A stretch of DNA of 45,753 nucleotides from Terriglobales bacterium (lineage in GTDB: Bacteria; Acidobacteriota; Terriglobia; Terriglobales; Acidobacteriaceae): contig DASRER010000025.1 of NCBI GenBank assembly GCA_035651995.1, forward strand, positions 1-45,753, given 5' to 3'. Under the pieces are notes generated by a model that was not told the origin of the DNA, searched no databases, and saw nothing but the letters and a program-made list of their open reading frames with translations. The translations under genes were made by a program, and so were the position numbers. Position 1 is the stretch's first letter. Each line of letters opens with the position of its first letter. Positions 1 through 45,753 of this stretch are shown here, one piece after another.

Positions 1-197
1 GCGCCGACGAACCCGACCGATGGTGTGCTTTGTGAACGTCAAAAGCGTGGACCGAATCATCTACTCCATTTTCCAGAGATTTACCCTGGAATGGAAAACC
101 CGCACCCTCAAGCTATTTACACAAGCCGCGTGACATCACCCTTTTATCTTCCTTTCAGTTGAAACAGCGACACTTTCGTGCTGCAATATTTGCCGTC
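1..197. other. Left edge, no gene recognised
   Basis: I see no recognisable protein. A short open frame from about position 20 to 130 on the plus strand has no family resemblance and no start with a good ribosome site. Around 71-100 an imperfect hairpin is visible: CCATT then CCAG, matched by CTGG then AATGG. It could be the terminator of a gene left of the window or part of a small structured repeat. Confidence 0.3.
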
Positions 198-527
198 ATG
201 TCCATGCGGCTCTCCAAGGGCAAGCTGTCGCACAAGGTGCTTCAGGATTACTTCGAAGCGCTGGCCGACAGCCCGGAGCAGCCCAGCAGCAAGCAGCGCG
301 CCCGCCAGTTGCTGGCGTCGTACGCTGAGTTGCGCTTCCGCCTCTCCGGCGGCAGCCGCTGCCCGCTATGCCGCGCGCACGTGCGCCATGTGGTGCCGGT
401 CACCGTTTATCGCAAAGACGGCAGCATCGCCCACTTCGCGTGCCTCTGCCATCGCTGCCTGGAAGGCGAACGTGCCCAGGCCGAGAAGCTTGAGATGCGG
501 ATCGGCAACGCGGAATGGGTGATGTGA
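198..527 (+). CDS. Small Cys-rich hypothetical protein
   Basis: I do not recognise the family with certainty. The product is about 109 residues from the ATG at 198; a TTG at 159 in the same frame would add 13 residues, and neither start has a clear Shine-Dalgarno sequence. The first half is helical and charged. The second half has a CPLC motif and, about 35 residues later, C-L-C-H-R-C, so a small zinc-ribbon or treble-clef fold is likely (inference). It faces dacB tail to tail; the 99 bp between the two stop codons is a long inverted repeat that may end transcription of both. Third-position GC matches the neighbours, which supports a real gene. Confidence 0.5.
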   Translation: MSMRLSKGKLSHKVLQDYFEALADSPEQPSSKQRARQLLASYAELRFRLSGGSRCPLCRAHVRHVVPVTVYRKDGSIAHFACLCHRCLEGERAQAEKLEMRIGNAEWVM

Positions 528-623
528 TTTGTTATTGGCTGTCTGTTATTTGTGATTGTTGCGGGATCGTGGCTGCCTGCGCGGCCGTCGCAAATAGGAA
601 ATAACCAGTCGTCAATAACAAAT
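527..623. repeat. Inverted-repeat gap hairpin between convergent genes
   Basis: ATTTGTTATTG at 527-537 is the exact reverse complement of CAATAACAAAT at 613-623. GTTATTT further in is matched by AAATAAC. The element fills the gap between the stop of the small Cys-rich gene and the stop of dacB. It may act as a bidirectional terminator. It belongs to the class of gap palindromes described in the findings. Confidence 0.6.
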
Positions 624-626
624 GGG

Positions 627-2207
627 CTACTTCTCCGCCACCATTTGCTCGACGATCAGGTCAATCGTCTCGAGCGCCCTGCGGCTGGTGAGGTTGTGAT
701 TGTTGGCGATCACGGAGAACACCAGCGTGTCGCCCCCGGCGGTCTTCACGTATCCGCTCAGCGCGTTCACGTGGCCGAGCGAACCGGTCTTGGCGAAGAC
801 GTGGCCGAGCGCGGGCGAATTGCGGAAGCGGTCGGCAAGGGAGCCATCCATGCCGGCGACGGGCAGCGTGTCGCGAAACGCCGCGTACCAAGGCTGCACG
901 GAAGCGTAGCTGAGCAGCTTCACAATGGCGTGCGGCGTCACCAGGTTCTGCCGTGAGAGGCCCGAGCCGTCGTAGAACACGTACTCTTCGCCCTGTATGC
1001 CGGCCTGGGTCAGGAAGCCGTGCACCACTTCGAGCCCCGATTCGATGGTGCCGTTGGCGCCCTTCTCGCGGCCGAGCAGGCGCAGCGTCAATTCAGCGTG
1101 CAGGTTCTGGCTTACCTTGTTGATCACGCGCAGGTCCTGCAGGAACGGCTGCGAGTCGTAGCTGGCCAGCACGACCGGCTTGGGGAACAGGTTGGGGGGC
1201 ACTTCGCTGCCGCCGCCGCCGCCCTGGGCCGAAGCCGTCGTGGTCACGGTAATGGTCGAGAGCTTGGCCAGTTCGGTGTGGCGTGTCCGCGGGCGCCCGT
1301 ACACCACCACGCCGCGCTGCTCCAGCAGGCTGCGGAACAGCTGCGCCGCGAAGTTCGCCGGGTCTTCGATGGCAAGCGCCTCGTGCGCGCCCGAATCGTC
1401 GAGCGGGATGTTGCCCCAGAAGGTGATTTGGTTCGAGCCCGGCTCGCGGTTGATGTAGATCTTGCGGGGCTGCGTGCCCGGCGGCGTGGTCAGGATGCGG
1501 TTGTCCACGCGGTAGTACTCGGGGAAGGGGTTCAGGTTGATGAACGCCTTCTCGCCCGCGCGATCGGCCGGCATGATGTCGACGAAAACGACGTTGTCGT
1601 TGATGGTGAGCGCGGAAACGGGCGCGCCCCACTCCCAGACGAGATCGTCCTGCGTCCAGCCCTCGCCGTAGCGCTCGAAGGCGTACCAGGAATCGTCGCC
1701 CACAATGTCGCCGTCCACGTATTTCAGGCCCTTCTGCACCACCTGGTCAGCCAAGTCGGCGAGCACTTTGGCGGGCGGAAGCTTGCGCTCGGTGCGCGTG
1801 TTGTAGGGCAGCGTGCGCCCGGAAAGGTTCGGATCGCCGCGCCCGACCAGGATGAGATCGCCATTCAGGCGGCCGTACTTATCAATGGCGCCAGTCGTCT
1901 CTACGGTGGTGCGGAAGCGATAGTCGGGGCCGATGAGCGCCATCGCCGTGGCCGTAGTGAACAGCTTGGTGTTCGACGCGGGCGTGAACAGCTTGTCGGC
2001 GTTGCGCGAGTAAAGCGTGGCGCCGCTGTTGAGCGAAACCACCTCGATGCCCCAGAAGCCGCGGGAAACGTCTGTCTGATCGAGGATCTTGTCGATTCGC
2101 GCGCCGAGGGTGCTCTTGGAATCTTTTTTCTTGTTTGCAGCCGGAAGCGGCTGCGCAATCAGCGCAATCAGCAGCAGGAAAACGGCGGAGTAGCGCGCGC
2201 GCTGCAT
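627..2207 (-). CDS. dacB: D-alanyl-D-alanine carboxypeptidase/endopeptidase (PBP4, peptidase S13)
   Basis: This is a periplasmic penicillin-binding protein that trims pentapeptides and cuts D-Ala cross-links in peptidoglycan. It is 526 residues long, in the range for class C PBPs. An N-terminal signal peptide (hydrophobic from about residue 8 to 22, ending PAA) precedes the catalytic domain. The serine-peptidase triad motifs are present: SxxK as S78-N-T-K81, SxN as SQN in KVSQNLHAEL, and KTG in FAKTGSLGHV. The insert between SxxK and SxN has the length usual for this family. The gene reads away from folP; the 278 bp between them would hold both promoters. A Gly run followed by SEVPPN in the middle looks like a flexible loop. 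Confidence 0.93.
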   Translation of the reverse strand: MQRARYSAVFLLLIALIAQPLPAANKKKDSKSTLGARIDKILDQTDVSRGFWGIEVVSLNSGATLYSRNADKLFTPASNTKLFTTATAMALIGPDYRFRTTVETTGAIDKYGRLNGDLILVGRGDPNLSGRTLPYNTRTERKLPPAKVLADLADQVVQKGLKYVDGDIVGDDSWYAFERYGEGWTQDDLVWEWGAPVSALTINDNVVFVDIMPADRAGEKAFINLNPFPEYYRVDNRILTTPPGTQPRKIYINREPGSNQITFWGNIPLDDSGAHEALAIEDPANFAAQLFRSLLEQRGVVVYGRPRTRHTELAKLSTITVTTTASAQGGGGGSEVPPNLFPKPVVLASYDSQPFLQDLRVINKVSQNLHAELTLRLLGREKGANGTIESGLEVVHGFLTQAGIQGEEYVFYDGSGLSRQNLVTPHAIVKLLSYASVQPWYAAFRDTLPVAGMDGSLADRFRNSPALGHVFAKTGSLGHVNALSGYVKTAGGDTLVFSVIANNHNLTSRRALETIDLIVEQMVAEK

Positions 2208-2485
2208 CGGGGTGAGTAGAAGTTTAGCACGGTTTCGTGCGCCTTTTCAGCGGGCGCTTGGCACGTGCAGCCACTGGCCCCGGTGGCAGCATTGGTGCAG
2301 CCGCGGTTCTCGAGAGCGGTGCGAACGGTCCTCGGCAGCTCCCGAACGCGCTCGGAGGCACGCGCTGGATGTCGCGCTCGGCCCCTGCCAGAACTGGGGC
2401 GGATAAGACTGCTGCGATGCAATCAGGAATGCGAGCCGAAGAACCACAAACGCGACCGTGTGCTCACCGCGTATTCTACTGGTAA
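2208..2485. other. Divergent intergenic region dacB/folP
   Basis: No gene or RNA is recognised here. The open frames that cross it have biased, low-complexity composition and no family resemblance. It must hold the two divergent promoters, but I cannot point to a convincing -35/-10 pair. Confidence 0.4.
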
Positions 2486-3376
2486 ATGCGCCCGAACTTC
2501 ACATGGCGGCTCCGCTCGCGCACGCTGGCGCTCGGCCAGCGCACGCTGGTGATGGGCGTGGTCAACGTCACGCCTGATTCGTTCAGCGACGGCGGGCTTT
2601 ACGTCTCAGCCGAGCGCGCCATTGAGCATGCGCTACGGCTTGTCGGGGAAGGCGCTGACATCCTCGATATCGGCGGCGAGTCTACGCGGCCCGGAGCGGG
2701 CGTTGGCACGACCGCGGCGGTCAGCGCGCAGCAGGAATCCGATCGCATTCTGCCTGTCATCGAAGGCGTACGGCGTGCGCGGCCGGACGCGATCGTTTCC
2801 GTGGACACGTACAAGGCCAGGGTCGCGCGCGCCGCCGTCGTGGCGGGCGCGGAGATCGTGAACGATGTCTCCGCCGGGTTGTGGGACGCGGCCATGCCGC
2901 ACACCCTCGCCCAGCTCGGCTGCGGCGCCGTGCTCATGCACACCCGCGGCCGGCCCGACGAGTGGCGCAAGTTGCCGCCGGTGGCCGACATGGTTGCGCT
3001 GGTGAAGCGCGACCTGGCTGACCGCGCCCGCGCTGCGCTCGACGCCGGCATCGCGCGGGAACGCATTGTGCTCGATCCCGGCTTCGGCTTCGGCAAGAAC
3101 TTCGAGGAAAACTATCCGCTGCTCGCCCGATTCGCCGACCTGCGCGAGCTCGGCTACCCGCTGCTGGCAGGGACGTCGCGCAAGAGCTTCATTGGGCGCG
3201 CGTTGGCGCGCGACGGCAAAGACCTTCCCGCCTCCGAGCGGCTGTACGGCTCACTGGCCGCCGCAACCATGACCATGCTCGCCGGCGCGCACATCGTGCG
3301 CGCGCACGACGTGGCGGCGACGGTGCAGGCGGCGCGGGTGGTTGAGGCGGCGCTGAGCCCTGGTTTGTCATCCTGA
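2486..3376 (+). CDS. folP: Dihydropteroate synthase
   Basis: The enzyme condenses 6-hydroxymethyl-dihydropterin pyrophosphate with p-aminobenzoate to make dihydropteroate in folate synthesis, and is the target of sulfonamides. It has 296 residues, typical of the family. Signatures in order: GVVNVTPDSFSDGG near residue 25, DILDIGGESTRPGA near 60, VSVDTYKA near 107, EIVNDVSAG near 125, LMHTRG near 152, LDPGFGFGK near 195 and GTSRKSFIG near 230. The C-terminal residues (LSS) and the stop codon lie inside the left arm of a TCATCCTGAGCG inverted repeat, so the natural C-terminus seems to have been replaced by repeat sequence. It is a single gene, convergent with dtd. Confidence 0.96.
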   Translation: MRPNFTWRLRSRTLALGQRTLVMGVVNVTPDSFSDGGLYVSAERAIEHALRLVGEGADILDIGGESTRPGAGVGTTAAVSAQQESDRILPVIEGVRRARPDAIVSVDTYKARVARAAVVAGAEIVNDVSAGLWDAAMPHTLAQLGCGAVLMHTRGRPDEWRKLPPVADMVALVKRDLADRARAALDAGIARERIVLDPGFGFGKNFEENYPLLARFADLRELGYPLLAGTSRKSFIGRALARDGKDLPASERLYGSLAAATMTMLAGAHIVRAHDVAATVQAARVVEAALSPGLSS

Positions 3377-3507
3377 GCGGAGTCCAGGGTCCGCGTCGCG
3401 GACTCTGGCGGGAGTCGAAGGATCCCTGCCACTACCCCAACGTCGCGGTCGAATAGGGACGCTTCAACTCGCCTTCGCTGACGCTCAGACTTCGCTCAGG
3501 ATGACAA
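3365..3507. repeat. TCATCCTGAGCG inverted repeat (convergent gap)
   Basis: TTGTCATCCTGAGCG at 3365-3379 is perfectly matched by CGCTCAGGATGACAA at 3493-3507, enclosing about 113 bp with smaller stems (GGGTCCGCG/CGCGGACTC). The left arm contains the folP stop codon. A related single-arm copy starts at 9999. From memory, such elements are common in acidobacterial genomes. The element fills the folP/dtd gap and could end transcription from both sides. Confidence 0.75.
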
Positions 3508-3515
3508 AAACGAAG

Positions 3516-3965
3516 TCAGAACAATTTTTCGCTGTCCAGCAAGATCGTCACTGGGCCGTCATTCACCAACTCGACCTGCATCATCTCCTGGAAGCGGCCG
3601 GTTTCGCAGCGCAGGCCGGTCTCGCGAATCGCCGCCACGAAGCGCTCATATAGAGGGCGCGCCTGCTCGGGGCGCGCAGCGGCGAGGAATGACGGACGGT
3701 TCTGGCCGCGGGCATCGCCCAGCAGCGTGAACTGCGAGACCGCAAGCACGGCGCCGTCCACGTCGGCGGCGGCCAGATTCATCTTGCCGTCGGAATCATC
3801 AAAGATGCGGAGCTTGCAGACGCGCGCGGCGAGCGCCGTCGCGTCGGCTTCGGTATCACGCGCGGCGACCCCGAGCAACACGAGCAGGCCAGGCCCGATC
3901 TCACCAGCCACTTCGCCGTTCACAGTGACGCGCGCGCGGGAGACGCGCTGGACGACGGCTCGCAT
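3516..3965 (-). CDS. dtd: D-aminoacyl-tRNA deacylase
   Basis: Dtd removes D-amino acids (and glycine mischarged on tRNA-Ala) from tRNA in the cytoplasm. The 149-residue length equals the family norm when the start is placed at the ATG at 3965 ([11 protein letters not shown]); a longer frame upstream would add 26 residues that run into repeat DNA and is rejected. The two active-site signatures are clear: SQFTL followed by RGQNRPSF in the middle, and [11 protein letters not shown] at the C-terminus, the family's GPVT cross-subunit motif. Its 3' end faces folP. It is followed upstream by a 130-bp gap filled by a palindromic repeat, then the decarboxylase gene. Confidence 0.95.
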
Positions 3966-3998
3966 GTGCGCGAGCTTAACAGAGCGCGTGAACCACAA

Positions 3999-4106
3999 GG
4001 ACGCGGAAACACGGAGAAAAGCCGTTTCACGCGAAGCAGACAAAGGTCACACGAAGCCCTTCGGCGAAGCCTTTGTGTGAAGTTTTTCTCCGCGTCTCCG
4101 CGGTCC
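3999..4106. repeat. Gap palindrome built from CGCGGAGACACGGAG-like words
   Basis: The left arm at 3999-4020 (GGACGCGGAAACACGGAG then AAAA) pairs with the right arm at 4083-4106 (TTTTT then CTCCGCGTCTCCGCGGTCC). The central part holds a second stem, GAAGCC/GGCTTC-like. It lies between dtd and the decarboxylase gene, both on the minus strand. It may act as a transcription terminator or mRNA-stabilising hairpin. Confidence 0.6.
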
Positions 4107-4112
4107 AAACTT

Positions 4113-5522
4113 CTATCCCCGCGCGGCCGACCCCGCCGGCGCCACCGCCGCCGCGGCGCGCAGGATTGCCGCCGCCGACATCTCCACGTCCTTCTCGCTG
4201 GTGGACCAGTTGGAAACCGAGATGCGCATCGCCGCCATCTTGTGCCACGTGGTGCCGCTCAGCCAGCAGGCGCCGTCGCGCTGCACGTGCTCGATCGCCG
4301 AGCGCGTGGCCTCGTCGGAACCGTGGAAACGAATCAGCACCTGGTTCAGCACTACGTCGTTCAGGACGCGGACGCCGGGCTGCCCGTCGAGCAGTTTGGC
4401 GAACTGCCGGGCGCGGGCGCAGCAGCGCTCGACGAGGTCGCGCACGCCGCTGCGGCCCAAGTGACGCAGCGCCGCATACACGGTGAAGCCGCGGGCGCGA
4501 CGGGAGAATTCGGGGGTCCAGTTGAAGTTGTCGCGCTCCTGCTTCTCGGAGTGGATCAGGTACGCGGCGGTAATGCCCATCGCCGCCTGGTGCGCCTCCG
4601 GGTGCGCACAGATCAAGAACCCCGAGTCGTACGGCACGTTCAGCCACTTGTGGCCGTCGATGGCCCACGAGTCGGCCAACTCGACGCCGCGCACGAGGTG
4701 TCGCAGCCGTTCGCTCACCGCGGCCCACAGGCCGAAAGCGCCATCCACATGCAGCCAGGTGGGGTGCGACTTGTCGCGCGCGCGGACCGCCTCGCCGATT
4801 TCGGCCAGCGGATCGAATGAGCCGGTGTTTACGTTGCCGGCCTGCGCACACACGATGGCGGGCCCCTGGCACTTGGCCAGCACGGCCTCGAAGTCGCTCG
4901 CGACCATCCGGCCCTGCGCATCTGTCGGGACGCGATGCGCCCGGGTGCCGAGCCCGACCATTCGCAGGGCCGCGAGGATGGTGGCGTGCGCTTCGTCGCT
5001 GATGACGATGTTGATGCGTGGCGCGCCGATAAGGCCCGCCTCTTCCACGTCCCATCCTGCTTTGCGCAGCACGGCGTGTCGCGCCGCCGCCAGGCCAGTG
5101 AAGTTGGCCGTTCCCCCGCCGGTCACAAATCCGACGCTTGCGCTCGCCGGCAACCCGAGTAGTTCGACCAGCCACCCCGCTGCAATCTCTTCCGTGACGG
5201 AGGCAGCGGGCGAAGTGGCGTACAAGCCCGAGTTCTGGTCCCAGATCGAGGTGAGCCAGTCGGCGGCGGTGGTGACGGGCAGGCTGCCGCCAATCACGAA
5301 TCCGAAGTAGCGCGGGCCGGCGCTGGCGACGATGCCGCGATCGGCCGCCTCGGCCAGGTGGCGGACGACTTCCACGGCGTCGAGGCCGTCCTCGTTGAGC
5401 GGACCGCCGAGCGCGGCGCGCAGTTCTTCAACCGTCACGCGCGGGAACACGGGCCCGGTGGCGTTGCGTTCTTCGCGGCGTTGGATGGCGTCGATCACCT
5501 GATGGAGCAGCGCGTGGGTCAT
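4113..5522 (-). CDS. PLP-dependent group II decarboxylase (aromatic-L-amino-acid type)
   Basis: This is a fold-type I, pyridoxal-phosphate enzyme of the DDC/GAD family, which removes the alpha-carboxyl from amino acids such as Trp, Tyr, Dopa or Glu; the substrate cannot be read from sequence. It has 469 residues. The PLP lysine is in DSWAIDGHKWLNVPYDSG, preceded by HVDGAFG with the Asp that contacts the pyridine nitrogen. VTGGGTANFTGLAAAR is the phosphate-binding segment. Start choice: ATG at 5522, because GAGG lies 9 bp upstream; the in-frame ATG at 5531 has GAGG abutting it. The frame stays open far upstream, but that extension is low-complexity shadow of the amidohydrolase gene. It is divergent from that gene. 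Confidence 0.9.
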   Translation of the reverse strand: MTHALLHQVIDAIQRREERNATGPVFPRVTVEELRAALGGPLNEDGLDAVEVVRHLAEAADRGIVASAGPRYFGFVIGGSLPVTTAADWLTSIWDQNSGLYATSPAASVTEEIAAGWLVELLGLPASASVGFVTGGGTANFTGLAAARHAVLRKAGWDVEEAGLIGAPRINIVISDEAHATILAALRMVGLGTRAHRVPTDAQGRMVASDFEAVLAKCQGPAIVCAQAGNVNTGSFDPLAEIGEAVRARDKSHPTWLHVDGAFGLWAAVSERLRHLVRGVELADSWAIDGHKWLNVPYDSGFLICAHPEAHQAAMGITAAYLIHSEKQERDNFNWTPEFSRRARGFTVYAALRHLGRSGVRDLVERCCARARQFAKLLDGQPGVRVLNDVVLNQVLIRFHGSDEATRSAIEHVQRDGACWLSGTTWHKMAAMRISVSNWSTSEKDVEMSAAAILRAAAAVAPAGSAARG

Positions 5523-5756
5523 GGTGAACATCCTCGCATGCCGAAGCGTGGGGGCCGCTATCCGGGAACCAATAGCCAACCAGATGTGCGGGAGCCCAGA
5601 ATGATTCGAAGAGTTTTCTCCGCTTGTTGCAATCCGTTGCATCCTCCCAGGTTCATGCCGTTGTGGGGGCCGCACTCGAAGCTGGACGTGCGATTGGCCA
5701 CCAGCGGATGAAAAGCCAGCCCTCTGAGGAGCTTCCTCGTAGCGCGTCGTCCCTGA

Positions 5757-5785
5757 TTGACGCGTCCTGCCTGCGCCGCTACACT
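5757..5785 (+). promoter_or_regulatory. Sigma-70-type promoter for the amidohydrolase pair
   Basis: TTGACG at 5757-5762 and TACACT at 5780-5785 are separated by 17 bp. Transcription would start near 5792, giving a leader of about 28 nt. AGGAG at 5809-5813 lies 6 bp before the ATG at 5820. Confidence 0.65.
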
Positions 5786-5819
5786 GCTTCGCTCCCTCGT
5801 TTGCAATCAGGAGTCCGAT

Positions 5820-7154
5820 ATGCCCAAACAACGCGCCCTGTGGGCTTTTGCGCTCACGGTGCTGTGCAGCGTGTCGCTGGCCGCGCAATCCGGGCCGAGC
5901 GCACCGGCTGTTCCGCAGCTCGCGCCTGCGGCTGCCGCGCCGCCGTCGCAAGACGTCGTTATCCGCGGCGGCACGGTGCTGACGGCGACCCACGGCACCA
6001 TTCCCAACGGCAGCGTGTACATCCACGACGGCAAGATCGCCGCCGTGGGCGCCACGGTAAACGCGCCGGCCGGCGCCACCGTGATTGACGCGACCGGGAA
6101 ATACGTTACGCCCGGCATCATCGATCCGCACGCGCACATGGCGCTCGACAGCGACGTGAACGAGGCCACCAGCCCCGTGGTGCCGCACATGATGATGCTC
6201 GACGCCTTCGATTATGAGGACAAGGCCATCTATCGCGCCCTGGCGGGCGGCGTGACCACGTCGCTGCTGCTGCACGGCTCGGCCGACATGATCGGCGGGC
6301 AGGCCGTGGTCATTAAGAACAAGTTCGGACTCGGCCGCGACCAGATGCTATTCCCCGGCGCGCCGCAGTCGATCAAGTTCGCCTCGGGCGAGAACCCCAA
6401 GCGCGTTTTCGGCTCGCGCAACCAGCTTCCCTCCACACGCATGGGCAACTTCGCGGTCATGCGCATGGCCTTCACCGAGGCGCGCGACTACATGCACGAG
6501 TGGGACGAGTACAACAAGAAAGTGCAGCGCGGCGACAAAGACCCGCGCATGCCGAAGAAAGACCTGAAGCTGGAGGCGCTGGCCGACGTGCTGCGCGGCA
6601 AGCTGCTCGTCCAGATCCACATCTACCGGGCCGACGAGTTCCTCACCGAGATCGCGCTGGCCAACGAGTTCGGCTACAAGATCCGCGCCTTCCATCACGC
6701 GCTGGAAGCGTACAAGGTGGCGCCGCAGATCGCCGCCGCCGGCGCCGCCATCGCGACCTTCAGCGATTGGTGGGGCTACAAGAACGAGGCCTGGGACGCG
6801 ATTCCGTGGAACGCCGAAATCTCCATGCACAAAGGCGTGCGCGTGGCGCTGAAAAGCGACTCCAACGACTTCATGCGCCGCCTCAACCAGGAGGCCGGCA
6901 AGGTCCTCCGCTACGGCGGCGTTACCGAGGAACAGGCGTTGCAGATGATCACCCTGAATCCGGCGTGGATCATCGGCGTGGACAACCGCACCGGATCGAT
7001 TGACGTGGGCAAAGACGCCGACATCGTCATCTGGAACGGTCCGCCGCTCTCCAGCTACGCGCTCGCCGACAAAGTGCTGATCGACGGCGAGGTTTACTTC
7101 GACCGCTCGCTGCCCGGACTCGGGCTCACGCACTTCCACGCGGAGGGACAATGA
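5820..7154 (+). CDS. Exported amidohydrolase, probably active member of a pair
   Basis: This belongs to the metal-dependent amidohydrolase superfamily, imidazolonepropionase/prolidase-like branch; the substrate is unknown. The product has 444 residues. Residues 1-22 form a signal peptide ending in SLAAQ, so it should act in the periplasm. The composite beta-sandwich starts at VVIRGGTVLT. The first metal site is intact (DPHAHM, HxH). Later candidate ligands are QIHIYRADE, RAFHHALEA and the Asp in LKSDSND. GSIDVGKDADIVIW is the usual C-terminal sandwich segment. The stop overlaps the start of the next gene (ATGA), so the two are translationally coupled. A good promoter and AGGAG support the chosen start. 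Confidence 0.88.
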   Translation: MPKQRALWAFALTVLCSVSLAAQSGPSAPAVPQLAPAAAAPPSQDVVIRGGTVLTATHGTIPNGSVYIHDGKIAAVGATVNAPAGATVIDATGKYVTPGIIDPHAHMALDSDVNEATSPVVPHMMMLDAFDYEDKAIYRALAGGVTTSLLLHGSADMIGGQAVVIKNKFGLGRDQMLFPGAPQSIKFASGENPKRVFGSRNQLPSTRMGNFAVMRMAFTEARDYMHEWDEYNKKVQRGDKDPRMPKKDLKLEALADVLRGKLLVQIHIYRADEFLTEIALANEFGYKIRAFHHALEAYKVAPQIAAAGAAIATFSDWWGYKNEAWDAIPWNAEISMHKGVRVALKSDSNDFMRRLNQEAGKVLRYGGVTEEQALQMITLNPAWIIGVDNRTGSIDVGKDADIVIWNGPPLSSYALADKVLIDGEVYFDRSLPGLGLTHFHAEGQ

Positions 7155-8539
7155 AAACGTCGTCGGTTGTTGGTCGCTGGTCGTTGGCTAAGGCGCGCAC
7201 TGCATCCGCGCTGGTTGTGGTCCTTGCGGCGCTGCCCCTGCTCGCGCAGAAGCAGAAGCCCTCGCCTGGAACGGTTGCCACATCGCCGGCGCCCATCGCG
7301 ATCCGCGGCGGCAAGCTGCTGACCATCACTCACGGCATTGTAGAGAACGGCGTCGTTGTCATCGAGAACGGGAAAATCACGGCCGTCGGACCGGTGAACG
7401 GCACCAACGTTCCCAGGAACGCGCAGGTCATCGATGCCACCGGCATGACGGTGTATCCGGGTCTGTTTGACGCTGAGTCGCACCTTGGCCTGACGGAAAT
7501 CTCCGCCGAGCCGATGACGAACGACCTGGTCGAGATGAGCGACGAGATCATGCCGCACATGCACGTCTACGACGCGTTCCACGCCGAGAGCGAACTGATT
7601 CCGGTCACGCGCATGAACGGAGTGACCAATGCCGTGATCGCCCCGCAGGACGGCGACAGCATGCCCGGGCAGGATTCGATCGCCCAGATGGCGGGTGGGA
7701 ACCGCGACGAGATGCTGATCGCGCGCGACGTGGCGCTGCCCATCAACTTCATCGGCGAAGTGCGGCGCGGCCAGCGCGGCGGCGCCGGCTCGGCGCAGCA
7801 AACACGCTTTCCGGAAACGCGCATGGGCGTGGCCGCGCAGCTGCGCCAGTCGTTCCTCGACGCGCAGAACTACGCGCAGAAGCTGGCGCGCGAAGAGCGG
7901 CGCCGGCAGACGGGCGACACGGCGCCGGCGGCGGGCGAGCCGTTCAAGCACGACCTGAAGCTGGAGGCGCTGCTGCCGTATCTGGACGGCAAGAAGCCGG
8001 TCGTGCTGGCGGCGCGGCAGTCCGACGAAGTGCTCACCGCCGTCTCGCTGGCGCGCGAGTTTAATTTAAAGATCATCCTCAACCACGTGGACAAGGCGCA
8101 GCGCCTGCTCGACCAGATCGCGGCGTTCAAGGTCCCGGTCATCGTGGGACCGATCTACACCTTTCCTGCTGACGACCAGCGCTACGACGCGGTCTACAGC
8201 CTGCCGGCGCAGCTCGCCAAGCGCGGCGTGAAAATCGCGTTCGCCAGCTACGATGACGACCACAACGCGCGCAACCTGCCGTACCAGGCCGGCTACGCCG
8301 TGGCGTACGGCCTGCCGTACGATGAGGCTCTGAAGGCCATCACCATCAACCCGGCCGAGATGTTCGGCGTGGCCGACCGCCTGGGTTCGCTCGACGTGGG
8401 CAAAGACGCCAATGTGGTGATCGCCGACGGCGACCCGCTCGACGTGAAGACCGACGTGAAGCGCGTATTCATCGCCGGCCGCGAAGTGCCGCTGAAGAGC
8501 AGGCAGACGGAGCTGCGGGACCGGTACATGGAACGGTGA
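7151..8539 (+). CDS. Exported amidohydrolase-like protein lacking key metal ligands
   Basis: This 462-residue protein is related to the one before it and overlaps it by 4 bp. Residues 15-33 look like a signal peptide (ALVVVLAALPLLAQ). The domain layout matches, but the catalytic positions do not. The HxH of the first protein is ESH here (DAESHLGL). QIHIYRADE becomes VLAARQSDE. The late Asp region SDSND becomes SYDDDH. One His (ILNHVDKA) is kept. The folded frame (PGLFD, GVTNAVIAP, GSLDVGKDANVVIADGDP) is well conserved, so this is not a decaying gene. I infer a non-catalytic partner or an enzyme with a changed metal site, perhaps forming a heterodimer with the upstream product. Confidence 0.83.
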   Translation: MKTSSVVGRWSLAKARTASALVVVLAALPLLAQKQKPSPGTVATSPAPIAIRGGKLLTITHGIVENGVVVIENGKITAVGPVNGTNVPRNAQVIDATGMTVYPGLFDAESHLGLTEISAEPMTNDLVEMSDEIMPHMHVYDAFHAESELIPVTRMNGVTNAVIAPQDGDSMPGQDSIAQMAGGNRDEMLIARDVALPINFIGEVRRGQRGGAGSAQQTRFPETRMGVAAQLRQSFLDAQNYAQKLAREERRRQTGDTAPAAGEPFKHDLKLEALLPYLDGKKPVVLAARQSDEVLTAVSLAREFNLKIILNHVDKAQRLLDQIAAFKVPVIVGPIYTFPADDQRYDAVYSLPAQLAKRGVKIAFASYDDDHNARNLPYQAGYAVAYGLPYDEALKAITINPAEMFGVADRLGSLDVGKDANVVIADGDPLDVKTDVKRVFIAGREVPLKSRQTELRDRYMER

Positions 8540-8614
8540 AGGACCAAATAAGGCTTAGTTTGCAGCGGCTTATACACGCAAATCCAACCATCTCAGGCAC
8601 GGCAGCATCTAATG

Positions 8615-8629
8615 GTATACGTAGTATAC
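8615..8629. promoter_or_regulatory. GTATAC-GTA-GTATAC palindrome upstream of the Fic module
   Basis: Two copies of GTATAC separated by 3 bp form a 15-bp dyad about 20 bp before the -35 box of the Fic module promoter. It could be an operator bound by the small partner protein or another regulator. The partner has no obvious DNA-binding motif, so this assignment is inference. Confidence 0.35.
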
Positions 8630-8648
8630 GCTGTTGGGTGGTAAGCTA

Positions 8649-8676
8649 TTGACATCAAAACAGTAAGAGCTATTAT
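8649..8676 (+). promoter_or_regulatory. Sigma-70-type promoter of the Fic module
   Basis: TTGACA at 8649-8654, a 16-bp spacer and TATTAT at 8671-8676 form a near-consensus promoter, the best in the window. Between it and the first gene lies a GC hairpin (CCCGCC/GGCGGG, 8686-8704). The local DNA is clearly richer in A+T than its surroundings. Confidence 0.7.
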
Positions 8677-8729
8677 TCGGTTCCCGCCTCCGCTCGGCGG
8701 GCCGAACAAAAAGAGAAGGGACTTTCATC

Positions 8730-8942
8730 ATGGCAGACCGAAAGCAGCAGTTTTTCGGCGAGATCAAGCCCGACGCTGACTTGCGAAAATTGCTGGAGGC
8801 GTCACGCCAGACGCCGGTGACAGAGGCTGAACTGCGCGAGCAAAGAATCAGTTTTGCATTTGGCAACGCGCCAGCGGACGCGAAAGATATTACTAAGGAC
8901 AGCGTTCGCCAAGCCTCCAAGCATATTCGACTGGTTCGCTAA
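8730..8942 (+). CDS. Small partner (putative antitoxin) of the Fic protein
   Basis: The 70-residue, charged, probably helical protein has the segment EAELREQRISFAFGN followed by DITKDSVRQASKHI. This resembles small proteins (SFAYGN type) that I remember directly upstream of Fic genes. The inhibitory motif of known Fic antitoxins, (S/T)xxxE(G/N), is not perfectly present; TPVTEA is the nearest match. A GAAGGGA-type ribosome site lies a little upstream of the ATG. The gene shares a promoter with the Fic gene 39 bp downstream. Lower GC and a different codon choice suggest horizontal transfer. An antitoxin role is inferred from position, not shown. Confidence 0.6.
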   Translation: MADRKQQFFGEIKPDADLRKLLEASRQTPVTEAELREQRISFAFGNAPADAKDITKDSVRQASKHIRLVR

Positions 8943-8981
8943 TCTCTGTGATCCGGCCCATCGCCGGGTCACTACTTACAT

Positions 8982-9578
8982 ATGTCGGTACGCGAGAAAG
9001 ACGATCCCGCGCTTTTCAGACGTATTCAAGAACAAAACCTCCTTCGCCAGTACGACCTGTTGTCAAACTGCGTCGAAATTGGGCTAACGAAAGGGATAGA
9101 AGCGTTCGATAAGTACACACTGTGGGCTCTGAACTACACGGCCGTGGCGAATATTGCTCAATTCGGGGGCCGTTATCGCGAGGAGCCGATCTACGTCGGC
9201 AACCACACGCCACCGCATTTCGAGAAAGTCCCAAATTTGATGGACAGGTTCTTCTCTCTTATCCATGAAAACTGGACAATACTAGATCATCCCACATGGC
9301 TTGCAGGATATGCGCTTTGGCGGCTGAATTGGATTCACCCGTTTGTAGAAGGAAACGGGCGAACAGCGCGCGCTGCTTGCTACTATCTGATCTGCCTGAA
9401 GCATGGCGCGTTGCTCCCTGGTAAGAAGATCGTTCCGGAGCGAATACGCGAGAATCGCAAGCCGTACTATGACGCGTTGGCTGCTGCGGATCGTGCATGG
9501 GACGAAGGCAAGCTGGACGTTTCGGTCATGGCGAAGTATCTTGAGGAATTGTTGAAGGGCCAGCTTACGGATCAGTGA
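8982..9578 (+). CDS. Fic-domain protein (probable AMP transferase)
   Basis: The 198-residue protein carries a complete Fic active-site motif, H119-PFVEGNGR127, followed by TARA. His is the catalytic base and GNGR binds the nucleotide phosphates. Such enzymes usually transfer AMP to a hydroxyl of a target protein; the target is unknown. The flap region ([18 protein letters not shown]) is recognisable. A possible self-inhibitory helix would need (S/T)xxxE(G/N); near residue 28 there is only SNCVEI, so inhibition may come from the upstream small protein (class I arrangement, inferred). No clear Shine-Dalgarno precedes the ATG; a small CCGGC/GCCGG hairpin sits in the 39-bp gap. Confidence 0.88.
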
Positions 9579-9604
9579 GTTTCGTCATCTGCGACCTTAC
9601 AGTC

Positions 9605-9633
9605 TTTACACGCCCCACCCCGCCCATTACACT
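9605..9633 (+). promoter_or_regulatory. Promoter of acpP
   Basis: TTTACA at 9605-9610, a 17-bp C-rich spacer and TACACT at 9628-9633. The -10 box is identical to that of the amidohydrolase promoter. AGGAGG at 9673-9678 lies 10 bp before the acpP start. Confidence 0.6.
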
Positions 9634-9688
9634 GAGGGGTTTGGTATACCGGAGCAGGGCAATTCTTCGCCCAGGAGGCGCACTCCCC

Positions 9689-9934
9689 ATGGCAGCGGTT
9701 GAAGAAAAAGTTAAGCAGATCATCGTCGAGCAGCTCGGCGTGGACGAAGCCGAGGTCACGGCCAACGCCTCATTCGTGGACGATCTTGGCGCCGATTCGC
9801 TCGACGTGGTCGAGCTGGTCATGGCCTTTGAAGAGGCCTTCGACATCGAGATTCCTGACGAGGATGCGGAGAAAATCCGCACCGTCCGCGACGCCATTGA
9901 TTACATCGAGAAGAAGGCCAAGGTTTCAAAGTGA
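9689..9934 (+). CDS. acpP: Acyl carrier protein
   Basis: ACP carries growing fatty-acyl chains on a phosphopantetheine arm. The 81-residue acidic protein has the attachment site at S37 in [14 protein letters not shown], the recognition helix [16 protein letters not shown], and the usual C-terminal helix. The start at 9689 is fixed by AGGAGG 10 bp upstream; the frame is open further upstream but only through the promoter region. The next gene is fabF, the usual partner, but the two are separated by 181 bp with a large hairpin that could lower read-through, in line with the much higher demand for ACP. The enzyme that loads its arm, AcpS, is encoded at 17525. Confidence 0.97.
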
Positions 9935-10001
9935 CCGCGTTTTGCGGGCGTGAGCGACTCCTGAAGAGCAGCGAAGGGAGGAGCGGGAGCCCGCAGCGGT
10001 C
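9933..10001. terminator. Strong hairpin between acpP and fabF
   Basis: GACCGC (9933-9938) pairs with GCGGTC (9996-10001) and GCGGGC (9944-9949) with GCCCGC (9989-9994); an inner ACTCCT/AGGAG stem may extend it. The acpP stop codon lies at the base. There is no T-run, so it may be a partial terminator or an mRNA-stabilising end for acpP. Confidence 0.55.
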
Positions 10002-10051
10002 ATCCTGAGCGCGGCGCGCGACCAGCGCGAAGCGAAGGACCTGTTCCACCC
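9999..10051 (+). repeat. Single-arm TCATCCTGAGCG repeat
   Basis: GTCATCCTGAGCG followed by GCGAAGCGAAGGACCTG matches the words of the inverted repeat at 3365-3507 (which has GTCGAAGGATCC). Only one arm is visible here. It lies between the acpP hairpin and fabF. Confidence 0.55.
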
Positions 10052-10115
10052 ACCGCCGCAGCGCCATCCGCCCTGCGGCATTGTTCTGACGGGCGCAACC
10101 GTAAGGAGCCAGTTC

Positions 10116-11354
10116 GTGCGACGTGTCGTAGTCACCGGCCTCGGGCTCATCTGTGCCCTGGGCAACACCAGCGAAGAAGCCTGGAAGAACCTTGTCGCCG
10201 GCAAGAGCGGAGTGCGCCGGGTTACGCACTTCGACGTCAGCCAGTTTGCCTGCCAGATCGCCGCCGAGGTCCGCGACTTCGATCCGCTCAACTTCGTCGA
10301 GAAAAAAGAACTGAAGAAGATGGGCCGCTTCATCCACCTGGCGCTGGCCGCCACCGATGAAGCGATGAAGATGTCGGGACTCCGGGTGACGCCGGAGAAC
10401 GCTACCCGTGTGGGTGTGCACATTGGCTCGGGCATCGGCGGGTTCGACGTGATCGAGCGCGAGCACTCCAACCTGATCAGCGGCGGCCCGCGCAAGATCT
10501 CGCCGTTCTTCATTCCGGCGGCCATCGTGAACCTCGCGGCCGGACACGTGAGCATCCGCTGGGGCGCCAAGGGCCCGAACGAGGCCACCTGTACCGCCTG
10601 CACCACCAGCGCACATGCCATCGGCGACGCCGCCAAGATCATCGCGCGTTGCGATGCCGACGTGATGATCGCCGGCGGCACCGAGGCCGCGATCACGCCG
10701 ATGGGTGTGGGCGGATTTGCCGCCATGCGCGCGCTCTCCACCCGCAACGACGAGCCGGAAAAAGCCAGCCGCCCGTGGGACGCCGGGCGCGACGGCTTCG
10801 TGATCGGCGAAGGCGCAGGGATCCTGATCCTGGAAGAACTCGAGCACGCCCGCCGCCGCAACGCGCCGATTTTCGCCGAACTGGTTGGCTACGGCATGAG
10901 CGGCGACGCCTTCCACATCACGCAGCCCGCCGAAGACGGCGACGGCGCTTATCGCGTGATGCTCAACACTCTCAACGACGCCAAGGCGCGCCCCGAAGAC
11001 GTGCAGTACATCAACGCGCACGGCACCTCGACGCCGATCGGCGACAAGCTGGAAACCATCGCCATCAAGCGCGCCTTCGGTGACCATGCGAAGAAAGTTG
11101 CCGTCAGCAGCACCAAGAGCATGACCGGGCACCTGCTGGGCGGCGCCGGCGGCCTGGAGGCCGGCATTACCGTGCTGGCGCTGCGCGACCAGGTGATCCC
11201 GCCGACCATCAATCTGGAAACGCCCGACCCGGAGTGCGACCTCGACTACGTCCCCAACCAGGCCCGCCACACCGAAATCAACCTCGCGCTCACCAACTCC
11301 TTCGGCTTCGGCGGCACCAACGGCTGCCTGCTGTTCCGCCGCTGGACGGAGTAA
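10116..11354 (+). CDS. fabF: Beta-ketoacyl-ACP synthase II
   Basis: FabF elongates acyl-ACP with malonyl-ACP by decarboxylative Claisen condensation in fatty acid synthesis. It has 412 residues, the family norm. The catalytic triad is visible: C162 in CTACTTSAHA, His in NAHGTSTPIGD, and His in STKSMTGHLLGGAG. GFGGTNGCLLF near the C-terminus is the oxyanion/gating loop. The start is GTG at 10116 (VRRVVVTGLG), with AAGGAG 8 bp upstream. It follows acpP on the same strand, and a perfect hairpin terminator follows its stop. Confidence 0.96.
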   Translation: MRRVVVTGLGLICALGNTSEEAWKNLVAGKSGVRRVTHFDVSQFACQIAAEVRDFDPLNFVEKKELKKMGRFIHLALAATDEAMKMSGLRVTPENATRVGVHIGSGIGGFDVIEREHSNLISGGPRKISPFFIPAAIVNLAAGHVSIRWGAKGPNEATCTACTTSAHAIGDAAKIIARCDADVMIAGGTEAAITPMGVGGFAAMRALSTRNDEPEKASRPWDAGRDGFVIGEGAGILILEELEHARRRNAPIFAELVGYGMSGDAFHITQPAEDGDGAYRVMLNTLNDAKARPEDVQYINAHGTSTPIGDKLETIAIKRAFGDHAKKVAVSSTKSMTGHLLGGAGGLEAGITVLALRDQVIPPTINLETPDPECDLDYVPNQARHTEINLALTNSFGFGGTNGCLLFRRWTE

Positions 11355-11358
11355 TAGA

Positions 11359-11392
11359 AAAAGCGCGGCCTGCCCTCGCAAGCCGCGCTTTT
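11359..11392. terminator. Bidirectional intrinsic terminator after fabF
   Basis: AAAAGCGCGGC at 11359-11369 is perfectly complementary to GCCGCGCTTTT at 11382-11392 with a 12-nt loop. The A-run and T-run make it work in both directions, fitting its place between the convergent fabF and secreted-protein genes. Confidence 0.85.
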
Positions 11393-11408
11393 CGCCGACA
11401 CAGATCGG

Positions 11409-11903
11409 CTATTTGCCCTTGGCGGAAGTGCAGCTTTCGGAAATCATCTGCACGTCCTCTACCTTGTAGTGCTTTTCCTTTCCTTCCTTCTTTTCCGCGG
11501 TCTCGCCCATCGCGGCTGCGGTTGACGCCGTAGCCGTGATCTTCACCTCGTGGCCCACGTGGTCTTTCAACGCGTCGTTGCCGCCAATTTCAACCGTCTT
11601 GCCGTTCTTCGCGGTGAGCGTGTAGGCGCCATCGGCGTTCGGACCGCTCAGGCAGCCGGTCATGGTCTTGCCTTTATGGTCCTTGTGCTCCATGGTCTGC
11701 ATACTGGAGCTCTGGTCGCTTTGGGGCTTGGCCTGGTCGCTTTCGGGTTTCGACTGGGTATGGCCGGGACTCGGGTTGGGTTGCTGGGCAGCCGGCGGGT
11801 TCTGATCGGAGGTGCTCGGGGCGCTGGGCGGCGCGCTCGTTTGCGCCATCATCGACAGCGCGAACAGCGACGTCAGGGCCAGGGTAAACAATGCCTTCTT
11901 CAT
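11409..11903 (-). CDS. Secreted small protein with low-complexity linker
   Basis: The 164-residue product starts at the ATG at 11903 (MKKALFTLAL) with a signal peptide cleaved near MMAQ. A linker rich in Pro, Ser and Gln (about residues 22-70) leads to a small domain of about 75 residues: TMTGCLSGPNADGAYTLTAKNGKTVEIGG and then a HEVKITATAS strand. The GCL-x-YTL pattern is that of small beta-barrel secreted proteins frequent in acidobacteria (DUF5818-like, from memory). Two Cys residues (GCL and SCTS) could form a disulfide. GAGAGA-type purines upstream fit a ribosome site. No function can be given. Confidence 0.72.
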   Translation of the reverse strand: MKKALFTLALTSLFALSMMAQTSAPPSAPSTSDQNPPAAQQPNPSPGHTQSKPESDQAKPQSDQSSSMQTMEHKDHKGKTMTGCLSGPNADGAYTLTAKNGKTVEIGGNDALKDHVGHEVKITATASTAAAMGETAEKKEGKEKHYKVEDVQMISESCTSAKGK

Positions 11904-12051
11904 AGAACTCTCTCCTTCCGGTACTGATGGCCTGTGCAACATCGACTCGTGGCGCGCCAAGAGGGATGCTGCGGCTGGAAAGCGGGTTGTCAGCCCGAGA
12001 GACGCTGCTGGCTCCTGGCTGCTGGCTTGAACCCGGCCGTGCGAAGCCGAC

Positions 12052-12147
12052 AGCTAAGGGCGAAGAGCCAAGGGCGAAGAGCTGAAGAGCGCCCTTAGCT
12101 TTTCGCGGGAAACGGGAAACGGAAAGAGGGAAGCGGGAAACAGCCTT
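12052..12147. repeat. Hairpin plus GGGAAAC short tandem words
   Basis: AGCTAAGGGCG at 12052-12062 pairs perfectly with CGCCCTTAGCT at 12090-12100, which is followed by TTT. Two GGGCGAAGAG-like units lie in the loop. After it come repeated words of the type GGGAAAC/GGAAAG/GGGAAGC (12107-12141). It lies at the 3' side of the MCE gene. Confidence 0.55.
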
Positions 12148-12148
12148 T

Positions 12149-13225
12149 TCAGAAAATGCGGAAGTGAATTGTCAGGTACTTCTTGGGATTCTCGCGAATG
12201 GCCTTCACCAGCGTCCGCGTCTCCACCAGCATCTGGTCGGCGTTGTTGTAGAGCGACGGATCTTTCAGCAGCTTGCCTGCTGAGCCCTCGCCGGCCTCGA
12301 GCCGGTCAGCGATCTTCGAAATGCGGTCGAGCGTGATGTCGAGCTTGCGCGCCAGTTCCTCGTCCTTGGCGAGCTTGCCGATGGCGCCTTTACCGGCGTT
12401 GATGTCGGCCACCAGGGTGTGCGCCTCGTTCACCGTGCTCTTCAGCTTCGCGGCCATCTCCTGGTCTTTGAGCAGGACGCCGACCGTACCCTTGCCGCCG
12501 TTGATGTCGTCCACGATCCTGTTCATCTTGTCGACGGCGGAATTCAGCTTCTGGTAGAGCTCGTCGCTGTAGATCAGCTTGCCCACCGAGCCCTTGCCCG
12601 AACTGATGTCGGCAACCATGCCCTGCACCTGGCCGAGCGTTTGCGTCAGCCGGTTGTAGAGCGTGGGATCGTTGATGAACTTGCCCACCGATCCCTGGCC
12701 GTTCTCAATCGTGCCCACGATCCGGTCCAGGCGCTGGACCAGCGTCTGGATGTTCTGCAGCGTGCCCTGGCTGGCGCGAACAACGTCCTGAATGTCGGGA
12801 CGGTCGCGGATAGGCAGCTCATCACCATTCTGCGCCGGCGGCGACTTCTGCGCCTGCGTGCTGTCAATGTCCACGAATGTTTCGCCCAGCACGCCGGCCG
12901 TGCTCAGCGAGACCTGCGATTCCTTGCGGACGTCGAAGGCGTATCGCGTGCTGATCTTCATGCCGACTTCCACCGGCGTCTGCGGGCGGCCCGCCACGAT
13001 CCGGATGGAGGTCACGTTGCCGATGTCCACGCCGTGCAGCCGAACCGGCGCGCCCACCCGCAGTCCGCCGGCGTTGTCGAAATACGCGCGAATGAAAATC
13101 TTCCGGGTGAAGATGCCGGTAGTGCCGCTCATCAGAAAGATGAGGACCGCCAGAGCGAGACTGGCGAAGATGACCGTCAGACCGACACGCAACTGCGACC
13201 ATCTCACCTGTTTCTGGCTAGGCAA
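12149..13225 (-). CDS. MCE/MlaD-family lipid-transport protein with C-terminal tandem repeats
   Basis: MCE proteins bind lipids in the envelope and work with an ABC permease (MlaE/MlaF type). Here an N-terminal transmembrane helix (VGLTVIFASLALAVLIFLM) anchors the protein and the MCE domain follows (FDNAGGLRVGAPVRLHGVDIGNV). The rest is unusual: from about residue 160 to 335 a unit of roughly 35 residues is repeated about five times, each with G-x-G-(S/T/A)-x-G-K-L followed by D-x-x-L/M and a helix ending VADI/VDDI. The start is most likely TTG at 13225 (LPSQKQVRWSQLRVG), with GGAGG just upstream; TTG at 13237 is possible. No MlaE or MlaF gene is next to it. Confidence 0.85.
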   Translation of the reverse strand: MPSQKQVRWSQLRVGLTVIFASLALAVLIFLMSGTTGIFTRKIFIRAYFDNAGGLRVGAPVRLHGVDIGNVTSIRIVAGRPQTPVEVGMKISTRYAFDVRKESQVSLSTAGVLGETFVDIDSTQAQKSPPAQNGDELPIRDRPDIQDVVRASQGTLQNIQTLVQRLDRIVGTIENGQGSVGKFINDPTLYNRLTQTLGQVQGMVADISSGKGSVGKLIYSDELYQKLNSAVDKMNRIVDDINGGKGTVGVLLKDQEMAAKLKSTVNEAHTLVADINAGKGAIGKLAKDEELARKLDITLDRISKIADRLEAGEGSAGKLLKDPSLYNNADQMLVETRTLVKAIRENPKKYLTIHFRIF

Positions 13226-13370
13226 CCGTCCTCCCAAGTTGAAGGGGCAGAGGCCGCGATTCTAGCAGATGCTCCGCGCATCGCAGCATCGGCGCCTTCC
13301 TCCATCCGCTGAGCGGCCGCCGCGCGCGGGGAGCGACACCGGACACGGGTGGCCTGTTAACTTCGCAACC

Positions 13371-13944
13371 GTGAGCGGCCGCCTGGCGAACGTCTGGATG
13401 GGAGTGATCACCGTGCTGTGGCTCCTGCCGCTCGTCGCCGTACTGCGGCTCGGCCTGGGCAGCCGCCCCATCCTTGCGGTCACAACCGTTGTGGCCGCGC
13501 TGGCGCTGGGGGCGGTCCCTCTGCTTCGGCAATTCGCGGCGTGTTTGCAGTCCGCGCGGGCGAACCTCGGCTCTACTGCCTGCCCGGCGTGACGCCCTCC
13601 GGCGATACGTGCTGGGCGGCAGCGCCTTCAACCGCGTCACGCGCCGGACAGCGCCACAGCACTGGATGGTTCGCGGCAAACGATCCCTGCTTGCCGCGGC
13701 AGCGCAGACCGTGGCCAGCGAGCGCGTGCACTGGTGCTGGTTGCTGTTCTCGCTGCCGTTTGTGGCGTTCTGCTGTGCCCAGCGATGGACCGGCTGGTCG
13801 GTTTCTCTGGCCTTGGCGAACGTGCCGCTGAACGCCTATCCGATCATGATCCAGCGCCTGAATCGCGCCAAGGTCGCGCGCGTGGAACAGCGACTGCACG
13901 CCCGGGCCCGCTTGTCTACGGCAGTTTTCTGTCGCGGACGCTAG
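13371..13944 (+). pseudogene. Frameshifted membrane acyltransferase-like gene (CrtO family-like)
   Basis: Three reading frames in succession spell one plausible protein. Frame one, from the GTG at 13371, gives two hydrophobic segments (GVITVLWLLPLVAVLRLG and VVAALALGAVPLLRQF). Near 13545 it must shift to a second frame for VFAVRAGEPRLYCLPGV, and near 13590 to a third for LRRYVLGGSAFNRVTRR, WLLFSLPFVAFC and NAYPIMIQRLNRAKV. The order EPRLY...GV...FNR...YPIMIQR is that of glycosyl-diaponeurosporenoate acyltransferase-like (CrtO) small membrane proteins. Two frameshifts make it a pseudogene, unless the assembly has indels here. Flanking genes are intact. Confidence 0.6.
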
Positions 13945-14029
13945 CCGCCAGGCCGCCTGTGTGCATCTGACTTGAGTGCGCCTGCGGTACCCTTGCGAAC
14001 GGCCCTTCCGAAGCAGGCGGTCCGCTGAC

Positions 14030-16540
14030 ATGGCCGAACGTTATCTCTGCATACACGCCCACTTCTATCAGCCGCCGCGGGAGAATCCCTGGCTGGAAAC
14101 CGTCGAGATGCAGGACTCAGCCTACCCGTTCCACGACTGGAACGAGCGCATCACGGCGGAGTGTTACGCGTCCAACGCCTCTTCGCGCATTCTGACCGCC
14201 GACAACCGCATCGCGCAGATCGTGAGCAACTACTCGAAGATCAGCTTCAACTTCGGGCCCACGCTGCTCTCCTGGCTCGAGGCGAACGCGCCGGAGGTGT
14301 ACGCGGCCATCTTGGAAGCCGACCGCGCCAGCGCGGAAAAGTTCTCCGGACACGGCTCGGCCATGGCGCAGGTTTACAACCACATGATCCTGCCGCTCGC
14401 GTCGCCGCAGGACCGGCAGACGCAGGTGCTGTGGGGCGTGCGTGACTTCGAGCATCGCTTCGGACGGCGTCCTGAAGGGATGTGGCTCGCCGAAACGGCG
14501 GCCGACATCCCGACTCTCGAGGCCCTGGCCGAGGCCGGCATTCGCTTCACCATCCTGGCGCCGCACCAGGCCGCGCGCGTGCGGCCAATCGCAGGCGCTT
14601 CGGCGGATGGGGCTAACCGGAACGGCAATCAACCGAGCGGCGAGGCCGAGTGGAACGACGTTTCCGGCGGCCGCATCGATACCTCGCGCGCTTACGTGCA
14701 GCGCCTGCCCTCGGGCCGCAGCATCAACCTGTTCTTCTACGACGGTCCGACGTCACGCGCCGTGGCCTTCGAGGGCCTGCTCAACAACGGCGAAGCATTC
14801 GCCTCGCGCCTGCTGGCCGCGTTCGACGGCGGCCGTGAAGGCCCGCAGCTCGAGCACATCTCCACCGACGGCGAAACTTACGGCCATCACCATCGCCACG
14901 GCGACATGGCGCTCGCTTACGCGCTGCATCACGTGGAGAGCAAGCAGCTGGCGCGGCTCACCAACTACGGCGAGTTCCTCGAACTGCACCCGCCGGAGCA
15001 CGAGGTGGGAATCGCCGAGAGCACATCGTGGAGCTGCGCCCACGGCGTCGAACGCTGGAAGTCTGACTGCGGCTGCAACACCGGTGGACGCGCCGGATGG
15101 AACCAGGCGTGGCGCGGCCCACTGCGTGCCGCGCTCGACTGGCTGCGCGATGCGCTGGCGCCGCTCTACGCGCAAGCCGCCGGTGAGTTGCTTCGCGATC
15201 CCTGGGCGGCGCGCAACGACTACATCGAAGTCGTGCTCGACCGCACGCCTGAGGGCGTGGCGCGTTTCTTCTCCAGGCATGCGCGCCGCCAACTCACGCC
15301 GAGCGAACGTGTCCGCGCGCTCAAGCTGCTGGAGATGCAGCGGCACACGCTCCTGATGTACACCAGCTGCGGCTGGTTCTTCGACGAGCTCAGCGGTCTG
15401 GAGAGCGTCCAGGTGGTGGAGTACGCCGGCCGCGCCGTGCAGCTCGCTCAGGAGCTGTTCAGCGACGGGCTGGAAGAACAGTTCCTCACTCGCCTCGCGG
15501 AAGCCAGGAGCAACCTGCCCGAAATGGGCGACGGGCGCCGCATCTACGAGATGCTGGTGCGCACGTCGACCATTGACCTGCCCAAGGTCGCGGCGCACTT
15601 CGCCATCAGCAGCATGTTCAAGCGCACCGCGGAAGGGGCGCCCACTTACTGCTACTCGGTGGCGCGCATGGATTACCACCCGCTCGAGGCGGGGCGCGCA
15701 CGGCTGGCGCTGGGACGCGCCCTGGTGACCTCGCGCATCACTGAAGAGAGCGCATTCCTTACGTTCGCGGTGCTGCACTTCGGCGACCACAACCTCAGCG
15801 CGGGCGTCAGGCCGGCGACCACCGATGAGCACTTTGCCGAGCTGGCTCGCGAAGCCTCTGAAGTGTTCCAGCGTGACGACCTGCCGGGCACCGTGCGCGT
15901 TCTCGATCGGCACTTCGCCGGCGTCAGCTATTCGCTGAAGTCGCTCTTCCGCGACGAGCAGCGCCGCATCGTCGATACGATCGTGACCTCGGTGCTGCGC
16001 GAGGCCGAGAGCACCTATCGCGGCGTATACGAACACCACGCGCCGCTGGTGCGCTTCCTCGGCGAGCTGCACCTGCCGGTACCGCCGGTGCTGCGCGCCA
16101 GCGCGGAATTTGTGATCAACGCCAGCTTGCGGCGCGAGTTTTCACGAAGCGATCCCGACCTGGACCGCGTGACGGCGCTTTTGGGTTCGGCGGCGCGCGA
16201 CCACGTGGCGCTCGACGCCGCCGGGCTGGGCTTCGCCCTGAAGAAGACGCTCGAAGAGGCCTTTGCCGGGCTGCTGGCCGCGCCCACCGACCTGGAGTTG
16301 CTGCATCGCCTGGACGCGCAGATCAGCATGGCACGCTCGCTGCCGTTCGAAGTGGACCTCTGGCGCGTGCAGAACATCTACAACCAGCTTCTGCTCACCG
16401 TGTATCCCGGCGTGCGGCAGCTCGGCAACGACGAAGCCGTGGCGTGGAGCACGCGCTTCGAAACGCTCGGCGAGAAGCTCGGCTTCGCGCTGCAAGCGGC
16501 GCCCACGGAGCGCCTGTCGCCGGTCTCCGATCAAGCGTGA
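14030..16540 (+). CDS. Glycoside hydrolase family 57 protein (DUF3536 type)
   Basis: The 836-residue cytoplasmic protein has a GH57 (beta/alpha)7 barrel at its N-terminus: YLCIHAHFYQPPRENPWLE at residue 4, RRPEGMWLAETAADIPTLEAL with the candidate nucleophile Glu, and HISTDGETYGHHHRHGDMAL with acidic and His residues of the active site. The C-terminal half is the helical DUF3536 domain. GH57 enzymes act on alpha-glucans (amylase, branching enzyme, glucanotransferase); the substrate of this subgroup is not known to me, so glycogen or trehalose metabolism is only inferred. The start at 14030 (MAERYLC) is preferred to an in-frame start at 13976 whose extra residues are not family-like. The GGDEF gene ends 10 bp from its stop, on the other strand. 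Confidence 0.88.
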   Translation: MAERYLCIHAHFYQPPRENPWLETVEMQDSAYPFHDWNERITAECYASNASSRILTADNRIAQIVSNYSKISFNFGPTLLSWLEANAPEVYAAILEADRASAEKFSGHGSAMAQVYNHMILPLASPQDRQTQVLWGVRDFEHRFGRRPEGMWLAETAADIPTLEALAEAGIRFTILAPHQAARVRPIAGASADGANRNGNQPSGEAEWNDVSGGRIDTSRAYVQRLPSGRSINLFFYDGPTSRAVAFEGLLNNGEAFASRLLAAFDGGREGPQLEHISTDGETYGHHHRHGDMALAYALHHVESKQLARLTNYGEFLELHPPEHEVGIAESTSWSCAHGVERWKSDCGCNTGGRAGWNQAWRGPLRAALDWLRDALAPLYAQAAGELLRDPWAARNDYIEVVLDRTPEGVARFFSRHARRQLTPSERVRALKLLEMQRHTLLMYTSCGWFFDELSGLESVQVVEYAGRAVQLAQELFSDGLEEQFLTRLAEARSNLPEMGDGRRIYEMLVRTSTIDLPKVAAHFAISSMFKRTAEGAPTYCYSVARMDYHPLEAGRARLALGRALVTSRITEESAFLTFAVLHFGDHNLSAGVRPATTDEHFAELAREASEVFQRDDLPGTVRVLDRHFAGVSYSLKSLFRDEQRRIVDTIVTSVLREAESTYRGVYEHHAPLVRFLGELHLPVPPVLRASAEFVINASLRREFSRSDPDLDRVTALLGSAARDHVALDAAGLGFALKKTLEEAFAGLLAAPTDLELLHRLDAQISMARSLPFEVDLWRVQNIYNQLLLTVYPGVRQLGNDEAVAWSTRFETLGEKLGFALQAAPTERLSPVSDQA

Positions 16541-16550
16541 TCGGCAGCGA

Positions 16551-17408
16551 CTAGGCAGCCAGCCTGCGCACAATCAGCCGGTCGCGCCCGCCGGCCTTGG
16601 CCGCATACATGGCCTCGTCGGCGCGCTGGAGCATCTCCTCGGTTGAATCGGGCGGAGGATGGAAGGCGACAGCGCCCATGCTGAAGGTCACCGGCAGCCG
16701 GCGGTCCTGCATGGTGTTGTTCAGCACCGCTTGCAGCTTGTCGAGGACGGCGGTGGCCGCCTCGGCGGCGGTCTCGGGAAGCAAAGCGGCAAACTCGTCG
16801 CCGCCCAGTCGGCCGACCAGGTCGGCGCGGCGGAGGTTTTCCTGCATGCCGCGGGCGATCGCCATGAGCAGCTCGTCGCCCGCCGCGTGCCCCAAGCGGT
16901 CATTCACTTCCTTGAAGTGGTCAAGGTCGATATAGGCGAGCGTGAGCGGCAGGCCATAGCGGCGCGCGCGGACCTTTTCGGTGTCCAGCGCCTCCAGAAA
17001 AGCGCGGCGGTTGGGAATGCGCGTGAGCGCGTCAACCCGTGACGAGTGCCGCTCGCGCTCGTAAAGCGCCCGAAGCTCGGAGATGATGAAAACGAAAAAC
17101 ACGAACATGCCGAGGCGCGCGAGTGCGTTCCAGTAGGTCACCGCGAGCGTCAGGTGAGCTTCCATCTCGATCCCCAGCGCGATCCCCGCGCTCAAGCTGG
17201 CGGCCAGCAAGCCTGTGCGCCGGCCGAAGTACCAAGTGAGGAACGAAACCGGGACGAGATAGAAGAACGCGGTTTCCAGCCCCGGAGGGCTCATGACATG
17301 GCTTACGGTCGCCGCCAGCAGCAGAAAAATGCCGACCGCGGCCTGGAGCTTGCGATCCTGACGTCCCAGGACTTCGGTGATGTTCATGCTGGGGTTGGAT
17401 GCGGCCAT
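16551..17408 (-). CDS. Membrane diguanylate cyclase (GGDEF)
   Basis: The product makes the second messenger cyclic di-GMP from two GTP. Of its 285 residues, the first half has about four transmembrane segments (AAVGIFLLLAATVSHVM; AFFYLVPVSFLTWYF; GLLAASLSAGIALGI; ARLGMFVFFVFIISEL), a MASE-like sensor whose ligand is unknown. The second half is a full GGDEF domain: DALTRIPNRRAF start, DLDHFKEVNDRLGH metal and nucleotide site, and GGDEF in the active loop. RRAD five residues before GGDEF is a product-inhibition I-site (RxxD). ATG at 17408 was taken as start; ATG at 17387 is also possible. Confidence 0.93.
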   Translation of the reverse strand: MAASNPSMNITEVLGRQDRKLQAAVGIFLLLAATVSHVMSPPGLETAFFYLVPVSFLTWYFGRRTGLLAASLSAGIALGIEMEAHLTLAVTYWNALARLGMFVFFVFIISELRALYERERHSSRVDALTRIPNRRAFLEALDTEKVRARRYGLPLTLAYIDLDHFKEVNDRLGHAAGDELLMAIARGMQENLRRADLVGRLGGDEFAALLPETAAEAATAVLDKLQAVLNNTMQDRRLPVTFSMGAVAFHPPPDSTEEMLQRADEAMYAAKAGGRDRLIVRRLAA

Positions 17409-17524
17409 TCGCGCGGGAGCTAAACCGAATTCAGCGCGCGTTCGGCGGTCTTCAACGCCCGAACGCTCCTGCGCCGTGTGATACCGTAGTCGCTTTGCCG
17501 CGCGCTCATTGGCGCGGCCGTCGC

Positions 17525-17905
17525 ATGATCGTGGGCACTGGCGTGGACATTGTAGACGTGGCGCGGGTGGCCGCCGCCATGGAGCGCTTCGGCGAGCGCT
17601 TTGCCGCGCGCGTTTTCACGGCCGACGAGATTCGCTACTGCCGCTCGAAGCAGAACGCGACCGAACGCTTTGCCGCGCGCTTTGCCGCTAAGGAAGCGGC
17701 GATGAAAGCGCTGGGCACGGGATGGCGGCACGGCGTCGCCTGGCGCGACTTCGAAGTGCGCCGCCAGCCGGGCGGGCGCCCCACCATGCGCCTGGCCGGC
17801 AAGGCGGCGGAATTCGCGGCGCGCCAGGGCGTGAAGCACATCTCACTCTCGCTCACGCACACCGAGACGCAGGCGATGGCGTTTGTGATCTTCGAAGGAG
17901 AATGA
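17525..17905 (+). CDS. acpS: Holo-[acyl-carrier-protein] synthase
   Basis: AcpS transfers 4'-phosphopantetheine from CoA to the serine of ACP, so it activates the acpP product encoded 8 kb upstream. The 126-residue length fits the bacterial AcpS family. Both magnesium ligands are visible: D8 in MIVGTGVDIVDV and E57 in RFAAKEAAMKALG. The C-terminal strand ISLSLTHTETQAMAFVIFE is also typical. The start at 17525 is fixed by the conserved MIVGxGxD beginning. The gene is followed by a 92-bp palindromic gap and then a large membrane protein gene on the same strand. Confidence 0.95.
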   Translation: MIVGTGVDIVDVARVAAAMERFGERFAARVFTADEIRYCRSKQNATERFAARFAAKEAAMKALGTGWRHGVAWRDFEVRRQPGGRPTMRLAGKAAEFAARQGVKHISLSLTHTETQAMAFVIFEGE

Positions 17906-17910
17906 AGGGC

Positions 17911-17995
17911 AAGGCAAAGGGCAAAAGGTAAAAGGCAACAGTAAGGGCCAGTCACTTTTGCCTTTTTCCTTTTTACTTTTTACTTTTGCCTTTCT
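17911..17995. repeat. Gap palindrome of AAAGGCAAAAG-type words
   Basis: The left arm (GGCAAAGGGCAAAAGGTAAAAGG, read in two parts at 17913-17936) is complementary, with gaps, to the right arm at 17956-17993 made of TTTTGCC, TTTTTCC and TTTTTAC words. It separates acpS from the next gene. The right arm runs into the ribosome-site region of that gene, so pairing could affect its translation. Confidence 0.55.
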
Positions 17996-17997
17996 CC

Positions 17998-20586
17998 ATG
18001 ACGCAATCTCCCGTCTTATCTCCTCCAGCCGCTGAAGACCGAGGCAGCGCTCGCGCCGTTGCCGCCGCTGTCTCGCTGGCCAGCTTCGCCGGGCTTCTGC
18101 TGGAACTTTCGCTCACGCGGCTGTTTTCGGTGGTGCTCTTTTATCACTTTGCATTTTTGGCGATTTCGATTGCGCTGCTGGGACTCGGCGCCGGCGGCGT
18201 ATTCGCGTACGTGCGCCGCGACTGGCTGGCACGCTGGCCGCTGGCGCGCATCGGGCACACGCTGGGACTGGCCGCCGCCGTGGCGATCGTGGCCGCGCTG
18301 GAAGTCGTGATCCATACGCCGGTTTCGCTCGACACCACGCGCGGCAACTTTGCCCGCCTGGCGGTGATTTATCTTGCCGCGGCCGTGCCGTTCTTCATGA
18401 TCGGCCTGCTGCTGTCGCTGGTTTTTGCGCGGCAGGGCCGCCGGATCGCGCAACTCTACGGCGCTGATCTGCTGGGCGGCGCGCTCGCCTGCGCGCTCGT
18501 GGTCCCGCTGCTCGGATTGATCGGCGCGCCCAACTGCGTGCTGCTGGCCGCGGCGGCGGCGGCGAGCGCCGCCGTACTGTGGCGCCGGGCAGCCGGGCCC
18601 GCCAGCGACGGCAGTCGCGTTGCGATCGCAGTGACCGCGCTGTTGCTGGTTGCCATCGCGGCCAACTACTCCGGCAAGCTGGTGGACATCGTCTACGCCA
18701 AGGGCATTCGCCGCGACCAGCCCTGGATGCTCTTCGCCAAGTGGAACGCGATCTCGCGCGTCGAAGTGAACCAGCAGGGCGAGTCGAAGTACATCGTGAT
18801 CGATGCCGACGCGTCGAGCGCCATCATGAACGTGGATCCGGCGCGCTGGGCCGAGGACACGCATCCTACGCCGCACGACAACGGCCTGCCGTCGCGCACC
18901 GCGGCTGATTCGAACGCTTCAGCGCCGGCCGCGACGGCCTACAACTGGAAGCGCGACCTGATGGCGGCAGCGCCGGCGCTGGCCAACGTGCTGCGTCCGC
19001 GCGGCGACTTCGCCATCATCGGGCCGGGCGGCGGCGTGGACGTGCTGCGCGCCGTCGCCAACGGCAGCCAGAACGTGACCGGCATCGAAATCAATCCGAT
19101 CATCGCCGACACCATCATGCGCGGGCGGTATGCCGACTATGCGTACCACCTCTACGAGCTGCCCCAGGTGCACATTCACGTGGGCGACGGGCGCTCGTAT
19201 CTGCGCGCCAGCCGCGAGCGCTACGACGTCGTGCAGATGACGCTGGTGGACACGTGGGCGTCGACGGCAGCGGGAGCGTTCGCGCTCAGCGAAAACAGTC
19301 TCTACACGGTGGAGGCGTTTCGCGAGTACTTCGATCATTTGAAGCCGGACGGAATCATCGCCATCACGCGGTGGGAGTTTCGGCAGCCGCGCGAGGCGCT
19401 GCGCGTGGTGAGCCAGGAGATTGAGGCTTTGGGCGGCGGCATGCGGCCGCGCAACTTTCTTGTCGTTTCCGACGGCGCGCTGGACGAAGACGGCCGTCCC
19501 GTCACGGTGCTGGCTAAGAAGACCGAGTTCACGCCGGCGGAAGAAAATGCGGTCTTGGAGCACATTCGCCGGAATCCGAACCTGTTCCTTATTTACGCGC
19601 CCTCTGACGCGGACGAAAGCCGTGATCGCCCGGTGCTGCGAGCCAATCCCGTTGCGGCCGCGCCTTTTCGCGAACTAATCAACTCCTCCGACGAACTTCC
19701 GCTGTTCTTCAACGGGCGGCAGCACTTCCTCGCGCGATACCCGTACAACATCTCTCCCGTCACCGACAACGCTCCATTTTTCTTTTTCACCATCCGCTCC
19801 GGCGACGTGCTCCGCGGCATCCTGGGCGGCACCGGGCGCGGCATGGATTGGCGCATCAACGTCGGCGTGGTCGTGCTGTTCTTTCTGTTGGTGCTGGCGT
19901 TCGTCGCTGTGCTCGCGTTTCTGATCGTGCCGCTTGTCCTGTACGGGCGAGCGGCCGGACGAGACGTCCAGCCCCGCCCAAGACGCATCGCTGGGCTGCT
20001 CTACTTCGCCGCCGTCGGCCTCGGCTACATCCTGGTGGAGATCGCTTTCATTCAGCGCTTCGTTTTGTTCCTCGGGCATCCCACCTACGCGCTCACCGTG
20101 GTCGTCTTCCTCATGCTGCTGGCCAGCGGGATGGGCAGTCTGGCGGCGCGGCACTGGAGCGCGTCGCGGCGCGGGCGGCGGTTGCGCGTGGCGCTCGCGC
20201 TCGTGATCGGCGGCGTAGCGGCGCTGGTCGTCGTTCTGCCCGGTACACTGGCGTCGCTGGTGGGGGTCGCATTCCCGCTGAAGCTGCTGTTGAGTGCCGC
20301 GCTGCTGGCGCCGCTGGCATTTGCCATGGGCATGCCGTTTCCCACCGGACTGCGCGCGCTCGCGCCCGAGGCCGACGCCGTCCCTGCCGACGAGGTGGGC
20401 GTCGCGGGCAACCCGGATTCGATGGTCGAGTGGGCCTGGGCGATCAACGCGGGCTCGAGCGTTCTGGGCTCCGTGCTGGCAATGGTCATCGCGGTGCACC
20501 TCGGACTCAATGTGACGCTGGCTGCGGGCGCCCTCGCCTACGCCGCGGCCCTGGCGCTGACCTGGCCGCTTCTGCGGCGAGCGTAA
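17998..20586 (+). CDS. Polytopic membrane protein with spermidine-synthase-like domain
   Basis: The 862-residue protein has three parts. Residues about 20-220 hold six or seven transmembrane helices (SLASFAGLLLELSLTRLFSVV, FHFAFLAISIALLGLGAGG and so on). The central domain has the Rossmann fold of SpeE: FAIIGPGGGVDVLRA, GIEINP, VGDGRSYL and VVQMTLVDTW, the last near the position of the catalytic Asp. About seven more helices follow (VVVLFFLLVLAFVAVLAFL to the C-terminus), with AVGLGYILVEIAFIQRF typical of this fused family. Related proteins are annotated as spermidine synthases, but polyamine synthesis has not been shown for them to my knowledge. ATG at 17998 was chosen; a TTG 12 bp upstream is less likely. 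Confidence 0.82.
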   Translation: MTQSPVLSPPAAEDRGSARAVAAAVSLASFAGLLLELSLTRLFSVVLFYHFAFLAISIALLGLGAGGVFAYVRRDWLARWPLARIGHTLGLAAAVAIVAALEVVIHTPVSLDTTRGNFARLAVIYLAAAVPFFMIGLLLSLVFARQGRRIAQLYGADLLGGALACALVVPLLGLIGAPNCVLLAAAAAASAAVLWRRAAGPASDGSRVAIAVTALLLVAIAANYSGKLVDIVYAKGIRRDQPWMLFAKWNAISRVEVNQQGESKYIVIDADASSAIMNVDPARWAEDTHPTPHDNGLPSRTAADSNASAPAATAYNWKRDLMAAAPALANVLRPRGDFAIIGPGGGVDVLRAVANGSQNVTGIEINPIIADTIMRGRYADYAYHLYELPQVHIHVGDGRSYLRASRERYDVVQMTLVDTWASTAAGAFALSENSLYTVEAFREYFDHLKPDGIIAITRWEFRQPREALRVVSQEIEALGGGMRPRNFLVVSDGALDEDGRPVTVLAKKTEFTPAEENAVLEHIRRNPNLFLIYAPSDADESRDRPVLRANPVAAAPFRELINSSDELPLFFNGRQHFLARYPYNISPVTDNAPFFFFTIRSGDVLRGILGGTGRGMDWRINVGVVVLFFLLVLAFVAVLAFLIVPLVLYGRAAGRDVQPRPRRIAGLLYFAAVGLGYILVEIAFIQRFVLFLGHPTYALTVVVFLMLLASGMGSLAARHWSASRRGRRLRVALALVIGGVAALVVVLPGTLASLVGVAFPLKLLLSAALLAPLAFAMGMPFPTGLRALAPEADAVPADEVGVAGNPDSMVEWAWAINAGSSVLGSVLAMVIAVHLGLNVTLAAGALAYAAALALTWPLLRRA

Positions 20587-20635
20587 TCCCCGATTTCTAC
20601 GGCTTGCCGCCCAGCGCTCTCGCCGCGAATGAAAG

Positions 20636-20652
20636 ACTTGCTTTATGCAAGT
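20636..20652. promoter_or_regulatory. Operator-like palindrome before the HxlR gene
   Basis: ACTTGC-TTTAT-GCAAGT is a perfect 6-bp dyad with a 5-bp centre. TTGC(n5)GCAA sites are the type bound by HxlR regulators, so autoregulation is likely. A -35-like TTGCTT at 20639 and TACCCT at 20663 overlap it, putting the transcript start near 20675 and the translation start at 20701. Confidence 0.6.
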
Positions 20653-20700
20653 AAAGTTTGCTACCCTGCCGCGGCTGTGCGAAACAGGCGGAAGCAAGCA

Positions 20701-21171
20701 GTGCGGCGCTCGGGCTGTCCGGTGAGCATTGCGCTGGAGCGCTTCGGCGACCGCTGGTCGTTGCTCATCATTCGCGACCTGATGGTGCGCGGCTATCGCA
20801 CGTTCAAGGAATTCGAGCAGTCGGGCGAAGGGATCGCCACCAACATCCTGGCGCAGCGGCTGCGGCGCCTGCTGAGCGCCGGCATCATTTCGGTCGCGCG
20901 GGAGAAAGGTGACCGCCGGCGGGTGAACTACCGCCTTACGCGCAAAGGCATCGAACTGGCGCCGGTCGTGCTTGAGCTGCTGATCTGGTCCTCGCGCCAC
21001 GAGCGGACGGGCGCCCCCTGTGCGCTCGTGGAGCAGATGGCCGCCAACCGCCAGCAGGTGCTCGCCGAAGTCCGGCGCCGGTGGGAGGAGCGCGATCCCA
21101 CGCCTTTGATACCCAAGTTCGATTCACGCCTGGAGAAAGCGTTGCATGAATTTCGGCGAGAAAGTAAGTGA
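20701..21171 (+). CDS. HxlR-family winged-helix transcriptional regulator
   Basis: HxlR proteins are small MarR-like dimers that often sense redox or aldehyde stress. From the GTG at 20701 the product has 156 residues. The N-terminus has the family pattern CPVSIALERFGDRWSLLIIRDLM, with a Cys at residue 5 where some members sense oxidants. Recognition helix region: GIATNILAQRLRRLLSAGII, then the wing REKGDRRRVNYRLTRKG. The frame is open for 24 codons upstream, but these cover the palindrome and promoter, so the shorter start is preferred. A 153-residue protein of unknown function follows on the same strand; whether it is the target is unknown. Confidence 0.88.
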   Translation: MRRSGCPVSIALERFGDRWSLLIIRDLMVRGYRTFKEFEQSGEGIATNILAQRLRRLLSAGIISVAREKGDRRRVNYRLTRKGIELAPVVLELLIWSSRHERTGAPCALVEQMAANRQQVLAEVRRRWEERDPTPLIPKFDSRLEKALHEFRRESK

Positions 21172-21311
21172 GCGATGTCGAAAGAACATCCACGCGTTCG
21201 TTGTAAGGTTGACGGCCTGACCGCCACCAGGAACCAACAAAACCGGGCGTAGCGCGACGCCCCAAGGCAGTTCAACCCTAACCAGCCGTACGACAAAGGA
21301 GGAAAGCAAAG

Positions 21312-21773
21312 ATGGCAACACAGCCCACGCACGAACAAGCCCGGCTTCACCTGCAGGTTTTTGAAGAGCGACGTGAAGCGCGGTTGCGCCAGGCGCGCGA
21401 CTGGTTCTTCAAGAACTACATCGCCAACACCTGGGACGAAGCCATGCGCCTCGCTGCACCCGGTACCGAGGGCGGCACCAACTTCATGATGGTGACCGCC
21501 TATTGGGAGCAGGCCTGCGCGCTGCTCAACTATGGCCTTTTGCACGAAGACCTGTTCTTCGAAACAAGCGGCGAGTTCTTCGGTGTCTTTGAGCGCATCC
21601 GCCCGACGCTCGCCGAGGGCCGCAAGGTCTTCCATAACCCGCTCTTCCTGGCGCACCTGGAAAAAGCGGCCCAGCGCTATGAAGCCTGGATGGAGAAGCG
21701 CTCGCCCGGCACCATTGCCGCCATGCGGGAGTTCATGAAGCAGATGGAGCGCGAGCAGTCGCGGGCGGCTTAA
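21312..21773 (+). CDS. Hypothetical helical protein (DUF4760-like)
   Basis: The 153-residue soluble protein is strongly helical. It starts at an ATG with AAAGGAGG-type ribosome site 8-10 bp upstream. Features: a charged N-terminal helix (ERREARLRQARDWFFKNYIANTWDE), then MMVTAYWEQACALLNYGLLHEDLFFETSG, and a C-terminal helix ending EREQSRAA. The pattern WE.a..L...GL..EDLF is that of uncharacterised DUF4760-like proteins. No membrane segment, signal or catalytic motif is visible. It lies 140 bp after the HxlR gene and may have its own promoter. No function is proposed. Confidence 0.75.
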   Translation: MATQPTHEQARLHLQVFEERREARLRQARDWFFKNYIANTWDEAMRLAAPGTEGGTNFMMVTAYWEQACALLNYGLLHEDLFFETSGEFFGVFERIRPTLAEGRKVFHNPLFLAHLEKAAQRYEAWMEKRSPGTIAAMREFMKQMEREQSRAA

Positions 21774-21869
21774 GCAACAAAACTGAGAGACAAACTGGCC
21801 GGCGCGCCGGAACGAATTGGTTGACTCCGGCGCGCGCGGCTATCATTCGAGGTCTGCGAAGGAGACGCA

Positions 21870-23045
21870 ATGAGCAAGGTCCGCGTTCTGGTTGGCACGC
21901 GCAAAGGCGCATTCATCCTCACATCCGACGGCAAGCGAGACAAGTGGGAAGTCAGCGGCCCGCTCTTCGCCGGCTGGGAGCTCTATCACCTCAAAGGATC
22001 GCCGGCCGATCCCAACCGCATCTACGCTTCGCAGACGAGTGGCTGGTTCGGGCAGATCATTCAGCGCTCCGACGACGGCGGCAAGACCTGGCACCAGCCC
22101 GGCACGCCGCCCGGCGAAACCAAGGGCCCCGACGGCATGCCCAAGGGCGAGAGCAACAAGTTCGTCTACGACTCGGCGGCTGCGCCGCTGACCACGCACC
22201 AGTGGTACGACGGCACACAGCATCCGTGGGAGTTCAAGCGGGTGTGGCACCTGGAGCCCTCGCTCACCGACGCCAACACCGTTTACGCCGGCGTGGAAGA
22301 CGCGGCGCTGTTCCGCTCAACCGATGGCGGCAAGTCCTGGCACGAACTCCCGGGCCTGCGCGGGCACGGCACCGGCCCCAAGTGGCAGCCGGGCGCGGGC
22401 GGGATGTGCCTGCACACCGTGATCCTCGATCCAAAGGACCCCAAACGCATCTATATCGCCATTTCCGCCGCGGGCGCGTTTCGCACCGACGACGGCGGCA
22501 AGACGTGGAAGCCCATCAACCGGGGCCTGCACTCGCAGTACATCCCCGATCCCAAGGCCGAGATCGGCCACTGCGTGCACCACATCGCCATGAACCCCAA
22601 GCGCCCGGGCGTGCTCTTCATGCAGAAGCACTGGGACGTAATGCGCTCCGACGACGCCGGCGAAAACTGGCGCGAGGTCAGCGGCAACCTGCCCACCGAC
22701 TTCGGCTTCGCCATCGACGTGCACTCGCACGAGCCGGAGACGATTTACGTAGTACCCATCAAGAGCGACGGCGAGCACTACGTGCACGAAGGCAAACTGC
22801 GCGTCTATCGCAGCAAGTCGGGCGGCAACGAGTGGGAGGCGCTCACCAAGGGCCTGCCGCAGGAAAACTGCTACGTGAATGTGCTGCGCGACGCCATGGC
22901 CGTGGACACGCTCGATAAGTGCGGCATCTACTTCGGCACCACCGGCGGCCAGGTGTACTGCTCGCCGGACGCGGGCGATTCGTGGTTTCCGATCGTGCGC
23001 GATCTGCCCGCCGTCCTGAGCGTTGAAGTACAGACGCTGGCGTGA
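21870..23045 (+). CDS. BNR/sialidase-like beta-propeller protein
   Basis: The 391-residue protein has repeated Asp-box motifs: [32 protein letters not shown] and SPDAGDSW, at roughly 60-80 residue spacing. This gives a beta-propeller like that of sialidases or the VPS10/photosystem stability factor group. The catalytic Arg triad of true sialidases cannot be confirmed, and there is no signal peptide, so 'sialidase' would be a poor name. GAAGGAGACGCA precedes the ATG. The gene is followed 153 bp later by a MoaD/ThiS-like gene; I recall the same two-gene pairing in other genomes, which hints at a shared but unknown role. Confidence 0.83.
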
Positions 23046-23198
23046 ACGGAGGGTTGATGCGAGCTAAAACAGTGGTTCGTTGGGAGGCCGATCAGCGCCG
23101 CATGCTTCGGCTTGCCGATAACGGCGTGTCCCGCTGTCCGGGTATTCGCAGCCGACAGCCGCACACTGTGAAATACACTCGCAACGAAAGCAGATAGC

Positions 23199-23495
23199 AT
23201 GATCCGCGTCGTCATCCCGCCGCACCTGCGCACGCTGTCGCACACCGGCGCCGAAATCCAGCTCGAGGTCGCGCCGCCGATCACGCAGAAGTCGGTGCTC
23301 GATGCTCTCGAAGCGCGCTATCCCATGCTTTGCGGCGCCATCCGCGACCACGGCACGCTCAAGCGCCGCGCGTTTCTGCGCTTCTTCGCCTGCGAGCAGG
23401 ACCTGACGCACGATCCGCCTGACGCGCCGCTGCCTGAAGCCGTCGCTTCGGGCAAAGAGCCGTTTATCGTGCTGGGCGCAATCGCCGGCGGATAG
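23199..23495 (+). CDS. MoaD/ThiS-family ubiquitin-like protein
   Basis: The 98-residue beta-grasp protein ends in AIAGG; the C-terminal Gly-Gly is the site that is adenylated and thiocarboxylated in MoaD, ThiS and the small archaeal modifiers. The N-terminus [24 protein letters not shown] and the [19 protein letters not shown] helix match the family. There is no moeB, thiF or moaE gene in the window, so it is unclear whether it serves molybdopterin, thiamine or another sulfur-transfer path. Its neighbour is the BNR propeller gene; the two may form a functional pair. Confidence 0.85.
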
Positions 23496-23503
23496 CGCGT
23501 TCT

Positions 23504-23968
23504 TCAATCGGCGGCGTTGAATTCCGGAATGTGCGGGGCGGCCGCGAACGCCTGGCTGCGCGCTTTGAGTCCGCTGGCTTCGAGCGCGAGATAGCGCTGG
23601 TTGAGGCGACCGAACAGCCATCCGACAAGGGGCGCGAAAAACCCGGAAAATTTCAGAGCCAGCGTCGCGCGAGTGCCGTTGGCGACTGCCTCGACGGAGT
23701 GCCGGCCCATTGCGACGACGCCGGCTGCGCGGGTGATCCAGCTGAAGCTGCGGCCCTCGTGGAGTTCGGTGACTTGCCAGACGGCGGGCCGGATTCTCGG
23801 CTGGCGCACGAGGGCGCGCGAGCCGACGCGCAGGGGTCCGCCGGCGTCGAGCCGCTGAATGCTGCTGATGCTGGCCGTCCACTCCGACCAGCGCTCTACA
23901 TCGCTCATCACGTCCCATACGAGTTCGGGGGGAGCCGCGATGTCCACGGAGATTTTGTAGTCGGTCAT
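23504..23968 (-). CDS. SRPBCC / polyketide-cyclase-like protein
   Basis: The 154-residue protein has the START-like helix-grip fold: it begins TDYKISVDIAAPPELVWDVMSDVERWSEWTASI, the standard first strand and helix of the polyketide cyclase 2 group, and closes with a long helix (FGRLNQRYLALEASGLKARSQAF). Such proteins bind hydrophobic ligands; the ligand cannot be inferred. ATG at 23968 is preferred because a longer frame upstream would run through the terminator at 24010-24028. It ends only 8 bp from the stop of the MoaD-like gene, tail to tail. Confidence 0.85.
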   Translation of the reverse strand: MTDYKISVDIAAPPELVWDVMSDVERWSEWTASISSIQRLDAGGPLRVGSRALVRQPRIRPAVWQVTELHEGRSFSWITRAAGVVAMGRHSVEAVANGTRATLALKFSGFFAPLVGWLFGRLNQRYLALEASGLKARSQAFAAAPHIPEFNAAD

Positions 23969-24003
23969 GTCCGGTAGATGCCGCGGCAATCTTGATGGAT
24001 TCG

Positions 24004-24030
24004 AGAAAAGCCCGGCCGGGGGCCGGGCTC
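24004..24030 (-). terminator. Intrinsic terminator of the propeller lipoprotein gene
   Basis: Read on the minus strand, GCCCGGCC (24028-24021) pairs with GGCCGGGC (24017-24010) around a 3-nt loop, followed by TTTT. It sits about 30 bp after the stop codon at 24058. The stem is nearly the same as that of the terminator after aceA. Confidence 0.85.
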
Positions 24031-24057
24031 CATTGCTGATCCTTTCGGACGAGCACT

Positions 24058-25200
24058 TCACCGGGCCAGCCGGAAGAAATCAAGCCTGCCGTCGGAAGAA
24101 CTGCTCGCCGCGAGCGTGCCGTCTGCGTTCACCGCATACGCGCGCCAGCGGTCGGAGCTGACGTAGAGCGTGCGGCCGTCGAAGTCGAGCGCGGCAAATG
24201 CAGGCTGCGCGCTGGTGATGGCCGCGCCGACTTGTTTCACGGGCGCGCCGCTGGCCGGATCGAGGCCAAATACGGTCACGCTGCCCGAATCGGGAGCGGG
24301 GCCGCCGGCGAAATAAGCAAACTTGCCGTCGCGGCTCGGCGAGATGGAGAGGACCGGGCTGTTCGTGAGGTCGACCGACTTGGTGAGCGTAAGGTCACGG
24401 TTGTCGCCCAGCTTCAGCACGGCGTATCCGCGATTGGGCATCCAGCCGGGAATCCACGTGTAGAGGAAGCGGCCGGCGGCGCTGCCGGTGATGCAGTCGG
24501 CATAGAGCACGGCCAGCGAGTTGGCCGGCGTGAGGCGGCCGGTGGCGGCGTCGATCGCGAACGTGCTCACGCGTCCGTTGCCGGCGTGCACCAGCGTGCC
24601 GCCGTCAGGCGTGACCCAGAGCCGCCATCCGGTGGCGGGCACCGATCCGGTCTGCGTGAGCGCGCCGCTTTGCTGATCGACCGACCAGACCTGGATCGAA
24701 TTGTTCGCGCTGATGTAAACGAAGCTTCCTGACGGATCGATCGCCATCCCGGTGGGGAACACCGCCGTCGGATACGGGCCGCCTTCGACCAGCGTCAGCG
24801 ATCCGCTGGCGCGGTCGATCGTGAAGGCGGCGACCGAATCAATGCCGAGCACGTTGATGCCCGAGGAATAGCGCTGATAAAGCGCGAACACGAATCGGCC
24901 CTTCGGGTCGGGGGCAACGTCCACAAGCTGTCCCTGGCTGAAAGCCGGCGCGGCGTTGCCCCAGTTCACGCCGCCGATGCCGGTGACCTGGCGATTCTGC
25001 AGACGCGCACCCCAAACCTGCATGCCGCGGCTGCCGTAGAGAAGCTGCGCCGCAGCGGGTGCGGCCAGAGGTGTGACCGCATCCGCCGACGGCGCTGCCA
25101 TGGTGGTCGTGGTCGCCGATTGCGAAACTGAGTTACAGCCCAGGAACGAAATCAGCGAGGCAACAACGAAGAGAAACAACAGATGGCGAGCGGGGCCCAT
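24058..25200 (-). CDS. Lipoprotein with beta-propeller (lactonase-like fold)
   Basis: The 380-residue product has a lipoprotein signal: hydrophobic HLLFLFVVASLISFLGC, with Cys about residue 21 as the lipidation site. The mature part has repeats of the 7-bladed lactonase/YVTN type: GRFVFALYQRYSSGINVLGIDSVAAFTIDRASGSLT, GSFVYISANNSIQVWSVDQQSGALTQTG, and DGKFAYFAGG. The unit 'AF-x-ID-x-x-(S/T)G-x-L-T' recurs. Catalytic residues of 6-phosphogluconolactonase are not obvious, so a binding or surface role is as likely. ATG at 25200 was chosen; a TTG 21 bp upstream would extend the n-region. Confidence 0.82.
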   Translation of the reverse strand: MGPARHLLFLFVVASLISFLGCNSVSQSATTTTMAAPSADAVTPLAAPAAAQLLYGSRGMQVWGARLQNRQVTGIGGVNWGNAAPAFSQGQLVDVAPDPKGRFVFALYQRYSSGINVLGIDSVAAFTIDRASGSLTLVEGGPYPTAVFPTGMAIDPSGSFVYISANNSIQVWSVDQQSGALTQTGSVPATGWRLWVTPDGGTLVHAGNGRVSTFAIDAATGRLTPANSLAVLYADCITGSAAGRFLYTWIPGWMPNRGYAVLKLGDNRDLTLTKSVDLTNSPVLSISPSRDGKFAYFAGGPAPDSGSVTVFGLDPASGAPVKQVGAAITSAQPAFAALDFDGRTLYVSSDRWRAYAVNADGTLAASSSSDGRLDFFRLAR

Positions 25201-25387
25201 GGGGAACCTGTCTTCCTGCAACCCAATGTAAGAAGCTGAAATCGCACAGGAGGTTTGCAGCAGCTCACGTCAACGTGCGCCGCGAAGCGAACTTTCTTAC
25301 GTCGGAAGAAAAGATCGTCGAGATTGTGCGTGCCGACGGGCGAGGGCGCCCGTCGCTACAACGTGAAAGGCGCTGGCGCTACAGCGT
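25201..25387. other. Gap with GC hairpin and direct repeats
   Basis: No gene is seen. It holds the presumed promoter of the lipoprotein gene, a GC hairpin (GACGGGCG/CGCCCGTC, 25336-25356), and a direct repeat CGCTACA(A/G)CGTGAAA at about 25354 and 25377, with GGCGCTGG between them. Confidence 0.4.
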
Positions 25388-25415
25388 GAAAAAGCCCGGC
25401 CGGGGGCGGCCGGGC
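25388..25415 (-). terminator. Intrinsic terminator of aceA
   Basis: On the minus strand GCCCGGCCG (25415-25407) pairs with CGGCCGGGC (25402-25394) around a GGGG/CCCC loop and is followed by TTTTT. It starts about 28 bp after the aceA stop codon. Confidence 0.88.
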
Positions 25416-25442
25416 GATGGAAGCGAGCAGCGAGTTACGTTT

Positions 25443-26684
25443 CTACACAACCTTTTCCTCCGGCAGCTCCTCCACGAATTCCTTGCCCATGCGGGCGGCG
25501 CTGAAGAGCTTGCCGAGGGCGTGGTGATAGGGGACGCCCGAGAAGGTGTGGTGACTTTTTGTTACAAAATCCGTTCCCGGCGCCCATTCCTTCTTCTGCA
25601 GATCGATATAGCCCTGCTCCTGCTTTTCTGCCATGGCCATGAGCAGCTCGCTCAGGCCGTGACCGGTGGCGTGCTGCGCGCCGAGCGTAATAAAGATGAA
25701 GCCCACGCCCATGGCGCCGAGTTCGGCGAAGGTCATCGGGTCGGGATCGTTGAACCACTTGAAGCTCGACGACCAGTTGAAGGCGAAGCGCGCCCCAGGG
25801 AAGCGCTTGCGGATTTCCGTGGAGAATTTCTCCACCGGGCCGCGGTCGCTGGTGGGGAATTCGCACCACAGCAGGTCGGGAAGCCCTGTGTCGAGATAGC
25901 GCAGGCCGCGGTCGATGGCCAGGTCCATGCCGCGGAGCGACTCGGGCGCGTCCACCGCGCTGAGACCGTCGGTGCGCGCGATGAGGACGAAGTCGCGGTT
26001 GCCCAGGTCGTCGGCCACGGCGCGCGCCATGCGCAGCTTGCCGATCATTTCCTGCGCGCTGACCAGCGCCTTGCCGCCGATGTGTCCGCAGCGCTTGGGC
26101 AACACCTGGTCTTCGATGTGCGCGGCGGCGACCCCGGCGTTGACGTACAGCTCGGTGGTGCGCTGCACGTTGAAGATGTTTCCGTAGCCGCCGTCCATGT
26201 CGACGATGACGGGCGGGATGTGCAGCGTGCGCGGCGCGATGCCCTTGTCGGGCTCGCCCACGGCGCAGGTGAGCTGGAACTTGCGCAGCGCGCTCACGGT
26301 GCGGCGCGCCGCGTCGGCGATTTCCACGCTTGAGTACAGGTCCATGTCGGTGGAGCCGACGTGGCTGATGGCGAACGAGTAGCCGCTGAAGTACACGGCC
26401 TTGAAGCCGTAGTACATCACCAGCTGCGCCGTCATCGGGTCGTAGACGCCGGGCCCGAACAGGTAAGGTTCGGTGGCGAGTAATTGCCGCATGCGCGTGG
26501 ATGGATGCACGAAGCGGCTCGCCGGGACACAGCAGCCCTCGGGCAGCAGCGGCGTGGCCACGAGCTGGTTCAGATCGCTCGCGGGCGCCGGAGTGGTCCC
26601 GGCGACGCGAACGTGGCGCTTGTGGCCGTTGGGGTTGTGCTTGCGGCCGTTGGTCTTCGTGACGAGAGCGAGTTTGCGTTTCAT
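25443..26684 (-). CDS. aceA: Isocitrate lyase
   Basis: AceA splits isocitrate into glyoxylate and succinate, the first step of the glyoxylate shunt, which allows growth on acetate and fatty acids. The 413-residue length is slightly below the classic 430. The catalytic loop is PKRCGHIGGKAL (K-R-C-G-H). Other signatures: IVDMDGGYGNIFNV with the metal-binding Asp, AHIEDQV, LIARTDGLSAVDAPESL and ARFAFNWSSSFKW. The N-terminal 35 residues are Lys/Arg-rich and unlike the usual start. It lies 133 bp downstream of aceB on the same strand, so both may share a transcript, with a palindrome between them. Confidence 0.95.
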   Translation of the reverse strand: MKRKLALVTKTNGRKHNPNGHKRHVRVAGTTPAPASDLNQLVATPLLPEGCCVPASRFVHPSTRMRQLLATEPYLFGPGVYDPMTAQLVMYYGFKAVYFSGYSFAISHVGSTDMDLYSSVEIADAARRTVSALRKFQLTCAVGEPDKGIAPRTLHIPPVIVDMDGGYGNIFNVQRTTELYVNAGVAAAHIEDQVLPKRCGHIGGKALVSAQEMIGKLRMARAVADDLGNRDFVLIARTDGLSAVDAPESLRGMDLAIDRGLRYLDTGLPDLLWCEFPTSDRGPVEKFSTEIRKRFPGARFAFNWSSSFKWFNDPDPMTFAELGAMGVGFIFITLGAQHATGHGLSELLMAMAEKQEQGYIDLQKKEWAPGTDFVTKSHHTFSGVPYHHALGKLFSAARMGKEFVEELPEEKVV

Positions 26685-26713
26685 GAGCGTGCCTCTGTGC
26701 GGCGAAATTCAAA

Positions 26714-26800
26714 TCTCACCGCGGACGAACGCGGATGAACACGGATCAAAGCAGTTCGGGTTTCATGCATCCGTGTCATCCGTGCAAAGCCGTGGTGATC
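26714..26800. repeat. Gap palindrome of CGGATGA-CACGGAT words between aceB and aceA
   Basis: The left arm (TCACCGCGG, then CGGATGAACACGGATCAAAG) is imperfectly complementary to the right arm (GCATCCGTGTCATCCGTG, then CCGTGGTGATC). Each arm is itself made of near-repeated CGGAT words. The same words recur in the gap before selD (28668-28749). Confidence 0.6.
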
Positions 26801-26817
26801 TTCGGTTTTCATGACCT

Positions 26818-28449
26818 CTAGAACGGATCAAACTCCCGGTTGCGGACCATGGCCTCGCCGATCTGGCGCGCTTCCGAGTATGTGGCGCGCGCCGCGTCGG
26901 GCGTTTGCGGCGGTAGCGCCGCAAGAATTTTGTCCAGCTCCTCGTCGAAGAGCCGGGTAATAAGCTGGGGCGTGTGGGCGACCGGCTGGCCCTCGTCGCC
27001 GATAATTGGCGACTGGCTGTAGTGCTGCATGCGCTGCGCGATCATCAGCCGGTAGATGCGATCGGTTGCCAGGTCTTCCATGTAGCCGTCGAGCAGGCTC
27101 GCGCCTTTTCCGTTGAGCACGCCATTGCGATAGCGGATAACGGTGCGCACGGCCGCGCGAGTGCCGGCGAGCGTGCGCTGGCCCACGCCTTCGGGCACCG
27201 GACGCAGATCGGGATAGCGCTCCGCGCCAGGCCGGCGCTTCTTCACCTGGTTAGGCTCGGGAAACTGCGCGATGGCGATGGCGTTCTGATCGGGATGGCC
27301 GGTCCAGGCGCCGTCCATCAGCGAGAGCGCCTCGTTCTTCTTGTCTTTTTCCAGCACCGCGAGCGCGCGGGCGTTGAGTTCGGGATCTTCGCGGCTGGGG
27401 TAGAGCGCGGTCATGCCGCCGATGGCGAGGATGCCGCGCTTGTGGCAGATCTCCGGCAGCAGGTCGCGCAGGTTCTGGAAGAACGGCACGTCGTGCGGAA
27501 TCGTGTTGCGGTCGGGCAGCACCCAGTTCGGGTCTTCCAGGTTGAAGTGGATGAGCGACGCCATGTAGTCCCAGCGGCCCAGGTTCAGCGCCAGGATGTG
27601 GTCGCGCAGGTTATAGACAAACTCCTCCATCTGGAACGCCAGCGGATGCGACTCCACCAGCGCCATGCACTTGATGGCCGTGGGCGGCCAGCCGCGGGCC
27701 TCGGCGAGGGCGCGGAACAGGTCGCGCCACCACAGCGCTTCTTCGGCCGACTCCGATTTCGGGATGTAGAAAGTCAGCGGGTGCTTGAGCGCGAGCGGAT
27801 CGGCCTGGAACACAACGCTGGCCACGTCGTAGAGCGAAGCTGAGATGACCGAGTCGTCGCCAGCGCCTGCGGCGGCGTCCGGAAAAGCGATCCCACCCTG
27901 GCTGATGTGCAGCCCGCGCGGCCTGATAAGAATGACCGTGTTGCTCGGCTTAATGCCGACCTGCGCGTTGCGCTTCTTGTCGAAGTAGCTGAGCTCGCCG
28001 CGCAGCGACTTCATGATGTTTTCCACGCCGCGCAGTTGGTGGGTGAAGTCGTTAACGGTGGAGTCTTCTAGGTCAAGCATGACGCCGGGCGCGCCGGAGT
28101 TGAGCATCTTGACGCAGAGCTCGGCGTCGTCGGCGGGGCCGGTCATCTGGTTGCGCTGGTCGGCCACCCAGGCGGGCAATTCGATCTTCCACTCGCCGAT
28201 GGTTGCCTCCGAAGGCGGCAGGTGCTCGGGCAGGCGTCCGCGATGCGCGTCGGCGAGCGCGCGTTTGCGCGCGGCGAGCAGTTCGCGCTGGCGGCGCGTG
28301 AACTGGCGATGCAGGGGCTCAAGAAATTCCGGGAAGCCGCGAGGCAGCAGTTTTGCAACATCGACGCCCTGCGGCGGACGGTTCAGATGGAAGCCGGCGG
28401 AGCCGCGGCGCGTTGGAGCCACGAATTGGTTGGTCGAGCTGACCGCCAT
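26818..28449 (-). CDS. aceB: Malate synthase
   Basis: AceB condenses glyoxylate with acetyl-CoA to malate, the second step of the glyoxylate shunt. The 543-residue length is that of isoform A. Seen: DAELCVKMLNSGAPGVMLDLEDSTVND (the MLDLED motif binds the substrate region), VILIRPRGLHISQGG, TFYIPKSESAEEALWWRD, and HDVPFFQNLRDLLPEICHKRGILAIGGMTA. The signature GRWDYMASLIH corresponds to the catalytic Arg segment. The start at 28449 has GGGAGA 7-8 bp upstream. It is the first gene of the aceBA pair. Confidence 0.95.
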   Translation of the reverse strand: MAVSSTNQFVAPTRRGSAGFHLNRPPQGVDVAKLLPRGFPEFLEPLHRQFTRRQRELLAARKRALADAHRGRLPEHLPPSEATIGEWKIELPAWVADQRNQMTGPADDAELCVKMLNSGAPGVMLDLEDSTVNDFTHQLRGVENIMKSLRGELSYFDKKRNAQVGIKPSNTVILIRPRGLHISQGGIAFPDAAAGAGDDSVISASLYDVASVVFQADPLALKHPLTFYIPKSESAEEALWWRDLFRALAEARGWPPTAIKCMALVESHPLAFQMEEFVYNLRDHILALNLGRWDYMASLIHFNLEDPNWVLPDRNTIPHDVPFFQNLRDLLPEICHKRGILAIGGMTALYPSREDPELNARALAVLEKDKKNEALSLMDGAWTGHPDQNAIAIAQFPEPNQVKKRRPGAERYPDLRPVPEGVGQRTLAGTRAAVRTVIRYRNGVLNGKGASLLDGYMEDLATDRIYRLMIAQRMQHYSQSPIIGDEGQPVAHTPQLITRLFDEELDKILAALPPQTPDAARATYSEARQIGEAMVRNREFDPF

Positions 28450-28761
28450 GCTTTCATCTCCCGCTGGCAGCGGCGCGAGGTTCGCGCACGGCCGTCCGGC
28501 GAGCAGTTAGAAGCTTGCTGCAGAGGGGCGGTTTGCCGGTAGCACATTGTGAGACACGCAAATGTCTGGAGTAACAGGGTTTGGTGACTTTGGTGATGAA
28601 TCAAGGCCTTTCACCACAGGGGGCACAGAGGAACGCGGAGGAAAAACATCAAGGAAAGCAACTTCATTTGCCACGGATTTGCACGATTCTCACGGATCAA
28701 AAAGAACTGATCCGGTTTGTCCGTGGCGATCCGTGTGAATCCGTGGCAAGCGATGAGGGTC
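28450..28761. other. 312-bp gap upstream of aceB and downstream of selD
   Basis: No gene or RNA is recognised. It contains the aceB leader (to about 28560), half of a CACCACAGGGGGCACAGAGG-type word repeat at 28612-28640 without its second arm, and the strong palindrome at 28668-28749. The aceB promoter should lie within it. Confidence 0.5.
28668..28749. repeat. Gap palindrome after selD
   Basis: TTGCCACGGATT at 28668-28679 is perfectly complementary to AATCCGTGGCAA at 28738-28749. Inside, CACGGATCA/TGATCCG and other CGGAT words pair imperfectly. It ends 12 bp from the selD stop codon and may serve as its 3' end. Confidence 0.7.
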
Positions 28762-29811
28762 CTACTCCACGCGGATCAGGGGCTTGGTGGGCGGAAGGAC
28801 TTCGCCGATGGCGGCGGCGGGGACGCCGGAGTCCTTGAGCGCCCGGGCGAGCGCGTCGGCGTCGGCGGCGGCGACCGAGATGAGCAGGCCGCCGGCGGTC
28901 TGGGGATCGAAGAGCATGGTGCGAAGGTCTTCGGGCACCTCGGGCGCGTATTCCACCACGCACTCGGCGAATTCCCGGTTGGCCCTAAGGCCGCCGGGGA
29001 TGTGTCCGGCGCGAACGCACTCCAGTGCGCCGGGCAGGAGCGGGATGCGTGGCGCATCAAGGCGCAGGCTGACGCTGCTGGCGCGCGCCAGCTCGCGCGC
29101 GTGTCCGACGAGGCCGAAGCCGGTAATGTCGGTCATGGTGTGCACGGTGAACTCCGGTCGCGTCACGACCTCCGCCGCTGTCTTGTTCAGCGTGGTCATG
29201 GAGCGGACAGCGCCTTCCACCCATGCGGTCTCGGCTTCCTGTTTTTTGAGCGCGGTCGAGATCACGCCCGTCCCGAGCGACTTGGTGAGCAGCAGGCGGT
29301 CGCCGGCGCGCGCGCCGTTGTTGGCGAAGACGCGCGCCGGGTGGATGGAGCCCGTAACGGCGTAGCCGAACTTGATCTCGTCGTCGCGAATGCTGTGCCC
29401 GCCGATGACGGCGCATCCGGCTTCCATCATCTTCGCCAGGCCGCCGGCGAGGATGCGCTCCAGCACGTCAAGGTCGCCCTTCTCGGGGAAGCAGACCATG
29501 GCGAGCGCTGAGAGCGGGCGCCCGCCCATGGCGTAGACGTCGCTCAGCGAGTTGGTCGCGGCGACCTGGCCGAAGGTATACGGGTCGTCGACGATCGGCG
29601 TGAAGAAGTCGACGGTCTGGACGAGCGCCAGGTCGGCCGAAAGTTTGTACACCCCGGCGTCGTCGGCATGATCGAAGCCGACCAGGACGTTCGGGTCGTG
29701 CTGCCGGGCCAATTTCCCAAGCACCAAGTCCAGCGCCGCCGGACTCAGCTTGGACGCTCAACCGGCGGCTTTCGACGCTTCGGTGAGGCGGACGGGCTTA
29801 GGGGACGACAT
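28762..29811 (-). CDS. selD: Selenide, water dikinase; selenocysteine-containing
   Basis: SelD makes selenophosphate from selenide and ATP, the selenium donor for selenocysteine tRNA. From the ATG at 29811 the frame reads MSSPKPVRLTEASKAAG, then TGA at 29758-29760, then ASKLSPAALDLVLGKLAR and on without a break for 349 residues in total. The TGA lies exactly where SelD proteins have their catalytic Cys or Sec ((C/U)xxK; here U18-A-S-K21). A SECIS-like hairpin follows at once. The body has VGFDHADDAGVYKL, TNSLSDVYAMGGRP and AVIGGHSIRDDEIKFGYAVTG, all SelD signatures. A gene caller that stops at TGA would start at a TTG at 29727 and lose the active site. Confidence 0.92.
29717..29753 (-). promoter_or_regulatory. 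Bacterial-type SECIS hairpin in selD
   Basis: Downstream of the TGA on the minus strand, CCAAGC pairs perfectly with GCTTGG and, inside, AGTCC pairs perfectly with GGACT. The apical loop is 9 nt and starts GG. The loop begins 17 nt after the TGA. Loop size, leading G and distance all meet the accepted bacterial SECIS rules, as I recall them. SelB would bind here to recode the UGA. Confidence 0.82.
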
Positions 29812-29904
29812 GAGGTGATTGTAACGGCATTGAATATCGGGTCATCGGTCCAGTGATCATCGGACCGGGATTCTCAATGGCCCGGTGCCCCGATTGCACA
29901 ATGT

Positions 29905-30432
29905 TCATTTGGTCGTGACGCTCACGATCTTCAGCTCCGGCATGGATTGCGCCCAGTCGGCCGAGACGTGCTCGAACGTGAGGCGAAACTGGCGCGACTG
30001 GCCGGCCGGGAGGGGCGCCGCGCTCAGGTCAACCGCGTCGGAATAGCCGGGACGGGTTTCCAGGACCATCAGCGGCACGGTCTCGCGCTGCACCACTTCA
30101 TTGAGCGAGTTGCGAAAGGTGACCTCGACCACGGCGTGCGCGAGCGTCTTGCCGCCGTTGTTGGTGACCTTGCCTTCGGTGTAGGTGACGGTGGCGCCAA
30201 CGAAGTTCTGCGCCGTGGCCAGCTTCAAGTCCGAAAGCTGAATCGCTGCCGCCTCCGGCGGGACTTGCGTGGCGCCCGCTTGCTGCTGCGCGGCCGGCCG
30301 GCTGAACAGCCAGATCACCGCGACCATGACCAACACAGCTGCAATGCCGATGAAGATCAGAATCCGCCGACGGGCGTCGCCCTGGACAGACGGCGGGATC
30401 GGCGGTATCGGTCCCAGCGGCAGCGTGGACAT
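29905..30432 (-). CDS. Single-pass membrane protein (DUF2393-like)
   Basis: The 175-residue product has a short Pro-rich cytoplasmic start, one transmembrane helix (ILIFIGIAAVLVMVAVIWLF, about residues 24-43), and an outside beta-sandwich domain of about 115 residues. The sequence LKLATAQNFVGATVTYTEGKVTNNGGKTLAHAVVEVTFRNS with VQRETVPLM resembles DUF2393/FxLYD-type folds, which have no assigned enzyme activity. It lies between selD and the DUF488 gene on the same strand; a role in selenium use cannot be argued from sequence. A palindromic gap separates it from the DUF488 gene. Confidence 0.75.
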   Translation of the reverse strand: MSTLPLGPIPPIPPSVQGDARRRILIFIGIAAVLVMVAVIWLFSRPAAQQQAGATQVPPEAAAIQLSDLKLATAQNFVGATVTYTEGKVTNNGGKTLAHAVVEVTFRNSLNEVVQRETVPLMVLETRPGYSDAVDLSAAPLPAGQSRQFRLTFEHVSADWAQSMPELKIVSVTTK

Positions 30433-30462
30433 GGGGGAATTCTAGCTGAGCAACGCAGGTCC

Positions 30463-30510
30463 AAGGTTTCGAAGTTTCGACGATGCGGCCGGCCGCCGGC
30501 TCGAAACCTT
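30463..30510. repeat. Gap palindrome of GGTTTCGAAG words
   Basis: AAGGTTTCG at 30463-30471 pairs perfectly with CGAAACCTT at 30502-30510, and GCGGCCGGCCGC lies in the loop. The GGTTTC words are also used in the palindrome at 42440-42533. Confidence 0.65.
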
Positions 30511-30522
30511 CTTCCCATGTCC

Positions 30523-31053
30523 TCAGAACAAACGATCCCCTGTGTACAGCAGCACGCCATCCTTCATCCGCGCGTCGGCGGTCAGCTTGTGCTCGCGCGG
30601 CGGCTTGGCGTCGTCAATGTGGAGCACTCGGTTGCCGCTCGCAACCACATAGTCGGAGATCAGCATGCGGTGGCAATGAAACCACACGCGCTCCGCGCAC
30701 ATCACGGCCGTGGGTCGTGAAGCGGCGATGCCGAGAAGTTCAGTTGCGGCGCGCTGGAATTCCGGCGTCAGCATGTAGTCGGCGTAGTTGCGGAATTGCG
30801 GGTTGCGCAGCGCGAGGTTGGGCGAGTCCTCGCGCAGCTTCTTGCGGCGCCCGCCCAAAGCCGCCATCCAGCGATATTCGATTCCGGCCTCGGGCAGGGA
30901 AGCTTCCAGCGATTCACGGTTGAAGTGCGGCAGGCGGCGCGACATCGGAAATGCCCGGACATCCACGAGGGTCTGAATGCCGTGCGCCCGCAGCGCTTCC
31001 ATCAATTCGCCGAGCGAGCGCGTGGAGTGGCCGATGGTGTACAGGGTCAGCAA
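30523..31053 (-). CDS. DUF488 family protein
   Basis: The 176-residue cytoplasmic protein shows the DUF488 pattern: MLTLYTIGHSTRSLGELMEALRAHGIQTLVDVRAFPMSRRLPHFN at the N-terminus, YRWMAALGGRR in the middle and VMCAERVWFHCHRMLISDYV, whose Cys-(x)n-CHR cluster is the family's most conserved site. The biochemical role is unknown. The start is TTG at 31053; there is no better in-frame start. A perfect-arm palindrome begins 17 bp upstream, so little room is left for a promoter. Confidence 0.88.
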   Translation of the reverse strand: MLTLYTIGHSTRSLGELMEALRAHGIQTLVDVRAFPMSRRLPHFNRESLEASLPEAGIEYRWMAALGGRRKKLREDSPNLALRNPQFRNYADYMLTPEFQRAATELLGIAASRPTAVMCAERVWFHCHRMLISDYVVASGNRVLHIDDAKPPREHKLTADARMKDGVLLYTGDRLF

Positions 31054-31069
31054 TCAAACCTTAGTATTC

Positions 31070-31168
31070 AGCAATCACCACTCAGCATTCAGCCCTCGAT
31101 CATCCCGGCCAACATGACAACACTTCGCGCGCAGGGGACTGAATGCTGAGTGCCGATGGCTGATTGCT
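31070..31168. repeat. Gap palindrome with nested perfect arms
   Basis: AGCAATCA (31070-31077) pairs with TGATTGCT (31161-31168), and CACTCAGCATTCAG (31079-31092) pairs with CTGAATGCTGAGTG (31139-31152): 22 perfect pairs. The right arm abuts the stop codon of the next gene at 31169. The words 'CAGCAATCA' and 'CAGCATTCAG' are near repeats of each other. Confidence 0.75.
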
Positions 31169-32002
31169 TCATCGCCGTCGTCCCCGATACAAATCCGCGA
31201 TTGCCCAGGTGAATCCGGCGACGTAGACAACGTTCGGCACGTTGCCGATCACCCGGTACTGCACGGCAGCGTCGATCACCAGGCGCGGCTTGGGCGTGTA
31301 GGTCACGGCCCACAGGTTCTGCACCAACGGCCCGGTCGGACCGGCCCGGGTGACGCCCGAGAATTCCATGGCGAGTGCCCACTTGCCCCTGATGGGATGC
31401 GCCAGCGTGAACGCCGGGAGCCATGCCTGGTCGAAGCCGCCGCGCGCGGCGCCGGCCCGGGGGCGGCCAAGCCAGAGCCGGGTGAGATTGGCGTCGAGGT
31501 GGAACTGCGCCGGCAGGTCTTTGCTCACCAGCACGCCGAGGCCGTGGTCGGATTCTCCCGAGCCGAGCAAGGCGCCGGCGGTGGGCAGCGTGGCGGTGTA
31601 TTGCAGCGACACGGTTGGCTGCACCCTTGCCTGATGCAGCAGGCGCCAGCGCAAACCGAGATCGGTGTCGGTCACGCCGCCGGTGCGGAGCGCCGAGTCG
31701 TGCTGCCAGGGCGAGCCCGCCCAGCGCAGCTCCAGGTCGCGCAGCAGGCCGAACTTCAGCAGGCCCACCAGCGCCTGTTCGCGGTGCGTGGCGGCGATGC
31801 CGAACTCCAGTTCGAGCACGCCGCGCTGGGTGGTTTCGGCGATGTCGGTGACCGTCGGCCGGTTGGGCGTGGCGGTGAGTTCGTCAGGATTCGGCTCCGA
31901 CTGTGCGAAGACGGTTGTTGCCGCGCACGCGGCGCAGAGCAACCCCGCGGCCAGCCTTTGCCGCCTGGATGTTCGGCGGGATGACGATGTCAATAGGACC
32001 AA
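31169..32002 (-). CDS. Outer-membrane transporter-like protein (MetA-pathway/phenol type)
   Basis: The product of up to 277 residues has a signal peptide (RLAAGLLCAACAATTVFAQ, cleaved before SEPNPDEL) and a beta-rich body with alternating hydrophobic residues, e.g. GVLELEFGIAATHRE, LGLRWRLLHQ, VSLQYTATLP, FHLDANLTRLWLG and YVAGFTWAIADLYRGRRR. The opening 'TATPNRPTVTDIAETTQRGVLELEFG' is that of transporter/phenol MetA-like outer-membrane proteins. The end is not the usual aromatic residue. The start is uncertain: TTG at 32002 or 31993, both close to a palindromic promoter-like site. No substrate can be assigned. Confidence 0.72.
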   Translation of the reverse strand: MVLLTSSSRRTSRRQRLAAGLLCAACAATTVFAQSEPNPDELTATPNRPTVTDIAETTQRGVLELEFGIAATHREQALVGLLKFGLLRDLELRWAGSPWQHDSALRTGGVTDTDLGLRWRLLHQARVQPTVSLQYTATLPTAGALLGSGESDHGLGVLVSKDLPAQFHLDANLTRLWLGRPRAGAARGGFDQAWLPAFTLAHPIRGKWALAMEFSGVTRAGPTGPLVQNLWAVTYTPKPRLVIDAAVQYRVIGNVPNVVYVAGFTWAIADLYRGRRR

Positions 32003-32010
32003 GCGGATAT

Positions 32011-32026
32011 GTTAACTATAGTAAAC
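32011..32026. promoter_or_regulatory. Operator-like palindrome GTTaACTATAGTaAAC
   Basis: The 16-bp sequence is a dyad with an 8-bp perfect core, ACTATAGT, flanked by GTT/AAC with one mismatch. It lies just before the start of the outer-membrane protein gene and is unlike the GC-rich DNA around it, so it is probably a regulator site (for example BlaI/MarR-like; type not determined). Confidence 0.5.
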
Positions 32027-32074
32027 ACGCTAAGCAATACCTCAGTTTATGTCGTTTCCGGGAGAGAACGCCCG

Positions 32075-33499
32075 CTACGAGCAGGCCGAAGTCAGCGCTC
32101 GGAGCACGGCGGTGTCTTCGTCGGGGAAGACGGTGCGCAGGTCCAGGAGAACGCGTCCTTCTTCGACGCGCGCGATGACGGGGGGCGTTGCCGCGCGCAG
32201 GCGGGCAGCGAGTTCGCCGGCGCTAAGGTTTGCGCAGGTCACGGCGAGCAGACGCGTGGGCAGCGTGGCCGCGGGCGCGGCGCCTCCGCCGGTGATGGAT
32301 TCGCCCTCAATGACCTCGGCGCGCAACTCCTTCGATCCGGCGAGCTGCCGCGCCAGCGCGTTGGCGCGGACTCCGATTCCCGCGGCGCCGAGGCGCAGCA
32401 TGCGCAGCGCCGGAATGGCGTCGTGGTCCTGGCGCAGGTAGGCGAGCAGCGTAATCTGCAGCGCGGCGTAGGTGAGCTTGTCCACGCGCAGCGCGCGGAA
32501 CAGCGGGTTGGCGCGGATGCGCGCGATCGCGTCGGCGCGTCCGCTGATGATGCCCGCCTGCGGGCCGCCGAGCAGCTTGTCGCCGCTGTAGGTGACCACG
32601 TCCACGCCGGCGCGCAGGCTGTCGTCCACGCCCGGCTCGCCCTCGATGCCCACCGAGCGCAGGTCGAACAGCGCCCCCGAGCCCAGGTCCTCCATCACCG
32701 GAACCTTGTGCTTGCGGCCGAGCTTGACCAATTCCGGCAGAGAGGGCTGCTCGGTGAAGCCCACGATCTGAAAATTCGACCGGTGGACGCGCAGCAGCAG
32801 CCGCGTGCGTTCGCCGATGGCGCGTTCGTAGTCGGCCAGGCGCGTACGATTGGTGGCGCCGACTTCGCGCAGGACCGCGCCGGACTTCGCCATGATCTCC
32901 GGAATCCGGAACGATCCGCCAATCTCCACCAGCTCGCCGCGCGAGACGACGACCTCGCCGCCTTCGCCCAGCGTATTGAGCGCCAGCAGCACGGCCGCGG
33001 CGTTGTTGTTGACGACCACCGTGGCCACGTCTTTGCCCACGCCGGTTGCGGCGAACAGGCGCGAAAACAGCGACTGCGCGTGAACGTCGCGCTTGCCACG
33101 CTCGCCGGTCTCGAGGTCGAACTCGAGGTTGGTGAAGCGCGTCGCGGTGGCGGAAATGTGTTCGGCGGCAGCCGAGGCCAGCGGCGCGCGTCCCAGATTG
33201 GTGTGCAGCACGACGCCGGTGGCGTTGATCACGTTGCGCAGCGCGGGCGCAAGCGCGCGGCGCAGTTCGCGCTCCACTGCGCCGGCGAGGGCGTCGGTCG
33301 AGAGCGCCAGCTCCAGGCGCGCGGCGTCGAGCGTCTTCTGCGCGATCTGGCGCCGCAGCGAGGCGAGCACGGTACGGGCCGCCTCGGCCACTGCAGCATG
33401 GCCTTCGCGGTTAGCGAGCGCGGCAATGCGCTCCAGCCGCATGAGCTCATCCACCGCAGGCAGCTTGCGGAACAGGTCCGACTTGGCGGATGCTTTCAC
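32075..33499 (-). CDS. selA: L-seryl-tRNA(Sec) selenium transferase
   Basis: SelA turns seryl-tRNA(Sec) into selenocysteyl-tRNA(Sec) with selenophosphate from SelD. The 474-residue, PLP-dependent, fold-type I protein has the N-terminal tRNA-binding region (LFRKLPAVDELMRLERIAALANREGHAAVAEAAR), then INATGVVLHTNLGRAPLA, VVVNNNAAAVLLALNTL, and the PLP lysine in VVTYSGDKLLGGPQAGII. The C-terminal part has VIARVEEGRVLLDLRTVFPDED. The start is GTG at 33499. Its presence with selD supports recoding of the TGA in selD. SelB and tRNA-Sec genes were not found in the window and would have to lie elsewhere. Confidence 0.95.
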   Translation of the reverse strand: MKASAKSDLFRKLPAVDELMRLERIAALANREGHAAVAEAARTVLASLRRQIAQKTLDAARLELALSTDALAGAVERELRRALAPALRNVINATGVVLHTNLGRAPLASAAAEHISATATRFTNLEFDLETGERGKRDVHAQSLFSRLFAATGVGKDVATVVVNNNAAAVLLALNTLGEGGEVVVSRGELVEIGGSFRIPEIMAKSGAVLREVGATNRTRLADYERAIGERTRLLLRVHRSNFQIVGFTEQPSLPELVKLGRKHKVPVMEDLGSGALFDLRSVGIEGEPGVDDSLRAGVDVVTYSGDKLLGGPQAGIISGRADAIARIRANPLFRALRVDKLTYAALQITLLAYLRQDHDAIPALRMLRLGAAGIGVRANALARQLAGSKELRAEVIEGESITGGGAAPAATLPTRLLAVTCANLSAGELAARLRAATPPVIARVEEGRVLLDLRTVFPDEDTAVLRALTSACS

Positions 33500-33721
33500 C
33501 CGCCGGAATTATAACGATCCGGCGATCCGGTCATCGGCGACCTGGACATCTACGTCGGCCACGCCGACGACAACCGCGAGCTGGACCATTGCGTCGGTCA
33601 GCGTTCAATCAGTGTGCCCTCGCTGCCAGACTGACCGACTGGCCGGCTGACCGACTCCAACCAGGCAACAGCACCGCAATTCACCCGTCATACACTGATG
33701 CCGGCGCGGTGTGCGCCGTGC
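33500..33721. other. Divergent gap selA / glycosyltransferase
   Basis: The 222 bp hold no recognisable gene. GATCCGG and GGTCATCGG words at 33513-33541 are near repeats, and GGTCAG (33595) can pair with CTGACC (33630) in a structure of the gap-palindrome type. The two divergent promoters must lie here but no clear boxes are seen. A short frame at about 33535-33630 has coding-like words but no start. Confidence 0.35.
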
Positions 33722-34492
33722 ATGCTGGACCGGATTACGCCGCTCGTCATCACTTACAACGAAGCGCCCAACCTGCGGCGCACGCTGGACAAGCTTGCCT
33801 GGGCGCGCGACATCCTGATCGTTGACAGCTTCAGCACCGACGAGACGCTTGCCATCGCGCGCTCGTTTCCGCAAGTCCGCGTGGTGCAGCGCGGGTTCGA
33901 TACGTTTGCCACGCAGTGCAACTTCGGACTCGCACATGTCCGCAGCGAGTGGGTGCTTTCCTTCGACGCCGACTACGTGCTGACCGACGAGCTGCGCGCG
34001 GAAATTGCGGCGCTCGATCCCGATGGCTCGGTGGCCGGATACCGCGCGCGCTTCCGTTATTGCATTCAGGGACACACTCTGCGGGCAAGCCTCTATCCGC
34101 CGCGCATGGTGCTGTATCGTCGCGCGAAAGCGCGCTATCGCGACGAAGGGCACGGGCATCGCGTTGAGGTCGACGGCGACGTGCGCGAGCTGGGCGGCTA
34201 CGTGCTGCACGACGACCGCAAGCCGCTGGAGCGCTGGCTCGCCGAACAGAATCGCTATGCGCTGCGCGAAGCCGAGCACCTGCTGGCCACGCCGGTGTGG
34301 CAATTGAATCGCGCCGACCGGATCCGCCGCAAAGTGGTGCTGGCGCCGGCGATGGTCTTCTTCTACACGCTGATCGGCCAGAGATTGATTTCCGACGGCC
34401 TGCCCGGCTGGATCTACGTGGCGCAGCGGACGACGGCGGAGCTGATCTTGTCGATGAGGTTGGCGGAGCGGAAGCTAGGAGTTGGGCGTTAG
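33722..34492 (+). CDS. Family 2 glycosyltransferase
   Basis: The 256-residue protein has the GT-A fold of WaaE/KdtX-like inner-membrane-associated transferases. It begins DRITPLVITYNEAPNLRRTLDKL (nucleotide site), followed by IVDSFSTDETLAIAR, and the metal-binding motif as SFDADYVL (DAD). The C-terminal part has a Trp-rich amphipathic region, then VVLAPAMVFFYTLIGQRLISDG, a likely membrane-attached helix. The sugar and acceptor are unknown; cell-surface glycan or LPS core synthesis is likely. ATG at 33722 was chosen over ATG at 33698, whose eight extra residues are Cys-rich and atypical. Confidence 0.88.
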   Translation: MLDRITPLVITYNEAPNLRRTLDKLAWARDILIVDSFSTDETLAIARSFPQVRVVQRGFDTFATQCNFGLAHVRSEWVLSFDADYVLTDELRAEIAALDPDGSVAGYRARFRYCIQGHTLRASLYPPRMVLYRRAKARYRDEGHGHRVEVDGDVRELGGYVLHDDRKPLERWLAEQNRYALREAEHLLATPVWQLNRADRIRRKVVLAPAMVFFYTLIGQRLISDGLPGWIYVAQRTTAELILSMRLAERKLGVGR

Positions 34493-34493
34493 T

Positions 34494-34581
34494 GCCGCTG
34501 GCTTCGCCAGCTTAACGGTCCATTCCGCAAACAACCCACAGCTTACGCTGTGCTACAAAACTGCCGCTGGCTTCGCCAGCT
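34494..34581. repeat. Direct repeat of GCCGCTGGCTTCGCCAGCT hairpins
   Basis: The same 19-bp word occurs at 34494-34512 and 34563-34581. Each contains a perfect hairpin (GCTGGC-TTC-GCCAGC). Between them lies CACAGC-TTAC-GCTGTG (34537-34552). The arrangement of short GC-hairpins in pairs is like REP elements moved by RAYT transposases; a RAYT gene lies 3 kb away. Confidence 0.65.
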
Positions 34582-34612
34582 GCGCGGACGGCGGCGCCCG
34601 CGCCACGCGGAC

Positions 34613-36997
34613 CTATCCCACTTCGACGAGCCCATATCTCCGCTGCCAGTGCGACTTCAGATGCTGAATCGCCTGGGCGGCTTCCTCCTTGCTCACGTCT
34701 TTCGCGGCGCCTGACACTACATCGGCGGCTTCGCGCTTGGCGTGCTCCAGCAGCTCGCGGTCGCGCAGGATGTTGGCCACGCGGAAGTCGGGCATGCCGG
34801 CCTGGCGCGTGCCGAAGACTTCGCCCGGGCCGCGCTGTTCCAGGTCGAGTTCGGCGATCTCGAAGCCGTTGGTGGTGCGCACCATGGCGTCAAGCCGTCG
34901 CTCGGCTTCTTCGGTCACTTTGCCGCCGGTCATGAGCACGCAGAAGGACTTGGCGCTGCCGCGGCCGATGCGTCCACGCAACTGATGCAACTGTGACAAG
35001 CCGAAGCGCTCGGCGTGCTCGACGACCATGATGTTGGCGTTGGGCACGTCCACGCCGACTTCGATCACGGTGGTGGAGACGAGCACGTCGATTTCGCCGC
35101 GCTGGAAGCGGCGCATCACGATTTCTTTGTCGTCGGGCGGCAGACGGCCGTGCAGCAGCCCGACGCGCAGGCCGGGGAAGACCTGCTTGCGCAGTTTCTC
35201 GTACATCTGCTCGGCGGCCTTCAGGCTGGCGGCGGTCTTCTTCTTGTCTGCTTTCTCCGCCGTGAGCGCGAAGTCGAGCGCGGGCTGCTCGTCGTCGCGG
35301 CCCTCGATGACGGGATAGACGATGTAGGCCTGATGGCCGGCTGCGACCTGCTTGCGCACGAAGTCCCAGACTTCGCTGGAGCGCTCGTCGGAGATGCGGC
35401 GCGTCACGATGGGCGAGCGGCCGGGCGGAAGCTCGTCGAGCAGGCTCACGTCGAGGTCGCCGTAGAGGGTGAGCGCGAGCGTACGCGGGATGGGCGTGGC
35501 GGTCATGACGAGCACGTCGGGCTCGGGATCGGCGGCGGCGGCGGCGGGCGGGCCGGCGGGCTTCTTCATCAGCTTGAAGCGCTGCATCACGCCGAAGCGA
35601 TGCTGCTCGTCGACGATGACCAGGCCGAGCCGAGCGAATTCCACCTTCTCTTCGATCAGCGCGTGGGTGCCGATGACGAGTTGCGCGTCGCCGCGGGCGA
35701 TGTGACGGCGCGTGCTCCGCTTGGCCTCCAGGTCGAGCGAGCCGGTGAGCAGCACGATGCGGTATCCGGCGTTCTCCAGAATGCGGCGGGCGGAGAGGTA
35801 ATGCTGCGTGGCCAGAATTTCGGTGGGCGCCATGAGCGCCACCTGGTATCCGTTTTCGATGGCGATGATGGCGGCCTCGAGCGCGACGATGGTCTTGCCC
35901 GAGCCGACATCGCCCTGGAGCAGGCGGCGCATGGGCGTGGGCTGCGCCATGTCGTCCGCAATTTCTTTCAGTACGCGCTTCTGGGCGGCCGTCGGATGGA
36001 ACGGCAGGATGCGCTTGATGGCGGCGCGGACCTTGTCGTCGAGCGCGAAGCCGATGCCCGGCTGCGCGCGCAGGCGGCGGCGCTTCAGCTCCAGGCCAAG
36101 CTCGAGGAAGAACAATTCCTCGAAAATCAGGCGGCGATGCGCGGGGGTGCGCGCGTCGCGCAGGTCGAGCAGGCTCTCGCCAGGCCCGGGCCAGTGCGCT
36201 TCCTGGAACGCCTGGCGGCGCGGGGGCAGCGCGAGGCGGCGTCGAATCGCGGCGGGGACGGCGTCGGGAATGTCGGCGGCCAGGTCCTGGAGCGCGCCGT
36301 GGATGATGCGCCGGAACCAGCGCGAGGTGAGCTTGCCCTGCCACGCTGATTCGTAAATGGGAACGATGCGGCCGATCTCCAGCGAGACCCAATTCGACGA
36401 ATCGGCGGCATCGTCGCGCGCCCCACGTCTGCCGACACGGGGCAGACGCGGGGCGCCCTGGGCATCATCGTTATCGTGCGAGGCGCCTGCGCCGTCGGGT
36501 TCGCCGAGGATTTCAAATTGCGGCTGGACAATCTGGAGGCCGCGTCCTTTGAATCCTTCTTCGACCTTGCCGTAGAGGGCCACGATCTGGCCGGGCCTGA
36601 ACTTGTCTTTGAGATACGTGGCGTTGAACCAGGTGCACTTCAGCGTGGGCCGGGCGCGCATGAGCCCGGCGCGGAGCGCGGGGGCATCCTGGTCATGGCC
36701 AGGCGGCGCTGTGGCAGCGGTTTGCAATAACAAATTCTCGATCTGGCCCGCCGTCATCTCGAAAATCGGCATGCGCCTGGTGCGGAACAGGCCGGAAGAC
36801 CGCACTTCGGCGATGACGGTGGCCATCTCGCCGGGACGAAGTTCGGCGATGGAGCGGGGATTGAGGCGGTCTTCGTAGCGGAACGGCAGGTAGTAGAGCA
36901 GGTCTTCGACGCTGTGGATGCCCTTGGTGGCGAGCGCGCCGGCCAGGCGCGGGCCAATGCCCTTCACGTACTTCACCGCGGTGTGCAATTCCAGCAT
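34613..36997 (-). CDS. recG: ATP-dependent DNA helicase RecG
   Basis: RecG reverses stalled replication forks and moves Holliday junctions. The 794-residue product is longer than usual (about 690) owing to an insert rich in Asp, Arg and Gly near residues 170-200 (GASHDNDDAQGAPRLPRVGRR) and loops in the wedge domain. Order: N-terminal HhH-like segment (VKYVKGIGPRLAGALATKG), OB wedge domain, helicase motifs with GDVGSGKT (Walker A), IVDEQHRFGV (Walker B), VMTATPIPRTLA (motif III), STTVIEVGVDVPNA and LHQLRGRIGRG (motif VI). TRQAGMPDFRVANILRD is the RecG C-terminal signature. The start at 36997 is well supported by the conserved N-terminus. Confidence 0.96.
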   Translation of the reverse strand: MLELHTAVKYVKGIGPRLAGALATKGIHSVEDLLYYLPFRYEDRLNPRSIAELRPGEMATVIAEVRSSGLFRTRRMPIFEMTAGQIENLLLQTAATAPPGHDQDAPALRAGLMRARPTLKCTWFNATYLKDKFRPGQIVALYGKVEEGFKGRGLQIVQPQFEILGEPDGAGASHDNDDAQGAPRLPRVGRRGARDDAADSSNWVSLEIGRIVPIYESAWQGKLTSRWFRRIIHGALQDLAADIPDAVPAAIRRRLALPPRRQAFQEAHWPGPGESLLDLRDARTPAHRRLIFEELFFLELGLELKRRRLRAQPGIGFALDDKVRAAIKRILPFHPTAAQKRVLKEIADDMAQPTPMRRLLQGDVGSGKTIVALEAAIIAIENGYQVALMAPTEILATQHYLSARRILENAGYRIVLLTGSLDLEAKRSTRRHIARGDAQLVIGTHALIEEKVEFARLGLVIVDEQHRFGVMQRFKLMKKPAGPPAAAAADPEPDVLVMTATPIPRTLALTLYGDLDVSLLDELPPGRSPIVTRRISDERSSEVWDFVRKQVAAGHQAYIVYPVIEGRDDEQPALDFALTAEKADKKKTAASLKAAEQMYEKLRKQVFPGLRVGLLHGRLPPDDKEIVMRRFQRGEIDVLVSTTVIEVGVDVPNANIMVVEHAERFGLSQLHQLRGRIGRGSAKSFCVLMTGGKVTEEAERRLDAMVRTTNGFEIAELDLEQRGPGEVFGTRQAGMPDFRVANILRDRELLEHAKREAADVVSGAAKDVSKEEAAQAIQHLKSHWQRRYGLVEVG

Positions 36998-37020
36998 CCA
37001 AAGCGATGGTAACTCAGCGC

Positions 37021-37218
37021 ATGCGACGCAACCTGCTCAAGTCCCTGGCGGCGGTGCTGGCGGGCAACGCGATTTATTTCCTGCTGCTGGCGCCGTATGC
37101 GCCACCGGCGGCGCGCCACCAGCCGCTTCGTCCTGACCTGGGATTGCTGCTGGACTTCGGCCTATGCGTGATCGTCTATGCGGCGCTGCAGTGGGCTGAT
37201 CGGCGGTGGAGCCGGTGA
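37021..37218 (+). CDS. Small two-helix membrane protein
   Basis: The 65-residue product has two hydrophobic segments (SLAAVLAGNAIYFLLLAPY and LGLLLDFGLCVIVYAALQW) joined by a Pro/Arg linker, with a positive N-terminus (MRRNLLK). No family is recognised. The gene starts 23 bp from the recG start on the opposite strand, so the two share a promoter region. Its codon bias matches the neighbours, but small size leaves some doubt. Confidence 0.55.
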   Translation: MRRNLLKSLAAVLAGNAIYFLLLAPYAPPAARHQPLRPDLGLLLDFGLCVIVYAALQWADRRWSR

Positions 37219-37535
37219 TGCGGCCCACTGGCTAGTACCCCCTGCCCCCCCGGGGCGCCTTCTATTGTTTGCAACGAGTTGCGCGGCTCTTTTCCGGCAA
37301 AATATTGAGCGGAGATGGTTTAAGACCGAGGTCTTAAACCCAAGCGGCCCAGTCAGTTGTCAAATAACAAGCCCGGCTGCCGCGAGGCTGGCCCGCGGGC
37401 GGGGCATCTACTTCCAGAGTAGCAAACTCGGCGGGGGAAATGGGAAGGTGCGCGCGATTTTTATCGGCTGTGTTTCGTTCAGGTTAAGGGAAGTTTCACG
37501 GCCGACGGGGCTTGACATCAGATGTAGGGCGCCGC
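37219..37535. other. 317-bp gap with C-run and palindrome
   Basis: No gene is recognised. The segment has a run of C (CCCCCTGCCCCCCC, 37235-37248), then GCAACGAGTTGC (a dyad, 37272-37283), GGCAAAATATTGAGC, the palindrome at 37317-37340, and further on a purine-rich stretch. I recall very similar series of words between genes in other acidobacteria, so it is probably a dispersed intergenic element or a structured RNA, not junk. Confidence 0.45.
37317..37340. repeat. Perfect 11-bp dyad GGTTTAAGACC/GGTCTTAAACC
   Basis: GGTTTAAGACC, two bases (GA), then its exact reverse complement GGTCTTAAACC. The two arms are perfect. It could be a protein-binding site, or the core of the longer element that fills this gap. 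Confidence 0.7.
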
Positions 37536-38090
37536 TCAGGTCCTCGCCAATCTCTGGGACAAACCGGCGGCCGGCCACTGGTTGAGCAGCACCGGGCCGG
37601 ACTCGTCGAACGCATGCGCTCGATAACGGCTCCAGCGCCACAGCCCGGGCGTGGTGACCAGGCCGCGTTTCACTGGATTGCGGTGCATGTACTTGAGCTT
37701 TTCGATGCGCTTCTTTGCCGTGAATACATTGAAGTCGTAGAAGCGGGTTTGCCAGAACGTGGCCGGGCCCTCGGCTGCTTCCCAGAGCAACGGCTGGCTG
37801 GAGCTTCTTCTCTTGCGCCGCCGCGCACGGCGCGCCACCCGCTGCTTCAGCACTTGGAGCACGGTCGAAGGGTTTCCGACCTCAGGCTCGGAGATCAGCA
37901 GGTGAAAGTGTTCGGGCATGACTACATATCCGACTACCACGAAGCGATACTTCTTCCGGACTTCTTCCAGGATGCGGAGAAACAAGTCGCGGCGTTTTGC
38001 TGAGCCAAGATAGGTTTGCCGGCGATAGCAGCTCGAGGTGATAAAGTGCAGGTGCTGTGCGCCATAGTATCGTTTTAGCCCGGCAGGCAC
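37536..38090 (-). CDS. REP-associated tyrosine transposase (RAYT, Y1/HUH)
   Basis: RAYTs are single-copy HUH nucleases of the IS200/IS605 group that cut at REP hairpins. The 184-residue protein has the catalytic HUH motif in MPEHFHLLISEP (H-F-H) and the C-terminal YMHRNPVKRGLV, with the Tyr used for the DNA linkage. N-terminus: GLKRYYGAQHLHFITSSCYRR. The best start is GTG at 38090; the frame stays open 65 codons upstream through hairpin repeats, which is not family-like. There are no IS ends. Palindromic repeats on both sides (34494-34581, 38109-38186) are candidates for its substrate. Confidence 0.88.
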   Translation of the reverse strand: MPAGLKRYYGAQHLHFITSSCYRRQTYLGSAKRRDLFLRILEEVRKKYRFVVVGYVVMPEHFHLLISEPEVGNPSTVLQVLKQRVARRARRRKRRSSSQPLLWEAAEGPATFWQTRFYDFNVFTAKKRIEKLKYMHRNPVKRGLVTTPGLWRWSRYRAHAFDESGPVLLNQWPAAGLSQRLART

Positions 38091-38108
38091 GCATGGATTG
38101 TAGGGCCG

Positions 38109-38186
38109 CCCACCCTTTGCGGAGCAAACTGCGCTCCGCCAAGGATGGGGCACCCAAAATCGAGTTGGATGATGGGGAAGGGTGGG
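38109..38186. repeat. Nested palindromic repeat next to the RAYT gene
   Basis: CCCACCCTT (38109-38117) pairs with AAGGGTGGG (38178-38186); inside, GCGGAGC (38119-38125) pairs with GCTCCGC (38133-38139). It lies directly upstream of the RAYT start, the usual place for REP-like substrate hairpins. Confidence 0.65.
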
Positions 38187-38219
38187 CCACACGCCTGGCT
38201 GGAGTGGCCAAAGCGGCCC

Positions 38220-38251
38220 TTGACTCTGGAGCTTACTCCATAGTTTACGCT
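38220..38251 (+). promoter_or_regulatory. MerR/ZntR-type operator-promoter of the metal regulator gene
   Basis: TTGACT (38220-38225) and TACGCT (38246-38251) are 20 bp apart, the long spacing of MerR-activated promoters. Between them is the dyad ACTCTGGAG-CTTA-CTCCATAGT, 8 of 9 pairs matching. As I recall it, the E. coli zntA operator has the same half-site, ACTCTGGAG. Confidence 0.75.
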
Positions 38252-38271
38252 GTGCTCGTCGGGCGTGTGAC

Positions 38272-38730
38272 ATGGCACAGGGCATTCAGATCGGCAAAGT
38301 CGCGGAGCAGACCGGCCTCAGCATTGACACGATTCGCTTTTATCAGAAGATCGGCCTGGTCAAGCAGCCGGCCCGCAGCGAGGGCGGATTCCGGCTGTTC
38401 AGCGAGAGTGAAATAAGGGACCTGGTCTTCATTCAGAAGGCCCAAGAGCTCGGGTTTTCCCTGACCGAAATCAAGCAATTGTCTGTCCTGAATCAGCAGC
38501 ATGACCACGCCTGCTCTCAGGTGCGCGACCTGCTTACCAGCAAACTCAGAGAAATTCACGAGAAAGCGGACCAGCTCTTGCGGCTTGAGGGAGAGCTGAA
38601 AAGGGCGCTCCGAAAATGCAACCGCGACCTGCGCTCCAATAAGGGATCGCGGCACGAGGAGTGCTGTCCGCTGCTGAAGAACCTGGAACGAAAGAGCGCC
38701 AAACGACGGCAGCGTCGCCATGATCCCTAA
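38272..38730 (+). CDS. MerR-family heavy-metal regulator
   Basis: The 152-residue protein has the MerR winged-helix start (IQIGKVAEQTGLSIDTIRFYQKIGLVKQPARSEGGFRLFSESEI), the dimer helix, and Cys residues where metal-sensing members have them: C81 (HACSQV), C116 (LRKCNRD) and C131-C132 (EECCPLL). MerR uses one, one and one Cys at similar places for Hg; ZntR uses a CC pair. The operators in front of it and in front of the next gene resemble zntA, so the ion may be Hg, Zn, Pb or Cd. It is transcribed in the same direction as the genes it should control, not divergently. Confidence 0.9.
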   Translation: MAQGIQIGKVAEQTGLSIDTIRFYQKIGLVKQPARSEGGFRLFSESEIRDLVFIQKAQELGFSLTEIKQLSVLNQQHDHACSQVRDLLTSKLREIHEKADQLLRLEGELKRALRKCNRDLRSNKGSRHEECCPLLKNLERKSAKRRQRRHDP

Positions 38731-38757
38731 CGGGCATTCTGAAAGCTGTAAAAAATC

Positions 38758-38789
38758 TTGTATCTGGAGCCAAGTCCAGAGTGCATCTG
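38758..38789 (+). promoter_or_regulatory. Second MerR/ZntR-type operator, before the fused transporter
   Basis: TTGTAT (38758-38763), a 20-bp spacer and CATCTG (38784-38789). The spacer begins CTGGAG and ends TCCAGAGTG; TCTGGA (n8) TCCAGA is a perfect dyad. This is nearly the zntA spacer as I remember it, but with weaker -35 and -10 boxes. Confidence 0.72.
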
Positions 38790-38813
38790 ATTCGAAAAAG
38801 CGACGATTCTGAG

Positions 38814-39533
38814 ATGAAGGTTGAGGTCCTCTACTTCGAAGGCTGCCCGAATCACGCACCCACAGTGGAGAGGGTGCGTGAGGCGTTGCGGTCTGAAAAC
38901 GAGACAGCCGATGTCCGAGAAATCGAGGTTCGGACGCAGGCGGAAGCCGAATCCCTGGGCTTCCTCGGTTCGCCGAGCGTTCGCATCAATGGATTGGACA
39001 TCGAACCGGAAGCTCGCAGCCTCAGGAGTTACGGGTTGAGCTGCCGTACTTATCTGGACGGACCGACAAGGAGCGGTATGCCCTCCCAAGACATTATTCG
39101 TCGCGCGCTCAAGGAGCAGAGAGCATCAGGCGGTTCTTGTTGCCAAACCGATTCAACAACGTGCCGCACGCCAGCCTCGCCTGTGGGCGGTGCTCGGGGA
39201 ACGCGCACCGCGCTATTCGCAGGAGGGATCGCCGCGACTTTGGCGTCGGTCTGTTGTCTTGGCCCTCTGCTTCTGGTCACAGTCGGCGTCAGCGGCGCTT
39301 GGATCGGAAACCTGACGCGGCTTGAGCCGTACCGCCCAATTTTCATTGTTGTCGCGGTAGCGGCCCTGTTTTTTGCGTGGCGGAGCATTTATCGGCCGGC
39401 GCAGGCGTGCGAGCCCGGCGAAGTTTGTGCTGTGCCGCAGACGCGTCGTCTTTACAAAATCCTGTTTTGGGCCAGCGTGGCGCTCACTTTGGTCGCGCTG
39501 TTGTATCCGTACTTTGCCAAATACTTTTACTGA
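38814..39533 (+). CDS. Fusion of thioredoxin-like domain and MerT mercuric transporter
   Basis: MerT carries Hg(II) from the periplasm into the cell. Here it is fused to a soluble domain. Residues 1-115 form a thioredoxin-like domain with VEVLYFEGCPNH at the N-terminus (a C-x-x-H site) and LGFLGSPSVRINGLDIEP, of the kind often found next to mer genes. A linker with CC and TCR follows, and then MerT from about residue 135: a first helix with the paired cysteines (ATLASVCCLGPLLLVTVGVSGAW), a second helix, the loop pair CEPGEVC, and a third helix (LFWASVALTLVALLYPYFAKYFY). ATG at 38814 was chosen over GTG at 38781. The stop overlaps the ribosome site of the next gene. Confidence 0.85.
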   Translation: MKVEVLYFEGCPNHAPTVERVREALRSENETADVREIEVRTQAEAESLGFLGSPSVRINGLDIEPEARSLRSYGLSCRTYLDGPTRSGMPSQDIIRRALKEQRASGGSCCQTDSTTCRTPASPVGGARGTRTALFAGGIAATLASVCCLGPLLLVTVGVSGAWIGNLTRLEPYRPIFIVVAVAALFFAWRSIYRPAQACEPGEVCAVPQTRRLYKILFWASVALTLVALLYPYFAKYFY

Positions 39534-39546
39534 AGGAGAGCTTTCT

Positions 39547-39846
39547 ATGAACAGAATGATTCGACGCTTTACCTCAATCCTATCCATCGCGGCCATGTCC
39601 ACATCGGTTTGGGCGGCCACGAAGACTGTCACTCTGAACGTGCCCGGCATGACCTGCCCAACCTGCCCCATCACCATCAAGAAAGCGCTCAACAAAGTGC
39701 AAGGCGTTTCCAAGGTCGAGGTCAATTACGAGAAGAAACAGGCGGTGGTCACCTTCGATGATGCCAAAACTGACACTAAGACCCTGGTGAAAGCGACGAC
39801 CGACGCCGGATATCCGTCAACGCCAGAAGCGACCGCCAAGAATTGA
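39547..39846 (+). CDS. merP: MerP-like periplasmic metal-binding protein
   Basis: MerP binds Hg(II) in the periplasm and hands it to MerT. The 99-residue product has a signal peptide (SILSIAAMSTSVWA) and one HMA domain with the metal site GMTCPTCPITIKKAL; note Pro-Thr between the two Cys where MerP has Ala-Ala. AAGGAG 9 bp upstream overlaps the end of the merT-like gene, so the two are one operon. No merA (mercuric reductase) follows; after a short distance a decayed recombinase is found. Without reduction, import of Hg would be harmful, so another metal or a merA elsewhere must be considered. Confidence 0.92.
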   Translation: MNRMIRRFTSILSIAAMSTSVWAATKTVTLNVPGMTCPTCPITIKKALNKVQGVSKVEVNYEKKQAVVTFDDAKTDTKTLVKATTDAGYPSTPEATAKN

Positions 39847-39859
39847 ACCGCTCCCATTG

Positions 39860-40059
39860 TCGCATCGGAAGCTCCCGGTTGGCGGTGGCGCAGCACGCGG
39901 CTGACGGTGGCACGCGAGACCTGGTGCGCCTTGGCGATCTCGCGCAGGCTTTGACCGCGAATGGCGGTCGCGGCGGATGGCCTGGCGGTCGAGCTCGAGC
40001 GGGCGCCGGCCGATGTGCCGGCCCTCCAGGCGGGAGGCATCCGCTGCTAATTCCCCCAA
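39860..40059 (-). pseudogene. Remnant of a serine recombinase (resolvase) C-terminus
   Basis: On the minus strand one frame gives RLEGRHIGRRPLELDRQAIRRDR and then, after a frameshift near 39960, the next frame gives GQSLREIAKAHQVSRATVSRVLRH, a typical C-terminal helix-turn-helix of Hin/Tn3-type resolvases. The N-terminal catalytic domain is absent. Such resolvases are common parts of mer transposons, so this is probably a scar of the element that brought in the metal operon. Confidence 0.65.
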
Positions 40060-40139
40060 GGCTCGCCACTGGTTCGTAACCGGGCCATGGAAACGGGCGT
40101 GGCCTGCGCGGGGCGCGCACAGTAGAATCTGCGCATCGC

Positions 40140-41621
40140 ATGCAGCGGGTGGCCCTACTCTACGACGCCAGCCAGGCGGTGCTGGGGACGTTCGACCTGG
40201 ATCAGGTGCTGAATCAGATCCTGGCCATCGTCCGCGACTACTTCCGTCTGGAAAAAGGGACGGTGTTCCTGGTGGACGAGCGCACCGGGCACCTGAGTCC
40301 GCGGCGCTGGATCGGGCGGCAGGGCAATTCGGCGCGCAGCATCGAAATCGGCAAAGGCCTGGTGGGCCACGCGGCGCAGCTCAAGCGCCCTATCTATGCG
40401 CCCGACGTGGAGAAAGACCCGCGCTACGTGCCCAACCTGCCGGGCACCCGGTCCGAGCTGGCGATCCCGCTGCTCCTGAAAGACAAGGTCGTGGGCGTGC
40501 TCGACTTCCAGAGCGACAGGGAAGATTACTTCGACAACGAAACTGTGGACCTGCTCACGCTGTTTGCGACGCAGGCCTCGATCGGATTGCAGAACGCCAC
40601 GCTCTACCAGCTGGAGCAGAGGCGGGCGGCGCAACTGGAGGCGATCAACGCCATCGCGCGCGAGGCCGCCGCCGTGCTCGACATGAGCGAGATGCTGGAG
40701 AAGCTGTGCGCGGTGGTGCTGCAGCACTTCCGCAGCGTCCAGCACATCTCGGTGCTGCTCTGGGAGAACGATCACCTGTTCCTGCGGCGGTCGCGGGGCA
40801 AGCTGGATTGCACGCTTCCCGAGGGGCAGCACCTGCCGGCGGGGGCGGGACTGGCGTCGCAGGCGCTGATCAGGCGCGAGCCGGTAGTGGCCAACAACGT
40901 GGCCGACGCGCCGGGTTATGTGCCCGGCGTGGCGAACGCCGTTTCCGAGCTGTGCCTGCCGCTGGTGAGCTTTGGCGATCCGCTCGGCGTGCTGGTGATG
41001 GACAACACAAAAGCCAACGCCTTCAGTGAAGACGACGTGCGGGCGCTGAGTCCGGTGGCCGACATCTGCGCCACCGCGCTGCAGAACGCGCGCCACTACG
41101 AAAACGCGCGCCAGCTGGCCAACATAGACGGCCTCACCGGAATCTTCAACCGCCGCTACTTCGAGCAGCGCATTGTGGAAGAGCTGGAGCGCAGCGCCCG
41201 CTACAACACGCCGTTCTCGGTGGTCATGATCGACATTGACAATTTCAAGAAGCTGAATGACGAGTTCGGGCACCTGCTGGGCGACGAAGTGTTGCGCCAG
41301 GCAGCGCAGATTTTGCGCCAGCAATTGCGCAAGATTGACCGCGTATGCCGCTACGGCGGCGAAGAGTTCGCCATCATCATGCCGGAAACGAACGGACCGG
41401 CAGCCGTGCAGGGCGCCGAGAAGCTGCGCCGCACCGTGGAAGGATGGCGCTTCCCGGGCGTGCCGCGCCCGGTCACCGTGAGCGGCGGGGTGGCCGAGTT
41501 CCCGGCGCACGGCGCCACACGCGACGAGCTGGTGCGCGCGGCCGATAGCGCCCTCTACCTGGCCAAGAGCGCCGGGCGCAACCGCATTGTGGGTTACGCG
41601 CTCAATGCCGCTCCGGCGTGA
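40140..41621 (+). CDS. Cytoplasmic diguanylate cyclase, GAF-GAF-GGDEF
   Basis: The 493-residue protein makes c-di-GMP under the control of two sensory domains. First GAF: about residues 15-160 (FDLDQVLNQILAIVRDYFRLEKGTVFLVDE to LLTLFATQASIGLQNA). Second GAF: about 180-320 (MSEMLEKLCAVVLQHF to DICATALQNARHYENA). GGDEF: DGLTGIFNRRYF, DIDNFKKLNDEFGH and the active loop GGEEF. RKID five residues before GGEEF is an I-site for product inhibition. No transmembrane segment is present. The start ATG at 40140 lies just after the recombinase remnant. The next gene encodes a PilZ protein, the likely receptor. Confidence 0.94.
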   Translation: MQRVALLYDASQAVLGTFDLDQVLNQILAIVRDYFRLEKGTVFLVDERTGHLSPRRWIGRQGNSARSIEIGKGLVGHAAQLKRPIYAPDVEKDPRYVPNLPGTRSELAIPLLLKDKVVGVLDFQSDREDYFDNETVDLLTLFATQASIGLQNATLYQLEQRRAAQLEAINAIAREAAAVLDMSEMLEKLCAVVLQHFRSVQHISVLLWENDHLFLRRSRGKLDCTLPEGQHLPAGAGLASQALIRREPVVANNVADAPGYVPGVANAVSELCLPLVSFGDPLGVLVMDNTKANAFSEDDVRALSPVADICATALQNARHYENARQLANIDGLTGIFNRRYFEQRIVEELERSARYNTPFSVVMIDIDNFKKLNDEFGHLLGDEVLRQAAQILRQQLRKIDRVCRYGGEEFAIIMPETNGPAAVQGAEKLRRTVEGWRFPGVPRPVTVSGGVAEFPAHGATRDELVRAADSALYLAKSAGRNRIVGYALNAAPA

Positions 41622-41730
41622 AGTTCCTGCTGCGCGCGACAAACCGCATCCGATCCTGACGCTCCTACTTGCCAATCACGCCGCTTAACGACAGAATGAC
41701 CCTTCCCGTCACGCAGAAAAGGCCAGTTCG

Positions 41731-42435
41731 ATGAGCCCAGAAGGAACCGGAACGGCAATGGTGGCCGCCAGGAAGGCGGTAGCGCGCGTGGCCCTGGTAG
41801 GCCTGGGCGCCAACGCCACCGGCATGATGCGCGACGCCTTCCGCCAGTTCGGGATTGAGGCTTCCGAGCTGAAGCACGCCGAGCTGCAGCGGCTGGCGCG
41901 CGAAAAGCTGGAGGGCTGCGTGGTGCAGCTGGACGCGCAGGCGGAGGAGGTGCTGAAGGCGGCGCGCAATTCCAAGTCGAACCGCCGGGTGGTGCTCTAC
42001 GGCGTGAGCGACGACCCGCAGCAGGCGCTGAAGTACTCCAAGTACGGCCTGAATGTCGTTCTGCGGCATCCGCTGGAACGGCAGGAAGTGATCAAAGCGG
42101 TGCGCTCCACGCAGTTGCTGCTCATCCATGAGCTGCGCTGTTATGTCCGCATCCCGCTGGTCACCGAAGTGAAGCTGGAGGGAGACCGCCGCATCAGCGC
42201 CACCAGCCAGGAAGTGTCCGGCGGCGGCATGTCGCTGAAGACCGAGACGCTGCCAAAGCTGGGTGAAACCTTCGACGTGAGCTTCGAGCTGCCCGGCAAG
42301 CGCGCGCTGAAGGTGACAGCCACCGTGTGCTGGACGCGCGAGCCGGCGAGCCTGTTCGGCATCCGCTTCGACGCCGCCGACACCGGCCGCCAGGGCGTGA
42401 AGGCCTGGATCGACGAGTACCTGGAAATCACGTAA
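41731..42435 (+). CDS. Pseudoreceiver-PilZ protein (c-di-GMP receptor)
   Basis: The 234-residue protein has an N-terminal receiver-like Rossmann domain (ARVALVGLGANATGMMRDAFRQFG to LRHPLERQEVIKAVRSTQ) that lacks the phosphorylated Asp cluster, so it is probably a degenerate receiver. The C-terminal PilZ domain has the arginine motif RCYVR (RxxxR) and, 25 residues later, EVSGGG in place of (D/N)xSxxG; binding should still be possible, though the first position is changed. The end is FGIRFDAADTGRQGVKAWIDEYL. Together with the upstream GAF-GAF-GGDEF gene it makes a likely synthesis-and-response pair. Confidence 0.86.
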   Translation: MSPEGTGTAMVAARKAVARVALVGLGANATGMMRDAFRQFGIEASELKHAELQRLAREKLEGCVVQLDAQAEEVLKAARNSKSNRRVVLYGVSDDPQQALKYSKYGLNVVLRHPLERQEVIKAVRSTQLLLIHELRCYVRIPLVTEVKLEGDRRISATSQEVSGGGMSLKTETLPKLGETFDVSFELPGKRALKVTATVCWTREPASLFGIRFDAADTGRQGVKAWIDEYLEIT

Positions 42436-42439
42436 GACA

Positions 42440-42533
42440 GGTTTCGAGGTTTCAAAGTTTCGATGTCGGGCCTATAAGCGCAGGTTCGCCATCTTCGAAC
42501 ATCAAAACCTTGAAACATGGAAATCTTGAAACC
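42440..42533. repeat. Gap palindrome of GGTTTCAAAG words
   Basis: The left arm at 42440-42465 (GGTTTCGAGGTTTC, then AAAGTTTCGATGT) pairs imperfectly with the right arm at 42498-42533 (CGAACATCAAAACC, then TTGAAAC and CTTGAAACC). It separates the PilZ gene from the ABC operon and may end the first transcript. Confidence 0.6.
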
Positions 42534-42554
42534 GATCCTGGCTGAATTGTCGGC

Positions 42555-43466
42555 ATGACGACTCCCGTCCTCGAGCTGCGCAGCGTGCGCAAGGCGTACG
42601 ACAGCTTTGTTGCGGTAGACAGCCTGTCGTTTTCCATCGCGCGCGGAACGATCTTCGGGCTGCTGGGGCCGAACGGCGCGGGCAAGACCAGCACCATTCG
42701 GATGATGATCGGCATCACCGCGCCCGATTCGGGCGAAGTGCGCGTCTTTGGCGAGACGTTCCGGCGGAAGCACCTGGACCGGATCGGCTACCTGCCGGAA
42801 GAGCGCGGGCTTTACAAGAAGATGAAAGTCATCGACCAGCTGATCTTCCTGGGACGCCTGCACGGAGTGCCCGCCGCGAGCGCGCGAAGCAAGGCACAGG
42901 AGTGGTGCCGCAAGCTGGAAATTGCCGACTGGACGCAGAAAAAAGTGGAAGAGCTGAGCAAGGGCATGCAGCAGAAGATCCAGTTCATCGCCGCCCTGCT
43001 GCACGATCCCGAGTTCATCATCATGGACGAGCCCTTCTTCGGGCTCGATCCGGTGAACTCCACGCTGCTGAAGAACGTTTTGCTGGAGCTGAAGCAGGGC
43101 GGCAAGACCATCCTGTTCTCCACCCACCGCATGGACCAGGTGGAGAAGCTGTGCGACGCCATCTGCCTGGTGAACCGGGGCAAGCCGGTGCTGCAGGGCG
43201 AGCTGCGCGACATCAAATCGCGATACGGGCGCAACAACGTGCAAATCCAGTACGAAGGCGACGGCAGCTTCCTGAAAGACGGCAACGGGCTGGTGGAGGG
43301 CTACAACGACTACGGCAACTACGCCGAGATACGGCTGAAGGCGGGCAGCGACGCGCAGCAACTGCTCGTCTGGGCGGCGGCGCGGGCGCGCATCAGCCGC
43401 TTCGAACTGATGGAGCCGTCGCTGGAAGAAATCTTCATTGAAACGGTGGGCAAGAACGATGGCTGA
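42555..43466 (+). CDS. ABC transporter ATPase, NatA-like
   Basis: The 303-residue ATPase energises the membrane partner encoded next. Walker A is GPNGAGKTST from G38; the signature is LSKGMQQK, where S-K-G-M-Q is the variant usual in NatA-type exporters; Walker B is FIIMDEPFFGLDP; the switch His is in LFSTHRMDQ. The C-terminal 80 residues (the DUF4162 part) follow. Similar ATPases pair with two-domain ABC-2 permeases in sodium or drug export; the substrate is not known. The last 8 bp overlap the permease gene, showing translational coupling. Confidence 0.93.
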   Translation: MTTPVLELRSVRKAYDSFVAVDSLSFSIARGTIFGLLGPNGAGKTSTIRMMIGITAPDSGEVRVFGETFRRKHLDRIGYLPEERGLYKKMKVIDQLIFLGRLHGVPAASARSKAQEWCRKLEIADWTQKKVEELSKGMQQKIQFIAALLHDPEFIIMDEPFFGLDPVNSTLLKNVLLELKQGGKTILFSTHRMDQVEKLCDAICLVNRGKPVLQGELRDIKSRYGRNNVQIQYEGDGSFLKDGNGLVEGYNDYGNYAEIRLKAGSDAQQLLVWAAARARISRFELMEPSLEEIFIETVGKNDG

Positions 43467-44715
43467 GTCGCTGCGCAACGTGCTGCTGATCGCGGGCCGC
43501 GAGTACCTGGAGCGGGTGCGGACCAAGGCGTTCATCTTCTCCACCATCCTGCTGCCCGCGATCATGGGCGGCGCCATCCTGCTGCCCACCAGGCTGGCCA
43601 TGCGGGCAACGCGTCCGCAGAACATCGTGGTCGTCGCCTCCGATCCCGACACCGCCGCCGCCCTGAAGCAGGGCCTGGAAGACCGGCAGCGCGGCCTGGC
43701 GGTGGACTTCAACGTCACCGTGGACCTGAACGCTACCGACGCCGAACACCAGCAGTTGCTCGGGCGCATCCAGCGCAAGGAACTCGACGGCGTGCTCTGG
43801 GCGACCAGCGACGCGCTGGCCAAACGCGAGCTGCGCTACGAGACGCGCGAGACCAGCGACTTTGCGCAGCGCGGCAGCCTGACCGGCGCCATCACCAGCG
43901 CGATGATGCGGCGCACCCTGCAAACCAGGGGCTTGACCGGGAACGAGACCGACGAGCTGTTCAAGCCGTATCGCGTGGACGTGGTGGACGCGGTGAAGGG
44001 CAGCCAGGCGGCCGGCGCGGGCGCGTTCATCGGCGCCATCATCCTGATGATGATGCTGTACCTCACCACGCTGATCTACGGCGTACAGGTGCAGCAGTCG
44101 GTGATCGAAGAGAAAACTTCGCGCGTGATGGAGGTGCTGCTCTCCTCGACGACGTCCACGCAACTGCTCGGCGGGAAAATTCTCGGCGTCGGCTCGGTGG
44201 GGCTCACGCAGCTGCTCATCTGGGTGCTGCTGGGCGTGGTGACCTCGTCGCCCGCGGTCGCGGCAGTGGGCGGCGCGATGAAAGGCCTTTCGTTCTCGGC
44301 GACCGCGGTCGTTTTCTTCCCGGTGTTCTTCCTGCTCGGCTATTTCCTGTACAGCACCATCTTCGCGGCGCTGGGCTCGATGGTGAATTCGCAGCAGGAA
44401 GTGCAGTCGCTGCAAACGTTCGTGATGCTGCCGCTGATCTCCTCGACCATCGTGATGATGCCGGTCATCCGCGCGCCCAACTCGCCGATGGCGGTGGCCT
44501 TCTCCATGTTTCCGTTCACCGCGCCGCTGATCATGTACCTGCGGATCGTCATCCAGCAGCCGCCCATGATCCAGATCGTGATCTCCGTGGCGCTGCTGGC
44601 GCTCACCATCTACGGCATGCTCTGGCTGGCGGCACGGATTTATCGCGTCGGCATCCTGATGTACGGCAAGAAGCCGACCCTGCCGGAAATCGTGAAATGG
44701 GTGAAGTATGCGTAG
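43459..44715 (+). CDS. ABC-2 type permease, NatB-like
   Basis: The 418-residue membrane protein has one N-terminal transmembrane helix (AFIFSTILLPAIMGGAILL), a large extracytoplasmic domain of about 130 residues, and five or six C-terminal helices (GAFIGAIILMMMLYLTTLIYG to IVISVALLALTIYGMLWLAARIY). The motif QQSVIEEKTSRVMEVLLSS is the cytoplasmic coupling helix of the NatB/CcmB-like family. The start ATG at 43459 overlaps the ATPase gene by 8 bp. An in-frame start 21 bp upstream lies wholly inside the ATPase gene and is less likely. Confidence 0.92.
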   Translation: MAESLRNVLLIAGREYLERVRTKAFIFSTILLPAIMGGAILLPTRLAMRATRPQNIVVVASDPDTAAALKQGLEDRQRGLAVDFNVTVDLNATDAEHQQLLGRIQRKELDGVLWATSDALAKRELRYETRETSDFAQRGSLTGAITSAMMRRTLQTRGLTGNETDELFKPYRVDVVDAVKGSQAAGAGAFIGAIILMMMLYLTTLIYGVQVQQSVIEEKTSRVMEVLLSSTTSTQLLGGKILGVGSVGLTQLLIWVLLGVVTSSPAVAAVGGAMKGLSFSATAVVFFPVFFLLGYFLYSTIFAALGSMVNSQQEVQSLQTFVMLPLISSTIVMMPVIRAPNSPMAVAFSMFPFTAPLIMYLRIVIQQPPMIQIVISVALLALTIYGMLWLAARIYRVGILMYGKKPTLPEIVKWVKYA

Positions 44716-44777
44716 AGCGGTCGTCGGCTCTCGGTCGTCGGTCGCCGGCGAAATCGCGTCATGCGTAGAATGATGGC

Positions 44778-45497
44778 GTGAGCGTGCCTGCCACCGCGCC
44801 GGAAGTCGCCGAAGCCGTATCGCCGGAAGAGCGGCGCTTCACGCTGCGCGAGCGGCTGCTGCTTTGGCTCATTGTGAATGCGGCGTACGCCGTGATCCGG
44901 CTGCTGGGCGCGACGTGGCGCACCGAGGGCTCGGGCGAGGAGCCGGGATGGGAGCATTTTCCCGTCAACGGCATCTTCGTCTTCTGGCACCACTGCGTGA
45001 TTCCCGCCGCGCACTACTTTCGCAACCAGAACATCGCCATCATGACCAGCCGCAGCTTTGACGGCGAGGCCATCGCGCGCCTCGTGGAGAAGCTGGGCTA
45101 CCAGGCGGTGCGCGGATCGAGTTCGCGCGGCGGCGCGAGGGCGCTGCTGGAGATGCACAAGCTCGCCCAAGACGGCCGCTGCGTGGTCTTCACCGCCGAC
45201 GGTCCGCGCGGCCCGCGCTTTGTCGCCAAGCCAGGGCCGGTGCTGCTGGCGCGCAACTCGGGGCTGCCCGTGCGTCCGTTTGCTTTTGCCGCGCGGCGCG
45301 CGTGGACGCTGAAGAGCTGGGACAGGATGGTGATTCCGCGTCCGTTCAGCCGGATCGTGCTTCGCTTCGGAGGGCCAATCAGCGTGAGCGAGAATGCGAC
45401 GGAAGACGAAATGACGCGGCGCGTGAAGGAAATGCAGGATGGGCTGGAGCGCGTGCGGGAGTTCGCGGAGAAGGCGGCCATGCAAAATGCAAAATGA
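44778..45497 (+). CDS. DUF374 lysophospholipid-acyltransferase-like protein
   Basis: The 239-residue protein belongs to the DUF374 branch of the LPLAT superfamily. It has one N-terminal hydrophobic helix (LLLWLIVNAAYAVIRLLGA), FWHHCVIPAAHYF where LPLATs have the HxxxxD motif, then IMTSRSFDGEAIARLVEKLGY, GARALLEMHKL and the family signature FTADGPRGPRF with AKPGPVLLARNSGLPVRPF. The start is GTG at 44778. The last residues, MQNAK, are encoded by the left arm of a perfect 16-bp inverted repeat, so the C-terminus has been extended or replaced by repeat DNA. The acyl acceptor is unknown. Confidence 0.88.
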   Translation: MSVPATAPEVAEAVSPEERRFTLRERLLLWLIVNAAYAVIRLLGATWRTEGSGEEPGWEHFPVNGIFVFWHHCVIPAAHYFRNQNIAIMTSRSFDGEAIARLVEKLGYQAVRGSSSRGGARALLEMHKLAQDGRCVVFTADGPRGPRFVAKPGPVLLARNSGLPVRPFAFAARRAWTLKSWDRMVIPRPFSRIVLRFGGPISVSENATEDEMTRRVKEMQDGLERVREFAEKAAMQNAK

Positions 45498-45580
45498 AAA
45501 AATGCAAGATCAAGAACGAAGATCAACGACTGCGCGAGCCGCGCCAATTCGTCAGTCACACTGAATTTTGCATTTTGCAT
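45480..45580. repeat. Gap palindrome ATGCAAAATGCAAAAT with perfect arms
   Basis: ATGCAAAATGCAAAAT (45480-45495) is the exact reverse complement of ATTTTGCATTTTGCAT (45565-45580). Each arm is a tandem of the word ATGCAAA. The left arm contains the last codons and most of the stop of the DUF374 gene. It may act as a terminator. Confidence 0.8.
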
Positions 45581-45706
45581 TGGTTCCGCCGTGTCTCGGC
45601 GGTTCAGCCTGGCGGTGACGTAACGTTGATTGTGTAAAAAGCGAGAGGGTGTAAGTTGGCTTTGCCTAGCAAGCGAAGCCGTTCCTGGAAAGGAGACCTA
45701 CACCCG

Positions 45707-45753
45707 ATGGCGAAGATAATCCGGATTGAGGAGCATTTCCAACATTTTCTGAA
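45707..45753 (+). CDS. Partial CDS, probable insertion-sequence transposase (N-terminus)
   Basis: Fifteen complete codons are visible (MAKIIRIEEHFQHFL), with AAAGGAGA 14-15 bp upstream. The beginning resembles the N-termini of mutator-type (IS256 family) transposases as I remember them. The DNA before it (about 45630-45705) has GTGTAAAAAGCG and AGGGTGTAAG words that could be the left inverted repeat of the element. Only the right end, outside the window, can confirm this. Confidence 0.45.
   Translation, partial: MAKIIRIEEHFQHFL

Follow-up and report, generated by a model that had tools for sequence, protein, structure and literature searches.

How Hg(II) gets from the MerT importer to its recipient with no ions set loose in the cytosol is a classical question of mercury resistance. 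In the established model MerP passes the ion to a Cys pair in the first transmembrane segment (TM1) of MerT, and from there it moves to a second pair in a cytosolic loop. A merT gene in a 45,753-nucleotide stretch of Terriglobales DNA (contig DASRER010000025.1; the whole stretch is the window below) raises the question whether a recipient can be part of the transporter itself: it was predicted to encode in one frame a small thioredoxin-like domain with a C-x-x-H site followed by a complete MerT, with the N-terminal domain on the cytosolic side, where it could accept mercury directly. There is indeed a single open reading frame of 239 residues, uninterrupted from ATG to TGA; a GTG in frame at 38781 is an alternative start that would add 11 residues. 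Its parts are the following.

38814-39533 (+), the complete DF-MerT reading frame
38814..39107 (+), DF (thioredoxin-like) domain, residues 1-98, by NF049942 (115.1 bits), pLDDT of 92-98 and thioredoxin-fold neighbours
38844-38846, 38853-38855 and 39042-39044 (+), DF site residues C11, H14 and C77 in that order, from the sequence
39108..39197 (+), linker, residues 99-128, with a Cys-Cys and one further Cys (SCCQTDSTTC), from the sequence
39198..39533 (+), MerT domain, residues 129-239 and stop codon, by PF02411 (168 bits) and NF010314 (175.3 bits)
39252-39257, 39408-39410 and 39426-39428 (+), MerT Cys codons C147/C148, C199 and C205 in that order

Domain searches recover both parts above their cut-offs. 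Residues 3-98 match the NCBIfam model for the DF family (seleno)protein (NF049942, cut-off 70) over its full length, positions 1-96 of 96, and the MerT part is matched by NCBIfam NF010314 (residues 128-239, cut-off 150) and Pfam PF02411 (residues 128/129-239, cut-off 32.9). The MerT is complete, with one Cys pair in TM1 (C147/C148) and the other in the TM2-TM3 loop (C199/C205), and the protein is the sole MerT match and the sole DF match in its genome. A PDB sequence search gave 1nho as the best match (E 0.14) and was uninformative. Two other roles were set aside: the organomercurial lyase model MerB (PF03243, Pfam) has no match to the protein at E values up to 1, and on that result the idea of DF as such a lyase was rejected; PADLOC has no match at E up to 0.001, so a function in anti-phage defence was dropped.

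Proteins that join MerT to a metal-handling domain in one chain are already represented by the MerTP fusion (NF033556) and the MerT/CopZ selenoprotein (NF045683). Their additional domain is a C-terminal HMA domain (MerP or CopZ), whereas the window protein has a thioredoxin-like DF domain at its N-terminus, with MerP encoded in a reading frame of its own. The window protein matches the two models over its MerT part only (50.7 of 180 and 83.6 of 375 bits, respectively), and falls outside MerTP, which has MerP/HMA at the C-terminus of the same chain. The DF family carries no assigned function in the entries for it in PMC12013277 and in the table of PMC13188914, and the main text of the former has no word beginning 'mercur' or 'MerT'. 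Among the literature matches listed, no title or abstract beginning mentions a DF-MerT or thioredoxin-MerT fusion. MerT with a C-terminal HMA is thus known and DF is catalogued without a function, and an N-terminal DF on MerT is a recurrent variant for which we found no description; the fusion and the location in a mer operon are additions to what is known of the DF family.

The DF domain is confidently predicted to have a thioredoxin-like fold, in agreement with the original prediction. In an AlphaFold2 model from 33 aligned sequences (pTM 0.56), block-mean pLDDT ranges over 92-98 in residues 1-100 and over 58-90 in the MerT part, and pLDDT is below 50 at linker residues 111-113 and 116-132. 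The 50 PDB entries listed as fold neighbours of DF are mostly thioredoxins, PDI domains and KaiB, aligned over residues 1 to ~105 with Z of 7.5-9.0, to be read against a best Z of 7 to 8 that is typical for models without a clear match or kinship. The best of those listed is KaiB (5jyt; Z 9.0, rmsd 4.7 over 93 residues), Thermus thermophilus thioredoxin (1v98) has Z 8.9 and rmsd 2.6 over 82 residues, and the best Foldseek E value is 5.1e-3. The likeness to thioredoxin is one of fold, because the Pfam Thioredoxin_3 model (PF13192) scores 16.4 bits, under its cut-off of 24.8; DF also differs in that it has no classical CxxC, with CPNH instead.

Residues C11, G52, P54, D62 and R78 are invariant in an alignment of 75 DF-like domains, which includes near-copies (e.g. 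L005/L006/L008 and L020/L021/L023), has part of its rows scored against NF049942, and omits L001 (a copy of the window), L047 (26 residues), L103, L105, L110, L113 and the DF of L134. The invariant G-x-P loop is presumably at the cis-Pro place of the thioredoxin fold. The C77 column is Cys in 72 rows, as in the window, TGA in two and Asn in one (L101), and position 14 is His in 56. The predicted C-x-x-H site is present as C-P-N-H at residues 11-14, but it is only half of the likely site, because C11 and C77 (Cys or Sec) are near-constant and H14 is less so; across these sequences the site is likely better described as C11 plus C77. A Cys-Cys within 30 residues after the domain is found in 13 of the 75 proteins, and the linker Cys-Cys was dropped as a defining motif on that count.

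Relatives of the window's domain have an in-frame TGA at the C77 column in six loci, two within the alignment (L041, L045) and the others outside it (L103, L105 and L110, over the NF049942 cut-off, and L113, below it), and this TGA probably encodes selenocysteine. tRNA-Sec matches of at least 70 bits are present in four of the six genomes concerned (of the remaining two assemblies, one is 0.9 Mb in size and one is 67% complete). Matches of 68-73 bits are also present in three of six genomes with a Cys-containing DF, the window genome included (G000:C6:82661-82755, 69.5 bits, gathering score 47), though its DF uses Cys, and the tRNA matches are therefore consistent with reading TGA as Sec and do not discriminate. 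In its passages on this protein the deep-Sep study (PMC12013277) lists 'hypothetical protein DF' with no conserved domain and reports no TGA-containing homologues in other Sec-utilising bacteria, so the six loci would widen the known set.

DF genes occur in several contexts. A pattern-based scan of one genome per species, which used the fusion as query and is biased towards fusions, gave 47 loci, 13 of them with a single frame for DF and MerT (L002-L009, L011, L013-L016). Scanning the window's order (298 genomes) added three further fusions (L077, L081, L084), and a scan of 396 genomes of the phylum gave three longer fusions of a CopZ type (L100, L102, L107). The order and phylum scans together hold 32 distinct places with a DF over cut-off (17 in the order, 15 more in the phylum), tallied by hand with neighbours identified by tblastn using a small set of references (for L134, by resemblance) and with some loci at contig ends. 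Seven of these have a MerT or MerT-like part in the same frame (four with DF directly followed by MerT, three of the CopZ type), ten have one next door, five have only MerR, MerP or a truncated remnant next door, and two are fused to an arsenate-reductase-like domain. In the other eight, for which the stretches covered ~2.5 to 10 kb and in some cases stop at a contig end, tblastn found no MerR, MerT, MerP, MerC or MerA nearby. The N-terminal ends of the surrounding reading frames, inspected by eye, indicate no clear mer genes, and L135 has cation-efflux-like and FeoB-like frames. Two side observations concern individual loci: L078:7740-8138 encodes a truncated DF-MerT, in which DF runs into the start of a MerT linker that ends at a stop codon, and at L084:8408-8719, beside the DF-MerT fusion and downstream of merP, there is another MerT-like stretch, a divergent one.

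Arsenate-reductase-like and MerC-like proteins, which handle soft metals or metalloids, are among the other partners of DF, and in one group of loci a separate DF gene precedes a MerB-containing fusion.

L012:1909-2661, fusion in the order ArsC-DF, by HMM
L106:1495-2217, fusion in the order DF-ArsC, by HMM
L108:1498-2214, fusion of DF and an arsenate-reductase-like domain, by resemblance
L020:4300-5709, MerB-MerT-HMA fusion directly downstream of a separate DF gene, by Pfam
L021:4300-5706, the same, by resemblance
L023:4300-5724, the same, by resemblance

The arsenate-reductase-like parts of L012 and L106 score 138.1 and 106.4 bits with TIGR02691, under its cut-off of 174.3, and are over cut-off for LMWPc. 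L019 is a DF-MerC-like fusion (MerC 27.8 bits, cut-off 27.6), and L118 resembles it with both parts below cut-off (DF 43.9 of 70, MerC 26.3 of 27.6). In the Bacteroidetes- or Ignavibacteria-type loci L036, L042 and L043, DF is near at least one of ACR3-like, ArsC-like, cation-efflux-like and small thioredoxin-like genes, as judged by eye. The TGA-bearing DF genes of L041 and L045 are beside TRAP-transporter/adenylate-kinase-like and sucCD-like genes, and inspection by eye found no metal-linked neighbours in these two loci or in L138, L139 and L142. Judged by such neighbourhoods, not all DF genes are metal-linked.

These observations bear on a reading in which DF is a thiol (or selenol) oxidoreductase, with C11-C77 disulfide cycling that keeps the Cys residues of MerT or of a partner enzyme reduced and involves no carriage of metal. 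The thioredoxin-like fold with its invariant G-x-P loop would suit such an enzyme, as would the replacement of C77 by TGA in six loci, Sec being typical of redox proteins, and the fusions to thioredoxin-type-ArsC-like domains in both orders. However, the domain has C-P-N-H rather than CxxC, with a His that is itself variable, and its partners MerT, MerC and HMA carry metals and are not redox enzymes. We consider the oxidoreductase reading rather doubtful, although it is the strongest of the alternatives.

The same single-frame arrangement was sought in other genomes and found in 16 further loci, so that 17 DF-MerT proteins are available with the window's, 13 of the additional ones from Acidobacteriota and Planctomycetota records and three from genomes of the window's family. 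All 17 match MerT (Pfam) and DF (NCBIfam) at E up to 0.001, and 12 also match HMA; these triple fusions have DF at the N-terminus and HMA, the equivalent of MerP, at the C-terminus. C147, C148 and C205 are invariant in the 17, and C199 is present in 90% or more. The longer CopZ-type proteins have four parts.

L100:355-1791 (-), DF, CopZ-type zinc-binding, MerT-like and HMA-like parts, the one of the three checked by HMM
L102:1495-2979, the same four parts
L107:1495-2979, the same four parts

In L100 the CopZ part is over cut-off (zf_CopZ 69.2 bits, cut-off 28.4), and the MerT and HMA parts are below theirs (23.0 of 32.9 and 22.9 of 24.8). Plasmid records gave 4143 matches; in the 40 listed the match is to the MerT part, and none spans 80% of the query at a single place, so the complete fusion was not seen among these plasmids.

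A tree of 42 MerT domains, 17 of them fused, was built from the window, L002-L048 and L077-L096, leaving out the CopZ-type fusions, L097 and L134 (a length filter dropped none). The fused or unfused label changes seven times on it, at least four of these forced by well-supported branches; the fusion or its fission has thus happened repeatedly in this tree, and the count does not tell which. The window, L002, L003, L081 and L084 group near the plasmid-type MerT of L096, and the triple fusions are in another group. One example of a recent rearrangement at the DF/MerT junction is the pair L013 (fused) and L020 (DF separate), whose MerT domains have branches of zero length. Between the window and L002 the third codon positions differ most (0.52 and 0.47 in the two domains, compared with 0.12-0.22 at positions 1 and 2), a pattern from which both domains appear to be under constraint.

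A near-neutral origin would account for some of this: co-transcribed mer neighbours lost the intervening stop, and DF works as it does when separate, with no gain from being joined. A separate DF close to MerT is common (the ten places above), and in the eight of these from the order scan 2 to 29 bases lie between the DF stop and the start of the downstream MerT BLAST match. The linker is poorly conserved, at 10-33% identity between the window and L002, L003, L081 and L084, and the zero-length branches of L013 and L020 also fit. Against this, fused proteins turn up repeatedly, in at least two MerT subfamilies, and persist within related lineages, with both domains still constrained, and we think a neutral fusion unlikely.

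The N-terminus had been placed in the cytosol, and the charge distribution agrees. Hydropathy indicates three hydrophobic segments (peaks near residues 148, 184 and 225), with MerT helices at 130-156, 160-193 and 210-238 in the AlphaFold2 model. Every one of the 17 fusions carries a net positive charge in the C199/C205 loop (85 K/R and 24 D/E in sum, loop limits being set by hand from the model); loop 1 is much less positive (27 K/R and 14 D/E). Three helices put the N-terminus on the side of the positively charged loop, so the DF domain is likely cytosolic by this bias; the flank ahead of TM1 has no overall positive charge (48 K/R and 61 D/E in the 17) and is of no help to that assignment. 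The C-terminal HMA of the triple fusions would then be outside, where MerP works, which is an independent fit to the topology.

The window copy is part of a mer operon, which has the following neighbours.

37536-38285 (-), REP-associated tyrosine transposase adjoining the mer genes (NF047646, 103 bits, cut-off 80)
38220..38250 (+), candidate MerR-type promoter/operator upstream of merR, found by eye: TTGACT, a 19-nt spacer with TGGAG...CTCCA, and TTACGC
38272..38730 (+), MerR-family regulator of 152 aa, upstream of DF-MerT (PF13411, PF09278 and PF00376 over cut-off)
39547..39846 (+), merP, a periplasmic Hg-binding protein of 99 aa with a GMTCPTC motif, downstream of DF-MerT (TIGR02052 128.2 bits, cut-off 92.55; PF00403 66.9 bits, cut-off 24.8)
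39726-40040 (-), short reading frame with a LacI-type helix-turn-helix, converging on merP (29.8 bits, cut-off 27)

The regulator scores 101.3 bits with the MerR model TIGR02051, under its cut-off of 150.85, and has three Cys aligned with those of MerR in the plasmid record L096. The arms of the candidate promoter dyad are 5 nt long, and a repeat search, which used arms of at least 6 nt, did not list it; MerR-family promoters are described in the abstract of PMC1526738 as having a 19 or 20 bp spacer that holds a palindrome. G+C content is 0.56-0.62 across the mer segment and 0.63-0.71 in the flanks, and because of this dip and the adjacent transposase the operon may have been acquired from elsewhere.

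The expected recipient of the imported ion would usually be other than a canonical MerA. The window genome (99.35% complete) has no MerA over cut-off, the best match being 303.3 bits of 454.45, with the model over cut-off in one of 14 control genomes. The two best matches appear by eye to be a lipoamide dehydrogenase (beside an acyltransferase gene) and a transhydrogenase-like flavoprotein. MerA is over cut-off in one of 16 fusion genomes and absent at that threshold from 15. The operons of several relatives contain a glutathione-reductase/MerA-like flavoenzyme with the active site CALRGCDPKK, including L097, in which DF is unfused.

L002:1616-2965, operon-linked flavoenzyme with CALRGCDPKK
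L077:4800-6221 (-), the same
L081:5126-6487 (-), the same
L097, the same

The flavoenzyme of the L003 operon has CELRGCDPKK and is in two frames. Those of L002, L077 and L081 are under every NCBIfam cut-off listed and are without the C-terminal Cys-Cys of the L004 MerA, and the CALRGCDPKK enzymes are possible alternative mercuric reductases. In the window genome the L081 enzyme has only matches of 28-29% identity. Methylation was rejected as a fate of the imported mercury, with the HgcB model giving at best 27.1 bits of a cut-off of 99 there and no control genome being over cut-off either; MerB has no match in the window genome, which does not establish its absence, since the control genomes gave none either.

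The apparent lack of a reductase could mean that the locus is decaying, i.e. that merR, DF-merT and merP were acquired, the reductase was lost and the protein is now without a useful role in this host. The absence of MerA over cut-off, the flavoenzyme that the L002, L077 and L081 operons have and for which the window genome offers only the distant matches above, and the signs of acquisition are all compatible with such a history. On the other hand the merR, DF-merT and merP frames are all intact and MerR keeps its three Cys, and we regard decay as very unlikely. An assembly artefact or frameshift that joined two genes, for which we found nothing in favour, can be dismissed for practical purposes, because 16 loci in other assemblies have DF and MerT joined in a single frame too and because of the third-codon-position pattern against L002.

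The reading we prefer, at about even odds, is that DF-MerT imports mercuric ions as a MerT and carries, permanently attached to it, a domain that hands them off in the cytosol. MerP would hand Hg(II) to C147/C148, from which it would move to C199/C205 in the cytosolic loop. DF would then take the ion by thiol exchange onto C11 and C77, with assistance from H14 and, in the window copy, the linker Cys-Cys, and would release it to a cytosolic thiol or a reductase. We infer a receiving role for DF because the fusion is recurrent, C11 and C77 are conserved, the charge bias is cytosolic and the other partners handle soft metals, and direct acceptance of Hg(II) by the domain is plausible on this sequence-based evidence. 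Weight against DF as acceptor comes from the scarcity of MerA in the window and fusion genomes and from DF genes in non-metal contexts, and against the hand-off model as a whole from the linker Cys-Cys, which is not general, the flank before TM1, which is not positive, and the thioredoxin fold, which equally fits a redox role. Of the original prediction, the single reading frame, thioredoxin-like fold, complete MerT and cytosolic N-terminus are supported, and acceptance of the ion by the domain is plausible; handover to the usual reductase would not fit this host, in which no MerA is over cut-off.

The closest parallel is NmerA, the N-terminal HMA domain of mercuric reductase, a cytosolic Cys domain that receives Hg(II) from MerT. 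DF is proposed to be a similar built-in domain that takes the ion from MerT and passes it onward; NmerA, however, has the HMA fold with CxxC and is on the reductase, whereas DF has a predicted thioredoxin-like fold and is on the transporter. A broader and more tentative proposal is that DF proteins act generally in the cytosol as receivers of soft metals and metalloids, with DF-MerT a self-contained import-and-receive unit independent of MerA/NmerA. The C11/C77 site, with Cys or Sec, would then pass Hg(II) either to a flavoenzyme resembling glutathione reductase or to low-molecular-weight thiols, and DF fused to arsenate reductase or MerC-like carriers would receive their products likewise.

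If the transporter does have its receiver on the same chain, the hand-off step would become measurable in one protein. The recurrent fusions, to MerT, CopZ-MerT, MerC-like proteins and arsenate reductase, offer a function for DF, an orphan family of predicted selenoproteins in the accounts of it cited above. The recurrence across bacterial lineages hints that this uncharacterised family may act as an intracellular receiver of mercury.
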